Positions 1 through 64,000 of a stretch of 64,000 nucleotides of DNA are shown here, piece by piece. The stretch is from Nitrosospira multiformis (lineage in GTDB: Bacteria > Pseudomonadota > Gammaproteobacteria > Burkholderiales > Nitrosomonadaceae). The stretch covers positions 1,674,001 through 1,738,000 of the forward strand of contig NZ_FNKY01000001.1 in the NCBI RefSeq assembly GCF_900103165.1, in the 5' to 3' direction. How positions within the stretch are numbered: position 1 is the stretch's first letter; each line of letters starts with the position of its first letter. Made by a program: the position numbers and the translations under genes. A model generated the notes under the pieces. It was not told the origin of the DNA and did not search any database. It saw only the letters and a program-made list of their open reading frames with translations.

Positions 1-632
1 TGAATCTGCAGACGCCGGTATCGGATTCGGATCTGGTTCTGCTAAGCGAGGACGAACTTGCCTACGCATCACGGTTTCGCAGGCATGAAGACCAGGTACG
101 TTCAGTCACAACGCGGGCGGCTTTGCGGCGAATACTGGGTTCGCGGCTCGAGTTACCGCCGGACACGCTGAGGTTTATTGCAAATCACCATGGCAAGCCT
201 TTTCTACAGGATGATGCTGGAATCGAGTTTAACGTCTCGCATGCCGGTTACTTTGCTCTGATTGCGCTTTCGACAGGCGGACAGGTTGGCGTGGATATTG
301 AATCACGCGATCACGAGATCGATGTAAAAAGTCTGGGTGCCTATGTTTTTTCGCCATTGGAACGTAAGTCCGGATTAAAGACAGATGAAGACTTTATTAA
401 GCACTGGGTTGCAAAAGAATCGGTGTTGAAAGCCCTGGGTGAGGGAATTTCCGAGCATTTGCAGGCTATTTCCATTCTGCCAGGTGAGGGGGAATGCTAC
501 CGCATCGAACACGAGCGTCCCGAGTGGTCGGGCATAAAAGCATGGTCCATTAAGGCGCCTGATGGTTACGCCGCGGCACTGGCGGTTAAAAATGATGCAG
601 CGTTTTCTGCGCTAAAGACATTCCAATCGTAG
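1..632 (+). CDS. 4'-phosphopantetheinyl transferase (Sfp type), 5' end outside window
   Basis: This enzyme would transfer phosphopantetheine from CoA to the carrier-protein serines of the adjacent NRPS/PKS, turning apo- into holo-enzyme. The reading frame is open from base 3 to the stop at 630-632, so the start codon lies upstream of the window. The first visible residues (LLSEDELAYASRFRRHED...) fit the N-terminal region of the family, so the internal TTG at 123 is not the real start. The Mg2+/CoA-binding motifs GVDIES and WVAKESVLKALGEG are both present, separated by the usual distance. The gene is followed after 114 bp by the first NRPS gene in the same direction, which fits activation of the local assembly line. 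The class is clear; the exact subfamily is not. Confidence 0.9.
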   Translation, partial: NLQTPVSDSDLVLLSEDELAYASRFRRHEDQVRSVTTRAALRRILGSRLELPPDTLRFIANHHGKPFLQDDAGIEFNVSHAGYFALIALSTGGQVGVDIESRDHEIDVKSLGAYVFSPLERKSGLKTDEDFIKHWVAKESVLKALGEGISEHLQAISILPGEGECYRIEHERPEWSGIKAWSIKAPDGYAAALAVKNDAAFSALKTFQS

Positions 633-746
633 CCGGTTGCGGCCATAGATATCACCCCCGCATTTCCTGAAATACAGAGTAATCGGTATCGATTTCCATA
701 TAAATTTTGATTGTTCGCCAGTTGTGACGACTTACAGGGATTCTCC

Positions 747-3700
747 ATGAATGCAAGGTTGATTTCGCATCGCAGTTATCCGGTAAACATGGTTACGCAT
801 CTACTGGCGCTTGCATCGACGCGTCCAAATGATACCGCGCTGATTGTGGTGCGCCCGGAGAATTCACAGAGTGGTGCAGCTGTTGATACAAAAATCAGTT
901 ATAGAGCACTGGATCGGCATGTCCGCGCACTGGCTGCCATCCTTCAGGAGCGCTTTGCAGCAGGGGAACGGGCGTTGCTCTTGCTGGATAACGACGAGCA
1001 TTATGTCATTGGCTTCTTTGCCTGCCTGTATGCCGGCTTGATCGCCGTACCCGTTTTTCCGCCCGAATCGACACGTGAGCGGCATCTGGCAAGATTGCTT
1101 GCGATCGCTACCGATGCGAAGGCATGTTGCGTGCTCACCACGAGCGAGATTCTGCCTCTGATCGGTAGCGCGGAGCAATTTGCCCAAGTCTCAATGGTCG
1201 CGGTAGATGCGGTGAAACCCGATGAGGCTTTCGCCTGGCATCCGCATGTTCCCCGAGATGACGACATTGCCTTCCTGCAATACACCTCCGGATCGACTTC
1301 CATGCCAAAAGGGGTGATGGTCAGTCACGGCAATCTGATGGCGAATGCGAGAGCGCTTGAGGAGGGCATGTCGATGAATGCGGAGGACATATGGCTGAGC
1401 TGGCTACCTCTCTACCACGACATGGGTTTGATTGGAGGGTTATTGCAGCCTGTTTATCGGGGCATACCTGCCATACTGATGACGCCCAGGTTTTTTATCG
1501 AACGGCCCGTGCGTTGGCTGGAAGCGATCTCGCGTCATCGCGCCACTGTCAGCGGTGCACCGGATTTTGCTTTTCGGCTATGTGTGGAACGAGTCAGGGA
1601 CGCGCAGATGCGGGAACTCGATTTGTCGAGTTGGCGCATTGCTTTCTCGGGCGCGGAGCCGGTACGGTATGACACGACGAGTGCGTTTATTGAACGGTTT
1701 GCGCCAGTGGGATTTGCGGCAAATGCTATTTATCCCTGTTATGGTCTGGCTGAGGCGACGCTCTTTGTCACCGGCGGTACGCGCGGGGATGGCATGGAAG
1801 CCCACCATTTCTCAGCCGAGATGCTGGCCCAAGGCAATGCCGAAGTAGTGGAGCATGGGACGCCCCTCGTGGCCTGCGGCATGCCGGTATCACATCACGC
1901 GATAAGGATCGTCGAGCCGGAAACGCTGGACCCGTTGACGGATGGCAGCATCGGCGAAATCTGGACAAATGGCCCAAGCCTCGCCTGCGGCTACTGGCAA
2001 CGGCCCGGGGAAACGGCGGACACCTTTGTCAGTCATGAAGGCAGGCGCTGGTTGCGCACCGGGGATCTTGGGTTCGTTCATGCCGGGCAGCTATACATTG
2101 CCGGACGGCGCAAGGATCTCATTATTGTACGCGGGCAGAATATTTATCCGCAGGATCTCGAACAGATCGTGGAAGAAGAGGTCGAGGCCGCACGGAAGGG
2201 GCGAGTTGCAGCCTTTCCGGTGGACACTGCGGAAGGCGAAGGTATCGGAGTTGCGGTAGAGATATCCCGTGGCATGCAAAAACTTGTTTCCGTTGAAACG
2301 CTGGTAAAGGCACTCAGCGAAGCAGTCAGCGCCAGCTGTCACGAGCCACTCTCGGTGATTGTGCTACTGAATCCGGGTGCTCTGCCCAAGACTTCCAGCG
2401 GGAAGCTGCAGCGCGCCGCGTGTCGTCAGGGATGGCGTGAGCGCACACTGGACGCCTATGCGATTTATGAACACGGCAGCTACCTGCTGGGTGGCGGCAT
2501 ACAGCCAGTACAAGCGTTAACAGATGAAACCGAGATTGCGCTGGCGGCTATCTGGGAAACGGTGCTGAAACGCACGGGACTCGTGCGTGAGGATCATTTC
2601 TTTGCGATCGGCGGCAATTCACTTGCCGCAGTACAGGCTGCCGCGCGTATCGCCGATCGCTGGGAGATCGATTTTCCGGTACGGAGCCTGTTTGAAAGTT
2701 CGCGGTTGCATGAGTGCGCGATGGAGATCAAGCATCGTTTGGCGACGGGCACCCCCCGGCGCAACGCCGATATCCGAATCCTGCCGACCGAATACAGAGC
2801 GCATTCCTTACCGTTATCTTTCGGTCAGCAACGTCAATGGTTCCTTTGGCAACTGGACCCATCAAGTACCGCATATCATATTAAGCATGCGTTGCGATTA
2901 ACCGGGATGCTGGATATCCAGGCACTGCACGCAGGTTTCGATGGCCTTATGGAACGCCACGAATCATTGCGAACGGTTTTTCGTCCGGGGAAGGATGGGG
3001 CGGCTGAACAAGTGATTCAACCGGTGTTGCAGATTGATATTGTGCATCTTGATTTACGCCAGGTGGCTGTTTCAGAACGTGAAATGCAGGCTGCCCAAGA
3101 AGCGCAACGAATCGTCGCGACTCCTTTCGATCTCACCCAGGGTCCGCTGCTTCGGGTAGCACTGCTTCGAATCGCCGATCAGGAGAATATCCTGGTGATA
3201 GTCATGCATCACATCGTCTCTGACGGCGCTTCGATGCAGATTCTAGTTGATGAGTTTGCGGCGCGTTATCTGGCCCATGTGCAAGGAAAAAGCGTGCACC
3301 TTGAGGCACTGCCCATCCAGTATTCCGATTATGCCATTTGGCAGAGAGGCTGGCTGGATGCGGGGGAGAGGGGCAGACAACTTGCCTACTGGCGTGATTA
3401 TCTGGGAAATGTCCATCCCGTACTCGCGCTGCCCGCCGATCATCCGCGGAAACCGATAGCACATTACCAGGCGGCACGGCACGCCTTCGACCTGCCTGCG
3501 GATCTGGTGAGTGCATTGCGCCGAATGGCGCAGGATCGGGGCGCAACACTTTTTATGGCTTTATTGGCGGGCTTTAATGCTTTGTTGTACCGTCACACGG
3601 GACAGCAAGATATTCGTGTCGGTGTGCCGATAGCCAATCGCAATCGGGTTGAAACCTCGAGCCTGATCGGCTTCTTCGTGAACACTCAGGTATTGCGCAG

Positions 3701-6026
3701 CGAAATACATGGCCGTATGGTTCTTGCCGACGTTCTGAACCAGGTACGGGAAGCTGCCATTGATGCCCAAGCCTGTCAGGACCTGCCGTTCGAGCAATTG
3801 GTTGAGGCATTGCAGCCGGAGCGAAGCCTGAGTCATAGTCCGCTTTTTCAAGTGACGATCAACCATTTGCGCAGGGATTATCGTGCACTTCAGCAGCTTC
3901 CCGGGCTCACGATGACCGGCTACGATCTCGCTGAGCAGGCGGCTCAGTTCGAGTTGATCCTGGAAACCATTGAGTCGCCGGATGGCGGTGTGCAAGCCAG
4001 CTTCATTCATGCTTCCGAGCTCTTTGATTCCCGGACCGTTGAGCGGCTGGCTCGGCACTACGTTCATATACTGCGGATGCTGGCCGGGCAGCCGGAGCGA
4101 TCCATTGCCGACATCGATCTGCTTAGCGAAAGTGACAAGGGACAGCTTCGAGCCTGGGGTATCCATGACCAGCGCTTTGCGGCGACACAACCTGTCCATC
4201 AGTTGATTGAACGGCAGGCGGAGAAATGCCCTGATGCTGTCGCGGTGATTTTCGATAGTACCGAATTAAGCTACGCGGAACTGAATCGCAGATCGAACCG
4301 GCTGGCACATCGACTCATTGGCCTCGGGGTAAAGCCGGAAGTCAGGGTCGGCATCGCCGTGGAACGTTCCCTCGAGATGATAGTCGGTCTTCTGGCCGTC
4401 CTTAAGGCAGGTGGCGGATATGTGCCTTTCGATCCGGAATATCCGCGGGATCGCCTGAATTACATGATGGAAGATAGCGATATTCAGTTGCTGCTCACAC
4501 AAAACTCTGTCAAGGCACGCATCCCGCGCCCCTCAAAGCTTGACGTGCTGGGAATTGACACCCTTGATTTGAGTGTTGGAATAGAAACCAACCCGGACGT
4601 GGCATTGCATGGTGAAAATTCTGCCTATGTGATCTATACCTCCGGTTCGACTGGCAGACCCAAGGGCGTGGTGGTTCCCCACGGTCCCCTGGCAATGCAT
4701 TTGACAGCCATCAGCGAGATTTACGATGTTCAACCCGGGGATCGAGAATTGATGTTTTTCTCGCTAAATTTCGACGCCGCCGCGGAACAATGGATGACCC
4801 CCTTATGTGGAGGTGCGACGATTGTGCTGTCATCCGCACGGGGACTGGCAAGCGATCATTTCACCGACCTGATTACGACGCATCGGGTAACCACGCTGCA
4901 CCTGCCGCCCGCTTACTTGCGGCTGCTCCTACCCATCGAGCGCGGAAACGGCGCTTCAGTCCGTACATGTATCGCGGGAGGGGAAGCATGGTTTGCTGCA
5001 GATCTTGCCGCGACCCAGGCGGCATTCAAGAACGTTCGGCTGGTGAATGCCTATGGCCCGACAGAAACGATTATTACACCCACCGCCTGGACAGGCAATG
5101 CCGCGGCGGGCATCGATGGGGATTATGCCCCCATCGGCCGGCCGGTGGGCGATCGAAACGCATATGTGCTCGATGAAGAACTCAATCTCGTTCCTCCCGG
5201 CATTACAGGCGAGCTCTACATAGGAGGATCGGGTCTGGCGCGGGGTTATCTCAATCGTCCAGCATTGACCGGCGAGCGATTTGTTGCCGACCCATTCAGT
5301 CAGACTGGAGGGCGCCTTTACCGCACGGGCGACCGGGTGCGTTGGCGGATGGATGGGCAGCTGGAATATGTAGGCCGCCTGGACCATCAAATCAAGGTAC
5401 GTGGCTTTCGCATCGAATTAGGTGAAATCGAAGCTCAGTTGCTAGCACAGACTGGTGTACGCGACGCAGCGGTGGTGGCGCAGGAGAGCCGCAATGGCAC
5501 GCGCTTGATCGCGTATGTGGCAGCTCATGCCGGGATACTGCTTAATTCCGCACTGCTTAAGACTGCGCTTGGCACAGTGCTTCCCGAATACATGCTTCCA
5601 AGTTTGTTTGTTTTTCTGGATGTGCTGCCACTCAGTCCCAACGGCAAGGTCGACCGGATGGGATTGCCTCCGCCTGAGCAGTTAAACGAACAGGATTACG
5701 ATCCGCCTATTAGCAGAATGGAAACACTGATCTCGGATGTCTTGGCCGAAATTCTGGAGATTCCCCGTGTAGGATTGCATAACAATTTTTTCGATCTTGG
5801 CGGTCATTCATTGTTATTGATCAAAGTGCAATGCAAGCTGGAGGAACGCCTAAGCACCCGCATTGCCATTATCGATCTCTTTAAATACACCACGGTTGCC
5901 AGTCTGGCAAAATTTCTCGGGCAGGAACGGACAGAACACGTGTCCTTGCCGCACCATCAGGAACGGGCACAGCGTCAACGAGGTGCTTTTATTCAACGCA
6001 AGCCGAAAGCAGGGAGGATTCATTGA
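747..6026 (+). CDS. NRPS loading protein: FAAL-ACP-C-A-PCP
   Basis: This protein starts the assembly line by activating a fatty acid as acyl-AMP, loading it on an ACP and condensing it with the first amino acid. Rough order in about 1,759 residues: fatty acyl-AMP ligase 1-570 (YTSGSTSMPKGVMVSHGN), ACP with GGNSL near 620, condensation domain with HHIVSDG near 820, adenylation domain with YTSGSTGRPKG near 1298, PCP with GGHSLLL near 1685. By hand alignment to GrsA the A-domain specificity residues read D-A-E-H-I-G-A-I-T. The acidic residue at position 239 suggests a basic substrate, but I cannot name it. I prefer ATG 747 (AGGGA seven bases upstream) to TTG 711. The stop overlaps the next start as TGATG, implying translational coupling to the PKS gene. 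FAAL-initiated NRPS/PKS lines of this type make acylated siderophores such as taiwachelin and variochelin. Confidence 0.92.
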   Translation: MNARLISHRSYPVNMVTHLLALASTRPNDTALIVVRPENSQSGAAVDTKISYRALDRHVRALAAILQERFAAGERALLLLDNDEHYVIGFFACLYAGLIAVPVFPPESTRERHLARLLAIATDAKACCVLTTSEILPLIGSAEQFAQVSMVAVDAVKPDEAFAWHPHVPRDDDIAFLQYTSGSTSMPKGVMVSHGNLMANARALEEGMSMNAEDIWLSWLPLYHDMGLIGGLLQPVYRGIPAILMTPRFFIERPVRWLEAISRHRATVSGAPDFAFRLCVERVRDAQMRELDLSSWRIAFSGAEPVRYDTTSAFIERFAPVGFAANAIYPCYGLAEATLFVTGGTRGDGMEAHHFSAEMLAQGNAEVVEHGTPLVACGMPVSHHAIRIVEPETLDPLTDGSIGEIWTNGPSLACGYWQRPGETADTFVSHEGRRWLRTGDLGFVHAGQLYIAGRRKDLIIVRGQNIYPQDLEQIVEEEVEAARKGRVAAFPVDTAEGEGIGVAVEISRGMQKLVSVETLVKALSEAVSASCHEPLSVIVLLNPGALPKTSSGKLQRAACRQGWRERTLDAYAIYEHGSYLLGGGIQPVQALTDETEIALAAIWETVLKRTGLVREDHFFAIGGNSLAAVQAAARIADRWEIDFPVRSLFESSRLHECAMEIKHRLATGTPRRNADIRILPTEYRAHSLPLSFGQQRQWFLWQLDPSSTAYHIKHALRLTGMLDIQALHAGFDGLMERHESLRTVFRPGKDGAAEQVIQPVLQIDIVHLDLRQVAVSEREMQAAQEAQRIVATPFDLTQGPLLRVALLRIADQENILVIVMHHIVSDGASMQILVDEFAARYLAHVQGKSVHLEALPIQYSDYAIWQRGWLDAGERGRQLAYWRDYLGNVHPVLALPADHPRKPIAHYQAARHAFDLPADLVSALRRMAQDRGATLFMALLAGFNALLYRHTGQQDIRVGVPIANRNRVETSSLIGFFVNTQVLRSEIHGRMVLADVLNQVREAAIDAQACQDLPFEQLVEALQPERSLSHSPLFQVTINHLRRDYRALQQLPGLTMTGYDLAEQAAQFELILETIESPDGGVQASFIHASELFDSRTVERLARHYVHILRMLAGQPERSIADIDLLSESDKGQLRAWGIHDQRFAATQPVHQLIERQAEKCPDAVAVIFDSTELSYAELNRRSNRLAHRLIGLGVKPEVRVGIAVERSLEMIVGLLAVLKAGGGYVPFDPEYPRDRLNYMMEDSDIQLLLTQNSVKARIPRPSKLDVLGIDTLDLSVGIETNPDVALHGENSAYVIYTSGSTGRPKGVVVPHGPLAMHLTAISEIYDVQPGDRELMFFSLNFDAAAEQWMTPLCGGATIVLSSARGLASDHFTDLITTHRVTTLHLPPAYLRLLLPIERGNGASVRTCIAGGEAWFAADLAATQAAFKNVRLVNAYGPTETIITPTAWTGNAAAGIDGDYAPIGRPVGDRNAYVLDEELNLVPPGITGELYIGGSGLARGYLNRPALTGERFVADPFSQTGGRLYRTGDRVRWRMDGQLEYVGRLDHQIKVRGFRIELGEIEAQLLAQTGVRDAAVVAQESRNGTRLIAYVAAHAGILLNSALLKTALGTVLPEYMLPSLFVFLDVLPLSPNGKVDRMGLPPPEQLNEQDYDPPISRMETLISDVLAEILEIPRVGLHNNFFDLGGHSLLLIKVQCKLEERLSTRIAIIDLFKYTTVASLAKFLGQERTEHVSLPHHQERAQRQRGAFIQRKPKAGRIH

Positions 6027-9000
6027 TGCACCATGAAGACGAGTTATCAGAGGACACAGGCATCGAAATTGCGATTATTGGCATGGCGGGCCGTTTTCCT
6101 GGTGCGGACGATGTCAACGCCTTCTGGCGCAACCTGCGGGATGGGGTAGAGTCAATCACTTCATTTAGCGATGATGATTTGCTGGCACGCGGTATTCCAG
6201 CCAAGCAACTGGATGATCCGCTTTATGTAAAAGCGGGTGCAAGCCTGGATGGTGTAGATCTTTTTGACGCTTCTTTCTTTGGTTACACCCCGCGCGAGGC
6301 AGCGGAGATGGATCCGCAACATCGGCTCTTCCTGGAGACCGCATGGCAGGCGCTGGAAGATGCGGGCTATGATGCTTCGGCTTACCGGGATCTAATTGGC
6401 GTCTATGCAGGCTGCGGTGTGAATACTTATCTGCTGCTCAATCTGCTTTCCAGTGGGCATTTCTCGGACATGCAGGACATATCCTCGTTGCAAGGGTTGA
6501 TGAATGGTAATAACAAGGATTCGATGACCACGACCGTCTCCTACAAACTCAATCTGCGCGGACCGGGAATAACGGTGCAAACCGCCTGTTCCACCTCGCT
6601 AGCGGCGATCCACGTCGCTTGCCGGGGATTGCTCAACCATGAAGCGGACATGGCCATAGCGGGCGGCGTCTGGGTCAATCTCCTGCATGAGGGCGGTTAT
6701 CATTACCAGGCTGGCGCTATTCTTTCACCTGACGGTCATTGCCGTGCCTTCGACGCGCAGGCAGCGGGCACCGTGATTGGCAGCGGGGTGGGGATCGTGG
6801 TGCTGAAACGTCTGGCTGACGCCGTGGCGGATGGCGATACGATTCACGCGGTAGTCAAGGGTTCGGCGATTAATAATGATGGCTCGGCCAAGGTGGGCTA
6901 CACGGCACCCAGCGTGGAAGGGCAGGCAGAGGTTATTCTTGCCGCCCAGGCAATTGCGGGCGTATCCGCTGACACGATCAGTTATGTGGAAGCGCACGGC
7001 ACCGGCACCACGATGGGTGATCCCATCGAGATCGCAGCATTGACGCAGGCGTTCCGCGAGAGCACGGAACGGCGCGGATTTTGCGGCATTGGTTCGGTCA
7101 AGACCAACGTAGGGCATCTTGATGCCGCGGCGGGTGTTGCCGGTCTGATCAAAACCGTGATGGCGCTGGAACATCGGACTCTTCCACCGAGCCTGAATTT
7201 TGAACGGCCCAATCCACAGATCGATTTTTCCACCAGCCCTTTCTACGTTAATACTATCGGTAAGACATGGCCTGAGGGTTCGACGCCACGCCGTGCGGGA
7301 GTCAGTTCGTTCGGCATCGGTGGCACCAATGTTCATGTGGTCCTGGAAGAAGCTCCGCCAGCAAAACCTTCCGGGCCTTCCCGCAATTGGCAGATACTTG
7401 CGCTTTCCGCGCGCAGCGGCAATGCCCTAGAGGCAATGGCTGCCCGTTTAAGTGATCAACTGGAAACTCATCCCGAAGTGCCCCTGGCGGATGTCGCCTA
7501 TACGCTCCAGACCGGCAGAAAATGCTTCTCCCAGCGAGCCATCGCTCTTTGCCGCGACAATGAGGACGCGATCAATCTTTTGGAAAGCCGTGATGCGGAA
7601 CGCTTTCTTGTCCGGCAAGTGGCGTTCGAAAATCCTCCGGTGGTATTTCTTTTTCCGGGACAGGGTGCCCAGCACGTCGATATGGCTCGTGATCTTTATG
7701 AGAACGAACCAGTTTTCCGGCAGGAATTCGATCGTTGTCTCGATTTGTTGAAACCGCATCTTGATTTCGATCTGCTGACGCTTCTCTATCCAGGCGAGGA
7801 TGAGGCGGAACAGGCTGCGTCGGCGGTGCGCCTTGCGCAAACAGAAGCTACGCAGCCAGCTCTTTTTGTCATTGAATATGCGCTGGCGCGGCTATGGATG
7901 TCATGGGGCGTCATGCCCACGGCCATGATAGGTCACAGTATTGGCGAATACGTTGCCGCATGCCTGGCTGATGTGTTCTCGCTGGAGGATGCATTGCATC
8001 TGGTCTCGATGCGAGGACGTTTATTGCAGCGCATGGAATCTGGGGCAATGCTTGCGGTTATGTTGCCGGAAGCAGAAATAACACCCTACTTGAACGTTGA
8101 CTGTGACTTGGCCGCAGTCAATGGACCGGAGCTTTGCGTTTTATCCGGCTCGTTGACGGCGATGGAAACCGTGGAAGCGAGCCTGGAAAGTAAAGGTATC
8201 GCAAGCCGGCGATTGCATGTCTCCCATGCATTCCACTCGGCGATGATAGAGCCTATGTTGCCCGCTTTCATCGATATGGTCGGAAAGATTGCGCCACGTC
8301 AGCCAAAAATTTCATTCCTCTCCAATCTCAGCGGTGACTGGATTACTCCCCAGGAGGCGACTGATCCCAGTTATTGGAGACGGCATTTGCGCGGGACGGT
8401 GCGCTTTGGCGATGGCCTGCACGAATTACTGAGCAATCCAGCTCGAATTCTGCTGGAGGTCGGCCCAGGGGAAACTTTGACCAAGCTCGCGCAACGGCAT
8501 CCCGACGTGAGTCCGGAGCAGGTCATTCTTTCATCGCTACCTCATCCGGGCAAAGCCCACCTGGCGCATAGGCATCTGTATCTTAGCCTTGGCAAACTTT
8601 GGTTGAGCGGCGTTGCCATCAACTGGCAAAATTTTTATGCTGAAGAGCATCGCCATCGTGTTCCGCTGCCCACGTACCCTTTCGAGCGCCAATCGTACTG
8701 GGTTAAACCTGGCGCAGCAAGCGATCATGCCCGCCATACGGTCGAGAATAGAGCCGGAGCGCGGATGGACGACGGGAATAAGTCAGGGGTTAGATCGCTG
8801 GATGACTGGTTTTACGCGCCCTCATGGCGGCGTGCCGATAAGGTGGCACTTACTCCTGACAGCTTTTCTTCAGATCCGGCCGAAGGCCTGATCGTTTTCA
8901 AGGACGGGCATCATCTCGGCACCGCACTGATCACGCATCTATTAAGCAGTGGAATCCACCCCATCGTGGTTTCCGCTGGTTCGGCATTTCGTCGGCGGGA

Positions 9001-10630
9001 TAAGGATCATTACACGATCTGCCCCGGTGAGCGGCATGATTACGATCTTTTATTGAGTGCTATCCGCGATGATGGAAGGGCGATCGACCATATCTTCCAT
9101 CTCTGGAGCATCACTGCGGATACCGAAGGGCAGTCACTTGCCGAGAGTCAGGCGAGGAATTTTTTCAGTTTGTTTTATCTCGCACAAGCGTTGGAGGGCG
9201 TCCGGGCACTTATTCCTGCGGGTAAAAAAGTGGAAATCACGGTTATAACCGATCAACTAGAGGATGTGACGGGCAATGAACAATTGCGTCCGGAAAAAGC
9301 AATGGTGCTCGGACCGTGCAAAGTCATTCCACAGGAATATTCCCATCTTGCCTGCCGTATTATAGATATCGAATTACAACCCGCTGACCCGGTTGCGGAG
9401 GCCAGGCTTGTCAAGCAGATTCTGGCGGAATCACAAACCGATTCCATCTCATCCGTCGTCGCCTATCGGGGTCCGCACCGCTGGATCCAATGTTTCGATC
9501 AAATTTGCAACCCCGCGCCCCTGCGCTCTTGCCTCAGACAAGAGGGTGTCTATTTTATCACGGGGGGACTGGGTGGGGTCGGCCTCACGCTGGCTGAGCA
9601 TCTGGCCAAAACGCGCCAGGCAAAACTCGTATTGCTGGGGCGTTCGCAGTTTCCATCGCGGGAAAACTGGCCGCGGTTGCTATCAGATACCGGTAACGGG
9701 GATTCAACGCGCCGAAAGATAGAGAAGATCATGCATCTCGAAACGCTGGGTGCCGAAGTGCTGGTATTACAAGCGGATGTCGCAATCCAGGCCGAGTTGA
9801 AAGCGGCTGTCGCACAGGTACGTCAACGCTTCGGTGCAATTCACGGTGTTATTCATGCCGCGGGCGAAGTCGGCAGTGGGCTGATATCGGCCAAAACAGA
9901 AGCGATGGTGGCACAAATATTCTCTCCGAAGGTGCAAGGAATGCGTGCGTTGCAAGCCGTATTCAAGGATGAGGCGCTGGACTTCATGTTGTTGTGCTCA
10001 TCACTTGCGGCTATCGCGGGAGGTCTCAGCAAGGTGGATTATTGCGCAGCCAATGCCTATCTTGATGCTGTGGCCCGTGCTGCTTACCGTGAAACCGGGT
10101 TTCCCATGATCTCGGTTAACTGGGACGGCTGGCGGGAAGTGGGCATGGCGGCAAATATGGCATTGCCAGCTGGAGTAGGGATTGCGCCACTTGAGGGAGT
10201 CGAGGCTTTCGAGCGCATTCTGAACGGTGTGATGAGACCTCAAGTAATCGTGTCCACGGTTGATCTGAGCGAAAGGCTTAGCCAGACCCAGGATGACCTG
10301 ATTGCTCAGCCTCTAGAATTCGATATGGCCACGAAGCGGGAGAGATATCCAAGGCCTGCATTGCAGACAATTCTTAAATTGCCCGACGGCGAACTGGAGA
10401 AAGGTATCGCGGAGATCTGGCAGAACCTGCTCGGAATGGATGTAATCGGTGTCGACGATAATCTATTCGAACTGGGCGGTGATTCTTTGCTGGGTATACA
10501 GCTCCTTTCCAGGGTCCGGGTAGGTTTTGGCGTTGATCTTCATCCGGCCGATTTCTTCAGGTCACCCACCATTGCAGGCCTGGCGGCGCTGGTGGAGACA
10601 AAACTGATCGATGAGATAGAGTATTCATGA
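6026..10630 (+). CDS. Type I polyketide synthase module: KS-AT-KR-ACP
   Basis: One PKS module inserted between the first amino-acid module and the later NRPS modules. It should add one malonate unit to the acyl-aminoacyl chain and reduce the keto group. Visible in 1,534 residues: KS with active cysteine TACSTSLA (about 186) and the two histidine motifs VEAHGTGT and KTNVGHLD; AT with GHSIGEY (about 635) and the malonyl-type HAFH signature (about 733); KR with GGLGGVG (about 1180) and catalytic Y in DYCAANAYLD; ACP with GGDSLLG (about 1484). I see no dehydratase or enoylreductase. The start is ATG 6026, inside the stop of the preceding gene, with AGGGAGG at 6011-6017. The C-terminus ends EIEYS; a copy of these last codons recurs at 14100-14117 as part of a duplication scar. 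It is followed by 79 bp without a gene. Confidence 0.92.
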   Translation: MHHEDELSEDTGIEIAIIGMAGRFPGADDVNAFWRNLRDGVESITSFSDDDLLARGIPAKQLDDPLYVKAGASLDGVDLFDASFFGYTPREAAEMDPQHRLFLETAWQALEDAGYDASAYRDLIGVYAGCGVNTYLLLNLLSSGHFSDMQDISSLQGLMNGNNKDSMTTTVSYKLNLRGPGITVQTACSTSLAAIHVACRGLLNHEADMAIAGGVWVNLLHEGGYHYQAGAILSPDGHCRAFDAQAAGTVIGSGVGIVVLKRLADAVADGDTIHAVVKGSAINNDGSAKVGYTAPSVEGQAEVILAAQAIAGVSADTISYVEAHGTGTTMGDPIEIAALTQAFRESTERRGFCGIGSVKTNVGHLDAAAGVAGLIKTVMALEHRTLPPSLNFERPNPQIDFSTSPFYVNTIGKTWPEGSTPRRAGVSSFGIGGTNVHVVLEEAPPAKPSGPSRNWQILALSARSGNALEAMAARLSDQLETHPEVPLADVAYTLQTGRKCFSQRAIALCRDNEDAINLLESRDAERFLVRQVAFENPPVVFLFPGQGAQHVDMARDLYENEPVFRQEFDRCLDLLKPHLDFDLLTLLYPGEDEAEQAASAVRLAQTEATQPALFVIEYALARLWMSWGVMPTAMIGHSIGEYVAACLADVFSLEDALHLVSMRGRLLQRMESGAMLAVMLPEAEITPYLNVDCDLAAVNGPELCVLSGSLTAMETVEASLESKGIASRRLHVSHAFHSAMIEPMLPAFIDMVGKIAPRQPKISFLSNLSGDWITPQEATDPSYWRRHLRGTVRFGDGLHELLSNPARILLEVGPGETLTKLAQRHPDVSPEQVILSSLPHPGKAHLAHRHLYLSLGKLWLSGVAINWQNFYAEEHRHRVPLPTYPFERQSYWVKPGAASDHARHTVENRAGARMDDGNKSGVRSLDDWFYAPSWRRADKVALTPDSFSSDPAEGLIVFKDGHHLGTALITHLLSSGIHPIVVSAGSAFRRRDKDHYTICPGERHDYDLLLSAIRDDGRAIDHIFHLWSITADTEGQSLAESQARNFFSLFYLAQALEGVRALIPAGKKVEITVITDQLEDVTGNEQLRPEKAMVLGPCKVIPQEYSHLACRIIDIELQPADPVAEARLVKQILAESQTDSISSVVAYRGPHRWIQCFDQICNPAPLRSCLRQEGVYFITGGLGGVGLTLAEHLAKTRQAKLVLLGRSQFPSRENWPRLLSDTGNGDSTRRKIEKIMHLETLGAEVLVLQADVAIQAELKAAVAQVRQRFGAIHGVIHAAGEVGSGLISAKTEAMVAQIFSPKVQGMRALQAVFKDEALDFMLLCSSLAAIAGGLSKVDYCAANAYLDAVARAAYRETGFPMISVNWDGWREVGMAANMALPAGVGIAPLEGVEAFERILNGVMRPQVIVSTVDLSERLSQTQDDLIAQPLEFDMATKRERYPRPALQTILKLPDGELEKGIAEIWQNLLGMDVIGVDDNLFELGGDSLLGIQLLSRVRVGFGVDLHPADFFRSPTIAGLAALVETKLIDEIEYS

Positions 10631-10726
10631 TTTTTCTTGAATGGGTTTGTATCAATGACCACGTAGAGTTCTGTCATTGTGGTTTTCATGTCCCTGCACA
10701 GAGCTGTTTATGAATAGTGATCTTGT

Positions 10727-12708
10727 GCAACGGCGTGCAAGGCTGACGCCTGAACAACGCAATCGGCTTGCGCAGCGTTTGTCAGGTTCGGGTGCCACCA
10801 CGCGGGCCGCATCAGCCATCCCGCGCAGAAATTCCTCTACGCTCCCGTTAGTCTCCTACGCGCAGCAGCGGCACTGGTTTTTATGGCAGCTGGAGCCATT
10901 GAGCACGGCGTATCACCTGAGTGGTGCATTGAGTTTAACGGGAAGACTGGATATTGAAGCGTTGCGTTCGAGTTTCGATGCATTGGTAATGCGGCATGAA
11001 TCGCTGCGCACGGTTTTCCGGGCGAATGATCAGGGGATGGCCGAGCAGATCATTGCAGCAGAACAGAAACTGGATATTCCGTTGGTTGATCTATGCGGTT
11101 TGCCGGCGACACAACGCACGGTATGCGCGCATGAAGAAGTGAAGAGGATAAACGCAACGCCTTTTGATCTGACGCAAGGCCCGCTGTTGCGGGTGGTGCT
11201 CATCAAGATCGCGCCGGAAGAGCACCTGCTGGTTGTGGTAATGCATCACATCATCACGGATGACTGGTCGAAGCGCATCATCATCGACGAATTTGCCACC
11301 CATTACCGTGCGTGCGTGCAGGGACAGGCGCTTTCTTTGCCGGCACTGCCGATCCAGTATGCCGACTATGCCGTATGGCAGCGCAACTGGCTGGAGGCGG
11401 GAGAGAAAGACCGGCAGCTGGCCTACTGGCGCGCCCAATTGGGGGACGATCATCCGGTATTGCAGCTACCGACCGATCATCCCCGGCCATCCACCGCCAG
11501 CTATCGCGCAGCGCGCTTTTCTTTTGTACTGCCGGCCCCGCTTGTGGCGGGATTGCAGCGCCAGGCCCAACGCCAGGGCGCCACGCTTTTCATGGCGCTG
11601 CTGGCCGGTTTTCAGGCCTTGCTGCAACGCTATACCGGGCTGGATGACATACGCGTGGGCGTTCCGATCGCCAATCGTCACCGGATCGAGGTGGAAAGCA
11701 TTATCGGCTTCTTCGTCAACACCCAGGTGCTGCGTAACCGTATCGACAGCCGCGCCCCCCTTAAGGTACTGCTCGACCAGGCACGTGAAGCGGCGCTGGG
11801 TGCACAGACCCATCAGGACCTGCCGTTCGAGCAGCTGGTTGAAGCACTCCAGCCCGAACGCAACCTGAACCAGAATCCTTTATTCCAAGTCATGTACAAC
11901 CACCTGCGCGAGGATCATCGTCCGCTGGAGAACTTGCCTGGGATTACCCTTGGCGGTTATGAGGTGGACGAACAGACGGCCCAGTTCGAGCTGACGCTGG
12001 ACACCACCGAACGGCCGGATGGGCAAGTCGGCGCCCTGTTCAGCTATGCCGCCGAGTTGTTTGAAGCGGCGACCATTGAACGGCTGGGTGCACACTATCT
12101 TCATCTTCTCCAGCAACTGGCCGAACATCCTGAACGCATCCTGGGCGACATTGATATTCTGAGTGGAGAGGAGAAGGCGCAGCTGAAGGCATGGGGAGTC
12201 AACGAGCAGCGCTATGCGAATGCCGAGCCGGTGCACCGTCTGATCGAACGGCAGGTGGAAGCCTGCCCCGAGGCGGTCGCACTGATTTTTGGCGACACCG
12301 AGTTGAGCTATGCGGAGCTGAACCGGCGGGCGAACCAGCTGGCGCATCGGCTGATTGGCTTGGGGGTCAAGGCCGAGACCAGGGTGGGCATCGCGGTGGA
12401 GCGCTCGATCGAGATGATAGTTGGCCTGCTGGCAATCCTCAAGGCTGGGGGTGCGTATGTGCCGCTGGACCCGGAGTATCCGCAGGAGCGGCTGAACTAC
12501 ATGGTGACGGACAGCGACATTGGCTTGCTGCTGACGCAAAGCCATATCAGGGCGCGCATCCCGCACCCGGCGCAGTGCACGGTGCTGGAACTGGACACGC
12601 TGGATGTGAGCGGGGAAGGGGCAGGCAATCCCGCCATACCCGTGCACGGGGACAATCTTGTGTATGTCATCTATACCTCCGGCTCTACCGGCAAGCCCAA
12701 GGGCGTGG
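10727..12708 (+). repeat. NRPS repeat 1, copy A (C domain to A-domain motif A3)
   Basis: About 1.98 kb with no difference that I could find from 14210-16191 (offset 3,483). Identity covers the docking segment, the whole C domain and the A domain up to SGSTGKPKGV, and stops there. A third, slightly diverged copy lies at about 17667-19510. Confidence 0.9.
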
Positions 12709-13844
12709 GGCTGGCGCATCATGCCCTGGCCGAACATGCCCAGGCAGCGGTCGGCTTCTTTGGCCTGAGCGCGGCCGACCGGATGCTGCTGTTTTCCACC
12801 ATCAATTTTGATGGTTTCATCGAACAGTTTTTCCCGCCCTTATGCGCAGGTGCAGCCATTGTCTTGCGCGGTCCCCAGCTATGGGACAGTGACACCTTCT
12901 ATCGCGAGCTGATTAATAAACGCATCACGGTTGCGGATCTCACCACCGCCTACTGGTTCTTGCTGGCCCAGGACTTTGCCCGGCAAGGCCCACGGGACTA
13001 TGGGCTGCTGCGGCAGGTGCATGCGGGTGGCGAAGCCATGTCGCCCGAAGGCATCAAAGCCTGGCGTGAGGCTGGACTTGGTGGCATTACCCTGCTTAAC
13101 ACCTACGGTCCGACCGAAGCCACCGTGACGGCCACCGCCCTGGATTGCGGCAGTTATTCGAGCGATGATTCCGTGCCGATGCAGGTAAGCATTGGCCAGC
13201 CGCTTGCCGGGCGCAATATTTACTTGCTTGATGCCAACCTGACTCCCGTCATACCGGGGGTTGCGGGCGAATTGTGCATCGGGGGGATTTGCTGGCGCGC
13301 GGCTACCTCAATCGTGGCGGGCTGACGGCGGAGCGTTTTATTGCCGACCCCTTTGATGAGAAGGGAGGGCGGTTGTACCGCACGGGGGATCTGGCGAGAT
13401 GGCGAGCGGATGGACAGATCGAGTATCTGGGGCGACTGGACCATCAGGTCAAGATTCGAGGTTTCCGCATTGAACTGGGAGAAATCGAAGCGCAGCTGCT
13501 GTTACAGCCCGAGATAAGGGAAGCGGTGGTGGTTGCAGGGGAAGGGCCGGGTGGAACAGGGGGCGCCAGGCTGGTGGCGTATGTTTCCCTGCAAGCGGGC
13601 GCCAGCATTGACAATGCCGTGCTGCGCGAGGCGCTTGGCCAGGCGTTGCCGGACTACATGATTCCTGCGGCGATAGTGGTGCTGGAGCGTTTGCCGCTGA
13701 ATCCGAACGGCAAGGTGGACCGCAAGGCGCTGCCCGAGCCGGAATTTACCAGTATCGACCACTATGAAGCGCCGCAGGGCGAGGTGGAAGAAGTGCTGGC
13801 GGGCATCTGGGCCGAAGTGCTCGGTATTGGGCAGGTGGGGCGCA
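12134..13844 (+). repeat. NRPS repeat 2, copy A (A domain to start of PCP)
   Basis: Matches 23489-25200 over 1.71 kb, with the only difference I found being six instead of seven G at 13281. It covers a complete A domain with code D-G-E-D-H-G-T-V-T. The 3' part (from about 13290) also recurs at about 20093-20650. Confidence 0.88.
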
Positions 13845-14074
13845 ATGATAATTTCTTCGCATTGGGCGGACATTCGCTTGCAATCCTGCAAGTGCAGCAG
13901 AAGCTGCAACAGATTTTATCCATTTCATTGCCGCTACGTTCGTATTTCGAGAATCCTCTGCTGGCCGATGTTGCGTCCGTCATACAGGGGAAACGATTAC
14001 TTGGATTCGTGGAACATGTTGAGCTTACCGAGCTGACGGGGATGTCGGAATTGCTCGATTTACTGGAGAGCTGA

Positions 14075-14192
14075 ATGGAGTTGATCAAACAGGATTCTGG
14101 AGATCGAGTATTCATGATTTTTGCCGATCTATCCTCTGCCAGCGGTCTGGTAGCCTGTTATCGAAATGAGACATTTATGCGAGGAATTGCTT
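14075..14192 (+). other. Tandem-duplication scar between two NRPS modules
   Basis: This spacer is a fusion of two gene fragments. Bases 14075-14099 (ATGGAGTTGATCAAACAGG...) resemble the first codons of the large NRPS gene at 17517 (ATGGAATTGGACAAGCAGG). From 14100 the sequence switches to GAGATCGAGTATTCATGA and TTTTT, which is the end of the PKS gene (GAGATAGAGTATTCATGA, TTTTT at 10613-10635, one mismatch). The arrangement is what a tandem duplication leaves when its breakpoints lie just inside the downstream gene and at the 3' end of the upstream gene. A 42-codon frame runs through it from ATG 14075 to TGA 14203, overlapping the next start; I do not regard it as a functional gene. Confidence 0.8.
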
Positions 14193-17100
14193 ATGTCGAA
14201 TGACCTTACGCAACGGCGTGCAAGGCTGACGCCTGAACAACGCAATCGGCTTGCGCAGCGTTTGTCAGGTTCGGGTGCCACCACGCGGGCCGCATCAGCC
14301 ATCCCGCGCAGAAATTCCTCTACGCTCCCGTTAGTCTCCTACGCGCAGCAGCGGCACTGGTTTTTATGGCAGCTGGAGCCATTGAGCACGGCGTATCACC
14401 TGAGTGGTGCATTGAGTTTAACGGGAAGACTGGATATTGAAGCGTTGCGTTCGAGTTTCGATGCATTGGTAATGCGGCATGAATCGCTGCGCACGGTTTT
14501 CCGGGCGAATGATCAGGGGATGGCCGAGCAGATCATTGCAGCAGAACAGAAACTGGATATTCCGTTGGTTGATCTATGCGGTTTGCCGGCGACACAACGC
14601 ACGGTATGCGCGCATGAAGAAGTGAAGAGGATAAACGCAACGCCTTTTGATCTGACGCAAGGCCCGCTGTTGCGGGTGGTGCTCATCAAGATCGCGCCGG
14701 AAGAGCACCTGCTGGTTGTGGTAATGCATCACATCATCACGGATGACTGGTCGAAGCGCATCATCATCGACGAATTTGCCACCCATTACCGTGCGTGCGT
14801 GCAGGGACAGGCGCTTTCTTTGCCGGCACTGCCGATCCAGTATGCCGACTATGCCGTATGGCAGCGCAACTGGCTGGAGGCGGGAGAGAAAGACCGGCAG
14901 CTGGCCTACTGGCGCGCCCAATTGGGGGACGATCATCCGGTATTGCAGCTACCGACCGATCATCCCCGGCCATCCACCGCCAGCTATCGCGCAGCGCGCT
15001 TTTCTTTTGTACTGCCGGCCCCGCTTGTGGCGGGATTGCAGCGCCAGGCCCAACGCCAGGGCGCCACGCTTTTCATGGCGCTGCTGGCCGGTTTTCAGGC
15101 CTTGCTGCAACGCTATACCGGGCTGGATGACATACGCGTGGGCGTTCCGATCGCCAATCGTCACCGGATCGAGGTGGAAAGCATTATCGGCTTCTTCGTC
15201 AACACCCAGGTGCTGCGTAACCGTATCGACAGCCGCGCCCCCCTTAAGGTACTGCTCGACCAGGCACGTGAAGCGGCGCTGGGTGCACAGACCCATCAGG
15301 ACCTGCCGTTCGAGCAGCTGGTTGAAGCACTCCAGCCCGAACGCAACCTGAACCAGAATCCTTTATTCCAAGTCATGTACAACCACCTGCGCGAGGATCA
15401 TCGTCCGCTGGAGAACTTGCCTGGGATTACCCTTGGCGGTTATGAGGTGGACGAACAGACGGCCCAGTTCGAGCTGACGCTGGACACCACCGAACGGCCG
15501 GATGGGCAAGTCGGCGCCCTGTTCAGCTATGCCGCCGAGTTGTTTGAAGCGGCGACCATTGAACGGCTGGGTGCACACTATCTTCATCTTCTCCAGCAAC
15601 TGGCCGAACATCCTGAACGCATCCTGGGCGACATTGATATTCTGAGTGGAGAGGAGAAGGCGCAGCTGAAGGCATGGGGAGTCAACGAGCAGCGCTATGC
15701 GAATGCCGAGCCGGTGCACCGTCTGATCGAACGGCAGGTGGAAGCCTGCCCCGAGGCGGTCGCACTGATTTTTGGCGACACCGAGTTGAGCTATGCGGAG
15801 CTGAACCGGCGGGCGAACCAGCTGGCGCATCGGCTGATTGGCTTGGGGGTCAAGGCCGAGACCAGGGTGGGCATCGCGGTGGAGCGCTCGATCGAGATGA
15901 TAGTTGGCCTGCTGGCAATCCTCAAGGCTGGGGGTGCGTATGTGCCGCTGGACCCGGAGTATCCGCAGGAGCGGCTGAACTACATGGTGACGGACAGCGA
16001 CATTGGCTTGCTGCTGACGCAAAGCCATATCAGGGCGCGCATCCCGCACCCGGCGCAGTGCACGGTGCTGGAACTGGACACGCTGGATGTGAGCGGGGAA
16101 GGGGCAGGCAATCCCGCCATACCCGTGCACGGGGACAATCTTGTGTATGTCATCTATACCTCCGGCTCTACCGGCAAGCCCAAGGGCGTGGCTACGCGGC
16201 ATCGCTCGCTTCTTAACCGTCTGGTATGGATGCAACAAGCCCATGGGCTGGTCGCAGGCGACGTGATCTTGCAAAAGACCCCGTTCAGTTTTGATGTTTC
16301 TGTCTGGGAATTCTTCTGGCCGTTGATGAATGGTGCGCGCCTGGCCGTAGCCGCGCCGGGAGATCACCGCGATCCTGCGCGCCTGATCGAACTGATCCGG
16401 CGATATGCAGTCACCACGATCCACTTCGTTCCTTCAATGTTGCAGAATTTTATATCTGGCGATGACACGCAAACCTGCACAACCTTGCGGCGCATCCTCT
16501 GTAGTGGAGAGGCATTGCCTATGGAACTGCAACGCAAGATGCTGAGACAGTTTCACTGGGCAAAACTTTTCAACCTCTACGGACCGACAGAAGCGGCAAT
16601 CGATGTTACGCAGTGGGTATGCAAAAATGATACCCACGGCAGTGTGGCGATCGGACAACCCATTTCCGATACGAAAACCCACATTCTTGACACGGATCTC
16701 AACCTGATCCCACAAGGGGTGGCTGGAGAGCTGTATCTGGGAGGCGTGGGACTGGCGCGTGGCTATCTCGATCGTAGGGGGCTGACTGCCGAGCGCTTTG
16801 TTGCCGATCCCTTTGATGAGAAAGGGGGACGACTGTACCGCACGGGGGATTTGGCAAGATGGCGGGGAGACGGGCAGATCGAATATCTGGGGCGCCGGGA
16901 CAATCAAGTCAAGGTGCGAGGCTTTCGAATTGAGTTGGGAGAGATCGAAACCCAGCTGCTTTTACAGCCCGGAGTGAGGGAAGCCGTCGTGGTGGCCAGG
17001 AGAGGAACAGGCGGAGCAAGGCTGGCGGCGTATGTGTCCGCACACGCGGGCAAAAACCTGGATATCCCGGTCTTGCGGGAAGCGCTAAGCAAGGTGCTGC

Positions 17101-17516
17101 CAGACTATATGATTCCCGCGACGGTCATGGTGCTGGACAGTTTACCACTGAGTCCGAATGGCAAGGTGGACCGCAGGATGTTGCCAAAACCGGAATTTGC
17201 CAACAGAGGCCGCTATGAGGCACCACAGGGTGAGATGGAAGAAGTCGTGGCGACCGTCTGGGCCGAGGTACTCGGTATTGGGCAGGTGGGGCGCAATGAT
17301 AACTTCTTCGCACTGGGCGGCCATTCGCTTGCAATCCTGCAAGTTCAACAAAAGCTGGAACAGATCTTATCTATTGCGTTGCCTTTACGCTTGTATTTCG
17401 AGAATCCCCAATTGGTAGATATTGTGCGGGTCCTACAGGAAAAACGTTCTTTAGTGTCTGAAAAATCTGCCGGGCTGCGCGGGATAGCGAATTTACTCGA
17501 TTTACTGGAGAGTTGA
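14193..17516 (+). CDS. Single-module NRPS (C-A-PCP), serine-type A domain
   Basis: Extends the chain by one residue, predicted serine: specificity residues read D-V-W-H-L-S-L-I-D, the classical serine code. Domains in 1,107 residues: docking helix (QRRARLTPEQ) 1-30, C domain with HHIITDDW near 178, A domain with SGSTGKPKG near 662, PCP with GGHSLAIL near 1046, and a C-terminal tail LLDLLES that may dock to the next enzyme. Start ATG 14193 has GAGGAA at 14181-14186; an in-frame ATG 14166 lacks a site. From 14210 to 16191 it is indistinguishable from 10727-12708 in the preceding gene, then diverges exactly inside the substrate-binding part of the A domain. The stop codon is directly followed by the ATG of the next gene, so the two are coupled. 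Confidence 0.92.
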   Translation: MSNDLTQRRARLTPEQRNRLAQRLSGSGATTRAASAIPRRNSSTLPLVSYAQQRHWFLWQLEPLSTAYHLSGALSLTGRLDIEALRSSFDALVMRHESLRTVFRANDQGMAEQIIAAEQKLDIPLVDLCGLPATQRTVCAHEEVKRINATPFDLTQGPLLRVVLIKIAPEEHLLVVVMHHIITDDWSKRIIIDEFATHYRACVQGQALSLPALPIQYADYAVWQRNWLEAGEKDRQLAYWRAQLGDDHPVLQLPTDHPRPSTASYRAARFSFVLPAPLVAGLQRQAQRQGATLFMALLAGFQALLQRYTGLDDIRVGVPIANRHRIEVESIIGFFVNTQVLRNRIDSRAPLKVLLDQAREAALGAQTHQDLPFEQLVEALQPERNLNQNPLFQVMYNHLREDHRPLENLPGITLGGYEVDEQTAQFELTLDTTERPDGQVGALFSYAAELFEAATIERLGAHYLHLLQQLAEHPERILGDIDILSGEEKAQLKAWGVNEQRYANAEPVHRLIERQVEACPEAVALIFGDTELSYAELNRRANQLAHRLIGLGVKAETRVGIAVERSIEMIVGLLAILKAGGAYVPLDPEYPQERLNYMVTDSDIGLLLTQSHIRARIPHPAQCTVLELDTLDVSGEGAGNPAIPVHGDNLVYVIYTSGSTGKPKGVATRHRSLLNRLVWMQQAHGLVAGDVILQKTPFSFDVSVWEFFWPLMNGARLAVAAPGDHRDPARLIELIRRYAVTTIHFVPSMLQNFISGDDTQTCTTLRRILCSGEALPMELQRKMLRQFHWAKLFNLYGPTEAAIDVTQWVCKNDTHGSVAIGQPISDTKTHILDTDLNLIPQGVAGELYLGGVGLARGYLDRRGLTAERFVADPFDEKGGRLYRTGDLARWRGDGQIEYLGRRDNQVKVRGFRIELGEIETQLLLQPGVREAVVVARRGTGGARLAAYVSAHAGKNLDIPVLREALSKVLPDYMIPATVMVLDSLPLSPNGKVDRRMLPKPEFANRGRYEAPQGEMEEVVATVWAEVLGIGQVGRNDNFFALGGHSLAILQVQQKLEQILSIALPLRLYFENPQLVDIVRVLQEKRSLVSEKSAGLRGIANLLDLLES
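14210..16191 (+). repeat. NRPS repeat 1, copy B
   Basis: Partner of 10727-12708. Such long identity implies a recent duplication or ongoing gene conversion. It is also a stretch where a short-read assembly could be collapsed or mis-joined. Confidence 0.9.
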
Positions 17517-20500
17517 ATGGAATTGGACAAGCAGGACATTGCGAAACGATACTCAGCGCTTCCTCCCGAGAAGCAGAAAGAGTTCCTTAGCGCGCTGAAA
17601 AAACGGGGATTTGATTTTTCCCTGCTTCCGATCGTCCCGCAGCAAGCGCAAAACCGCAACATACTTTCCTACGCGCAGCAGCGGCACTGGTTTTTATGGC
17701 AGCTGGAGCCATTGAGCACGGCGTATCACCTGAGTGGCGCATTGAGTTTAACGGGAAGACTGGATATTGAAGCGTTGCGTTCGAGTTTCGATGCATTGGT
17801 GATGCGTCACGAATCGCTGCGCACGGTTTTCCGGGCGAATGATCAGGGGATGGCCGAGCAGATCATTGCGGCAGAACAGAAACTGGATATTCCGGTGGTT
17901 GACCTGTGTGATCTCCCACCTACCCAACGCGCGGTGCGTGCGCATGAAGAAGCCAGCGGGGTAAGCGCCACCCCTTTTGATCTGACGCAAGGCCCGCTGC
18001 TGCGGGTGGTGCTCATCAAGACCGCACCGGAAGAACACCTGCTCGTGATGGTGATGCATCACATCATATCGGATGACTGGTCAAATCGCATCATCTTCGA
18101 CGAGTTTGCCGCCCATTACCGTGCGTGCGTGCAGGGACAGGCGCTTTCTTTGCCGGCACTGCCGATACAGTATGCCGACTATGCCGTATGGCAGCGCAAC
18201 TGGCTGGAGGCGGGAGAGAAAGACCGGCAGCTGGCCTACTGGCGCGCCCAATTGGGGGACGATCATCCGGTATTGCAGCTACCGACCGATCATCCCCGGC
18301 CATCCACCGCCAGCTATCGCGCAGCGCGCTTTTCTTTTGTACTGCCGGCCCCGCTTGTGGCGGGATTGCAGCGCCAGGCCCAACGCCAGGGCGCCACGCT
18401 TTTCATGGCGCTGCTGGCCGGTTTTCAGGCCTTGCTGCAACGCTATACCGGGCTGGATGACATACGCGTGGGCGTTCCGATCGCCAATCGTCACCGGATT
18501 GAGGTGGAAGGCATTATCGGCTTCTTCGTCAACACCCAGGTGCTGCGTAACCGTATCGACAGCCGCGCCTCGCTTAAGATCCTGCTCGATCAAGCGCGTG
18601 AAGCGGCGCTGGGTGCACAGACCCATCAGGACCTGCCGTTCGAGCAGCTGGTTGAAGCCCTCCAGCCTGAACGCAACCTGAACCAGAATCCTTTATTCCA
18701 GGTCATGTACAACCATCTGCGCGAAGACCCGGATGTGTTGGAGCCATTGCCGGATCTTACGATGGAAAATCATGTACTGGGTGAGCAGACGGCCCAGTTC
18801 GAGCTGACGCTGGACACCACCGAACGGCCGGATGGGCAAGTCGGGGCCCTGTTCAGCTATGCCGCCGAATTGTTCGAGCCGGCCACCATTGAACGGCTGG
18901 GTGCACACTATCTTCATCTCCTCCAGCAACTGGCCGAACATCCTGAACGCATCCTGGGCGACATTGATATTCTGAGTGGAGAGGAGAAGGCGCAACTGAA
19001 GGCCTGGGGAGTCAACGAGCAGCGCTATGCGCATGCCGAGCCGGTGCACCGTTTGATCGAACGGCAGGTGGAGGCCTGTCCGGAAGCGGTCGCACTGATT
19101 TTTGGCGACACCGAGTTGAGCTATGCGGAGCTGAACCGGCGGGCGAACCAGCTGGCGCATCGGCTGATTGGCTTGGGGGTCAAGGCCGAGACCAGGGTGG
19201 GCATCGCGGTGGAGCGCTCGATCGAGATGATAGTTGGCCTGCTGGCGATCCTCAAGGCTGGGGGTGCGTATGTGCCGCTGGACCCGGAGTATCCGCAGGA
19301 GCGGCTGAACTACATGGTGACGGACAGCGACATTGGCTTGCTGCTGACGCAAAGCCATATCAGGGCGCGCATCCCGCACCCGGCGCAGTGCACGGTGCTG
19401 GAACTGGACACGCTGGATGTGAGCGGGGAAGCGGCAGGCAATCCCGCCATACCCGTGCATGGGGACAATCTTGTGTATGTCATCTATACCTCCGGCTCTA
19501 CCGGCAAGCCCAAGGGTGTGGGTGTAGCCCATGGCCCTCTGTCGATGCATGTCCAGGCTATCGGTGAAGTTTACGGTATGACGGCAGCGGATCGGGAGCT
19601 TCAGTTTGCATCGATCAATTTTGACGGTGCGCACGAACGCTGGCTTGTACCCCTGGCCTTCGGCGCGGCATTGATGCCGCGTGACAATGATATCTGGTCC
19701 GTTGAGCGCACCGTTGCCGAGATTGCGAGGCACCGGATAACCATCGCCTGTTTCACACCCGGTTATCTGCATCAATTGGCTGAGCTAATAGGTAATGCCG
19801 GCCGGAGTTTGCCGATCCGCTCCTATACCGTCGGCGGCGAAGCAATGACTCGTGCCAGCTTTGATTTCGTGCAAGAGGTACTTCAGCCCCCCCGCATTGT
19901 CAATGGCTATGGTCCTACCGAAACAGTCATTACTCCCTTGATTTCGAAAGCTTATCCTGGTACGGGATTTGAGTCCGCCTATATGCCGATTGGTCATCCC
20001 GTCGGGGATCGGACGGCCTACATTCTTGATTCTGACTTCAATCCGGTTCCGCAGGGGGTTGCAGGCGAATTGTATCTGGGGGGAGGTGGATTGGCGCGCG
20101 GCTACCTCAATCGTGGGGGGCTGACGGCGGAGCGTTTTATTGCCGACCCCTTTGATGAGAAGGGAGGGCGGTTGTACCGCACGGGGGATCTGGCGAGATG
20201 GCGAGCGGATGGACAGATCGAGTATCTGGGGCGACTGGACCATCAGGTCAAGATTCGAGGTTTCCGCATTGAACTGGGAGAAATCGAAGCGCAGCTGCTT
20301 TTACAGCCCGAGATAAGGGAAGCGGTGGTGGTTGCAGGGGAAGGGCCGGGTGGAACAGGGGGCGCCAGGCTGGTGGCGTATGTTTCCCTGCAAGCGGGCG
20401 CCAGCATTGACAATGCCGTGCTGCGCGAGGCGCTTGGCCAGGCGTTGCCGGACTACATGATTCCTGCGGCGATAGTGGTGCTGGAGCGTTTGCCGCTGAA

Positions 20501-23500
20501 TCCGAACGGCAAGGTGGATCGCAAGGCGCTGCCCGAGCCGGAATTTACCAGCATCGACCACTATGAGGCGCCGCAGGGCGAGGTGGAAGAAGTGCTGGCG
20601 GGCATCTGGGCCGATGTGCTGGGTATTGGGCAGGTGGGGCGCAATGATAACTTCTTTGAACTGGGTGGCGATTCGATACTCAGCTTGCAGATAGTGACTA
20701 AAGTACGCCGTGCGGGCTGGAAGATCACCCCCCGGCAACTGTTCGAACGGCAGACCATTGCCGCCCTGGCCGTAGTGGTCGCCCCGGCAGAAGGGCTGGC
20801 TGAAACGATACAGAAAGATACAGGAAACACTTCAATGGGTGCGAGCAGCCCCGTGCCGCTGCTCCCAATCCAGGTTGAATTCTTCGCACAGGAAATTCCT
20901 GTCCGGCATCACTGGAACCAGGCCGTGCTGCTCAAAAGCAGCCAGCTTCTGGATATCGAATGCCTGGCTCGGGCGTTGGAAGCCGTGGTGCGTCATCACG
21001 ATGCCCTCCGTTTTCGCTATGTAAAACAATCGGCCGGCGACTGGCAACAGACTTGCGGCGAACCTGTTGCCCAAAGTTTGCAGGTTGTGCCATGGGTACG
21101 TCATGCTGCCAGTACCGAGCAGTTCGAGGCGTTATGCAATGAGGCTCAACGCAGCTTGAATCTGACGGAAGGCCCGCTATTGCGAGCTCTGGTCATCGAA
21201 ATGAGCGATGGCACCCAGCGACTGCTGCTGATTATTCATCATCTGGTGGTTGATGGTGTTTCCTGGCGTATCCTGCTCGAAGACTTGCAGAATGCCTATG
21301 ATCAATATCGGACAGGGGTATCGATCACGCTGTCCGAAAAGACGAGCGGCTATCCGATGTGGGCGCAACGGCTCCAGAGCTACGTTCATAGCCATGGGGA
21401 TGAACTGCCTTACTGGCAAGGCTTGGCAGATATGCCCGTTTCCCTGCCTAAGGATTATCCGCAAGGCCCGAACAACGTTCATCATCAAGTCAGCATTATC
21501 CTCAGGCTCGACCGCAGGCAGACGCAAGCCTTGCTCAAGCAAGCTCCCGCGGCCTACCGTACTCAGGTTAACGACCTTTTGTTGACCGCGTTAGGAAGCG
21601 CCTTATGCCGGTGGAGCGGGCACGAGAAAATCCTGGTCGATCTGGAAGGTCATGGACGCGAAGATTTGTATGCGGACATCGATCTTTCGCAAACGGTGGG
21701 TTGGTTTACCAGCCTTTATCCGGTGATCCTTGATCCCTCCGGTGATTTGGACCAGAGGATCAAGCGTATCAAGGAGAGCCTGCGGCAACCACCCAACAAG
21801 GGATTGGGCTATGGCTTATTTAAATATCACGGTACGCCGGAACAGCGGTGGGCCCTGGCATGCGTACCCAAGGCGGAAGTGGTCTTCAACTACCTTGGAC
21901 AATTCGATGCCAGTTTTGACGAAGCATCGTGGACGCTGGCAACCGAGCCTGCCGGTGATTTAATGGATGCAGCCGTGGCGCCGACCCATGACATATCCAT
22001 AAATAGTCACGTCTATGCGGGCGAACTCAGCCTGGAAGTGAGTTATAGCCAAGCTCGTTATGCCAAAGCCACGATCGAGTCCTTTGTTAAGGACTATCAG
22101 GCTGAACTCGAAAGATTGATTAACCATTGCACCAGCGGGATCTGGGGCACCACGCCATCCGATTTTCCCCTGATTCAGGTCACGCAAGATGAGTTGAATG
22201 GTTTGCCAATTCCGGCAGAACGGCTTGATGATCTTTATCCGCTTTCGCCGATGCAATCGGGAATGCTGTTTCATAGCGTATATGATTCCGACGGCAGTCT
22301 CTATGTGAATCAGTTGAGAGCCGACGTCGAAGGATTGGACGTGGAGCGATTCAAGGCGGCGTGGCAAGCTGCTGTGGATCGTCATGACGTATTACGCACA
22401 GGCTTCCTGCATCAGCGCGATGTACCGCTTCAGTGGGTAGCCAGAGCTATTGAGCTGCCGCTGACGGAATATGATTGGCAAGACCAGTCAAGCCGGCAAT
22501 CAGTGAATCAGGAACAGGATCTGCAGGCGCTGGCCCGGTCAGAACACGCTCGCGGTTTCGATCTGGCACAACCCCCGCTCATGCGCTTGGCATTGGTGCG
22601 CCTTGCGAACAAGAAGTATCACTTTATCTGGACCATTCATCACCTGCTGCTGGACGGCTGGAGTGCTTCCCAGTTGATGAGCGAAGTATTGCAGCAGTAT
22701 GGCGGAATGAGGCTGCCCTCATCGGGAGGCCGCTATCGCGATTACATTGAGTGGCTTCAGAGCCGCGATATGAATGCGTCAGAGGTCCATTGGCGGGAAC
22801 AACTACGCGGCATGGGCGAGCCAACCCGATTGGCTGATGCTTTCTCCGCGCATGACGAAGATTCGGCTTACAACGAATACACATGTGTAATTGAGCGCGC
22901 TGCTACAGCGGGTTTAATCGATTTTGCAAGGCGCGAGCGCGTTACCGTCAATACCTTGATACAGGCCGCCTGGGCATTGCTTCTGAATCGTTACACTTGC
23001 CAACCAGCGGTGGCTTTCGGCGTAACCATTGCGGGCCGGCCGGATGATTTGCCAGGGGCTGACCGATTGCTCGGGCTTTTTATCAATACTCTGCCCGTGA
23101 TCGCGATGCTGGATCCAGAGCAAGAGATGGCCGCCTGGCTACGTGAGTTGCAAGCGCAGAATCTGTCCTTGCGTGAACATGGGCATACGCCATTGTATGA
23201 GATCCAGCGCTGGGGAGGGCAGGGTGGCCAAGGGTTATTCGACAGCATTCTGGTATTCGAAAACTATCCGATGGACGAGGCTTTGCAGCAATTCGCATCC
23301 AGCGAACTGGTCTTTTCCGCTGTCAAAAGCCGGGAAGTTACCAATTACGCCTTGACGGTGTCGGTAACACAGGCAGACACGCTCAATCTTCAATATAGCT
23401 ACACTAGTAAGGATTTTTCGGAGATCAATATAAGCCGCATCGCGGCACAGGTGGAAAGGCTACTCCACGAAATTGTGCAGGGTTCAGGACGCATCCTGGG

Positions 23501-26500
23501 CGACATTGATATTCTGAGTGGAGAGGAGAAGGCGCAGCTGAAGGCATGGGGAGTCAACGAGCAGCGCTATGCGAATGCCGAGCCGGTGCACCGTCTGATC
23601 GAACGGCAGGTGGAAGCCTGCCCCGAGGCGGTCGCACTGATTTTTGGCGACACCGAGTTGAGCTATGCGGAGCTGAACCGGCGGGCGAACCAGCTGGCGC
23701 ATCGGCTGATTGGCTTGGGGGTCAAGGCCGAGACCAGGGTGGGCATCGCGGTGGAGCGCTCGATCGAGATGATAGTTGGCCTGCTGGCAATCCTCAAGGC
23801 TGGGGGTGCGTATGTGCCGCTGGACCCGGAGTATCCGCAGGAGCGGCTGAACTACATGGTGACGGACAGCGACATTGGCTTGCTGCTGACGCAAAGCCAT
23901 ATCAGGGCGCGCATCCCGCACCCGGCGCAGTGCACGGTGCTGGAACTGGACACGCTGGATGTGAGCGGGGAAGGGGCAGGCAATCCCGCCATACCCGTGC
24001 ACGGGGACAATCTTGTGTATGTCATCTATACCTCCGGCTCTACCGGCAAGCCCAAGGGCGTGGGGCTGGCGCATCATGCCCTGGCCGAACATGCCCAGGC
24101 AGCGGTCGGCTTCTTTGGCCTGAGCGCGGCCGACCGGATGCTGCTGTTTTCCACCATCAATTTTGATGGTTTCATCGAACAGTTTTTCCCGCCCTTATGC
24201 GCAGGTGCAGCCATTGTCTTGCGCGGTCCCCAGCTATGGGACAGTGACACCTTCTATCGCGAGCTGATTAATAAACGCATCACGGTTGCGGATCTCACCA
24301 CCGCCTACTGGTTCTTGCTGGCCCAGGACTTTGCCCGGCAAGGCCCACGGGACTATGGGCTGCTGCGGCAGGTGCATGCGGGTGGCGAAGCCATGTCGCC
24401 CGAAGGCATCAAAGCCTGGCGTGAGGCTGGACTTGGTGGCATTACCCTGCTTAACACCTACGGTCCGACCGAAGCCACCGTGACGGCCACCGCCCTGGAT
24501 TGCGGCAGTTATTCGAGCGATGATTCCGTGCCGATGCAGGTAAGCATTGGCCAGCCGCTTGCCGGGCGCAATATTTACTTGCTTGATGCCAACCTGACTC
24601 CCGTCATACCGGGGGTTGCGGGCGAATTGTGCATCGGGGGGGATTTGCTGGCGCGCGGCTACCTCAATCGTGGCGGGCTGACGGCGGAGCGTTTTATTGC
24701 CGACCCCTTTGATGAGAAGGGAGGGCGGTTGTACCGCACGGGGGATCTGGCGAGATGGCGAGCGGATGGACAGATCGAGTATCTGGGGCGACTGGACCAT
24801 CAGGTCAAGATTCGAGGTTTCCGCATTGAACTGGGAGAAATCGAAGCGCAGCTGCTGTTACAGCCCGAGATAAGGGAAGCGGTGGTGGTTGCAGGGGAAG
24901 GGCCGGGTGGAACAGGGGGCGCCAGGCTGGTGGCGTATGTTTCCCTGCAAGCGGGCGCCAGCATTGACAATGCCGTGCTGCGCGAGGCGCTTGGCCAGGC
25001 GTTGCCGGACTACATGATTCCTGCGGCGATAGTGGTGCTGGAGCGTTTGCCGCTGAATCCGAACGGCAAGGTGGACCGCAAGGCGCTGCCCGAGCCGGAA
25101 TTTACCAGTATCGACCACTATGAAGCGCCGCAGGGCGAGGTGGAAGAAGTGCTGGCGGGCATCTGGGCCGAAGTGCTCGGTATTGGGCAGGTGGGGCGCA
25201 GTGATAACTTCTTTGAGCTGGGTGGCGATTCGATACTCAGCTTGCAGATAGTGACTAAAGTACGCCGTGCGGGCTGGAAGATCACCCCCCGGCAACTGTT
25301 CGAACGGCAGGCCATCGCCGCGCTGGCGGAGGTAGCTGAACCAGTACAGGAGTCCGTTGTAGTAGCGGTTAAGCCCGAGAGAGGCTATTTGCGCGACTAT
25401 CTGAATGTCGAAGCGATCGCCGCGCTGCCGTTTGGAGAGAATGAAATCGAGGATATTTACCCCCTGGCGCCAATTCAGGAAGGGATGCTGTTTCATACCC
25501 TGGAAGCACCGGGCACCGGACTTTATGTGACCCAGCTCAGTGTTGCGGTGGAGGGTCTTGACCCTGATCGCCTAGTGGATGCATGGCGAGCCATGATCGC
25601 ACGGCATCCGGTATTGCGCACGGGTTTCTTGTGGCAAGCTGGATTGGCGCGCCCGCTGCAGATTGTATTCAAACAGGCTGATAATCCTGTTGTTCAGTTG
25701 GATTGGCGGGGCCTGGATGGGCAGGAATCGCGGATTGCCGCTTACGCGGACGAAGACTTGAAGCGTGAATTTGATTTCCTCACCCCTCCGGTAGCGCGGC
25801 TGAGTCTTATCCGCTTGAGTGAAAACTGTTATCAACTGGTGTGGACGAAGCATCACATACTGTTGGACGGCTGGGGCGACTCCATGCTGGTCAGCGATTG
25901 GTTGCGCTGCTATGCCGGCGAAACCCTTGCTGCACCGGGTTCGGGTTATGGTGATTATGTGCGCTGGCTCGCGCAACAGGATGCAGAAGCGACCAAAGCT
26001 TTCTGGAAAACCGAGCTCAAACAGGTCGAGGGCGCAACCTTGCTTTCGAATGCCTTTCGCACGACAGCGAAAGCGGACAGCCTGGATAAGCGAACTGGCT
26101 ACGCTCAGATCTATACGCATTTGAGTGTTGAAGAAACCAGGAAATTGCAGGCATTCGTGCAGCGAGAACGAGTCACGCTCAATACGCTCGTACAGGCCGC
26201 ATGGGGACAGCTTCTACAACGCTACACTGGAAAGGATACGGTTGTATTTGGGGTTACCGTGGCCGGCAGGTCGCCGAATTTACCAAAATCTGATGAGATT
26301 CTCGGCTTGTTCATCAACACCATTCCGGTTCCGGTTGAGCGGTGCAGCGATTTGACGGTGAGCGAGCATCTCGCCATGCTGCAAAGTGTCAATGCAAGAC
26401 TACGCGAACACGAACATACATCGCTAGCCGATATCCAGCGATGGACAGGCTCGTCCGGGCAGCCTCTTTTCGACAGTATCGTTGTGTTCGAGAACTATCC

Positions 26501-29468
26501 CATCGCCGAGACGCTGCGCAGTAATGAACTATATGGTCTTCATTTTGGTGATATTGAAGGCAAGGGCCTGACCGGTTACGCGATGGACTTGCAAGTCGTT
26601 GTCGGCGATACGATCGAGATCGAATATTCATACGGACGAAATGATTTTACGGATGACTTCGTGCTGGAGCTGCGAAGCCATATGGAATTTTTGCTGCGGG
26701 AAATGATGGCCCATCCGGAACGGGCGCTAGGCGAACTGCCATGGATGGGAGCCAAAGCGCTTAATCAAGTAATTTCATTAGGATGTAATACGCATGATCT
26801 TGCGACCAGCACCCCGGTACGTTCGCATCAGCCGGTACATCGCCTGATTGAACATCATGCCAGGGTGCAACCCGGCGCTATCGCGCTATTGATGGGTGAA
26901 CAGGAGCTTTCATACGCCGAACTGAACGCACGGGCAAACCGGCTTGCACATCACCTGATCGATATGGATATCGGCCCGGAAATCCGGGTGGGTGTGGCAA
27001 TGGAGCGTTCGCTCGACGTGATTGTGGTACTGCTTGCCATACTCAAGGCCGGAGGGGCGTATGTGCCGCTGGATACGGAATATCCAGCTGACCGGCTTTC
27101 ATTCATGATGGATGATAGCGCCTTGTCCCTTCTCATTACGCAAAACAATGTATTGCCCAAGCTTGTAATCACCACCGGGGTGCGAACGTTGATACTGGAT
27201 TCAACCTATCTCGATGCTGAGCAGGATTCGAATCCCGAGGTTTCGGTTAATGAGCATAATCTCGCCTATGTCATTTACACATCGGGCTCCACAGGCATTC
27301 CCAAAGGGGTGGCAGTGACGCATGGCCCGCTGTCGATGCACTGCCAGGCCACTGCCGAGATTTATGGCATGAGCCTGCATTCATGCGAATTGCTTTTTAT
27401 GTCATTCTCTTTTGACGGGGCCCATGAGCGCTGGCTAACCGCACTCACTGTCGGTGCGGGACTCGCGGTACGCGACCAGGAATTGTGGACCGCTGAGCAA
27501 ACCTACGATGCACTGCACCATTATGGTATTACCAATGCTGCCTTTCCACCTGCCTACCTGGGGCAGGTAGCGGAATGGGCTGCGCCCCGGGATGACCCGC
27601 CGCCGGTGGAGCTCTATGTATTCGGCGGTGAAGCCATGCCCAAGGCCTCTTATGACCTGATTCGGCAAACGCTGCGGCCGCGTATTCTGATCAATGGCTA
27701 TGGACCGACCGAAACGGTCGTTACGCCATTGATCTGGAAGACCGAGGCCAGGAACAGTTTTGATTGCGTTTATGCACCCATCGGCCGTCCCGTAGGTGAG
27801 CGTACCGCATACGTGCTGGATGTCGACATGCAACCCGTACCTATGGGTACAGTGGGCGAGCTTTATATTGGCGGGTACGGATTGGCACGCGGGTACCTGG
27901 GCCGAGCCGGTTTGACAGCCGAGCGCTTCGTTGCCGATCCTTTCGATGAGAATGGCGGACGTCTCTATCGCACTGGAGATCTGGTGCGATGGCTGAATGA
28001 CGGCAATATCGAGTATATCGGCCGCGTCGACCATCAGGTAAAGATTCGCGGCTTCCGCATCGAACTGGGCGAAATCGAGGCCCGTTTACGTGAAGCAAGC
28101 GGAATAGCCGATGCAGCAGTTATCGTACATGAGAGTGCAACGGGCGCCCAGCTGGTTGCCTATGTGGTGCCGATGGATGACATGCCGCCGCCCGACCTGG
28201 CTCGGCGGCTCAAACAGGAGCTCGGCAATCGCCTGCCTGACTACATGCTTCCCGCGCATATCATGACGCTCGCGACCCTGCCACGATTACCCAGTGGCAA
28301 GCTCGACCGTAATGCGTTGCCGGAACCGGGTGTTGCTATCGGTCTGAGCTACCAGGCACCGTCGACTGATCAAGCCAGGATGCTGGCAGAAATCTGGCAG
28401 GAAGTGCTTGGCGTCGAGCGCGTGGGAGAAACTGACAACTTTTTTGCGCTGGGTGGAGATTCGCTATCGAGCCTGAAAGTGATGGCCAAGATGCGCAATC
28501 TGCCCGGTGTCAAACTCAACTTCAAACTGCGCGACCTGATGCAACGCCCGACCATTGCAGGTTTGTTAGGAATAGATACCCTGGCCCCGAAAGACGTCCA
28601 GCCGCTGCTGGCACTCAATCAGCCGTGCGAAGAGGCAGCACCGCTATTCTGCATTCACGCGGGACTGGGCACGGTATTCGACTATCAGCCTCTGGCACGC
28701 TTGCTTCAGGGTGACCGGACAGTATATGGTCTTCCCTGCCGCATGCTGACGGATCCTCAACACCGGGATAGTTCGCTTGAAAAAATGGCGGCAGACTATT
28801 GTCAGATGATCCGCCGCATCCAGCCACAAGGGCCATATCATCTGGCTGGCTGGTCTCTGGGCGGCACGCTGGCAGCCATGATCGCTGCATTCCTGGAGGC
28901 AGATGCGCAAAAGGTAGCATTTCTGGGCCTGATTGATCCCTTTATTCCGGGCATCGAGCAACCCCAGCCCGATAGCTGGCGCCAGGATTTATCTGATTTC
29001 GTCTCTGTGGTTATCCCAGGCATGACGTTAAGCGATATGGACATCGATTCATCCGGTGGCGAAATGACGGAAGCACAGGCAGTTTCCAGCTTGCTGGGGA
29101 AGCTTCTTCTAACCGAACGGATGAGAGCGCGAACAGAAGGCGATCAAGAAACAGGAGGAGGCTACGCCGACATGGGAAGAGAAGAATTGGCGCATACCTT
29201 CGCCGTCGCGCGCCAGTTGAAAGCGCTGTCGCTACAGGCCACTGGCTTGACCGCTTTGCAGGGCCGGCCAACATGCTGGTGGGCGGCCGAACGTCCATTG
29301 CCGGACCGGGATGCGCTGGCTTCGCAGATAGATCAAGACAAGTTGCTTTCCATCGAACTCGAAGCTGACCATTTTGCCATCGTGCGGGGGGAAGCTCTGT
29401 TACTGGGGATAGTATCTGCTCTGGCAGCGATTCCGCCCTTGCCCACGGAGAGCAGGGTGGCTGGCTGA
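17517..29468 (+). CDS. Trimodular NRPS with epimerase and thioesterase: C-A-PCP-E-C-A-PCP-C-A-PCP-TE
   Basis: This 3,983-residue enzyme adds the last three residues and releases the product. Rough order: C (HHIISDDW, about 180), A, PCP (GGDSILS, about 1051), epimerization domain (HHLVVDG about 1240, EGHGRE, NYLGQFD), C (HHLLLDG, about 1708), A, PCP (about 2568), C (HHILLDG, about 2778), A, PCP (GGDSLSS, about 3645), thioesterase (GWSLGG, about 3777, with a late histidine in ADHFAIV). The three A-domain codes read D-G-E-C-T-G-G-I-T, D-G-E-D-H-G-T-V-T and D-G-E-A-V-G-G-V-T. All carry Glu at 239, which fits basic or N-hydroxylated side chains such as hydroxyornithine, though I cannot assign them firmly. 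The residue before the E domain should be D-configured. ATG 17517 follows the previous stop with no gap, with GGAG six bases upstream. Its first module and the middle A domain are near-identical to the two upstream single-module genes. Confidence 0.93.
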   Translation: MELDKQDIAKRYSALPPEKQKEFLSALKKRGFDFSLLPIVPQQAQNRNILSYAQQRHWFLWQLEPLSTAYHLSGALSLTGRLDIEALRSSFDALVMRHESLRTVFRANDQGMAEQIIAAEQKLDIPVVDLCDLPPTQRAVRAHEEASGVSATPFDLTQGPLLRVVLIKTAPEEHLLVMVMHHIISDDWSNRIIFDEFAAHYRACVQGQALSLPALPIQYADYAVWQRNWLEAGEKDRQLAYWRAQLGDDHPVLQLPTDHPRPSTASYRAARFSFVLPAPLVAGLQRQAQRQGATLFMALLAGFQALLQRYTGLDDIRVGVPIANRHRIEVEGIIGFFVNTQVLRNRIDSRASLKILLDQAREAALGAQTHQDLPFEQLVEALQPERNLNQNPLFQVMYNHLREDPDVLEPLPDLTMENHVLGEQTAQFELTLDTTERPDGQVGALFSYAAELFEPATIERLGAHYLHLLQQLAEHPERILGDIDILSGEEKAQLKAWGVNEQRYAHAEPVHRLIERQVEACPEAVALIFGDTELSYAELNRRANQLAHRLIGLGVKAETRVGIAVERSIEMIVGLLAILKAGGAYVPLDPEYPQERLNYMVTDSDIGLLLTQSHIRARIPHPAQCTVLELDTLDVSGEAAGNPAIPVHGDNLVYVIYTSGSTGKPKGVGVAHGPLSMHVQAIGEVYGMTAADRELQFASINFDGAHERWLVPLAFGAALMPRDNDIWSVERTVAEIARHRITIACFTPGYLHQLAELIGNAGRSLPIRSYTVGGEAMTRASFDFVQEVLQPPRIVNGYGPTETVITPLISKAYPGTGFESAYMPIGHPVGDRTAYILDSDFNPVPQGVAGELYLGGGGLARGYLNRGGLTAERFIADPFDEKGGRLYRTGDLARWRADGQIEYLGRLDHQVKIRGFRIELGEIEAQLLLQPEIREAVVVAGEGPGGTGGARLVAYVSLQAGASIDNAVLREALGQALPDYMIPAAIVVLERLPLNPNGKVDRKALPEPEFTSIDHYEAPQGEVEEVLAGIWADVLGIGQVGRNDNFFELGGDSILSLQIVTKVRRAGWKITPRQLFERQTIAALAVVVAPAEGLAETIQKDTGNTSMGASSPVPLLPIQVEFFAQEIPVRHHWNQAVLLKSSQLLDIECLARALEAVVRHHDALRFRYVKQSAGDWQQTCGEPVAQSLQVVPWVRHAASTEQFEALCNEAQRSLNLTEGPLLRALVIEMSDGTQRLLLIIHHLVVDGVSWRILLEDLQNAYDQYRTGVSITLSEKTSGYPMWAQRLQSYVHSHGDELPYWQGLADMPVSLPKDYPQGPNNVHHQVSIILRLDRRQTQALLKQAPAAYRTQVNDLLLTALGSALCRWSGHEKILVDLEGHGREDLYADIDLSQTVGWFTSLYPVILDPSGDLDQRIKRIKESLRQPPNKGLGYGLFKYHGTPEQRWALACVPKAEVVFNYLGQFDASFDEASWTLATEPAGDLMDAAVAPTHDISINSHVYAGELSLEVSYSQARYAKATIESFVKDYQAELERLINHCTSGIWGTTPSDFPLIQVTQDELNGLPIPAERLDDLYPLSPMQSGMLFHSVYDSDGSLYVNQLRADVEGLDVERFKAAWQAAVDRHDVLRTGFLHQRDVPLQWVARAIELPLTEYDWQDQSSRQSVNQEQDLQALARSEHARGFDLAQPPLMRLALVRLANKKYHFIWTIHHLLLDGWSASQLMSEVLQQYGGMRLPSSGGRYRDYIEWLQSRDMNASEVHWREQLRGMGEPTRLADAFSAHDEDSAYNEYTCVIERAATAGLIDFARRERVTVNTLIQAAWALLLNRYTCQPAVAFGVTIAGRPDDLPGADRLLGLFINTLPVIAMLDPEQEMAAWLRELQAQNLSLREHGHTPLYEIQRWGGQGGQGLFDSILVFENYPMDEALQQFASSELVFSAVKSREVTNYALTVSVTQADTLNLQYSYTSKDFSEINISRIAAQVERLLHEIVQGSGRILGDIDILSGEEKAQLKAWGVNEQRYANAEPVHRLIERQVEACPEAVALIFGDTELSYAELNRRANQLAHRLIGLGVKAETRVGIAVERSIEMIVGLLAILKAGGAYVPLDPEYPQERLNYMVTDSDIGLLLTQSHIRARIPHPAQCTVLELDTLDVSGEGAGNPAIPVHGDNLVYVIYTSGSTGKPKGVGLAHHALAEHAQAAVGFFGLSAADRMLLFSTINFDGFIEQFFPPLCAGAAIVLRGPQLWDSDTFYRELINKRITVADLTTAYWFLLAQDFARQGPRDYGLLRQVHAGGEAMSPEGIKAWREAGLGGITLLNTYGPTEATVTATALDCGSYSSDDSVPMQVSIGQPLAGRNIYLLDANLTPVIPGVAGELCIGGDLLARGYLNRGGLTAERFIADPFDEKGGRLYRTGDLARWRADGQIEYLGRLDHQVKIRGFRIELGEIEAQLLLQPEIREAVVVAGEGPGGTGGARLVAYVSLQAGASIDNAVLREALGQALPDYMIPAAIVVLERLPLNPNGKVDRKALPEPEFTSIDHYEAPQGEVEEVLAGIWAEVLGIGQVGRSDNFFELGGDSILSLQIVTKVRRAGWKITPRQLFERQAIAALAEVAEPVQESVVVAVKPERGYLRDYLNVEAIAALPFGENEIEDIYPLAPIQEGMLFHTLEAPGTGLYVTQLSVAVEGLDPDRLVDAWRAMIARHPVLRTGFLWQAGLARPLQIVFKQADNPVVQLDWRGLDGQESRIAAYADEDLKREFDFLTPPVARLSLIRLSENCYQLVWTKHHILLDGWGDSMLVSDWLRCYAGETLAAPGSGYGDYVRWLAQQDAEATKAFWKTELKQVEGATLLSNAFRTTAKADSLDKRTGYAQIYTHLSVEETRKLQAFVQRERVTLNTLVQAAWGQLLQRYTGKDTVVFGVTVAGRSPNLPKSDEILGLFINTIPVPVERCSDLTVSEHLAMLQSVNARLREHEHTSLADIQRWTGSSGQPLFDSIVVFENYPIAETLRSNELYGLHFGDIEGKGLTGYAMDLQVVVGDTIEIEYSYGRNDFTDDFVLELRSHMEFLLREMMAHPERALGELPWMGAKALNQVISLGCNTHDLATSTPVRSHQPVHRLIEHHARVQPGAIALLMGEQELSYAELNARANRLAHHLIDMDIGPEIRVGVAMERSLDVIVVLLAILKAGGAYVPLDTEYPADRLSFMMDDSALSLLITQNNVLPKLVITTGVRTLILDSTYLDAEQDSNPEVSVNEHNLAYVIYTSGSTGIPKGVAVTHGPLSMHCQATAEIYGMSLHSCELLFMSFSFDGAHERWLTALTVGAGLAVRDQELWTAEQTYDALHHYGITNAAFPPAYLGQVAEWAAPRDDPPPVELYVFGGEAMPKASYDLIRQTLRPRILINGYGPTETVVTPLIWKTEARNSFDCVYAPIGRPVGERTAYVLDVDMQPVPMGTVGELYIGGYGLARGYLGRAGLTAERFVADPFDENGGRLYRTGDLVRWLNDGNIEYIGRVDHQVKIRGFRIELGEIEARLREASGIADAAVIVHESATGAQLVAYVVPMDDMPPPDLARRLKQELGNRLPDYMLPAHIMTLATLPRLPSGKLDRNALPEPGVAIGLSYQAPSTDQARMLAEIWQEVLGVERVGETDNFFALGGDSLSSLKVMAKMRNLPGVKLNFKLRDLMQRPTIAGLLGIDTLAPKDVQPLLALNQPCEEAAPLFCIHAGLGTVFDYQPLARLLQGDRTVYGLPCRMLTDPQHRDSSLEKMAADYCQMIRRIQPQGPYHLAGWSLGGTLAAMIAAFLEADAQKVAFLGLIDPFIPGIEQPQPDSWRQDLSDFVSVVIPGMTLSDMDIDSSGGEMTEAQAVSSLLGKLLLTERMRARTEGDQETGGGYADMGREELAHTFAVARQLKALSLQATGLTALQGRPTCWWAAERPLPDRDALASQIDQDKLLSIELEADHFAIVRGEALLLGIVSALAAIPPLPTESRVAG
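17667..19510 (+). repeat. NRPS repeat 1, diverged copy C
   Basis: The first C domain and first half of the A domain of the large NRPS. It follows copies A and B closely with scattered substitutions, concentrated around 17895-18075 and 18725-18785. It ends at the same point, SGSTGKPKGV, as the other copies. Confidence 0.8.
23489..25200 (+). repeat. NRPS repeat 2, copy B
   Basis: Partner of 12134-13844 inside the second module of the large NRPS. It retains the G7 tract at 24637-24643 and an open frame, so it serves as the reference for the frameshift in the other copy. Confidence 0.88.
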
Positions 29469-29518
29469 ATCATGCCAACTAGGCCTTTCAAGGTTTACAG
29501 AAAATTGGAAAGAAGCGT

Positions 29519-30499
29519 TCAGTTTTCCTTTTCAGGAAGTTGAGAAGAAAATGCTTTCGCAAGCGCCTGCGATATATCCCTTCGTACCAGTTCGGCTTCG
29601 TTCACGATATTTCCGAGACGGGCAAAATCGTGAGTCATTCCTTCATAGACCTTGAGTTGAGTGGAAACGCCTGCCGCCTTCAGTCTATCCGCATACGCGA
29701 CACCTTCATCCACCAAGGGGTCATATTCCGCCAATGCGATAAATGCCGGAGCAAGCTTGCCTAGATCAATCGCTTCAAGGGGCGCAAAACGCCAATCCGT
29801 ACGATCCGCAGCATCGCGCAGGTAATTGCTGAACATCCATTGCAGCGTCGGAGCTTCAAGCAGATATCCCTGAGCCAGGCGGCTGTGCGATCCGGTGTCC
29901 TGCCAAGCTGCGGTGCAAGGATAAAGAAGCACCTGTAATACGGGCTGCAGCCATCCTTCGTCACGCGCAGCGATCGTCAACCCCGTTGCCAGCGTTCCCC
30001 CCGCGCTGTCGCCTCCTACCGCAATACGCCGGGCATCTATTCCGCAGGTGGACCCATTCGAAAGCAGCCATCGATAGGCGTCCTGGGCATCGTCAACAGC
30101 CGTGGGAAATTTATGCTCTGGGGCAAGCCGATATGCAACGCTCAGTACACAGCAGGGGGTGAGTGCCGACAATGCACGACAGAGCGAATCGTGTGAATCC
30201 AGTCCACCAACGCAGTATCCGCCCCCATGAAAATACAGCAGCGCAGGTAACAATGATCCATCATGAGCCGGGATAGCGGGTACATAAAGCCGTGCGTCGA
30301 TCTGATTGCCATCCCGGCATGGTATTTCAATGGATTTTGCGCTGGCGACATCCATTCCTTCAGCATCAAGCGCCAGCGTGGAATTATCGTACTGGACACG
30401 CGCCTGTGCTGGCGGCAATTCGTGCAGCGGTTGTGCACCATTGTCGATGCCAGCCTCGACCAGTTCAAGGAACGCGGCAAGATCCGGGTCAAGCGGCAT
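29519..30499 (-). CDS. Alpha/beta hydrolase, HSL/acetylesterase family
   Basis: A 326-residue serine hydrolase of the hormone-sensitive-lipase type. It has the oxyanion motif HGGG (in YFHGGGYCVGG), the nucleophile motif GDSAGG, an acidic residue in EYDPLVDEG and a histidine in MTHDF, which together form a full catalytic set. No signal peptide is visible, so it is probably cytoplasmic. It lies 30 bp downstream of the TonB-dependent receptor gene on the same strand and converges with the NRPS genes. Its position suggests a role in processing the siderophore or its acyl chain, or in iron release by hydrolysis, but that is inference; the family acts on many small esters. Confidence 0.85.
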   Translation of the reverse strand: MPLDPDLAAFLELVEAGIDNGAQPLHELPPAQARVQYDNSTLALDAEGMDVASAKSIEIPCRDGNQIDARLYVPAIPAHDGSLLPALLYFHGGGYCVGGLDSHDSLCRALSALTPCCVLSVAYRLAPEHKFPTAVDDAQDAYRWLLSNGSTCGIDARRIAVGGDSAGGTLATGLTIAARDEGWLQPVLQVLLYPCTAAWQDTGSHSRLAQGYLLEAPTLQWMFSNYLRDAADRTDWRFAPLEAIDLGKLAPAFIALAEYDPLVDEGVAYADRLKAAGVSTQLKVYEGMTHDFARLGNIVNEAELVRRDISQALAKAFSSQLPEKEN

Positions 30500-30529
30500 C
30501 GTATATCTCGACTATGGTGGTGTGATTGA

Positions 30530-32821
30530 TTAAAAATTAAGTTTAAGCGTGCCAACCACCACGCGGTCCGTCCCACGGAAAAAATTCCCGCCGGAGCTTG
30601 CAGAAAAGTAGTGTTGATTGAATATATTATTGGCATTTATGAAAAACCGCCAGGGGCCGTGATCATACCGAAGCACCGCATCGAACAGGGTGAACGACCG
30701 CGTGGTACTGGTATTTGCGTCATCGTTATAGACCCTGCCCACATAGCGAACTCCCCCACCGATTCCAAAGCCCTTCAACCAGCTTATATTCAGTGCACTA
30801 AAGTTGTAATCGAGCCAGCCGGAAGTAGTCGTATTCGGAACTCGGATGGGCATATTACCTTCAAAGCCATCCTCGCTCTTGGTCACCTTGACATCATTGT
30901 AAGTAAAAGCACCGATAGCATTCAAACCTCGGAAAATTTCCGCCCTTGCTTCCACTTCCGCGCCGCGAGAGCGAATTTCACCCGTTTGCGACAGAACACC
31001 ACCTGCGCGCAGATCGGGGGTCAGAACATTGGTTTTGGTCAACTCAAACAGCGCCACCGTGAACAGAGCTCTGGAGCCCACAGGCTGGTATTTGACCCCT
31101 ACCTCATACTGGGAGGCCCGAGTAGGGTCGAACGGCCGGCCGTCACCATTTCGATCTATTCCAGGTTGAGGCAGAAATGATTGGGAATAGCTGAAATAAG
31201 GGGCGATGCCATTGGAAAAAAGATAGGTCAAGCCAGCCCTGCCGGTGTATGCGGAATCCTTATTCCGAAACACATCTCCGCTGACGACATCTGATGTGTT
31301 GTTTGACACCTTGTCGTGACGGCCGCTGAGGGTAAGAATCCAGTTTTGATATTTGACTTGGTCCTGTATATAAAAACCGACATTATCGATCTTTTGTTTC
31401 GCATCGACAGCCAGAAAATCCGGCGTAGGTATCGGCTGAAAGTACACAGGGTTAAATACATCTATGGACGGTGTTAATGAAGTGCTGGCAAAGTAATTGA
31501 GGGAGGCGTTCATGCGATTCCAATCAATTCCGAATAATGTCGTGTGCTTTATCGGGCCCGTGTCGAATCTTGCCTGTAAATGGGTGTCCAATGTTGTCTG
31601 ATCCAGTCTCTCCTTGGTTGCAAATGCTGAACGATCCAGGATGGAGGTAGGGTTTCCCGTTATGGGGTCGACAGCAAATCCAGCTGGGTTTATGTCTCTA
31701 AAATTACCATCCTGCCTCTGGAAACGAAAATTCTGTCGTGCGGTCCAGATTTCGTTGAAATGATGTTCGATTTTATAACTGAACGAAGCTTGATTGGTGG
31801 AGTATCGTGTAAAGGCCGGGTCGCTGATTAATGTATTGGTTGGGGTAATCAAATCCGGTGCTGCAGAATAAAATGCAGCTGCCCCGCTGCGGTTGTTTAG
31901 AATATCGCCAAAAAGCGTAATGGATGTCCTGTCACTGGGGCGCCATGTCAGCGATGGGGCGATATAAAAACGCCTGATGCTGGCACGGTCTCCATTGGTA
32001 TTGGTGAATCGGACCTGAGTGTCCTGGTCCAGGGCTGAGGTGACGAGACGGAACATGAGCGTGCCATCTGCATTAGTCAATCCAAAATCGGCGGCGACCC
32101 GCTTGCGATCGAAATTGCCATACTGGATCTCGAATTCGCGGACCGGGGTGGCGGAGGGAAGCTTGGTGATGCGATTCACGATACCGCCTGCGTCGCCCCG
32201 GCCGAAGGTGACCGAAGTGGGTCCACGCAATACTTCTACCCGCTCAAGCGCATACGGGTCCGTGATAAATGCGCCGAAATAAAGCCCCGTTGCTGCCTGA
32301 TTCAAATTATCCCGAAAATTCGCAGTAGTTTGAACATTGAAGCCGCGCATGCCCAGATATTCGAAACCTGTTCCATTGAAACCGAATTGATCGACCGTAA
32401 CCCCAGGCACATAGCGCAGCGCTTCAGTGATATTAAGGTTCACGGCGCGTATATCCATCTCATTGCGATTAACAACGGAAATGGACTGCGGCACCTCGAT
32501 AATCGGTGTGTCGGTTTTTGTCGCGCTCAGCGTGCGAGTGGTCACATAGCCAGGAATGTGTCCTGTATCCTTGACGATCACCGTCGGCAGGACCGCCGCC
32601 CCTCCAGCGTTCGTGGGTTTGGGGTTGCTTTCCTGTGCCTCGAGCACACTCGGGGCGACCGGCTTTCCTTTCGTGTCCGGTTTGGCCGATTCAGTGCCAG
32701 CTTGTTGCGCATGAGCATAACCGGTGACGGATAAGGCCAGGAAGGTGTACTGCAGGGCACGTGAAATTACGGTGTGTTTCAGGTGTTTCAGCCCTATGTT
32801 GGTTTTTGTGTAGGCTTTCAT
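30530..32821 (-). CDS. TonB-dependent siderophore receptor
   Basis: Outer-membrane receptor of 763 residues that should import the ferric siderophore using TonB energy. An N-terminal signal peptide ends near AHA-QQ at residues 37-39. The plug domain follows (PQSISVVNRNEMD, VPGVTVDQFG, RVEVLRGPTSVTFGRGDAGG), then a long beta-barrel ending in the typical terminal phenylalanine (VVVGTLKLNF). It sits between the ornithine-oxygenase gene and the hydrolase gene on the same strand, which makes it the likely cognate receptor of the product made next door. A MITE lies 50 bp upstream of its start codon and separates it from the two tailoring genes. I saw no extended signalling domain, so control through an anti-sigma factor is not indicated. 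Confidence 0.93.
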   Translation of the reverse strand: MKAYTKTNIGLKHLKHTVISRALQYTFLALSVTGYAHAQQAGTESAKPDTKGKPVAPSVLEAQESNPKPTNAGGAAVLPTVIVKDTGHIPGYVTTRTLSATKTDTPIIEVPQSISVVNRNEMDIRAVNLNITEALRYVPGVTVDQFGFNGTGFEYLGMRGFNVQTTANFRDNLNQAATGLYFGAFITDPYALERVEVLRGPTSVTFGRGDAGGIVNRITKLPSATPVREFEIQYGNFDRKRVAADFGLTNADGTLMFRLVTSALDQDTQVRFTNTNGDRASIRRFYIAPSLTWRPSDRTSITLFGDILNNRSGAAAFYSAAPDLITPTNTLISDPAFTRYSTNQASFSYKIEHHFNEIWTARQNFRFQRQDGNFRDINPAGFAVDPITGNPTSILDRSAFATKERLDQTTLDTHLQARFDTGPIKHTTLFGIDWNRMNASLNYFASTSLTPSIDVFNPVYFQPIPTPDFLAVDAKQKIDNVGFYIQDQVKYQNWILTLSGRHDKVSNNTSDVVSGDVFRNKDSAYTGRAGLTYLFSNGIAPYFSYSQSFLPQPGIDRNGDGRPFDPTRASQYEVGVKYQPVGSRALFTVALFELTKTNVLTPDLRAGGVLSQTGEIRSRGAEVEARAEIFRGLNAIGAFTYNDVKVTKSEDGFEGNMPIRVPNTTTSGWLDYNFSALNISWLKGFGIGGGVRYVGRVYNDDANTSTTRSFTLFDAVLRYDHGPWRFFINANNIFNQHYFSASSGGNFFRGTDRVVVGTLKLNF

Positions 32822-32871
32822 AATTATAGTTACTCGTGGTTAAAAAAAGGGTGTGGAATTGACTGCATTAA

Positions 32872-33109
32872 ACCTAAATCCGGTAGTTGGACGGGGTGAA
32901 GTGTGCGGTTTTTGGGGCGCGGGGCAAGGCGCAACGACGCGGAATGGTCGTTCCATTCCAAGAAGTTGCAACGCAGCCATGTGCCGCAAAAACTGTGCAA
33001 TTCACCCCGTAGCGGTCTCACCCGGAAGGTGAGTGTCAAATAATAGGAAATATTTTTATGAATCATGGCATTGATATGTTAAATGAGCGGTCAACTACCG
33101 GATTTAGGT
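32872..33109. mobile_element. MITE copy 1, 238 bp
   Basis: Non-coding element with terminal inverted repeats CCTAAATCCGGTAGTTG (from 32873) and CAACTACCGGATTTAGG (to 33108), flanked by the 3-bp direct repeat TAA (32869-32871 and 33110-33112). It contains an inner palindrome GGAATGGTCGTTCCATTCC. It fills the 309-bp gap between the receptor gene and the ornithine-oxygenase gene. Homologous copies are at 53186-53424 and, shortened, at 57759-57867. No transposase is encoded. A TNA target repeat is known from some IS5-family groups; the parent element is not in the window. Confidence 0.85.
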
Positions 33110-33130
33110 TAAATTAAAGAAATAAAAAAT

Positions 33131-34435
33131 TTACCGGCCGGCAACCGCCCGTATTGGATTATCTGTTTGCGTTGCTCCGGGCTGATTGACCACGCCCAGC
33201 AATGCTTGCCCTATCTCATCCGTGCGAACCGCAGTGACCGAAAGTAGGGTATCGCTCAAACCGTGACTTGATTCGCAGGCACCTTGCAGGAAAATGGCGG
33301 GCCGAAAGTTTGGCGTACTCTGCAAACAGTATTGACGGTCGACCGCGAACTCGCCCATATAAGGCGAAAGTGGTTTCAATAGCGATTTGTGGTGGTCCCG
33401 GTTATAGCCAGTGGCAAGTACGATCGCGTCATAGGTGGCAACATGCTCGCGACCGGCATTCAGATCCCGTAGAACCAATTGAATGCCTTCCGGCAAAGGA
33501 TTGGCGCTGACCACTTCGTGACGACGCAGGAAGCGGTGGCGCTCATTGCCCGTGACTCTTTGCTGATAGAAAACATTGAAAATTTGTTCTATCAGAACGA
33601 GATCGGGTGCCGCGTAATTGGTGTGCCAGAACTCGTCGAGGAGTGCGACGCGATCCTCATCGGAGCGGCTGAAAACGAACTCAGTGAAATCGGCATTAAA
33701 AATTTCGTTGACGAAGGGACTGTCATCCGACGGTTTGATTGCACGAGCGCGCATGATCAGGTCGACATGTGGAGCGCCGGGGCGATTGTGTAAATCCATG
33801 AAAATTTCCGCGGCGCTTTGACCCGCTCCTACGACCGCTATCTTTTTGGCACTGCCATGCTGTGCGATCTCACGAAGGTATGCGCTCGAATGAAACACGC
33901 GTGGATCGCCTTTTAAAGACAGGAAGCACTCGGGAATGCTGGGCATGCCGCCGACACCAACGATAAGATTGCGGGTGAGCCGTTCATGAATCGCGCCGTC
34001 CGAATCACGCGAGCACACGCGCAGGAGTGCGACTTCGTCATTTCGTTTTTCGGGGAGGACTTCCAAAACTTCTTCGCCATACGCACAGCGATCATTGAAA
34101 TGCGACGCAGCCCAGGCCAGGTAATCGTTGAACTCGTGTCGGCTTGGAAAAAAAGTTTTCAGGTTGATAAAGTCTTGCAGCCTTTGCTTCTGATGCAGGT
34201 AATTGATAAAAGTGAAATAACTTGAAGGATTTCGCATGGTCGCCAGATCCTTCAGGAAGGAAATCTGCATATGCGTGTTATCCAGCATCATGTTGGCGTG
34301 CCAGGCGAAACCCGGCTGCTTTTCGATAAAGAACGCGTCTACATTGAACCCATACTGCTTTTTTTCCTCCAGGGTAATGGCAAGCGCAATATTGGACGGG
34401 CCGAAGCCAATACCGATCAGGTCATGAATTTGCAT
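33131..34435 (-). CDS. pvdA: L-ornithine N5-oxygenase (PvdA/SidA family)
   Basis: Flavin monooxygenase that hydroxylates the side-chain amine of L-ornithine with NADPH and O2, the first step towards a hydroxamate iron ligand. The 434 residues show the N-terminal FAD motif GIGFGPSN, the family segment MQISFLKDLATMRNPSSYFTFINYL, a central NADPH motif VVGAGQSAAE, and the C-terminal ATGYNRD motif. The length is normal for the family. The start has TGAGGA eight bases upstream; those bases include the stop codon of the acyltransferase gene just before it, so the two genes are coupled. It supplies hydroxyornithine to the NRPS line and supports a hydroxamate siderophore. Confidence 0.95.
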   Translation of the reverse strand: MQIHDLIGIGFGPSNIALAITLEEKKQYGFNVDAFFIEKQPGFAWHANMMLDNTHMQISFLKDLATMRNPSSYFTFINYLHQKQRLQDFINLKTFFPSRHEFNDYLAWAASHFNDRCAYGEEVLEVLPEKRNDEVALLRVCSRDSDGAIHERLTRNLIVGVGGMPSIPECFLSLKGDPRVFHSSAYLREIAQHGSAKKIAVVGAGQSAAEIFMDLHNRPGAPHVDLIMRARAIKPSDDSPFVNEIFNADFTEFVFSRSDEDRVALLDEFWHTNYAAPDLVLIEQIFNVFYQQRVTGNERHRFLRRHEVVSANPLPEGIQLVLRDLNAGREHVATYDAIVLATGYNRDHHKSLLKPLSPYMGEFAVDRQYCLQSTPNFRPAIFLQGACESSHGLSDTLLSVTAVRTDEIGQALLGVVNQPGATQTDNPIRAVAGR

Positions 34436-34445
34436 GGCGATATCC

Positions 34446-35540
34446 TCAGAGCGGAGTGGCGGAAATTGACATTGCTACGGCATCGCGGGGAACCCACAAT
34501 TGTTCAACAAAGAAGCGCTCCCGCAACAGTATGCTGAGCATGGCGCGTTTGTGAGGGAAGTCGAACTCCTTGAGATTGGCGTAGCCACATTTGACTAGAT
34601 TGCGAATCATCTTGTAATTATCCGAACGAGGTTCAATGACTATGCGCCGCGTTCTGCAATCATCGAGAAACAGGTAATGGGAAAGGGATGGCATCCATGC
34701 GGTAACAAATGGCTTGCCTCGAAAGTGGGGTTCTCCGATCAGTACATGCCAGCCACGGTCAAAATCGTCCGCATCGTAGAAGGGAGCAATCCGATCTTCC
34801 TTCGCCCAGTAAACTTCAAAATAACCAAATGCTTCGTCGTCAAAACAACCAATAAGCCCGATGGTATGCGGATCGGCAGCGATGCCTTCCAGATAGGTCT
34901 GGTGTTTGGCAAGGTCACCTTGTTCTCCCCATGAGTGTGCTACCACCGGATCATTCATCCAGCGATTGAAGCGTTCCAGATCGTATTCGATATTCACGGC
35001 CCGGAAGGAAAGCGTGCGGTCGAGCCATGGAATGTACCGTTGATAAACGATACCGGCCGGTTTAGGCGGTCTCAATGGGTGGCGACGGCCCTGGCTGAAG
35101 ACGTAGGATGAGGGGAAGGCGTATGGCAGAGGTGAAGGGAGCCAGATTCTGGCCTGCTGCCAGAAAAGCTCACTGCGGGCAATTAGGTGATTGTTCCCGC
35201 TTCTGAGTAAAACCCCGGATTGAAGTAATTCATCGGCCTGCCCAACGGGTGTCACGAGGTTCAACTGATGTTGATTGGGATAACGGGTAAAGGCGGCTTC
35301 CAGCGCTGCCAGCAACTCGGCCGTATCCGGCATACCCGAATGAGTATCGATCCATTCCAGCTTTAATTGGCCCGATTGCTGGGTCAGTTTCCACCTTGAT
35401 GGATTTTCTTCTCCATCAACGATCTGCAACAGCAGCGTATTGCCATAAAGCGTTGCCACATAGAGGGCTCCATCGGGGCGGGATTTCAATGGCGTCACAT
35501 GAGCGGATGGCTCCTGAATTTGCTCATGCTGTATACCCAT
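34446..35540 (-). CDS. N5-hydroxyornithine acyltransferase (IucB/RhbD-like GNAT)
   Basis: GNAT-type acyltransferase predicted to transfer an acetyl (or other acyl) group from CoA to the hydroxylamine of N5-hydroxyornithine, finishing the hydroxamate. The C-terminal half carries the siderophore acetyltransferase pattern: FNRWMNDPVVAHSWGE, GYFEVYWAKED, GWHVLIGE, RRIVIEPRSDNYKMI and FPHKRAML. The N-terminal 170 residues are a less conserved extension seen in such two-part enzymes. ATG 35540 (GGAG seven to ten bases upstream) is preferred over TTG 35543. It is the first gene of a minus-strand unit with pvdA 10 bp downstream. Acyl donor specificity cannot be read from the sequence. Confidence 0.88.
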   Translation of the reverse strand: MGIQHEQIQEPSAHVTPLKSRPDGALYVATLYGNTLLLQIVDGEENPSRWKLTQQSGQLKLEWIDTHSGMPDTAELLAALEAAFTRYPNQHQLNLVTPVGQADELLQSGVLLRSGNNHLIARSELFWQQARIWLPSPLPYAFPSSYVFSQGRRHPLRPPKPAGIVYQRYIPWLDRTLSFRAVNIEYDLERFNRWMNDPVVAHSWGEQGDLAKHQTYLEGIAADPHTIGLIGCFDDEAFGYFEVYWAKEDRIAPFYDADDFDRGWHVLIGEPHFRGKPFVTAWMPSLSHYLFLDDCRTRRIVIEPRSDNYKMIRNLVKCGYANLKEFDFPHKRAMLSILLRERFFVEQLWVPRDAVAMSISATPL

Positions 35541-35597
35541 CAATGGACTCCTGGCAGAACTTAGTTTGAGGCAAATGATCCCTATAGTGGAGAAAGA

Positions 35598-35674
35598 CGA
35601 ATGAGAAACGTTATTATTTAATAACTTTTCGAACGTAATGAATATCGATTGGATTTAACTAAGAATCTCATTCG
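35598..35674. promoter_or_regulatory. Candidate iron-control region between divergent siderophore genes
   Basis: In the roughly 350-400 bp between the acyltransferase and the exporter, CGAATGAGA (35598-35606) and its inverted repeat TCTCATTCG (35666-35674) face each other across an AT-rich core. AATGAGAAACGTTATT (35600-35615) matches the Fur-box core AATGATAATCATTATC at 12 of 16 positions; the second arm matches at 10 of 16. Placement between two divergent iron genes is right, but the match is only moderate. The remainder of the gap (35690-35890) shows no gene that I can support. Confidence 0.35.
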
Positions 35675-35891
35675 GAACCTGCTGGATTGGCGTTGCCGGC
35701 ACATGCCGGATTCATCGCTCCGGCGGCTTCGTGCTTATAGATTCACAAGAATGACGGTCGAAGGCGAAGGGAGAGGAAACGAAGCTGCAGTCTGAGCAGC
35801 AGGAGAGAAAATTGCTGGGCGCGACACCATGAAACCAGCGCGCTTTGCAAAAGGAGCTGTCGCGACATTGTGCTCTTAGCAGTAAATATTC

Positions 35892-37610
35892 ATGGTGATC
35901 ATTCGTCACCTTCATATTCATCTTTATTACGAGACAGCCGTGCTTAAGTATCTCATCAGCCAATCAAAAAGATTACTAATAGGTGCATCGATTGCAAGCG
36001 TAGTGCATGGTGCTTGCAGTGTATTCCTGTTGGCGCAGATCAGTTCCGCGCTTACGGCCGAAGCCCCGGATCGCATGGAAATGGCGCTGATTTTTGGGGG
36101 AACCGCAGTTGCGGTCATGCTGAGCTATATGGTTGCGAATATTTTATTTGAGCGCTTGGGGCAGCGTGCCCATGCTGAATTGCGCAGTTTTATCGCGAAA
36201 CGCGTGATAGCCTCTGATTACCGGCATCTTGAATTGATCGGCGCCGCGCGTGTACAATCCGCGTTATCCGAGCATTGCACGCATGTTGCTGAATTTTTTG
36301 TGAGTTTTCCGATAATCCTGACCAATGCGGTCATCGTGGCTGGATGTCTGATTTATATGGCGCTGCTTTCCTGGCAAGTCTTCCTGCTCGCGGTTATTGT
36401 TATCGGGTTCGGCTCGCTGGGCTATCATCTTGCACATTTGCGTGCGATACGGCATCTGGATACTGCCGCTCAGGAGCAGGACAGGCTGTTTGCCTATTTT
36501 CGCTCCCTAACCGATGGGGCCAAGGAGTTACGTCTGAATCGTGATAAACGGGTTGCATTTTATGATAACGTGCTAGGGAAATCGATTGAGATCGTCCGCC
36601 ATGAACGGACTTTTGGCATGTCGCTGTTTATTGGTTCAGCAAGCTGGGGTAATTTCCTGATCTATGCTTTTATCGGCATGGTATTGTTCGTGCTGGTGGG
36701 TGACGTGCCCGATCGGGCGTTAATCATGACGGGCTTCGCACTGGTGTTTGTTTATATGGTGGGACCGCTCGAAGCACTCCTGTTGAATATTCCGCGAGCT
36801 AACCTGGCACAGGTGTCCGCGGATCGGATTGACGAGATTACACGCACTATGGCAGCGTCGGAAGAACAGACAGATGGACTTTCTCCACCGTCATTGCAAT
36901 CCATTAAGCTTCAAGGCGTATTGCATCGTTACTATCATGAACAAAGCGACGAATTGTTTACCATGGGTCCGATAGATCTGGAGTTTTGTCCGGGACAGAT
37001 CACCTTTCTGGTCGGCGGTAATGGCAGCGGCAAGACAACCTTAGCCAAATTGCTGGTAGGGCTCTACCCACCGGAAGAGGGGCAGATAATCTTCAACGGC
37101 ACCGTGGTGGACGAGACAAATCGCGATCACTACCGGCAGCTATTTTCGACAATCTTTTCCGATTTTCATCTTTTCGATCGCCTGCTCGAAACGGGTGGCG
37201 TCGATCTGGACAATGAAGGCAACCGGCTTCTGGCCAAACTACATTTGCAAAACAAGGTAAAGGTCAAGGATGGCGCCTTTACTACGCTTGAGCTGTCACA
37301 AGGACAGCGCAAGCGCCTGGCGCTAGTGGTGGCTTATCTGGAGAATCGGCCCTTCTTTATGTTTGACGAATGGGCGGCGGATCAGGACCCGGTATTCAAG
37401 GAAGTATTTTATCGTGAGGTGCTTCCCGAGTTACGTGCCATGGGTAAGGCGGTATTGGTAATCTCGCACGATGATCGCTACTTCCACCTTGCCGATCGTC
37501 TGATACGCATGGAGAGCGGTTGCCTGACCCTTAATAGCCAGGCGGCGATGAAGGACAAGGACAGTCTGGCGTCCGCAACACCCTCGGTAGCCTGTAGCAA
37601 TGCGGTTTGA
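35892..37610 (+). CDS. PvdE-type ABC exporter (fused membrane and ATPase domains)
   Basis: Inner-membrane ABC transporter half-molecule with membrane domain first and ATPase second, of the cyclic-peptide/siderophore export family that includes PvdE and SyrD. About six hydrophobic segments lie in residues 20-310. The ATPase shows Walker A GGNGSGKTT, signature LSQGQRKRL, Walker B FFMFDEWAADQD and the switch histidine in ISHDD. It should move the finished peptide, or a precursor, to the periplasm. The start is uncertain: ATG 35892 has no visible ribosome site, while GTG 35940 (in frame, giving LKYLISQSKRLL at the N-terminus) fits relatives better. The PepSY gene follows 27 bp downstream, probably in one operon. 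Confidence 0.9.
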   Translation: MVIIRHLHIHLYYETAVLKYLISQSKRLLIGASIASVVHGACSVFLLAQISSALTAEAPDRMEMALIFGGTAVAVMLSYMVANILFERLGQRAHAELRSFIAKRVIASDYRHLELIGAARVQSALSEHCTHVAEFFVSFPIILTNAVIVAGCLIYMALLSWQVFLLAVIVIGFGSLGYHLAHLRAIRHLDTAAQEQDRLFAYFRSLTDGAKELRLNRDKRVAFYDNVLGKSIEIVRHERTFGMSLFIGSASWGNFLIYAFIGMVLFVLVGDVPDRALIMTGFALVFVYMVGPLEALLLNIPRANLAQVSADRIDEITRTMAASEEQTDGLSPPSLQSIKLQGVLHRYYHEQSDELFTMGPIDLEFCPGQITFLVGGNGSGKTTLAKLLVGLYPPEEGQIIFNGTVVDETNRDHYRQLFSTIFSDFHLFDRLLETGGVDLDNEGNRLLAKLHLQNKVKVKDGAFTTLELSQGQRKRLALVVAYLENRPFFMFDEWAADQDPVFKEVFYREVLPELRAMGKAVLVISHDDRYFHLADRLIRMESGCLTLNSQAAMKDKDSLASATPSVACSNAV

Positions 37611-37637
37611 TGCCATAAAGCGGAGTATTGCGTTGCA

Positions 37638-38879
37638 ATGTCCAATGTAATCGAGCAATTCGAAAAACAACGCGCTGCCAAACTGTCGATCGGGCGTAGT
37701 TTTCTTGTCCTGATGCACCGTTGGGCCGGTCTTTTTCTGGCCGTATTCCTGTTCATTTCCGGTCTTACCGGTGCAATAATCTCATGGGATCATGAGCTGG
37801 ATGAGTGGCTTAACCCGCAACTATTCGAAGCGCGCGGGTTGGGAAAGCCGCTCCCTTCATTGTTGATTGCAGAGAAACTGGAAGCAGCCGATCACCGGCT
37901 GATGATCACCTGGGTTCCGCTCGCGGTGGAGTCTGGACACAACCTGGGGGTGGGCGTCGGCCCGCGTCTTGATCCAGCGTCCGGCAAGGCGTTCGAACTG
38001 GACTTCAATCAAGTTGCGCTCGATCCCGTGAGCGGGGAAATACGAGGAAAACGGATGTGGGGAGAGGTCTCGCTCAGCCGTGAAAATTTACTCCCATTCC
38101 TGTATAAGTTGCACTACAGCATGCATATCCCCGATGGGTTTGGGATCGAGTTTGGTGTCCTGTTCATGGGGATCCTTGCCATTGTCTGGGCTCTCGACTG
38201 CTGCATTGCGTTATGGATTTCGTTCCCCAAGGCGAGCGCATGGCGTAAGTCTTTCATTTTCCGGTGGCGGCAGGGCCGCTCCAAGCTCAATTTTGACATG
38301 CACCGTTCCGGCGGGGTATGGGTGTGGGGATTCTTGCTGCTTCTGGCCGTCACCGCAACGTCCATGAATCTCAATCAGGAGGTGATGAGGCCGCTGGTAT
38401 CGCTATTCTCGACGCTGACCCCAAGCCCCTTCACGGGTACGCCCAATCCACCTGACCAGCCCATTGAACCGGTGGTTAACCGCCACGCTATCATCCAGCT
38501 CGCTACCGAGGAAGCTAAAAGGCTTGGTTGGGACGCCCCACCAGGCGGAATATTTTACGTACCCGAGTTCGGTATCTATGGCGTGACTTTCTTCGAGCCG
38601 GGGCACGAGCATGGAGATATTGGCCTGGGCAATCCATCCCTGTATTTCGACGGCAGGAATGGATCGCCTGCCGGGGCCAATATACCAGGCACCGGCAGTG
38701 CCGGAGACATCTTTATGCAAGCCCAGTTCCCCTTGCATTCCGGCCGTATCCTCGGTCTGCCCGGCCGTATTTTTATTTCCGTGATGGGGCTGCTGGTAGC
38801 AACGCTCTCCGTTACCGGTGTGATTATCTGGCAGAAGAAGCGCTGGGTACGAAAGAAAATGCTAGCAAAGATCGATTGA
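37638..38879 (+). CDS. PepSY-associated membrane protein (siderophore iron reductase type)
   Basis: A 413-residue inner-membrane protein of the PepSY_TM family. Transmembrane segments are visible at about 25-50 (LMHRWAGLFLAVFLFISGLTG), 170-195, 225-245 and 375-395, with periplasmic PepSY-like stretches between them. Histidines inside the membrane helices (for example HRWAG, YSMHI and MHRSGG) could carry heme. Family members such as FpvG act in reductive iron release from siderophores in the periplasm. Position directly behind the exporter supports a role in iron release or recycling. Function is inferred from family and context. Confidence 0.82.
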   Translation: MSNVIEQFEKQRAAKLSIGRSFLVLMHRWAGLFLAVFLFISGLTGAIISWDHELDEWLNPQLFEARGLGKPLPSLLIAEKLEAADHRLMITWVPLAVESGHNLGVGVGPRLDPASGKAFELDFNQVALDPVSGEIRGKRMWGEVSLSRENLLPFLYKLHYSMHIPDGFGIEFGVLFMGILAIVWALDCCIALWISFPKASAWRKSFIFRWRQGRSKLNFDMHRSGGVWVWGFLLLLAVTATSMNLNQEVMRPLVSLFSTLTPSPFTGTPNPPDQPIEPVVNRHAIIQLATEEAKRLGWDAPPGGIFYVPEFGIYGVTFFEPGHEHGDIGLGNPSLYFDGRNGSPAGANIPGTGSAGDIFMQAQFPLHSGRILGLPGRIFISVMGLLVATLSVTGVIIWQKKRWVRKKMLAKID

Positions 38880-38943
38880 GAAAGCGGATGGCACATTTCA
38901 ATGTATCGATTCTTCAGGACTTAGTAAATCAGCCTCTTACCCA

Positions 38944-40008
<1,065 letters not shown>

Positions 40009-40040
40009 TCATGCATAAATATGCAGGCTTAAAATGAAAA

Positions 40041-40067
40041 AGCCCTGCCGGGCTGACAGGGCTTTTT
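40041..40067 (-). terminator. Hairpin between rpmA and obg
   Basis: Inverted repeat AGCCCTG (40041-40047) and CAGGGCT (40057-40063) with T-rich sequence on both sides (TTTTT on the plus side; TTTT-C-A-TTTT read on the minus strand). It may act as a partial terminator after rpmA, lowering obg expression relative to the ribosomal proteins. Confidence 0.6.
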
Positions 40068-40081
40068 CGCGCTGGTTATGG

Positions 40082-40339
40082 TTAGGCCGGTATGATGCTT
40101 ACTGTTTTGCGTTGCGTCGCGCCTTTAGTGCGGAAATTTACTGTGCCGGTAATCTTGGCGAACAGGGTATGATCTTTACCCATGCCCACATTGTCGCCGG
40201 CATGGACCTGCGTGCCGCGCTGACGAATAATGATACTGCCGGCCGGGATCAATTCGCCGCCGTAGCTCTTTACACCCAGACGTTTGGAATTCGAATCACG
40301 ACCATTTCTGGAACTGCCACCTGCTTTTTTATGTGCCAT
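40082..40339 (-). CDS. rpmA: 50S ribosomal protein L27
   Basis: An 85-residue protein of the large subunit near the peptidyl-transferase centre. The N-terminus [16 protein letters not shown] and the core [17 protein letters not shown] are diagnostic. It is full length and lies 12 bp after rplU in the usual rplU-rpmA pair. No N-terminal cleavage motif of the Firmicutes type is present. Confidence 0.98.
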
Positions 40340-40351
40340 GGTAAACTCTCC

Positions 40352-40663
40352 CTATGCTGAAATGCCAGTGATCTGGATTTCAGTATAATTCTGCCGATGT
40401 CCCTGATGTTTCTGATAATGCTTCCGCCGCCGCATCTTGAAAATACGCACCTTGTCGTGTCTGCCCTGGTTCAGTACGGTCGCCTTAACCGATGCGCCGC
40501 TGAGCAGCGGTTTGCCCATCGAGACATTCTCGCCGTCGGAAATCATCAATACCTGGTCAATCGACAGCTCGCTGCCAATATTCGCCGGTATCTGTTCTAT
40601 TTTAAGTTTTAGTCCGGCTTCAACGCGGTATTGTTTTCCGCCGGTTTTTATGATCGCGTACAT
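40352..40663 (-). CDS. rplU: 50S ribosomal protein L21
   Basis: A 103-residue large-subunit protein that binds 23S r[20 protein letters not shown] at the start and [18 protein letters not shown] near the end are characteristic. It is the first gene of the rplU-rpmA-obg unit and is preceded by a clear sigma70 promoter at 40716-40744. Confidence 0.98.
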
Positions 40664-40715
40664 GTTCGACTCCAGTTATTGCTCTCTCGGGATGCCCCGA
40701 AAGAAGTAAGCGCGC

Positions 40716-40744
40716 ATTATACATACCGGCCCCTCCAAGGTCAA
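40716..40744 (-). promoter_or_regulatory. Sigma70 promoter of rplU-rpmA-obg
   Basis: On the minus strand TTGACC (40744-40739) is followed after exactly 17 bases by a perfect TATAAT (40721-40716). The -10 ends about 50 bp upstream of the rplU start codon. It is the only strong promoter-like signal in the gap to the divergent ispB gene. Confidence 0.75.
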
Positions 40745-40800
40745 AGGCCTGTTGCGAATGAGTTTTGTGTCAAAATATGCGGCTAGCCGAATTGTCGAGC

Positions 40801-40830
40801 TTGACACGTTGGCCGTGACGTTTCTACCAT
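40801..40830 (+). promoter_or_regulatory. Possible ispB promoter
   Basis: TTGACA at 40801-40806 is followed after 18 bases by TACCAT (40825-40830), a 4-of-6 match to the -10 consensus. It would start transcription about 18 bases before the GTG of ispB. The -35 is perfect and the -10 weak. Confidence 0.35.
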
Positions 40831-40854
40831 GGCACCTTTTTTGCGGGAACCCCA

Positions 40855-41823
40855 GTGTCTATTGAACGTATCAGAAATCTTATCGCCCAGGACATGGATG
40901 CGGTGGACGCGGTTATCCGCGACAAACTCTATTCCGATGTGGGACTTATCCGGCAGGTAAGCGAATATATCATCAACAGTGGCGGGAAGCGCCTGAGGCC
41001 AGCACTGGTGATTCTTGCCGCGGGTGCATTCGGTTATTCCGGCAGATATCATTTCAATCTTGCGGCAGTCGTGGAATTCATTCATACCGCGACCCTGCTG
41101 CATGACGATGTCGTTGATGCATCGGAATTGCGGCGCAGTAAAGCTACCGCCAATGCATTGTTCGGTAACGCCGCCAGCGTGCTGGTCGGGGATTTTCTAT
41201 ACTCCCGCGCGTTCCAGATGATGGTGGAAGTGGACAACATGCGTGTCATGCAGGTATTAGCCGATGCCACCAATACGATTGCCGAAGGTGAGGTGCTGCA
41301 GTTGCTCAATTGCCGCGATCCCAACGTTGATGAGGAAAACTACCTGCGGGTGATTCGATATAAGACCGCCAAACTATTTGAGGCGGCGACCCGGTTGGGG
41401 GCGATTCTTGGCAATGCCACACCGGCGGAGGAAGAAGCGATGGCTGCTTATGGAATGCATCTGGGTACAGCGTTTCAGTTGACCGATGACATGCTGGATT
41501 ATTCCGGGGATTATCAGGAAACGGGCAAGAATCTGGGTGACGATCTGGCCGAAGGCAAGCCTACGCTACCATTGATTTATGCAATGAGAACAGGATCAAG
41601 TGAACAGGCCACTATCATACGTAATGCGATTGAGCAGGGCGGAGAGGGCGGCTTCGGACCGGTTTTGGAAGTTATCCAGCAGACTGGAGCACTGGCTTAC
41701 ACGCGGCAGCGGGCACAAGCCGAATCTGACACGGCGTCCGCAACGATTTCATCAATCCAGGATTCTGATTACAAGGAGTGTCTGTTACAACTGACCACCT
41801 TTGCGGTGGCGAGAAATTATTAG
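40855..41823 (+). CDS. ispB: Octaprenyl diphosphate synthase
   Basis: Trans-prenyltransferase that extends farnesyl diphosphate with isopentenyl diphosphate to make the ubiquinone side chain. The 322 residues show the first aspartate-rich motif LLHDDVVD, GGKRLRP, GDFLYS, and the second motif TDDMLDY. Chain length (C40) is by family analogy. The start is GTG 40855 with GCGGGAA upstream; an ATG at 40829 is out of frame. It is divergent from rplU, the common betaproteobacterial arrangement. Confidence 0.93.
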   Translation: MSIERIRNLIAQDMDAVDAVIRDKLYSDVGLIRQVSEYIINSGGKRLRPALVILAAGAFGYSGRYHFNLAAVVEFIHTATLLHDDVVDASELRRSKATANALFGNAASVLVGDFLYSRAFQMMVEVDNMRVMQVLADATNTIAEGEVLQLLNCRDPNVDEENYLRVIRYKTAKLFEAATRLGAILGNATPAEEEAMAAYGMHLGTAFQLTDDMLDYSGDYQETGKNLGDDLAEGKPTLPLIYAMRTGSSEQATIIRNAIEQGGEGGFGPVLEVIQQTGALAYTRQRAQAESDTASATISSIQDSDYKECLLQLTTFAVARNY

Positions 41824-42020
41824 ACAGACAGTTTTCGGCGCCAGGACCGGCGATCGGGCTTGCGACTAAAGTTCAAGGTTCGCGAGAGGCTTCTGGAATA
41901 ATTTTGGATTGCCCGGATGCCCCTTCCTGCGTACAATTGCTGCCCACGCACCTGGTAGATGTAACTGTTGAAAATGTTGCGTGCTATTAATAATATACGT
42001 AAGTCGCTGATTAAATAATT

Positions 42021-42097
<77 letters not shown>

Positions 42098-42122
42098 ATT
42101 TTGATACGGTAACGGAGACGCG

Positions 42123-42362
42123 TTGGGTAGACTACTGTTCTTCGTCCTTATCGCCGTGCTCGTTTTCTGGGCAATACGAAGCTATCGGCGCGGATTAAAA
42201 AAGCGGCAGGAAGAGGCTCAAAAAGAGTCACCATCTATCGAGAGTGAAGATATGGTGCGCTGCACTCATTGCGGTGTGCATTTGCCGAAAAGTGAAAGTA
42301 TTCTCTCCGAAGACAAGTTTTTCTGTAGTGATGAACATCGTCATTTACACCTGCAGCGATAG
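42123..42362 (+). CDS. PP0621-family small membrane protein with Cys motif
   Basis: A 79-residue protein with one N-terminal transmembrane helix (LLFFVLIAVLVFWAI, residues 4-18), a basic linker, and a small metal-site-like end: CTHCGVHLPKSE followed by FFCSDEHRHLH. The family is conserved next to ampD in many betaproteobacteria and has no assigned function that I know. The start is TTG 42123, 26 bp after the tRNA. It probably runs with ampD, 54 bp downstream. Confidence 0.8.
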   Translation: MGRLLFFVLIAVLVFWAIRSYRRGLKKRQEEAQKESPSIESEDMVRCTHCGVHLPKSESILSEDKFFCSDEHRHLHLQR

Positions 42363-42416
42363 ATTTCAACGCTTCCGAATATACGGCGATTCAGGTAACG
42401 TGGACCCCGGCAGCGT

Positions 42417-42980
42417 GTGAAGGCCAGCCCCCTACAAATTGACGAAACGGGCTGCCTGGACGGTGTACACTTCATTCCTTCACCCAATTGCGACGAGCGT
42501 CCGGCCGGATGTGCGATCGATTTGCTGGTGATCCATAATATCAGCCTGCCACCGGAGGAATTCGGCGGTGACGGTGTCATTGAGCTATTCACCAACAGGC
42601 TTGATCCCGAAGCGCATCCCTACTACCAGACTCTGCGCGACCTCAAGGTTTCCACCCATTTTCTCATCCGCCGGGATGGTGAGCTCATCCAGTTTGTTCC
42701 CTGCGAAAAGCGTGCCTGGCATGCGGGAGTATCCAGTTGGCAAGGCAGGGCTCGCTGTAACGATTTCTCAATCGGCATAGAACTCGAAGGCAGTGATGCC
42801 ACGCCGTTTACCGTCAGCCAGTATGAGGCGCTGGTAGCGCTCACGCTGGCGTTGCAAAAGGCCTATCCTATCACCGGCATCGCCGGGCATTCAGACATTT
42901 CGCCGGGCCGCAAAACCGATCCGGGACCTTGTTTTGACTGGGAGCGCTATCGTGCGGCTCTGATTGCCGCCGGCTGTTGA
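42417..42980 (+). CDS. ampD: 1,6-anhydro-N-acetylmuramyl-L-alanine amidase AmpD
   Basis: Cytoplasmic zinc amidase that cuts the lactyl-peptide bond of anhydromuropeptides during cell-wall recycling. The 187 residues show the zinc-ligand sites IHN (near 40), WHAG (near 101) and GRKTDPGPCFDW (near 165), and the internal HFLIRRDGELIQFVP. The start is GTG 42417. A normal-length protein with all ligands present, so likely active. Confidence 0.94.
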   Translation: MKASPLQIDETGCLDGVHFIPSPNCDERPAGCAIDLLVIHNISLPPEEFGGDGVIELFTNRLDPEAHPYYQTLRDLKVSTHFLIRRDGELIQFVPCEKRAWHAGVSSWQGRARCNDFSIGIELEGSDATPFTVSQYEALVALTLALQKAYPITGIAGHSDISPGRKTDPGPCFDWERYRAALIAAGC

Positions 42981-43049
42981 TTCGATGAGTAAACGGTACA
43001 AAGCAAACAGATGGAGTTCCGCTATCGCGGGAATGGCGGAAAGTAAAAT

Positions 43050-43140
43050 GTCATACCGGCGCAAGCCGGTATCCAGCGGTATTCAAAGCACGTTATTACC
43101 GGCTTAGGCTGGATTCCAGGTCAAGCCTGGAATGACGAGA
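43050..43140. repeat. REP-like double hairpin
   Basis: Two palindromes lie between ampD and the convergent ybiT gene: ATACCGGC-gcaa-GCCGGTAT (43053-43072) and ATTCCAGG-tcaag-CCTGGAAT (43113-43133), each beside a CCAG motif (GTATCCAG and GGATTCCAGG). This is the form of common intergenic REP sequences and could also act as a transcription or mRNA-stability element. Confidence 0.6.
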
Positions 43141-43179
43141 TTCATGGTATTTTCTCGTGGGATAATTAGGAGAAATGAC

Positions 43180-44784
43180 TCATACCACCCCTTGACCCAG
43201 CAGATAGTCTTCATAGCTGCCCTTGAAATCGCTGATTCCATTGGGCCTCATTTCGACGATGCGTGTGGCCAGTGAGGATACAAACTCCCGATCATGAGAA
43301 ACGAAAATCAGCGTCCCCGTGTATTTTTCCAGCGCGCCATTCAGGGATTCAATGGATTCCATGTCGAGATGATTGGTCGGTTCATCCATGAGTAATACAT
43401 TGTTCTTTTGCAGCATGAGCTTGCCGAACAGCATGCGTCCTTCCTCGCCGCCGGAGATTACTTTAACCGGTTTTTTTACTTCATCGCCGGAGAATAGCAG
43501 CCTGCCGAGAACGCTGCGTATCGTCTGATCGTCGTCGTGTTCGCGTCGCCACTGGGTCATCCAGTCGGTGAGCGGCATATCTGCTTCAAAATCACTCGCG
43601 TGATCTTGTGCAAAGTAACCGGGGCGTGCTTTTTCCGCCCATTTTACTTCTCCCGCATCGGGTGGCAGATCGTTGGCCAGACATCGCAGCAGCGTGGTCT
43701 TACCGATACCGTTGGGACCGATGATGGCGATTTTCTCGCCTGCTTCGACATTGAGGCTGAATTTTTTCAGGAGCGGTTTTTCCATGCCGGCAAATTGCTT
43801 GGTGATACTTTGCACCGATACCGCCAGGCGATGCAGTTTTTCCCGCTCATCCATCTCAAAGCGAATATAGGGGTACTGGCGGCTGGATGGTTTTACGTCC
43901 TCCAGCTTTATTTTCTCGATCTGGCGTGCGCGGCTGGTGGCTTGCCGTGCTTTGGAGGCATTGGCGGAAAAACGGCTGACAAACGACTGCAATTCCGCGA
44001 TCTGGGTCTTCTTCTTGGCATTGTCGGCCAGCATGCGCTCTCGTACCTGGGTGGACGCAGTCATGTAGTCGTCGTAATTGCCGGGGTAAATACGGATTTC
44101 CCCGTAATCCAGATCTGCCATGTGAGTACAGACACTGTTCAGAAAATGGCGATCGTGTGAAATAATGACGATGGTACTCCTGCTGGCATTGATGACATCT
44201 TCAAGCCAGCGGATAGTATTGATGTCCAGATTATTGGTGGGTTCGTCCAGCAGCAGAATTTCGGGATTCGCAAATAGCGCCTGCGCCAGCAGCACACGCA
44301 GCTTGAATCCGGGCGCTATGGCGCTCATCAGCCCGGTATGCTGTGACAGCGGAATATCCACGCCCAGCAGCAATTCCCCGGCCCGCGCTTCGGCGGAATA
44401 GCCATCCAGCTCGGCGAAGCGCGCTTCAAGTTCGGCGGCGTGCATATAGTCGTCCTCGCTGGCGTCAGGATTGGCATAGATCGCGTCGCGTTCCTCCTTC
44501 ACGCGCCACAGCTCTTCGTGCCCCATCATGACGGTATCGATTACCGGGCAATTCTCAAAGGCGAACTGATCCTGACGCAATTTGCCCACCCGCTCGCCGG
44601 CATCAACACTGACATTGCCGGAAGTGGGTTCAAGATCGCCGCCGAGGATTTTCATGAAGGTGGATTTGCCGGAGCCGTTGGCTCCGATCAGACCATAGCG
44701 GTTGCCGTCGCCGAATTTGACGGAGACATTTTCAAACAGGGGCTTGGCCCCGAATTGCATGGTGATATTGGCAGTAGTGATCAA
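43180..44784 (-). CDS. ybiT: ABC-F ATPase, YbiT type
   Basis: Soluble protein with two ATPase domains and no membrane part; ABC-F proteins bind the ribosome E-site and modulate translation. Domain 1 has GANGSGKST and [11 protein letters not shown]; domain 2 has [19 protein letters not shown] and [11 protein letters not shown], joined by the charged linker around [23 protein letters not shown] start it at TTG 44784, giving [12 protein letters not shown] and 534 residues as in E. coli YbiT, with AGGAAG just upstream. The longer frame to 44949 adds 55 unlike residues. Confidence 0.9.
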
Positions 44785-45040
44785 AGCTCGCTTCCTGAAA
44801 AAGATAGCAAAAAAACCGCCTATTTTATACGTTTTTACAGTGAATTCCGAGCATCGTTTGTGATTGCCGTCACCGGACCGGCTGAGAGCAGAGCAGATGC
44901 GGCAGGCGTTCCGGAGGCCTTGTTTGCAAAATTGACTCTGTTCAAGCAAACGGATTCAGTGCCCTGAATCTATTGGGTGAGAATTCCAGATATCTATCTA
45001 CCATAACAACGAGTTACCGGTCTGCGAGCAAATAATTGCG

Positions 45041-46135
45041 TCAGAAATTGACAGCTAATGATGTTGTAATAAACGTGTTGTTGTCGGCGGCGGTACCATT
45101 CCTGGTGGTAAAAATACTGTCTTTACTGCTCAATGTTCTTGCCTCAATCCGCCACAATAAATTGCTGGTGATGTGGTAATCAAAATTGGCTGAGAACCCC
45201 CATGTTCTAAAACCATTAGGTGTGCCGGATGCGATGATTACGCCGTGTCTGTCATCGTAGTATTCCGCTCTGACTGCAATGGCGGTTTTTGCTGTGGGCG
45301 TATATCTCAGAATAATCGTCGGGTTGAACCATGTATTCATGGCTGAAGAATTCTTGTTTCGTTGTTCAATACCAATATCAAAATTTATCGCGGCGGAAAG
45401 TGCCTCAGTCACGCTAAAAATACCATAGAAATTATGAAAATAACGCATTTGCCTGGTGCTGTCAGGTTTGTCGCTACCGATAAATGTGCTGCTATTCAAT
45501 GTTATTTTTGAGGAAGGTTTATAAGTAATCTGGGTACCAAATGCGGGAACAGTATTCCCGTCCACTGGTTTAATGTGTTGCCAACCGTTTAGAGCTAATG
45601 CACTAAAAAACCATTTTTCATTCTTTGATGTGTAACTGATCTTAGCGCCTGATTCAAAATAGGGGGTATTCTCTGCACCCATACTCCGGGTTAATGTCCA
45701 ATTATCTTTACCCACCGCGCTTTCAAGACCGATGTGTGAAGCGAAGACACCGGCATCCAGCCACAGATTATTTTCTCCCGACAGCTTTACACCCACATTA
45801 CCTTCGTAGAAATTTCCCAATATGCCAGGCTCGGCCGCATAGTTGGCATTCATATAGGTACCCGCCGCTAACGCAAGGTTGCCCCTGATTTTGTTTGTGG
45901 TATACGATCCTTTCAGGAAAGCCAAATTTACTGAAGCTTCATTGTTTTTATTGAAATTAAAGAGAAACGAAGGCCTGGTGTCTCCGATTGGGTTATTGAA
46001 ATCACCGCCATAGTAAGTTTCCGCGTAGCCGCTAATGGTGAATGGTGAGAGGAAGCGGTTGAAAATTCCGGTACTGACTTGTGCATTGGCTTGTAGGGTT
46101 GTCAGTAGACAAGCGGCCAACACTATTCTTTTCAT
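45041..46135 (-). CDS. Outer-membrane beta-barrel porin (OmpL/Bbp2-like)
   Basis: A 364-residue protein with a signal peptide (MKRIVLAACLLTTLQANA) and a barrel of alternating beta strands ending in TTSLAVNF. It resembles the porin_4/Bbp2-type barrels, with segments such as FTISGYAETYYGGDFN and RPSFLFNFNKNNEASVNLAFLKG. The substrate is unknown. It is more AT-rich than its neighbours. Its promoter carries the same 49-bp module as the kdp operon, which suggests that it is made under potassium or osmotic stress together with the pump. Confidence 0.8.
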   Translation of the reverse strand: MKRIVLAACLLTTLQANAQVSTGIFNRFLSPFTISGYAETYYGGDFNNPIGDTRPSFLFNFNKNNEASVNLAFLKGSYTTNKIRGNLALAAGTYMNANYAAEPGILGNFYEGNVGVKLSGENNLWLDAGVFASHIGLESAVGKDNWTLTRSMGAENTPYFESGAKISYTSKNEKWFFSALALNGWQHIKPVDGNTVPAFGTQITYKPSSKITLNSSTFIGSDKPDSTRQMRYFHNFYGIFSVTEALSAAINFDIGIEQRNKNSSAMNTWFNPTIILRYTPTAKTAIAVRAEYYDDRHGVIIASGTPNGFRTWGFSANFDYHITSNLLWRIEARTLSSKDSIFTTRNGTAADNNTFITTSLAVNF

Positions 46136-46218
46136 CTTTGTCTTCTACGCCTCCGGCAAGTTTGACCGGGGAAACGCGTTTGTCAGTTATAAGTAACTGA
46201 ATATTAGAAGAAAAAGTA

Positions 46219-46267
46219 TAAAAATATTGTAAATAGCCAGCGAATTGTTATAAAAAATTCGTAAAAA
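46219..46267 (-). promoter_or_regulatory. Kdp-type regulatory module, porin copy
   Basis: On the minus strand, counting from 46267 as 1: TTTTTA at 1-6, a T run ending TTTA at 14-17, ATTTAC at 34-39 and TTTTTA at 44-49. TTTA therefore occurs at 3-6, 14-17, 35-38 and 46-49, exactly as upstream of kdp and of the PII-like gene. It ends 83 bp before the porin start codon. Confidence 0.65.
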
Positions 46268-46383
46268 TCGTGTGCGGCCTTATCCATGAATCAGGGAGGT
46301 TTTTTTTCACACGATTACACGATTAGGGTAGGACTCTTCCGGGGGCAAATTTCACCTTATTCAACCACGGGATTCGGCTTGAG

Positions 46384-48054
46384 TCATGCTTGCCGGGAAG
46401 CGCGCCGTTCTTTTTTCCAGATCGTGAACAGGGTATTCAGCTTATCTCGCTTGGTTAGTCGCTCGTCGGAAAGCGTTTCGAGAAACTCGGCCAGGCGTTT
46501 CGATTTCACCACCGTGTAGACCGTCAGTGCAATAATTGGAATGAGTATCAGCATAAAGTAGATCAGTTTGGTGCTGAACGTATTGTCGGCGGCGGCGATC
46601 AGGTTCATTCCCAGAAAACCAGTCGTCACGGTACCGATCAGGCCGAACGTGGTCACCACGGTCAACCGCACCATGGAATCGGTTTGACGCCTTACCTGGT
46701 CTCTTTCCAGGTAGTCGTTCATATCCAGAATACGCAGCCGCGTGCGCCTGTACAATTCGTCTGTGCCAAGGTGGTTTCTCATCATGGTAAAAACATCGCG
46801 GGCCTGAGCCTGGTCGGACACTTCATGAAACCAGTAGCGATTAGTAAACCGCAAAAAAATCTCGGTGACATGTTTTACGTCGCGTCTGAAGGCACGTACC
46901 GAATCGGGCCGGCGGATATCGAGCCGGCTGATTTCGGCAACGAGCCGGTTGGAGAGTATCAACAACGCGGCCTTATGGAAATGCGTGATCAGAAAGAGCA
47001 GAAAGTACTGATGACGGAACTGACCCAGCATGCCGCTTTCCGTATCCGTAAAGAAAGGTTCACCTGTTTCGCCTATCATCGTGAAATCATGACCGTTGGA
47101 GAGGAGACGCATATCGCTGAAATCATGTTCTCGCGCCTCTTCCCAGTAGCGATCGTAGCAGTAGCGCCGCTCGAAATCCTCCAGGAATTGCTCCGAAAAT
47201 GGTAGCGTCCGCGCGTCGCCTGGGCGCGTGACCAATCCGAACCGGACAAGATCGCCACGAGTCAGCCGGGTTTTTTCATCCAAAGCCAGGTAACTCATCA
47301 ACGGCATACGTTGATATTCGATTTCCCGATAGCGGACATCCCCTTCCCGCTGTGAGTGGTCAAGCACCAGCGGTTCCATCAGAAACTCCCAGTGGGACGC
47401 CACGCATGGTGCCCGATGTTCACCGACAAACCGCAGATAGCGTGCTTTGTTTTCATAGTCCGATACCGCAAGCACGGCGCCGCTATGCGAGAGCCACTCA
47501 ACGCGCTCTGCGCAGTGCCCACCGCGGCCGCTCCGCTCCCAATGTGTCGGGTAAGCTCGGCCGAAGCGGTACAGGGTGTCAAGTGCGCGTCGTAGCGAAA
47601 GTTTTTCGCCTATTATTTCCATGACCAGGATGGCGATGTCTATGTCATAGAAGAAATACAGATCGACATGTGCCACATTGAAAGTTGCGGGCAGGGGGTC
47701 GTCAGGAAGGGTAATTCGCGCTTGCGCAACATCATTGCGGCGAAATACGTGAATTGGCGAGCGCCCGAACCTTCCATCGCCATCACTGCCACCGCCCTCG
47801 CCATACAAAAAGCGTTGCACGAAGGGCAGGAAAGTGACAAATTCCTTGTAATGCCTTTCTTTGAACTCGGCTGGATCGACGCTGAACTCGTCCGCCACTT
47901 CATTCCATACAGAATCGGTGCTTGTCGCGCTCAGGCACTCCCAATGGTTCTGAATTTGTGTGCCTTCATGGCGCGGCAACAGTTGTACCGGCCAAAGCAC
48001 GATTTCTCTGAATTTTTCGACGTTTGGCAATTGAAGCGGTTCCGTGGCATTCAT
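46384..48054 (-). CDS. CorA-like membrane protein with long N-terminal domain
   Basis: A protein of about 556 residues whose last 120 resemble CorA-type divalent cation channels: a helix before the membrane (TRLRILDMNDYLERDQVRRQTD), a first helix followed by FLGMNLI with the signature GMN, a second helix (LIYFMLILIPIIALTVYTVV) and a basic tail. The first 430 residues are acidic and soluble, longer than in CorA, and I do not recognise their fold. I prefer ATG 48054 (AGGG six bases upstream) over 48060 and 48117. It lies between the porin and the PII-like gene on the same strand, so a role in cation balance is plausible. Transport of Mg2+ is not shown by the sequence alone. Confidence 0.7.
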   Translation of the reverse strand: MNATEPLQLPNVEKFREIVLWPVQLLPRHEGTQIQNHWECLSATSTDSVWNEVADEFSVDPAEFKERHYKEFVTFLPFVQRFLYGEGGGSDGDGRFGRSPIHVFRRNDVAQARITLPDDPLPATFNVAHVDLYFFYDIDIAILVMEIIGEKLSLRRALDTLYRFGRAYPTHWERSGRGGHCAERVEWLSHSGAVLAVSDYENKARYLRFVGEHRAPCVASHWEFLMEPLVLDHSQREGDVRYREIEYQRMPLMSYLALDEKTRLTRGDLVRFGLVTRPGDARTLPFSEQFLEDFERRYCYDRYWEEAREHDFSDMRLLSNGHDFTMIGETGEPFFTDTESGMLGQFRHQYFLLFLITHFHKAALLILSNRLVAEISRLDIRRPDSVRAFRRDVKHVTEIFLRFTNRYWFHEVSDQAQARDVFTMMRNHLGTDELYRRTRLRILDMNDYLERDQVRRQTDSMVRLTVVTTFGLIGTVTTGFLGMNLIAAADNTFSTKLIYFMLILIPIIALTVYTVVKSKRLAEFLETLSDERLTKRDKLNTLFTIWKKERRASRQA

Positions 48055-48271
48055 TCTCATCCCTGACTTGTTGAGAGAACTGGATTGTTGCTGATTTCGA
48101 CATATTACGCTTCGCATGCTTGGGAGGCTAAGTCATCCTAACCGGCGCTAAGCTCAAGCCTGGCGGTGGCCGCCCATTTTTCGCATCTGCTTCGCGGATT
48201 GCCTGCTTACCCCGTTTCACGTCGGCGAAAGCGGGGATGCTTCGGATTACGCTGCGATCCGACCTATGGAA

Positions 48272-48505
48272 CTACCGAACTTTGTTTTCATGCCATTTCC
48301 ATTTTCTTCTTCTTTGTATTTCACACGTGAAACTACAGGTTATTGGCCTTCCGTAGGCCATGTTGTGGCGCACGAGATTGACCTGGTGCGCTTTTCCGCA
48401 TATCGGGCAACAGTGCGGATAAAACCTCATTGCAGGTGTCTCGTTCGAGATTGGCGAGGGATCATATGTTTGCTGGCTAGGTGGCTTAGAACATAGGTTA
48501 GTCAT
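48272..48505 (-). CDS. Small hypothetical protein with CPxCGK motif
   Basis: A 77-residue frame whose ATG (48505) overlaps the stop of the PII-like gene by 8 bp, the usual sign of a coupled gene. The C-terminal half reads CCPICGKAHQVNLV... then ITCSFTCEIQRRRKWK, two Cys pairs in the spacing of a zinc ribbon. No ribosome site is visible and the N-terminal 25 residues look unstructured. It may be a real metal-binding partner of the PII-like protein or a chance frame. Confidence 0.4.
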   Translation of the reverse strand: MTNLCSKPPSQQTYDPSPISNETPAMRFYPHCCPICGKAHQVNLVRHNMAYGRPITCSFTCEIQRRRKWKWHENKVR

Positions 48506-48788
48506 GGTGAAGCATATCGGACGATATATTCTCGATCTTCGCGGCATGCGCCGTCGAAAGTATGGCGGAAATTATGCCGTCAGAGCGATTGTCATCGGAC
48601 GTAACCTCCAGTCGCATATGATCTTCACGCTTGGCAATGGCGGTCCCGCAGTACCAGTCGCCGAGTTCGCTGATGCATGTCCGATGCGACACCGGGGCAA
48701 TTATCAATCTATTCGCGCCTGCGATAAAAATGGCTTTACGCACCGCTGCCATTTCTGATGCGCTTACTACGAGGTTGATGCGTTTCAT
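48498..48788 (-). CDS. PII-like signalling protein
   Basis: A 96-residue protein with the beta-alpha-beta pattern of PII proteins: MKRINLVVSASEMAAVRKAIFIAGANRLIIAPV at the start and HMRLEVTSDDN...GIISAILSTAHAAKIE near the end. These match the first strand-helix and the helix with the A-x-T-G-K-I-like segment of GlnB relatives. The classical T-loop Tyr-51 region is replaced by SHRTCISELGDWYCG, so it is not GlnB or GlnK. PII-like proteins of this size usually bind a nucleotide and regulate a membrane transporter. ATG 48788 has AGGAG seven bases upstream. Its promoter shares the 49-bp kdp module, and it lies between kdpE and a CorA-like protein, so a role in potassium or cation transport is likely but unproven. 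Confidence 0.7.
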   Translation of the reverse strand: MKRINLVVSASEMAAVRKAIFIAGANRLIIAPVSHRTCISELGDWYCGTAIAKREDHMRLEVTSDDNRSDGIISAILSTAHAAKIENISSDMLHHD

Positions 48789-48848
48789 GCGATTCTCCTT
48801 ATCAAACAAGCTCAGCAGAGCCTGAATCAAATGCTAGAAGAAACAGCA

Positions 48849-48897
48849 TAAAAACGTAGTAAATAAACAACCGCCAACCGTAAAAAAATCATAAAAA
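48849..48897 (-). promoter_or_regulatory. Kdp-type regulatory module, PII-like gene copy
   Basis: Minus-strand module with TTTTTA at 1-6 (from 48897), TTTTTTTAC ending at 18, ATTTAC at 34-39 and TTTTTA at 44-49; TTTA at 3-6, 14-17, 35-38 and 46-49. The first part (TTTATGATTTTTTTACGG) resembles the E. coli KdpE box as I remember it. It ends 60 bp before the start codon. Confidence 0.7.
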
Positions 48898-48977
48898 TGG
48901 CCTGATAGGGTATTCACCAGGCTACGCTTTACTATTTCGATCGACGGTATCCGAATTTGGAAGTGCTCTTGACGTCG

Positions 48978-49679
48978 CTATTCCAGAGACAACAGTAATC
49001 GGTAGCCCACAGCGGTTTCGGTTTGAAGATATTTCGGTTGTGCGGGATCGTCTTCGAGTTTTTGCCTCAAATGTCCCATATAGATGCGTAGATAGTGACC
49101 GCTTTCCGAGTGCGACGGTCCCCAGACTGCGCGCAGGAGTTGCGGACTGGTTACCACCCGCCCCGCATTTTTCACCAGCATCGTCAGCAGCCGATATTCT
49201 AGCGGCGTTAAGTGAACTATTTGATTAGCCTTGGTTATGAGGCGCGCCTTGAGATCGATCCTGACATCTCCAAACTCGCAAACCCCATGATCGCTAACGC
49301 CAGGCTGGAGGTTTCGCCGTTGCATGGCGCGTACCCGCGCAAGAAGTTCGCCGACGCCGAACGGTTTGGTGAGGTAGTCGTCGGCCCCGGCATCAAGCGC
49401 TTTGATCTTATCCTGCTCATTGATGCGCGCCGACAAAACGATGATAGGAATCGATGACCATTTCCTGACGTCCAGGATGAAATCGACCCCGTCACCATCA
49501 GGCAGGCCGAGATCCAGGATAACGAGGTCCGGTTTGCGTGTTCCCGCATCGATGAGCCCCCGCCGGATGGTTTCTGATTCGAAGACTTGCCATCCTTCCG
49601 TCTCCAGCGCCATGCGCACGAAACGCCGTATTTGCGGCTCATCTTCGATTATTAGCGCAACGGGTACGGATTGACTCAT
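48978..49679 (-). CDS. kdpE: Two-component response regulator KdpE
   Basis: OmpR-type regulator of 233 residues. Receiver domain 1-125 has the acidic pair IIEDE, the phosphorylated aspartate in VILDLGLPDGDG and the conserved lysine in YLTKPF. The DNA-binding winged helix follows (LTPLEYRLLTMLVKNAGRVVTSPQLLRAVWG). It is activated by KdpD and should bind the TTTA modules described here. It lies 16 bp after kdpD. Confidence 0.96.
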   Translation of the reverse strand: MSQSVPVALIIEDEPQIRRFVRMALETEGWQVFESETIRRGLIDAGTRKPDLVILDLGLPDGDGVDFILDVRKWSSIPIIVLSARINEQDKIKALDAGADDYLTKPFGVGELLARVRAMQRRNLQPGVSDHGVCEFGDVRIDLKARLITKANQIVHLTPLEYRLLTMLVKNAGRVVTSPQLLRAVWGPSHSESGHYLRIYMGHLRQKLEDDPAQPKYLQTETAVGYRLLLSLE

Positions 49680-49695
49680 GGGCGCGCCTTTAGAT

Positions 49696-52533
49696 TCACA
49701 GTTCCGCAGGCCGGCTTAGGACAGCGTCATCCGGTGTATCTCCCTCATTTACGAGATTGACAGCACTTTCATCCATCTTGGGCATATCCGGAGGCGTGCC
49801 GAGCGGAAGCGTAAATACGAAAGAGGCTCCACCAGTCGATGCGGTTTCGGCATGGATAGTGCCACCGTGCGCCTCGACGATGGCGCGGCAAATTGCAAGT
49901 CCCAGACCAACGCCCGGTTTAGCCGATTCCCGCTCACCCCGGGTGAATTTCTCGAAAATAGCCTCTTCCATGCCGCGAGGTAGCCCAGGCCCATTATCGG
50001 AAACAATCACTTCCAGAAATCGCGCTTTCACCTCGGCGGCAATAATGAAACATGAATCGGGCGGCGTGTATTTGCTCGCATTTTCAAGGAGGTTACACAG
50101 CACTCGCTCAATCAGCACGGCATCGAAGCGCACAAGAGGCAAATCATGGGCGAGCCGGGTTTGCATATGATGCTGGATAAGCTGCGAGCGGCAGGTACGC
50201 AGCGCGCTGCCGACAACCTCTTCGAAGGGTTGCCATTGCAGATTGAGTTTGACTTCGCCACTCTGAATGTGCGCCATATCCAGCAGATTTGACACCAGAT
50301 TATTCATTCGAAGTGCTTCGTCGCGCAAGGCGACCGCAAGTTCCCGCTGCGGTGGAGCAAGCGGCGCGGACCGTACGAGCGAATCGGATAGCCCCACAAG
50401 CGACGTCAACGGTGTGCGCAAGTCGTGCGACAGCGCGGAGAGCAAGGAATTACGCAGCCGTTCGGATTCCATGCGTATCAGCGCACCCTGTGCGATTTCG
50501 ATATAATGCACCCGCTCCAGCGCAATTGCTGCCAGCGTGGCAAAGGTGTCGAGCTGCCGCCGTTGCTCGGGAATGAGCATCCAATGGCGGTTCTCCGGCT
50601 GGATGGCCAGGAGGCCACGCGTGCGCATGGGGGCGACCAGCGGCAGATAGAAGAAGCTTCCGCCAGGAAGCGTATCCGTTCCGATACCTGCGGATATCGC
50701 ATGGTCAAATGCCCATTGCGCGATACCCATATCCAGCTTGTATAGATGTTCCAGCGCAGATACGGGTGAAACGGTTGATTCTTCACCAGGCGCGAGGGGC
50801 GGCGGTTGTAAGTGACCCGCCTCATCTGGTAATAGCAATGTCGCCTGTGCGCGAAAAGTGCGCTGAATGAAGGTGCGCGTGCTCTCGAATATTTGCTCCG
50901 TCTGCAATGCGCCGGACAATTCGCGCGCAAATTCATACAAGGCGCGCGACCGGGATTCGCGATGCGATGCAACACGAGCCTGATAGCGCAAATCAGCGGT
51001 AAGATGGCCAGTGATCAAGCTCACCGCAAGCATTATCGCAAATGTCACCAGGTACTGCAAGTAACTGACAGCAAACGAAAATCTCGGCGGTACAAAAAAG
51101 AAATCGAACGCTATGATCCCCACAAACGTGGCGGCCACCGCAGGTCCGCGTCCTAATCGCACGGCAACCAGCACCACGGTCAGTAAAAAAAACATGACGA
51201 TGTTGGCCAAATCCAGATAGAGCGACAACGGCATGGCCGCAAGCGCTGTTACCAGGCTAGCCGCTGCTGCCCAGAAGTAACTCCACTGGCGCGCGGGGCG
51301 GCGTTTTGAAGAAGAGAGTTTTCTCCCTTCCGTGTGTCGGGCTGCTGCGTTCGATCTTTCCAAAACCGGCGGTTCTTCCGGATTTGCATGGCCGATTTCA
51401 ATCAAATCCATGTCCGGTGCGTAGGCAGCGATGCGTTTTAGATATCCGGTCCGCCAGGGCCACGCAGGGTGGCCGCGTCCCACTATGATATTTGAGAAAT
51501 TATGACTTCGCGCATAGTCGACGATCGCAAGCGCAATGTCATTTCCGGCCAGTATCGCTGTAGTGGCGCCATTATCCTGCGCAAGCTTCAGTATCTTTAG
51601 GATTCGTTCGCGATGTGCCGACGGCAGATGCTGTAATTGTGGCGTCTCAACATAAATCGCGTGCCAATTGGCATTCAATTGACTGGCCAGCCGTGCCGTG
51701 CTTCGAATCACATGCTCGCCTCCCATCCTGGGTCCAACGCAAGCAAGCAGGGCTGAATCTGTCTTCCATACCGCGTGGATTGACTTCTCGATACGATAAG
51801 CCTGCACATCATCTTCGACACGATCAGCCGTGCGGCGCAGCGCTAGCTCACGCAATGCAATCAAGTTGCCTTTACGAAAAAAATTACGCGCCGCGCGCTC
51901 CGCCTGTTGCGCCTGATAGACTTTTCCGGCCTTGAGCCGCATGAGCAACTCATCCGCTGTAATATCCACCAGCACGACTTCGTTGGCTTCATCAAACACG
52001 GTATCAGGCAAAGTTTCTCCAATGCGAATACCGGTAATTCCGCCCACGACGTCATTCAGACTTTCCAGGTGCTGCACATTGACCGTTGTGAATACGTCGA
52101 TGCCTGCGTCCAATAACTCTTCGACATCCTGCCAGCGTTTGGGGTGGCGCGAATCCGGTGCATTGGTATGCGCCAATTCATCTATTAGAATCAGCGCGGG
52201 CTGGCGCGCCAGCGCCGCATCGATATCGAATTCAGTGATAGCTTTACCGCGGTAGCTGATTTCCTTTTGTGGTAGAACCTCAAGCCCGTTGACGAGTGAC
52301 GCGGTTTCATTGCGGCCATGCGATTCGACCACCCCGACCACCACGTCATGGCCATCAGCCTGCAATTGCCGGGCGGCGGTCAGCATCGCATAAGTTTTGC
52401 CGACCCCTGCGGAAGCACCAAAATAAACGCGGAGTTTTCCACGGGATGCGCGGCGCTCCTGTGCCTGTACTTGCGCCAGCAGGGCGTCCGGGTCGGGGCG
52501 TTGGGGGTCGCGCTGGTTGTCAACTGGGCACAT
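49696..52533 (-). CDS. kdpD: Sensor histidine kinase KdpD
   Basis: Membrane sensor of potassium limitation and ionic strength, about 945 residues. The N-terminal KdpD domain has GASAGVGKTYAML (Walker A) and LIDELAHTNAPDSRHPKRWQD; a Usp-like domain lies at about 250-375; four membrane helices at about 420-520; a GAF-like linker; HisKA with SALSHDLRTPLTSL (phosphorylated histidine); and the ATPase with NLLENASKYTP and DNGPGLP. Two in-frame starts exist, ATG 52533 and TTG 52542, neither with a good ribosome site. It is 80 bp downstream of kdpC and may be co-transcribed. Confidence 0.95.
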   Translation of the reverse strand: MCPVDNQRDPQRPDPDALLAQVQAQERRASRGKLRVYFGASAGVGKTYAMLTAARQLQADGHDVVVGVVESHGRNETASLVNGLEVLPQKEISYRGKAITEFDIDAALARQPALILIDELAHTNAPDSRHPKRWQDVEELLDAGIDVFTTVNVQHLESLNDVVGGITGIRIGETLPDTVFDEANEVVLVDITADELLMRLKAGKVYQAQQAERAARNFFRKGNLIALRELALRRTADRVEDDVQAYRIEKSIHAVWKTDSALLACVGPRMGGEHVIRSTARLASQLNANWHAIYVETPQLQHLPSAHRERILKILKLAQDNGATTAILAGNDIALAIVDYARSHNFSNIIVGRGHPAWPWRTGYLKRIAAYAPDMDLIEIGHANPEEPPVLERSNAAARHTEGRKLSSSKRRPARQWSYFWAAAASLVTALAAMPLSLYLDLANIVMFFLLTVVLVAVRLGRGPAVAATFVGIIAFDFFFVPPRFSFAVSYLQYLVTFAIMLAVSLITGHLTADLRYQARVASHRESRSRALYEFARELSGALQTEQIFESTRTFIQRTFRAQATLLLPDEAGHLQPPPLAPGEESTVSPVSALEHLYKLDMGIAQWAFDHAISAGIGTDTLPGGSFFYLPLVAPMRTRGLLAIQPENRHWMLIPEQRRQLDTFATLAAIALERVHYIEIAQGALIRMESERLRNSLLSALSHDLRTPLTSLVGLSDSLVRSAPLAPPQRELAVALRDEALRMNNLVSNLLDMAHIQSGEVKLNLQWQPFEEVVGSALRTCRSQLIQHHMQTRLAHDLPLVRFDAVLIERVLCNLLENASKYTPPDSCFIIAAEVKARFLEVIVSDNGPGLPRGMEEAIFEKFTRGERESAKPGVGLGLAICRAIVEAHGGTIHAETASTGGASFVFTLPLGTPPDMPKMDESAVNLVNEGDTPDDAVLSRPAEL

Positions 52534-52613
52534 GGTTAGCAATAATTTTATCTATAAGAAGTGGCGGGTAACGAGTATTGCAGGCCGCGTTAGCGCAGCA
52601 GCCTGGCGGCCCC

Positions 52614-53186
52614 TTAACGCCGTTGGTCGAGTGCCAGATTCAGTGTCAGTACATTGACGCGTGGCTCGCCGAAGAAGCCAAAATACTGCGGTTTGCCGCG
52701 TTTATCAATCATGCCGCGTACTTCTTCGATAGTCAGTTTACGGGCGCGCGCGATGCGTCCCGCCTGATAGTAAGCTGCAGCCAGACTGATTTCCGGGTCC
52801 AGGCCACTGGCCGAGGCTGTCACCAGGTCGACTGGAAGCCGTGCGGTATTGCCGGGATCGGCTATTCTCAACGCGTCAATACGTGTTTTTAACGCATCGA
52901 TCTGCGCGGGATTGGTTGGACCGAGATTCGAGCCGCCCGACGATGCGGCGTTGTTCGGCATCGGACCGGTGGCCGAAGGCCGTCCCCAGAAATAGCCGGA
53001 GGATGAGAATGCTTGACCGATCAGCATGGACCCGACAGGCTGGCCATCACGCAACACCAGGCTGCCCGTCACCTTATCTGCAAAGAGTATTTGCCCGATA
53101 CCGGTGATCGCAAATGGGTACAGTACGCCGCAAACAAGCGTCAGCGCAGTGAGCAATACGAACGCGGGACGAAGGATGGATTTCAT
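52614..53186 (-). CDS. kdpC: Potassium-transporting ATPase subunit KdpC
   Basis: Single-span subunit of the KdpFABC pump, 190 residues. It has an N-terminal helix (ALTLVCGVLYPFAITGIGQILF), then GSLVLRDGQPVGSMLIGQ, YFWGRPSAT and the C-terminal VNVLTLNLALD. The A of its ATG is the last base of a MITE; the original ATG and its GGAG site are still present at 53426-53428 beyond the element. A frame through the MITE ends in a TGA that overlaps the present ATG (see 53183-53428), which may preserve translational coupling. Confidence 0.94.
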   Translation of the reverse strand: MKSILRPAFVLLTALTLVCGVLYPFAITGIGQILFADKVTGSLVLRDGQPVGSMLIGQAFSSSGYFWGRPSATGPMPNNAASSGGSNLGPTNPAQIDALKTRIDALRIADPGNTARLPVDLVTASASGLDPEISLAAAYYQAGRIARARKLTIEEVRGMIDKRGKPQYFGFFGEPRVNVLTLNLALDQRR

Positions 53187-53428
53187 CCTAAGTCCGGTAG
53201 TTGAACAGGGTGGAGTGTGCGATTTTTGGGGTGCAGGGCAAGGCGCAACGACGCGGAATGGTCATTCCATTCCAAGGAGTTGCAACGCAGCCCTGTGCCA
53301 CAAAAATCGTGCAATCCGCACTGTAGCGAACTCACCATAAAAGTGCAGGTCAAGTAGCGCAAATAGTGTTTATGTGTCATAGCACCGAGCTTGAGAAATG
53401 AGCGGTCAACTGCCGGATTTAGGATCAT
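53183..53428 (-). other. MITE-spanning reading frame using the former kdpC start
   Basis: From the ancestral kdpC ATG (53428-53426, with TAGGAG 6-7 bases upstream) a frame of 81 codons runs without a stop through the whole MITE and ends at TGA 53185-53183, overlapping the current kdpC ATG as ATGA. It is not a conserved gene, but translation of it could deliver ribosomes to kdpC. Confidence 0.6.
53186..53424. mobile_element. MITE copy 2, 239 bp, inside the kdp operon
   Basis: Terminal repeats CCTAAGTCCGGTAGTTG and CAACTGCCGGATTTAGG, flanked by TCA on both sides (53183-53185 and 53425-53427), a TNA target repeat like that of copy 1. The interior is about 80% like copy 1, including the GGAATGGTCATTCCATTCC palindrome. 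It separates kdpB from kdpC. Confidence 0.88.
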
Positions 53429-53437
53429 GCCAGGCTC

Positions 53438-55504
53438 CTAAACAAGATGGAGAGCAGTCAGCGCCATGTCGATCACCTTGATTCCAGCAAAAGGCACCAG
53501 AATGCCGCCCAATCCATAAATCAGCAAATTACGGCGCAATAGCAGGGCGGCGCCCACGGCACGATATTTCACGCCCTTTAATGCCAGGGGAATTAATATC
53601 ACAATGATCAGCGCGTTGAAAATCACGGCGGAAATGATTGCCGATGAGGGACTGGCAAGACGCATCACGTCGAGCGCCGCCAGTTGCGGATAAGTGGTGA
53701 CGAAAGCCGCCGGAATAATGGCAAAATACTTGGCGGCATCGTTGGCTATCGAGAAGGTGGATAAGGCCCCGCGTGTCATCAGCATTTGCTTGCCGATCTC
53801 GACGATTTCAAGCAATTTGGTCGGATTGGAGTCGAGGTCGACCATGTTGCCTGCCTCTTTCGCCGCCTGCGTACCGGAATTCATCGCAACAGCCACATCC
53901 GCCTGCGCCAGCGCGGGCGCATCGTTGGTACCATCGCCCGTCATTGCAACCAGGCGTCCCTCGGTTTGATAGGTTCGAATCAACTTGAGCTTGTCTTCGG
54001 GCGTGGCTTCCGCCAGGAAATCATCGACTCCCGCTTCGGCTGCGATCGCGGCGGCAGTCAGCCTATTGTCGCCGGTAATCATTACGGTTTTGATGCCCAT
54101 GCGGCGCAGCTCGGCAAAGCGTTCCTTGATACCGCCTTTGACGATATCCTTGAGTTCTACCACTCCCATGACACAGTCATCGTCGACCACGACCAACGGC
54201 GTACTGCCGCGGCGCGCGATATCGCCCACAGCTCTCGTGACTTCAGAAGGGAAAGGATGTCCCAGCAATTCAACGTATTTTTTTATCGAATCGGCAGCGC
54301 CTTTGCGGATGGCACGACCGCCGACATCCACGCCGCTCATGCGAGTTTGGGCGCTGAATGGGACAAACGTCGCATTCAACGATGCTATTTCGCGTCCGCG
54401 GATGTTGAAGCGCTGCTTCGCCAGCACGACAATGCTGCGGCCCTCCGGTGTTTCATCCGCCAGCGATGCCAATTGGGCAGCATCCACCAGTTGCTCTTCT
54501 GTGACCCCGGGAGCCGGAACGAATGTTGCCGCTTGCCGGTTACCCAGCGTGATAGTGCCGGTTTTATCCAGCAACAGCACATCCACGTCGCCAGCGGCTT
54601 CCACCGCACGGCCGGACGTGGCTATGACATTGGCCTGCATCATGCGGCTCATGCCAGCGACGCCGATGGCGGACAGCAAGCCGCCAATCGTGGTGGGAAT
54701 CAGGCATACCAAGAGTGCGATAAGTATCGTGATCGTAACCGGCTTGCCAACCTGGGCGGCCTCTACGCTGAACAATGAGAATGGCAACAGGGTAACCGTT
54801 ACCAGCAGGAAAATGATGGTCAATGCAATCAGCAGGATATTCAGCGCGACCTCGTTCGGCGTTTTTTGCCGTTTGGCGGCTTCAACCATGGAGATCATAC
54901 GGTCAATGAATGCCTCGCCCGGATTGACAGATATGCGCACCACCAGCCAATCGGACAGCACGCGGGTGCCGCCCGTTACGGCGGAGAAGTCGCCGCCCGA
55001 TTCTCGGATAACCGGTGCGGATTCGCCGGTAATAGCGCTTTCATCGACCGATGCAACGCCCTCGATCACTTCACCGTCGGCCGGAATGACATCGCCCGCT
55101 TCCACCAGCACGGCATCGCCCTTACGCAGGCCGGTGGCGGGGGTCGATGTCCAGCTGCCGCCATAGCGCGGCGCGTCCAGTTTCTTGGCGGTGACCGTTT
55201 GTTTCAAGGCGCGGAGTGAAGCCGCCTGCGCCTTGCTGCGGCCCTCCGCCAGCGCTTCGGCGAAGTTTGCAAACAGCACCGTGAACCACAGCCATACCGC
55301 AATGGTGAGAATAAAAGCAGGGCTTTCCTCACCGCCGCCGGTAGCCGACTGCATGAACAGCAAAGTGGTAATGATGCTGCTGATATAGACGACAAACATC
55401 ACCGGACTGCGCCATTGAATGCGTGGATCCAATTTCTTGAATGCATCAATGATGGCCGGGCCAATCAATGCGGAATCGAAAAGTGTCAGGCTTTTGCGTG
55501 ACAT
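53438..55504 (-). CDS. kdpB: Potassium-transporting ATPase subunit KdpB
   Basis: P-type ATPase subunit that drives potassium uptake, 688 residues. Motifs: TGES in the actuator domain ([10 protein letters not shown]), the phosphorylation site [12 protein letters not shown], nucleotide-domain KGAAD, and the hinge [20 protein letters not shown]. Membrane helices flank these. It starts 12 bp after kdpA. All catalytic residues are present. Confidence 0.97.
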
Positions 55505-55516
55505 GCCGGATTCCTC

Positions 55517-57325
55517 TTAGCGTGTGGCATAAAGTTGTAAATGCTCGACAATCGGCCCCAGTGCAATGGCCGGAATGTAGGTCAGCACACCGACCATAAT
55601 GACGGTACCGACGAGAAGTGTGATAAAGAGGGGGCCATGGGTTGGCATTGTTCCCGCAGTCACTTCAAGACGCTTCTTTGCGGCTAGCGAGCCGGCAATC
55701 GCTAACACTGCTACGATAGGAATAAAGCGGCCCAACCACATCGCGATTGCCAGCAGGACATTGTAGAACGGTGTATTGGCCGATAAGCCGGCAAAAGCGC
55801 TGCCGTTATTATTGGCGGCCGACGACAATGCATACAAAATTTCGGAAAAGCCATGTGCGCCGGGATTCAAAATACCTGCCTTGCCGGAAGCAACCATGAC
55901 CGCTAATGCAGTCCCGCCCAGCACCAGTAGCGGTGTAACAAGGATCGCAATCGAGGCCATTTTCATTTCAAACGACTGAATTTTTTTGCCCAGATATTCG
56001 GGCGTGCGGCCAATCATCAAACCGGCGATGAATACGGCAAGAATGGCGAAAATCAGCATGCCGTACAAACCCGAGCCAACTCCACCGAATACCACTTCGC
56101 CCAGTTGCATCAGCAGCATAGGTACCATGCCGCCAATTGGCGTCAAGGAATCATGCATCGTATTCACCGCGCCACAGGATGCCGCCGTGGTGACTGCGGT
56201 GAACAATGCGGAAGCGCTGATGCCAAAGCGTGTTTCCTTGCCTTCCATATTGCCGCCGGATTGCAGCGCGTTAGCGGTTTGATCAATGCCGAGTGCTTGC
56301 ACCGCCGGATGCGCCTGTTGCTCCGCGATCAGCACGACGGTCGTCATCACGGCAAAAATGATTGTCATCGCGCTCAATATCACCCAGCCCTGACGTATAT
56401 CGCCGACCATGCGGCCGAACGCAAAGCACAGTCCGGCGGGAATCAGCAGAATCGACAGCATCTCGGCAAAATTGGATAATGGAGTGGGGTTCTCGAAAGG
56501 GTGCGCAGAGTTCGCATTAAAAAAACCGCCGCCATTCGTTCCGAGCAGCTTGATGGCCTCCTGTGAAGCAACCGGTCCCATTGCCAGTGTCTGGGTTTTG
56601 GCAATCGCGGACTCCATCACTTGATTGCCCTTTTCGTCTTTTATCGCTTGGCCGTCGGAGCTGGTTTTAGCCTGTAGATAGGTGACGGGCTCAATCAAGC
56701 TTACTTCCTTGTATGCGGAAAAATTCTGTATCACGCCTTGACTGATCAGAAATACGGCAAATAGCGTTGATAGCGGTAGCAATACATAGAGGGTCGAACG
56801 AGTAATGTCATGCCAGAAATTACCGATTGATTTTACCGAGTGGCGTTTGAAACCGCGGATCAATGCGTAGGCGACGGCCATGCCGGTCGCGGCCGACAAA
56901 AAATTCTGTCCAGTCAGCACCAGCATTTGCGTGAGATAGCTCATCGTCGATTCACCGCCATAACCTTGCCAGTTGGTATTGGTGGTAAAGCTGATGGCGG
57001 TATTGAATGACGAATCGGGATTGACGTTGGCAAATGCTTGCGGATTGAGCGGCAGCCAGGCTTGCAGGCGTTGCACTGCGTAAACGGTTAACGCGCCCAG
57101 CACATTAAACACCAGTAGCGCCAATGCATAGACCTTCCATCCCATTTCCGAATCCAGCGAAATACCGGCAAGACGGTAAAAGAAGTTTTCAATTTTTCTT
57201 ATCCACATCAGGCCGCGTATGGGCTCCCCCTCGCCGACTTTTGCCAGATACGTACCCAAAGGATAAGCCAGCATCAGCAGTGTGGTGAGGAACACCACAA
57301 GCAAAACGAGAGATTGCGCAGTCAT
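55517..57325 (-). CDS. kdpA: Potassium-transporting ATPase subunit KdpA
   Basis: Potassium-binding channel-like subunit, 602 residues, with about ten membrane helices. Selectivity-filter-type segments are visible: TNTNWQGYGGE, GTNGGGFFNANSAHPFENP, AVTTAASCGAVNTMHDS and SSAANNNGSAF. ATG 57325 gives MTAQSLVLLVVF; its A is also the last base of the kdpF stop (TAATG). The open frame extends further upstream to 57448, but that part overlaps kdpF and is not KdpA. Confidence 0.96.
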   Translation of the reverse strand: MTAQSLVLLVVFLTTLLMLAYPLGTYLAKVGEGEPIRGLMWIRKIENFFYRLAGISLDSEMGWKVYALALLVFNVLGALTVYAVQRLQAWLPLNPQAFANVNPDSSFNTAISFTTNTNWQGYGGESTMSYLTQMLVLTGQNFLSAATGMAVAYALIRGFKRHSVKSIGNFWHDITRSTLYVLLPLSTLFAVFLISQGVIQNFSAYKEVSLIEPVTYLQAKTSSDGQAIKDEKGNQVMESAIAKTQTLAMGPVASQEAIKLLGTNGGGFFNANSAHPFENPTPLSNFAEMLSILLIPAGLCFAFGRMVGDIRQGWVILSAMTIIFAVMTTVVLIAEQQAHPAVQALGIDQTANALQSGGNMEGKETRFGISASALFTAVTTAASCGAVNTMHDSLTPIGGMVPMLLMQLGEVVFGGVGSGLYGMLIFAILAVFIAGLMIGRTPEYLGKKIQSFEMKMASIAILVTPLLVLGGTALAVMVASGKAGILNPGAHGFSEILYALSSAANNNGSAFAGLSANTPFYNVLLAIAMWLGRFIPIVAVLAIAGSLAAKKRLEVTAGTMPTHGPLFITLLVGTVIMVGVLTYIPAIALGPIVEHLQLYATR

Positions 57326-57414
57326 TACAAATCCTCTGCGTTTATCAGGGCAATGACCAGATATATTAATAGACCAGCCGCGACGACCGCGCCAATAACA
57401 TAAAACATGTTCAT
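57325..57414 (-). CDS. kdpF: KdpF small membrane subunit
   Basis: A 29-residue hydrophobic peptide, MNMFYVIGAVVAAGLLIYL followed by VIALINAEDL, of the size and sequence style of KdpF, which stabilises the KdpABC complex. Its stop TAA overlaps the kdpA start by one base and its ATG overlaps the stop of the 30-aa frame before it. Confidence 0.85.
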   Translation of the reverse strand: MNMFYVIGAVVAAGLLIYLVIALINAEDL

Positions 57415-57503
57415 TGACGCTCGCCCAGTTTGCCGCAGCCGATGGCAAACGCGCAGGTCACGAGCAGAAGTGCCAGGATTGCACCGATATATAGAAGATC
57501 CAC
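57411..57503 (-). CDS. 30-residue membrane peptide upstream of kdpF
   Basis: GTG start, peptide MDLLYIGAILALLLVTCAFA then IGCGKLGERQ: one membrane helix and a short charged tail. The stop overlaps the kdpF ATG as ATGA, so it is arranged as the first cistron of the kdp operon. It lies 51 bp after the regulatory module. Small frames of this type precede kdpF in other proteobacteria as far as I recall; no function is assigned. Confidence 0.6.
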   Translation of the reverse strand: MDLLYIGAILALLLVTCAFAIGCGKLGERQ

Positions 57504-57554
57504 TGTCGCCCCAACCAGGCTATTTTGAATATAGACAGATTAACCGGGGTCGCC

Positions 57555-57603
57555 TAAAAATCTTGTAAATATCCGGTCAATGGGCGTAAAGAAAGTGTAA
57601 AAA
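57555..57603 (-). promoter_or_regulatory. KdpE-type regulatory module of the kdp operon
   Basis: Minus strand from 57603: TTTTTACACTTTCTTTACG at 1-19, ATTTAC at 34-39, TTTTTA at 44-49, so TTTA occurs at 3-6, 14-17, 35-38 and 46-49. The first part closely follows the E. coli KdpE box as I recall it (TTTATACTTTTTTTACACC). The 11-bp spacing within each pair is usual for OmpR-family dimers. Confidence 0.75.
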
Positions 57604-57758
57604 TTGCGGTGTTGTCGAATGCGTGCAATCGAATCCAGCGATTACGGATTTCCAGATGTGATGCCGAGGAACTGCTGAATCGGTTCCTGATACAGTCGTG
57701 CGGTATTTTGGTATTCCTGTATCATTGCGGTTTCAAAATTACGCCCATGTTTCATAAC

Positions 57759-57867
57759 CCTAAATCCGGCGGCTGACTTTTAAAGCTTAGCACTATGATT
57801 CACAAAGACTTTTTTATCCATCTGACCATCACCTTCAGGGTGGGTTCGTCCAACTGCGGGATTTAGG
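57759..57867. mobile_element. MITE copy 3, short form (109 bp) at the accA start
   Basis: Ends CCTAAATCCGGCGGCTG and CAACTGCGGGATTTAGG. The interior (ATGATTCACAAAGAC, CACCTTCAGGGTG) aligns with the reverse complement of copy 1, so it is an internally deleted copy in the opposite orientation. No matching target repeat is seen. Its right end directly abuts the ATG of accA. With 57604-57758, in which I see nothing further, it fills the gap between the kdp promoter and accA. Confidence 0.75.
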
Positions 57868-58836
57868 ATGAAAATCACCTTCCTGGATTTCGAACAGCCC
57901 ATCGCCGAGCTTGAAGCAAAAATCGAGGAGCTGCGTTTTGCACAGGACGATTCGGCGGTAGATATATCGGCGGAAATCCTGCGCCTGCAGAAGAAAAGCC
58001 AGTCGCTCACGAACGGCATATACGCCAAGCTTACACCGTGGCAAATTTCGCAGGTTGCGCGACACCCGCAGCGCCCCTATACGCTCGACTATATCCAGCA
58101 TCTGTTCACCGATTTTGAGGAGCTTCACGGTGACCGGAATTTCGCCGATGATCAGGCCATCATCGGCGGATTGGCACGGTTTATGGGGGAGACGGTCATG
58201 GTTATCGGTCACCAGAAGGGCCGTGATACCAAGGAAAAAATTCATCGTAATTTCGGTATGCCAAGGCCCGAAGGCTATCGCAAGGCACTGAGATTGATGC
58301 GTCTAGCGGAAAAATTCTCGGTGCCGTTATTTACTTTTATCGATACGCCGGGTGCGTACCCCGGCATCGGCGCTGAAGAACGCGGCCAGTCGGAAGCCAT
58401 CGGCAAGAATCTCTATGTGCTGGCGGAGCTTAAGGTACCGGTGATCTGTACCATTATCGGGGAGGGCGGTTCCGGCGGTGCGCTGGCAGTGGCGGTGGGC
58501 GATGTCGTGCAGATGCTGCAATACGCAACCTATTCTGTCATTTCTCCAGAAGGCTGCGCCTCTATCTTGTGGAAAAGCGCGGACAAGGCGCCCGAAGCCG
58601 CCGAGATTATGGGCATCACCGCTCATCGGCTCAAGACCATGGGGCTGATCGACAAGATTATCAGCGAGCCGCCTGGCGGGGCTCATCGCGATTACCCTGC
58701 CATCATGCAATCCGTGAGGAAAGCATTGCAGGAATCGCTTCGGCAATTTCAGGGCTACGCGACAGAGCTGTTGCTGGAGAAACGCTTTGAACGGCTGATG
58801 GGATATGGCAAGTTCAAGGAAGTTAAAGTCAAGTAG
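57868..58836 (+). CDS. accA: Acetyl-CoA carboxylase carboxyltransferase subunit alpha
   Basis: Alpha subunit of the carboxyltransferase that makes malonyl-CoA for fatty-acid synthesis (and here also for the PKS module). The 322 residues have the usual coiled N-terminus ([11 protein letters not shown]), [38 protein letters not shown], and [15 protein letters not shown]. Its ATG immediately follows a MITE end (GGGATTTAGG-ATG), so the ribosome site is unusual, with GGGA about six bases upstream. The 3' end overlaps tilS by 32 bp. Confidence 0.96.
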
Positions 58837-60238
58837 CATCTCCAGCAAGGCCGAAAATGCGTTGCGCGAGCAGACTCGGCGTGGCGATCATCTGGTTGCG
58901 GCGTTGAGCGGCGGGGTAGACTCGGTTGTGCTGCTGGATTTGCTCATTCCACTGTCGGTTCATTTGCAGTTTTCACTCTCCGCCGTTCACGTCAATCACG
59001 GTATCAGCACCCATGCGGCCCAATGGGCCAAGTTCTGCCGCGACTTGTGCCGGACCAGGGGTGTTCCTCTCAAAATTGCCAGATTAAAAATCAAGCGGAA
59101 ATCCGGCATCAGCCTGGAAGCGGCTGCCCGTGATGCGCGCTATCGGGTATTCGCACAACAAAAAGCCGAGTATGTGGTGTTAGCCCAGCATCTGGACGAC
59201 CAGGCTGAAACGCTGCTGCTGCAGTTGTTGCGGGGGGCCGGTGTGAAGGGGCTGGGCGCGATGCCGGTAGTCAGGAATTCCGCACCCCCGATTAAACATG
59301 ATGCGTCAGAAATCCGGAAACGTGTGTACGGAAGCAGCGCCGGTACGACGGATTATGAGCCGCGGATATTGCGGCCAATCCTCGATGTATCGCGGTTCGA
59401 AATCGAGGATTACGCCAGGAGAAATGCATTGCGGTGGATCACTGATGAAAGCAATGGCGATATTTCTTTTGACCGCAATTTCCTGCGCCATGAATTCTTT
59501 CCTCTGCTGGAAAAGCGCTTTCCTTCCTACCGTACGACTTTTTCGCGCGCAAGTCGGCATATAGCGGAAGCAGCAGATTTACTTGATGAACTGGCCGAAG
59601 CCGATAGCAACAAATGTGTCGTCCCAGGAAAACTTCAAGCTGGGGATTTACGGGAATTGAGTTTTCCCCGCGCCAGGAATCTGTTGCGCTACGCGTTGTC
59701 GCAACAGGGCGCAATACTGCCCAGCACAGCAAAACTGGAAGAAATCTTGCGGCAGTTGCGGTCCTCGAGCGCCGATTCAAAACTGCATATCATTTTTGGG
59801 AATACGGAGGTGCGTTGTTTCAGGGGGGTGGTTCATGTGCGCAATGCCGATTCATCTCCCGGCTCAGAATGGCGGACCACATGGAACGGAGAAAAGCAGC
59901 TCCCCATCGCCGGTCTGGGCGGTACCGTCAAATTCACGCGCCGGAAGGGTGCAGGAATCAATCTTCGGAAACTGATGGAGAGTCCTGTTACCGTGCGTAT
60001 GCGCCAAGGGGGCGAACGGCTGCGCCCGGACTGCAACCGTCCGCGCCGCAGCCTCAAAAATCTTCTGTGGGAAGCGTTGCTCCCGCCGTGGGAACGGGAA
60101 ACACTCCCGCTGATCTTCAGCGGAGAGCATCTGGTGTGTGTACCGGGAATCGGTGTGGATTGCGGCTTTCAGGCGCTGGCGATGGAGCCCGGCATAGTGG
60201 TAGAGTGGAAATCAGGGGGAAAACCAAGGTCAGCGTGA
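58805..60238 (+). CDS. tilS: tRNA(Ile)-lysidine synthetase TilS
   Basis: Modifies C34 of tRNA-Ile (CAU) to lysidine, so that it reads AUA codons. The PP-loop motif [13 protein letters not shown] (about 38) and HVNHGIS are diagnostic, with the TilS C-terminal part ([17 protein letters not shown]..., [15 protein letters not shown]). At 477 residues it is a normal length. ATG 58805 lies within the accA end, with GGGAT just upstream; accA-tilS is a frequent pair in betaproteobacteria. Confidence 0.93.
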
Positions 60239-60252
60239 CATACTTTACGCTG

Positions 60253-60279
60253 CTGTTTCACGTCTCCCAGTTGAAACAG
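60253..60279. terminator. Hairpin between tilS and convergent lipoprotein gene
   Basis: Perfect 8-bp inverted repeat CTGTTTCA (60253-60260) and TGAAACAG (60272-60279) in the 51-bp gap between converging genes. No clean T run follows, so termination is possible but not clear. Confidence 0.35.
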
Positions 60280-60289
60280 CCCTATATTG

Positions 60290-60964
60290 TTATTTTCCGG
60301 TCCCGGGCTTCGTTCCATATTCATTTTGAGCAGGTGGCGGATTAAGCGGCTTGCGATAGAGAGAGCCGAGTTCTGGCGCCGATGTGAGATCGGTCGAGGT
60401 AAATGCAAATATAAAAAAAACCGTATAATCATTGTAATAGGCGTCGGCTAGAAAAGGAGGGGTTGATCCGGAAAATTTGCCCGACGGCAGTTCAAAAATG
60501 TTCATATAGAATTTTGCGTATCCGGTCTGGTATTGAGATTTATAGAACGCTAATTCCGGTAACGAAAAGGGAATAAGCGAACTCGTGACCGGGGGCATGC
60601 CGATGAATGTTCCGGATACCTCGGTGCCCAGCGATCCTACAATCACATCAATGCGATGCGTTGCATTTTTATCGTCTTTCTGAACAACCAGGTAACCCTG
60701 CTGCCCTAACCAGCCGGTCAAAACTTGCTGCAGGAGAACTTGATCCGTGTTCAATCCTGATGTGGTAAGTATGACGTTTGCGCCCTTAGGAATAGGCAGA
60801 GGACGCTCAGGCGTGGGGGAAGCACTCCGTATCGCAGCTTCGCTGATGAGCAATTGTTCGATGGGTGTTCTTGCAGACTGGGTAGTTTTGTGGGTGGTCG
60901 AGCACCCTGTTAGCAATGCGATGGAAACCGCGCCCACAGTCAAAATTTTAAAAATATTAATCAT
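60290..60964 (-). CDS. Putative lipoprotein of unknown function
   Basis: A 224-residue protein with a lipoprotein signal: MINIFKILTVGAVSIALLTGC with lipobox LLTGC, followed by a Ser/Thr-rich tether. The mature part is predicted alpha/beta, with VLLQQVLTGWLGQQGYLVVQ and DVIVGSLGTEVSGTFIGMPPV. I do not recognise a characterised family beyond small DUF lipoproteins. GGAGGA lies eight bases before the ATG. It stands alone between tilS and an insertion sequence. Confidence 0.75.
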   Translation of the reverse strand: MINIFKILTVGAVSIALLTGCSTTHKTTQSARTPIEQLLISEAAIRSASPTPERPLPIPKGANVILTTSGLNTDQVLLQQVLTGWLGQQGYLVVQKDDKNATHRIDVIVGSLGTEVSGTFIGMPPVTSSLIPFSLPELAFYKSQYQTGYAKFYMNIFELPSGKFSGSTPPFLADAYYNDYTVFFIFAFTSTDLTSAPELGSLYRKPLNPPPAQNEYGTKPGTGK

Positions 60965-61123
60965 CGTTCTATCCTCCGCACATTAGCCTTAATAAGTGGC
61001 AAAAAAGATCGCTGATATAAACATTAGCACATTGGTCAGGGACGTGCATGCGATCGGTTTCAGTACACACCCCTCCATAGTATAGCTTCAGGAATTTCAG
61101 ATAGGTTCATCGCAGAATACTTA

Positions 61124-62620
61124 GTCAGCCCTGAACAATTCGATTTTCAGGCATAGATGACGGTAAGAGGATGATTAACTGTGCCACCCATTGCGGGTTG
61201 CCAATGCCCCCGGACAAGAATTTGGGCGAGAAGAAGCCGCAGCTTCCTCAGAATCATCCGCAGGTTGTGTCCGCAACCGCATAGCAAGGCATGAAAGGCG
61301 TCGCCTTCTGTGCCTTTCAACCAGTTTCTGCGCAGGCGGCCATCGTTTTTCATGTGCCCGATCGCCGGTTCGATGGCGCTGCGTCGCCGAATGTCCCGCT
61401 TCAGCCGTGCGGTGATGCCGCGCCTGAGTTTGCGGTGGTAGAGCTTGACCCCAGCCGGGAGGGCTGCACCGCGATAGCCCAGATCCACGAATATTTCCTT
61501 CGGCTGGTGCTGTGTCAGGATTTCCACTTGCTTCACAGCCGCGTGCAAGGTATGCCCGTCGTAGGGATTGCCCGGCAGGCTGCGCATGCCGACTACCAGC
61601 CCTTCCTTGTGTGTCGTCGCCACTGACACCTTCACCCCAAACTCATAGGGCTGGCGCGATTTGCCTTTGGCGATGCACTCCACTTCCGGCGCGTGCAGAC
61701 GGTAGAGCTTGTGGCTATCCTTGGGCTGCTGCTTGAGCAGGCGCTCCACCTGCTGCAGTAAGCCGGTGACCTTGGGCTTGAGGTGCGCCGGTACCTTGGC
61801 CAATTGGCGTAATGCGTCGCGCCAGACTCGGCCCACCAGCGTCTTGAGTTTCTTCAGGTGGCTGCGCATGCGCTGGTATTGCCGGGCATGGGCGTAGCGG
61901 GCAATCTTGCCTGCCAGCTTGGGGGCTTCACGATTGTAGTTCTGGCGTAGCGTCATCCCTGCTTCTGCCGCCAGCTTCACCAGTTGTTCCCGTCCCCGGT
62001 TCAGCAGCTTGCTATTGGTCGGATAGGCAATGGCCTTCTCCTGTACGGTGCTGTCCACGATGACCTTGTTCAGGCTTCGCCGCTTGATTACCTGGGCCGA
62101 TGTGGCGGCCTTGATGGTCTGGGCCAGTAACCACTCCATGCCTTCTGCGCCGATCCGTTGCCGCCAGCGCGTCAGTGAACTGGGGTCGATAGGCAGATTA
62201 TGCTGAAACCAGATTTCGCCACAGAACAGCTGCCAGTAGGGATTTTCGATCCAGCCCCACACGACTTCTTCGTCGGATAGGGCAAAGGTGTGTTGCAGGT
62301 ACAGCAGGCCTGCCACCAGGCGGGGAGCCGTCGCGGGACGACCCCGATGCGAAGGGAAAAAACCGGCCCATTCGCGCTCAAACCCTGACCAGTCAATATG
62401 CTGGGCAAATTGCGCCAAGGGGTGTCTCGGGTTGACCAGCTCATCCAACCGCTGGCGGAACAGGTCATTGCTTATGGGTACACTCGGCTTTGGTCCCATG
62501 TAACCCTCGCTAGATTTGCAAGAAATTACATCAATTTTACCAGAAACCGGCAAATTCAGCCGCTACAATTCAACAATTAATATAACATAATCAGTTGATT
62601 ATGGATTGTTCAGACCTGAC
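61124..62620 (-). mobile_element. Complete insertion sequence, 1,497 bp
   Basis: Imperfect terminal repeats GTCAGCCCTGAACAATT (61124-61140) and, inverted at the right end, GTCAGGTCTGAACAATC (62604-62620), matching at 14 of 17. The 6-bp direct repeat TACTTA flanks both ends (61118-61123 and 62621-62626). One intact transposase gene fills it, so it may be active. It lies in non-coding sequence and does not split a gene that I can recognise. Confidence 0.85.
61147..62499 (-). CDS. IS transposase, DDE type (IS5/IS1182-like)
   Basis: A 450-residue transposase. An N-terminal DUF772-type segment (FRQRLDELVNPRHPLAQFA, WGWIENPYWQLFCGE) precedes the catalytic core with D in VIVDSTVQEKA, D in FVDLGYRG and E in SAIEPAIGHMK. 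The start is ATG 62499 with GAGGG nine bases upstream (further in-frame codons reach 62553). The frame is complete, so it is probably functional. The exact IS family needs a database comparison. Confidence 0.9.
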   Translation of the reverse strand: MGPKPSVPISNDLFRQRLDELVNPRHPLAQFAQHIDWSGFEREWAGFFPSHRGRPATAPRLVAGLLYLQHTFALSDEEVVWGWIENPYWQLFCGEIWFQHNLPIDPSSLTRWRQRIGAEGMEWLLAQTIKAATSAQVIKRRSLNKVIVDSTVQEKAIAYPTNSKLLNRGREQLVKLAAEAGMTLRQNYNREAPKLAGKIARYAHARQYQRMRSHLKKLKTLVGRVWRDALRQLAKVPAHLKPKVTGLLQQVERLLKQQPKDSHKLYRLHAPEVECIAKGKSRQPYEFGVKVSVATTHKEGLVVGMRSLPGNPYDGHTLHAAVKQVEILTQHQPKEIFVDLGYRGAALPAGVKLYHRKLRRGITARLKRDIRRRSAIEPAIGHMKNDGRLRRNWLKGTEGDAFHALLCGCGHNLRMILRKLRLLLAQILVRGHWQPAMGGTVNHPLTVIYA

Positions 62621-62626
62621 TACTTA

Positions 62627-63146
62627 GTTAGCTATCGCGCTTGGCATGTTAGGAATCACTTCAGAAATTTTCTCAGAACGCCCAATACCAGGCTCTGGTT
62701 GGCGTGGCTAACTGAGTCCGGTGCCAGCCGTTCCGGCCTTTTTTCGATAGCGTTGATTGTCTTTGCAGTCTAAAACCTCTTTTAGGCTTCCCTGGATTTC
62801 AAAACATTCAGCCCTGGGTGGAGCGGGCAAGAGCGGAGTGGGAAGGTTATCCGAGCCGGTAACCGCAACGGTACTGGTCTTGAGGCTGACACTTCCATCG
62901 GCGTCATTCGTTCTCAAGAATGCCGGTACAGACGACTGATCCATGGCCGAAATTGATATGGTTCGCGATTTTTCCTTGCATTTCCAGAAAACTCTTCTAT
63001 GTTGACTATGTATATGGGACGTACGTAACGGGATAAATTTGGAAAGTCGACATGCTGTGACTGAGCGAAATCATAGTCTTGTCACCTAGTATGTGGGTGT
63101 ATCTGGGAGAACCATATAGGTTTTGTTTCAACCTGAGGAGGTGGTC
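62627..63146. other. Stretch without a supported gene
   Basis: About 520 bp between the IS and the first gene of the sheath locus. A 78-codon minus-strand frame (62708-62944, MDQSSVPAFLRTNDADGS...) lacks a ribosome site and recognisable motifs; I give it about 0.2 as a gene. The promoter of the sheath locus should lie here, but I see no convincing -35/-10 pair. Confidence 0.5.
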
Positions 63147-63560
63147 ATGGCGAACATAAGCTGGTCAACGTCAATTCAAGTAGCGGGTGGCCCAACTATA
63201 ACCGTAACACAAGGCCCTATTGTAGCGGAGGCTATTGAGCGTATCGAGGTGTCTGTACCAGCGGGCTCAGACAAAAAGCTCATTAGTCTTCCGGCCGGTC
63301 CGATCAGTGATATTCATCTTCTGCTCATCAAATCCAGCCACTATAAAGATATCACCTTTAAAGTAAGTGATGGTTCCAATACTGCTGACGGTGATGGACT
63401 TGCATTGACCGGCCCGCAATTCTTTTCGGGCGGGGCAGCCGCACTTTTTGGGTCTGACCAGGAAGCGCATTTTCTGGAATTCATTAATAGTAGCACTAGC
63501 GGTGATACCGCCCAGATTGAGATTTTCGTTGCACGCGATGCAACTCCTCCCGCTCCATAA
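63147..63560 (+). CDS. Hypothetical protein preceding a tail-sheath gene
   Basis: A 137-residue acidic protein rich in beta-type sequence (MANISWSTSIQVAGGPTITV..., IERIEVSVPAGSDKKLISL, DTAQIEIFVARDATPPAP). No family recognised. ATG 63147 has GAGGAGG close upstream; a frame start at 63123 lacks this. The sheath gene follows 27 bp later, so it is probably part of the same contractile-structure operon, perhaps a structural or adaptor protein. Confidence 0.75.
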   Translation: MANISWSTSIQVAGGPTITVTQGPIVAEAIERIEVSVPAGSDKKLISLPAGPISDIHLLLIKSSHYKDITFKVSDGSNTADGDGLALTGPQFFSGGAAALFGSDQEAHFLEFINSSTSGDTAQIEIFVARDATPPAP

Positions 63561-63587
63561 TTATCCCCTCCAATCGGAGAATTGAAT

Positions 63588-64000
63588 ATGCCTCAAGCCC
63601 TCACTTACCCCGGTGTATACATTGAAGAAATTTCCAGCGGTGTGCGACCGATCACTGGTGTTTCAACATCAATCACCGCGTTTATCGGGGCAACACTGCG
63701 TGGCCCCATTGACACGCCCGTACGCGTGCAGAACTTCGCGGAGTTCGAACGCAACTTTGGTGGCCTCTGGCGCAACAGTCCACTTACGTATGCAGTCAAT
63801 CAGTTTTTTCAGCATGGCGGTTCGGATGCGCTCATCGTGCGCGTAAGTAACGTTCCGGGGACAGGGAAAGCCACCGTTGGCACGGAAGGTCTCAACCTTG
63901 AGGCCGCTTCGCCGGGCACGTGGGGAAATCTGCTCAGGGTTCGTGTGGATCATGCAACCAATCCTGAACTCGCTACCGCTGAGCAGTTGTTCAACCTTAC
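63588..64000 (+). CDS. Contractile tail sheath protein, 3' end outside window
   Basis: The first 137 residues of a tail-sheath-like protein. MPQALTYPGVYIEEISSGVR is the typical sheath N-terminus, followed by PITGVSTSITAFIGATLRGP and FEFERNFGG-like sequence (FAEFERNFGGLW), then FFQHGGSDALIVRV. Such proteins form the contracting tube of phage tails, tailocins and extracellular injection systems. GGAGA lies about ten bases upstream of the ATG. Which of the three systems it belongs to cannot be told here. Confidence 0.9.
   Translation, partial: MPQALTYPGVYIEEISSGVRPITGVSTSITAFIGATLRGPIDTPVRVQNFAEFERNFGGLWRNSPLTYAVNQFFQHGGSDALIVRVSNVPGTGKATVGTEGLNLEAASPGTWGNLLRVRVDHATNPELATAEQLFNL

Follow-up and report, generated by a model that had tools for sequence, protein, structure and literature searches.

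Genes of the kdp Locus

The window, a stretch of 64,000 nucleotides from the genome of Nitrosospira multiformis, carries a kdp locus in which all features described below lie on the minus strand. The pump is encoded by kdpF (57325..57414; 29 aa, TIGR02115 and PF09604), kdpA (55517..57325; TIGR00680, 758 bits, with the start set by eye at the methionine of MTAQ), kdpB (53438..55504; TIGR01497, 1088 bits) and kdpC (52614..53186; NF001454, 247 bits). A hydrophobic micro-ORF of 30 aa between the kdp promoter and kdpF (57411..57503) has no match in Pfam or NCBIfam. Next come the sensor kinase gene kdpD (49696..52542; NF007793, 1126.6 bits with a cut-off of 1123) and the response regulator gene kdpE (48978..49679; NF007820, 345.3 bits with a cut-off of 325), whose product is the proposed activator of the three promoters discussed here. 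R193, R200 and T215 are conserved in this KdpE. These residues are reported to be important for DNA binding of E. coli KdpE, and R193 is described as conserved only among KdpE orthologs (PMC3264566).

Downstream of kdpE lies a gene for a PII-like protein of 96 aa (48498..48788). Its residues 1-83 match positions 1-83 of the P-II profile of Pfam at 15.7 bits, below the curated cut-off of 25. The AlphaFold model, of moderate confidence (pLDDT 69.8), has the beta-alpha-beta-beta-alpha-beta order of the PII fold, and among the Foldseek matches listed all 50 are PII-family proteins or complexes thereof. When the alignment of the protein was searched by sequence against solved structures, only weak matches were obtained, with PII at E 0.32 or worse. 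The next ORF (48272..48547) has a CPICG...C-type cysteine motif and no Pfam match, and it corresponds in Nitrosomonas to the C-terminal portion of the PII-like protein. It is followed by a CorA-like gene (46384..48117; PF01544, 23.9 bits, under the cut-off of 27 when tested from 48054) and by a gene for a BBP2 (OmpL-like) outer-membrane porin (45041..46135; PF07642, 350 bits with a cut-off of 26.2, E=1.8e-104).

A Promoter Module Shared by Three Genes

A sequence-only reading of this DNA had described a 49-bp module before kdp, the PII-like gene and the porin gene, with TTTTTA at 1-6, ATTTAC at 34-39 and TTTTTA at 44-49, and with TTTA at 3-6, 14-17, 35-38 and 46-49. Both descriptions hold exactly in each of the three copies, and coordinates and strand were given correctly. 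The module is longer than 49 bp, however: it reads TTTA-N7-TTTA-N17-TTTA-N7-TTTA, and in 3/3 copies a -10-like TAnnnT, missed by that reading, follows the fourth TTTA at a distance of exactly 12 bp. In the putative KdpE-type promoter of kdp (57537..57603), the TTTA words start at 57601, 57590, 57569 and 57558, and the -10-like hexamer is TAATCT (57542-57537). In that of the PII-like gene (48831..48897), they start at 48895, 48884, 48863 and 48852, and the hexamer is TAGCAT (48836-48831). In that of the porin gene (46201..46267), the starts are 46265, 46254, 46233 and 46222, and the hexamer is TAATAT (46206-46201). The fifth letter of the half-sites is T or C throughout the three copies, and the sixth letter A is absent from some of them.

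The module is confined to this locus in its own genome. The pattern TTTTTA-N27-ATTTAC-N4-TTTTTA has three matches in 3,515,922 bases, all in the kdp locus, and its reversed control has none. A search with 23 positions specified was stricter and, at up to three mismatches, gave these three sites and no others (control, 1). With TTTR half-sites plus the -10 and up to two mismatches, one further place appears at C1:2620560 (two mismatches; control, 0). It was taken as a chance match rather than a fourth module, since half-site 1 is destroyed there and no ORF of at least 90 aa starts on the same strand for about 520 bp. As had been proposed, the CorA-like gene and kdpDE have no copy of their own; the best scores upstream of corA, kdpD and kdpE are 10/19, and the best in the kdpB/kdpC stretch is 11/19. 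The bare 16-letter half-site pattern gives 12 matches in 7 of 125 Nitrosomonadaceae genomes against 4 for the reversed control; the window copies account for 3 of the 12.

Conservation in Nitrosomonadaceae

The PII-like gene is found in 7 of the 125 family genomes, all of them among the 19 that have kdpA. Conservation of the module before PII-like and porin genes in other species had been named as a check, and it was borne out in both Nitrosospira and Nitrosomonas: the module precedes all seven PII-like genes and the BBP2 porin gene at eight loci. Contig C256 of one related genome (G102) carries all three modules. Across the Nitrosomonadaceae modules, column identity is 0.91-0.96 in the half-sites and 0.54-0.71 in the other module columns, and it is 0.26-0.42 in the upstream and 0.32-0.56 in the downstream flank. 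For the PII-like and porin promoters across these two genera, the half-site columns stand at 0.96, with upstream flanks at 0.26 and 0.42 and downstream flanks at 0.56 and 0.32, respectively. In three Nitrosomonas-type genomes (G024, G051 and G065) the PII-like gene is inverted, and the module still stands before both this gene and the porin gene. One genome (G025) has the PII-like gene and no porin gene in the 20 kb that were read. In another (G103) the PII-like gene has been lost and its promoter is kept, with 14 of 16 half-site letters and an intact TAGCAT.

Not all parts of the module are equally constant. The third half-site is degenerate, TCAA or TTAA, in 10/13 Nitrosomonadaceae kdp rows. 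TAnnnT occurs at its fixed place in 7 of 8 porin rows and in 5 of these 13 kdp rows; the other 8 kdp rows have CATACT or GATACT there. When up to three mismatches are allowed, the relatives, chiefly AT-rich Nitrosomonas, give extra matches near the control level.

The BBP2 family itself is widespread, with members in 121/125 Nitrosomonadaceae genomes and six matches in the genome of the window. The other BBP2 genes of this genome are without the module, because the genome has only the three modules. Upstream of BBP2 porins in kdp-less genomes (n=3) the score is 10/19, against 19/19 in three genomes with a kdp-linked copy.

Scans Beyond the Family

The grammar of half-sites plus -10 was scanned blind to gene content in 369 genomes of the order, with the reversed pattern of the same composition as control. 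It gave 21 matches in 17 genomes against one control match. All 17 have a KdpA match, which is present in 119 of the 369, so that the grammar occurs in 17/119 kdp-bearing genomes against 0/250 others. Outside the window, 16 of 18 matches are upstream of kdp. The remaining 102 of the 119 KdpA-bearing genomes have no strict match before kdp. The possibility that the module matches AT-rich intergenic sequence at random rates had been named as refuting; run as a pattern scan rather than with a weighted matrix, the test left the proposal unrefuted (21 against 1).

In a class sample, also of 369 genomes, 8 matches were found against 3 in the control, and 4 of the 5 outside the window are upstream of kdpA. 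The match in G423, which by eye stands before a phosphoglycerate kinase gene, was taken as chance. A scan of 45 stretches gave 14 modules. Ten of them lie upstream of kdpA, two (L144 and L181) lie at other places in kdp loci, and two (L169 and L183) were set aside as chance, matching the 2 control hits there. Several class kdp promoters have TTTT or TTAT as third half-site. A KdpE-type site is conserved upstream of kdp in other genera, though not at every kdp locus.

The spacing was also examined in 30 kdp loci with rows selected by the first pair alone, which gave 23 rows; an exact first pair was absent within 450 bp in 13 of the 30 loci. For the second pair the peak is at offset 32, where 11/23 rows have at least 6/8 matches and other offsets reach at most 4 rows. 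TAnnnT peaks at offset 59 from half-site 1 (10/23 rows; other offsets, at most 2). The shuffles used for the class kdp-locus scan and for this offset analysis preserve base content and not dinucleotides.

In G693, which belongs to another family, one module stands before a Gcw_chp porin gene and a second before kdpFA; it is an independent case of a porin carrying its own predicted module. In G498, a small protein was considered as a counterpart of the PII-like protein. It has a predicted ferredoxin-like fold, and its best PDB matches mix PII-like and ACT-type proteins, none at E<=0.001; its profile comparison with the window protein was not significant (probability 1.9%). This case was judged too slight to carry weight.

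A Putative KdpE Regulon and its Rivals

The match restriction to KdpA-bearing genomes in the order scan, the position before kdp and the E. coli layout identify the three modules, as read from the DNA, as KdpE-type promoters. The KdpE regulon with a PII-like protein and a porin proposed in the sequence-only reading is the best-supported reading of the predictions: KdpE is an equivalog with conserved residues, the grammar is conserved, and the arrangement has survived an inversion. It is highly probable that the regulon comprises the Kdp pump operon, the PII-fold protein and the BBP2 porin, with the modules serving as KdpE-dependent promoters. Low potassium would then probably switch on the pump together with an outer-membrane pore and a small signalling protein.

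Under the proposed mechanism, low potassium, or high sodium or ammonium, would lead KdpD to phosphorylate KdpE. We infer that KdpE binds at the PII-like and porin promoters as well as before kdp, and that two KdpE dimers share the four half-sites, one on the first TTTA pair and the other on the pair 32 bp downstream, with both on one face of the DNA. Since the second pair takes the place of a -35, 12 bp before the -10, RNA polymerase is probably recruited by KdpE in the manner of PhoB at pho boxes, with the activator standing in for -35 recognition. The CorA-like gene, downstream of the PII-fold gene, would belong to the regulon with it. The porin may let K+ through the outer membrane, and the PII-fold protein may tune uptake to the ammonium or nucleotide state.

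The role of the second pair is where a rival has most to offer. KdpE may act on the first pair only, the second TTTA pair being a conserved T-rich core promoter, a poor -35 or bendable spacer, beside the -10. The E. coli footprint ends at -50 (PMC3264566), and the degenerate third half-site of most Nitrosomonadaceae kdp rows and of several other promoters would fit such a view. However, the TTTA words recur in the second pair with the 11-bp phase and the helical face of the first, the offset between the pairs is sharply fixed at 32, and by eye none of the three window promoters has a TTGACA-like hexamer 16-18 bp upstream of its -10. This explanation is rather unlikely, though the most serious of those weighed here. 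It seems improbable that a kdp promoter was duplicated and that the copies before the PII-like and porin genes are inherited relics which KdpE has ceased to use: the promoter surviving in G103 after loss of its gene speaks for this reading, but in both promoters half-site identity (0.96) far exceeds that of the flanks, and the window promoters share half-sites and -10 and little else, unlike a recent duplication.

OmpR-family regulators other than KdpE also use 11-bp-spaced direct repeats, so that a different member of the family might read the module. Against this very improbable case stand the occurrence of the grammar solely in kdp-bearing genomes of the order sample, the agreement of the first pair with the biochemically defined KdpE half-sites in TTTA words and spacing, and the conservation here of the ortholog-specific R193 (PMC3264566). 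Finally, the pattern is T-rich and could be thought to match AT-rich intergenic DNA by chance. This is rejected by the reversed controls of the same composition, with 1 against 21 matches in the order, 3 against 8 in the class and 4 against 12 in the family, and its probability is practically negligible.

Returning to the KdpE regulon with two dimers per promoter, the observations can be joined in a wider reading, whose chances we consider evenly balanced. The KdpE promoter, that of E. coli included, would really be a four-half-site promoter with two KdpE dimers, the second replacing the -35; in Burkholderiales and other Gammaproteobacteria it would repeatedly have come to stand before genes for outer-membrane porins, for ion transporters and for small proteins of PII/ACT fold; and in ammonia oxidisers it would form a potassium-ammonium regulon tying a PII-fold protein to Kdp.

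KdpE is among the standard models for two-component control. If confirmed, the second pair and fixed -10 would be testable in E. coli itself, and the regulon would join potassium uptake, outer-membrane permeability and a PII-fold signalling protein. Kdp induction by high ammonium is reported for E. coli and M. smegmatis (PMC5401905), which would make the regulon relevant to ammonia oxidisers, since they live on ammonia. The exact grammar overlooks most kdp promoters but is specific enough to flag further KdpE targets from sequence alone.

Comparison with Known Systems

In class II PhoB promoters the pho box replaces the -35, with the activator site overlapping it and the spacing to the -10 fixed. 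For a spacing of about 10 bp between the pho box and the -10, the literature search gave no confirmation. The modules described here resemble these promoters in having an OmpR-family activator, 11-bp direct repeats at -35 and a fixed distance to the -10; TAnnnT lies at offset 59 in many promoters, the three of the window included, which is the class II (PhoB-like) layout as that class is generally understood. They differ from them in the half-site (TTTAyA instead of TGTCA) and in an extra pair further upstream, with half-site 3 starting 21 bp after the start of half-site 2. The PII-like protein shares its predicted fold with PII/GlnK proteins; unlike them, it falls under the Pfam cut-off and is encoded in a kdp locus, and its Nitrosomonas version has a cysteine-rich C-terminal extension. 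Likewise, the porin is a strong match to the BBP2/OmpL-like family (PF07642), but unlike the family in general this copy lies in a kdp locus under a predicted KdpE-type promoter.

M. smegmatis KdpE likewise activates kdp, from a 22-bp site and on induction by low K+, high Na+ or NH4+ (PMC5401905). That system differs in working with SigF, and the passages available of that paper contain no second pair and no porin or PII-like target. Among open-licence papers, the literature search gave no description of a second KdpE pair or of a PII-like or porin target of KdpE.

The closest relative is the E. coli kdpFABC promoter. Its KdpE site is defined by two TTTA(T/C)A half-sites 11 bp apart, S1 TTTATA and S2 TTTACA, and changing TTTA abolished binding (PMC3264566). 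The likeness of the first part of the module to this box, noted in the sequence-only reading, is real: TTTA words and spacing are identical, and the position relative to kdp and a KdpE equivalog with the DNA-contact residues are also shared. The footprint, cited in the same paper as -72 to -50, spans the first pair alone. In its layout the E. coli kdpF promoter agrees with the modules here, with TTTG words in the second pair, which sits at the -35 position. To the two-half-site box and single E. coli target already described (PMC3264566; PMC7657598), the second conserved half-site pair and the fixed -10 would, if confirmed, be additions. In contrast to E. coli KdpE as described there, with two half-sites and kdpFABC as its sole target (PMC7657598), the system predicted here has four half-sites, a fixed -10 and two further targets.

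Genes and promoters of the potassium locus

In the window, kdpA, kdpB, kdpC, kdpD and kdpE were confirmed by Pfam and NCBIfam, with kdpE above its equivalog cut-off (345 vs. 325 bits). kdpF and a second 30-aa ORF precede kdpA, and the kdp genes are followed in order by a PII-like gene, a CorA-like gene (Pfam score under the cut-off) and a BBP2 porin gene. The sequence-only reading had placed a 49-bp module of four half-sites, TTTA-N7-TTTA-N17-TTTA-N7-TTTA, before kdp, the PII-like gene and the porin gene, and all three copies are exact in position and strand (minus strand, starting at 57603, 48897 and 46267, respectively). Exactly 12 bp past the fourth TTTA, each shows a -10-like hexamer, namely TAATCT (kdp), TAGCAT (PII-like) and TAATAT (porin). 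Across the 3.52 Mb of this genome, the strict 49-bp pattern has no further site, and a 23-position pattern with at most 3 mismatches returns the same three alone (control, 1). When the -10 grammar is searched with at most 2 mismatches, one extra place appears outside the window at C1:2620560. This 2-mismatch match (G000:C1:2620560-2620624, that is, L208 1560-1624) overlaps a palindrome, with a small XRE-like ORF nearby on the opposite strand. It was taken as chance and not as a fourth module, because the first half-site is lost and no ORF of at least 90 aa starts on the same strand within about 500 bp.

A micro-ORF of roughly 30 codons, hydrophobic and beginning with MD or ME, separates the KdpE-type promoter from kdpFA (window 57411-57503, minus strand). 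It was found in 10 of the 13 kdp loci examined (the window and genomes G102, G408, G192, G260, G164, G455, G215, G428 and G298) and was not seen in the other three (G103, G024 and G370); in some loci it sits within a longer frame. Two of its sequences were tried and matched no Pfam or NCBIfam family; the product is possibly a Kdp microprotein not yet described. A homolog of the window CorA-like protein (53% identity) is encoded immediately after kdpC in G192 (L142 7779-9395).

Conservation in the Nitrosomonadaceae

KdpA occurs in 19 of 125 family genomes, and the PII-like protein in seven, all among these 19. Retention of the module before PII-like and porin genes of other species, which would support the sequence-only reading, was observed. 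All seven PII-like genes in the 125 genomes are preceded by the module with TAnnnT; three promoters retain all 16 half-site letters and four have TATA as the first half-site. Eight BBP2 porin genes carry a module: in seven, the 16 letters are complete and TAnnnT is present; in one (G103), 14 letters match and TAnnnT is not in place. Of 13 kdp promoter rows from the family, 5 have TAnnnT in position and 8 show CATACT or GATACT there instead. After removal of near-identical rows, identity within ortholog groups is 0.91-0.96 in half-site columns and 0.54-0.71 in other module columns, and falls to 0.26-0.42 in upstream and 0.32-0.56 in downstream flanks.

The arrangement of these genes varies. In three genomes of Nitrosomonas type (G024, G051 and G065), the PII-like gene has the opposite orientation, diverging from the porin gene, and both are preceded by the module; G025 has the inverted PII-like gene with its module, and the 20 kb read there contain no porin. 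G037 has the porin module next to kdpC, kdpD and kdpE, on a short contig that lacks kdpA. BBP2 porins themselves are present in 121 of 125 family genomes. Compared irrespective of orthology, those from three kdp-less genomes have no module (best 10/19), and those from three genomes with a kdp-linked copy score 19/19. In G103, the PII-like gene is lost and its promoter persists, partly decayed (L054 10628-10674).

The PII-like protein falls below the P-II cut-off, the weak match aligning residues 1-83 to profile positions 1-83. Its predicted structure (pLDDT 69.8) gave 119 Foldseek matches at E <=0.001, the best 50 of which are PII-family proteins or their complexes. A genome-contig scan with two peptide patterns located it at 5 loci, only in Nitrosospira and Nitrosomonas. 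A cysteine motif, CPICG...C (window 48272-48547, minus strand), is fused to the protein in four Nitrosomonas-type genomes, and stands in a separate ORF or another frame in the three Nitrosospira-type genomes read, window included.

Occurrence of the pattern beyond the family

The pattern TTTR-N7-TTTR-N17-TTTR-N7-TTTR-N12-TAnnnT was applied blind to genes, with the reversed pattern as control. In 369 genomes of the class there were 8 matches (3 from the window, 4 from other genomes and upstream of kdpA, 1 elsewhere; control 3). Random-rate matching to AT-rich DNA, which would have spoken against the sequence-only reading, was not seen in 369 genomes of the order, where 21 matches in 17 genomes stand against 1 for the control. 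Outside the window there are 18, of which 15 are 158-389 bp ahead of a KdpA match, one precedes a porin gene leading into kdpFA, and two lie elsewhere in one genome that also carries a kdp copy. A KdpA match exists in 119 of the 369 genomes, and these include all 17 in which the pattern was matched (P ~2e-9 if independent, an overstated value, the genomes being related). Not every kdp locus has the strict pattern, which precedes kdp in just 17 of these 119 (the window's and the porin-led one counted).

The second pair of half-sites was assessed in 30 loci, the best 29 of 44 KdpA loci from other genomes of the class and that of E. coli, selecting on an exact first pair alone within 450 bp of KdpA. 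An exact first pair was found in 17 of 30 loci, against a shuffled mean of 0.97. Among 23 first-pair rows, 4 of them themselves second pairs, a second pair with at least 6/8 matches stands at offset 32 in 11 (next best offset, 4), and TAnnnT at offset 59 in 10 (at most 2 at any other offset). By full scoring, 10 of the 30 loci have an exact first pair, a second pair of at least 6/8 (G for A counted as half) and a full -10, and 6 further loci have a weaker version with full -10, a level reached by 0 of 100 shuffles. Against the second pair, the third half-site is frequently TTTT, TTAT or TCAA, and the pair lies outside the footprint published for E. coli.

Comparable, independent arrangements were observed elsewhere. 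G693 has two modules (L207 11916-11980 and 10846-10910, minus strand), one before a Gcw_chp porin gene and the other before kdpFA, the latter scoring 15/16 with a full -10. In G260, a second module of the kdp locus (L144 8749-8813; 15/16, TAAGGT) precedes genes for a small protein and a CorA family member. In G323, a 16/16 module with an imperfect -10 (L181 8650-8714, minus strand) lies after kdpE, ahead of an unknown 131-aa protein; ORFs farther downstream look OadB-like and Kup-like by eye, the latter about 3 kb on. G498 has two modules away from kdp (L204 6633 and L206 5458), one preceding an ORF without Pfam match, and the other a 76-aa protein of predicted ferredoxin-like fold; farther on from the latter lies a gene of the sodium/calcium-exchanger family. 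Porin-type genes recur in kdp loci (L145, L163, L166 and L150). Among 45 kdp stretches from the class, three have a BBP2 porin gene adjoining kdpC, identified by Pfam in G164 and G358 and solely by a home-built profile in G404; in G348, a Gcw_chp protein is encoded between kdpB and kdpD.

Comparison with known KdpE promoters

In E. coli, kdpFABC is described as the only KdpE target, yet 31 ChIP-exo peaks appear in the same paper (PMC7657598). Nitrosomonas Is79 has been noted to have Kdp, in a paper whose text does not contain the word porin (PMC3764937). No description of a second KdpE pair, or of PII-like or porin genes as KdpE targets, was found in the open-licence literature searched. Both high ammonium and low potassium are reported to induce Kdp (PMC5401905). 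Given this reported induction, and as these bacteria live on ammonia, we infer that a nitrogen or nucleotide sensor, the PII-fold protein, beside the pump is plausible.

For E. coli KdpE, the two reported binding half-sites are TTTATA and TTTACA, their first letters 11 bp apart and TTTA essential in each (PMC3264566). The likeness of the first part of the module to this box, proposed in the sequence-only reading, holds: the two published half-sites correspond to the first half of the module. R193, R200 and T215 of E. coli KdpE, as numbered in that paper, are identical in the window KdpE. The published footprint covers -72 to -50, so that the second pair falls outside it and TACCCT of E. coli sits at about the -10 position (PMC3264566). 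Read from the genome record, the kdpF promoter of E. coli MG1655 shows the whole layout, TTTA-N7-TTTA-N17-TTTG-N7-TTTG-N12-TACCCT, and the full-pattern match was confirmed by script. In the module, half-sites at 0, 11, 32 and 43 share roughly the same face of the DNA. The second pair falls at the -35 position, and the three window promoters show no TTGACA-like hexamer at the distance usual for a -35. The class II promoter of PhoB type is a model for an activator at -35. Most probably, the promoter works as a class II promoter of this kind to which one more dimer is added upstream; KdpE, which with KdpD senses lack of potassium, would act there.
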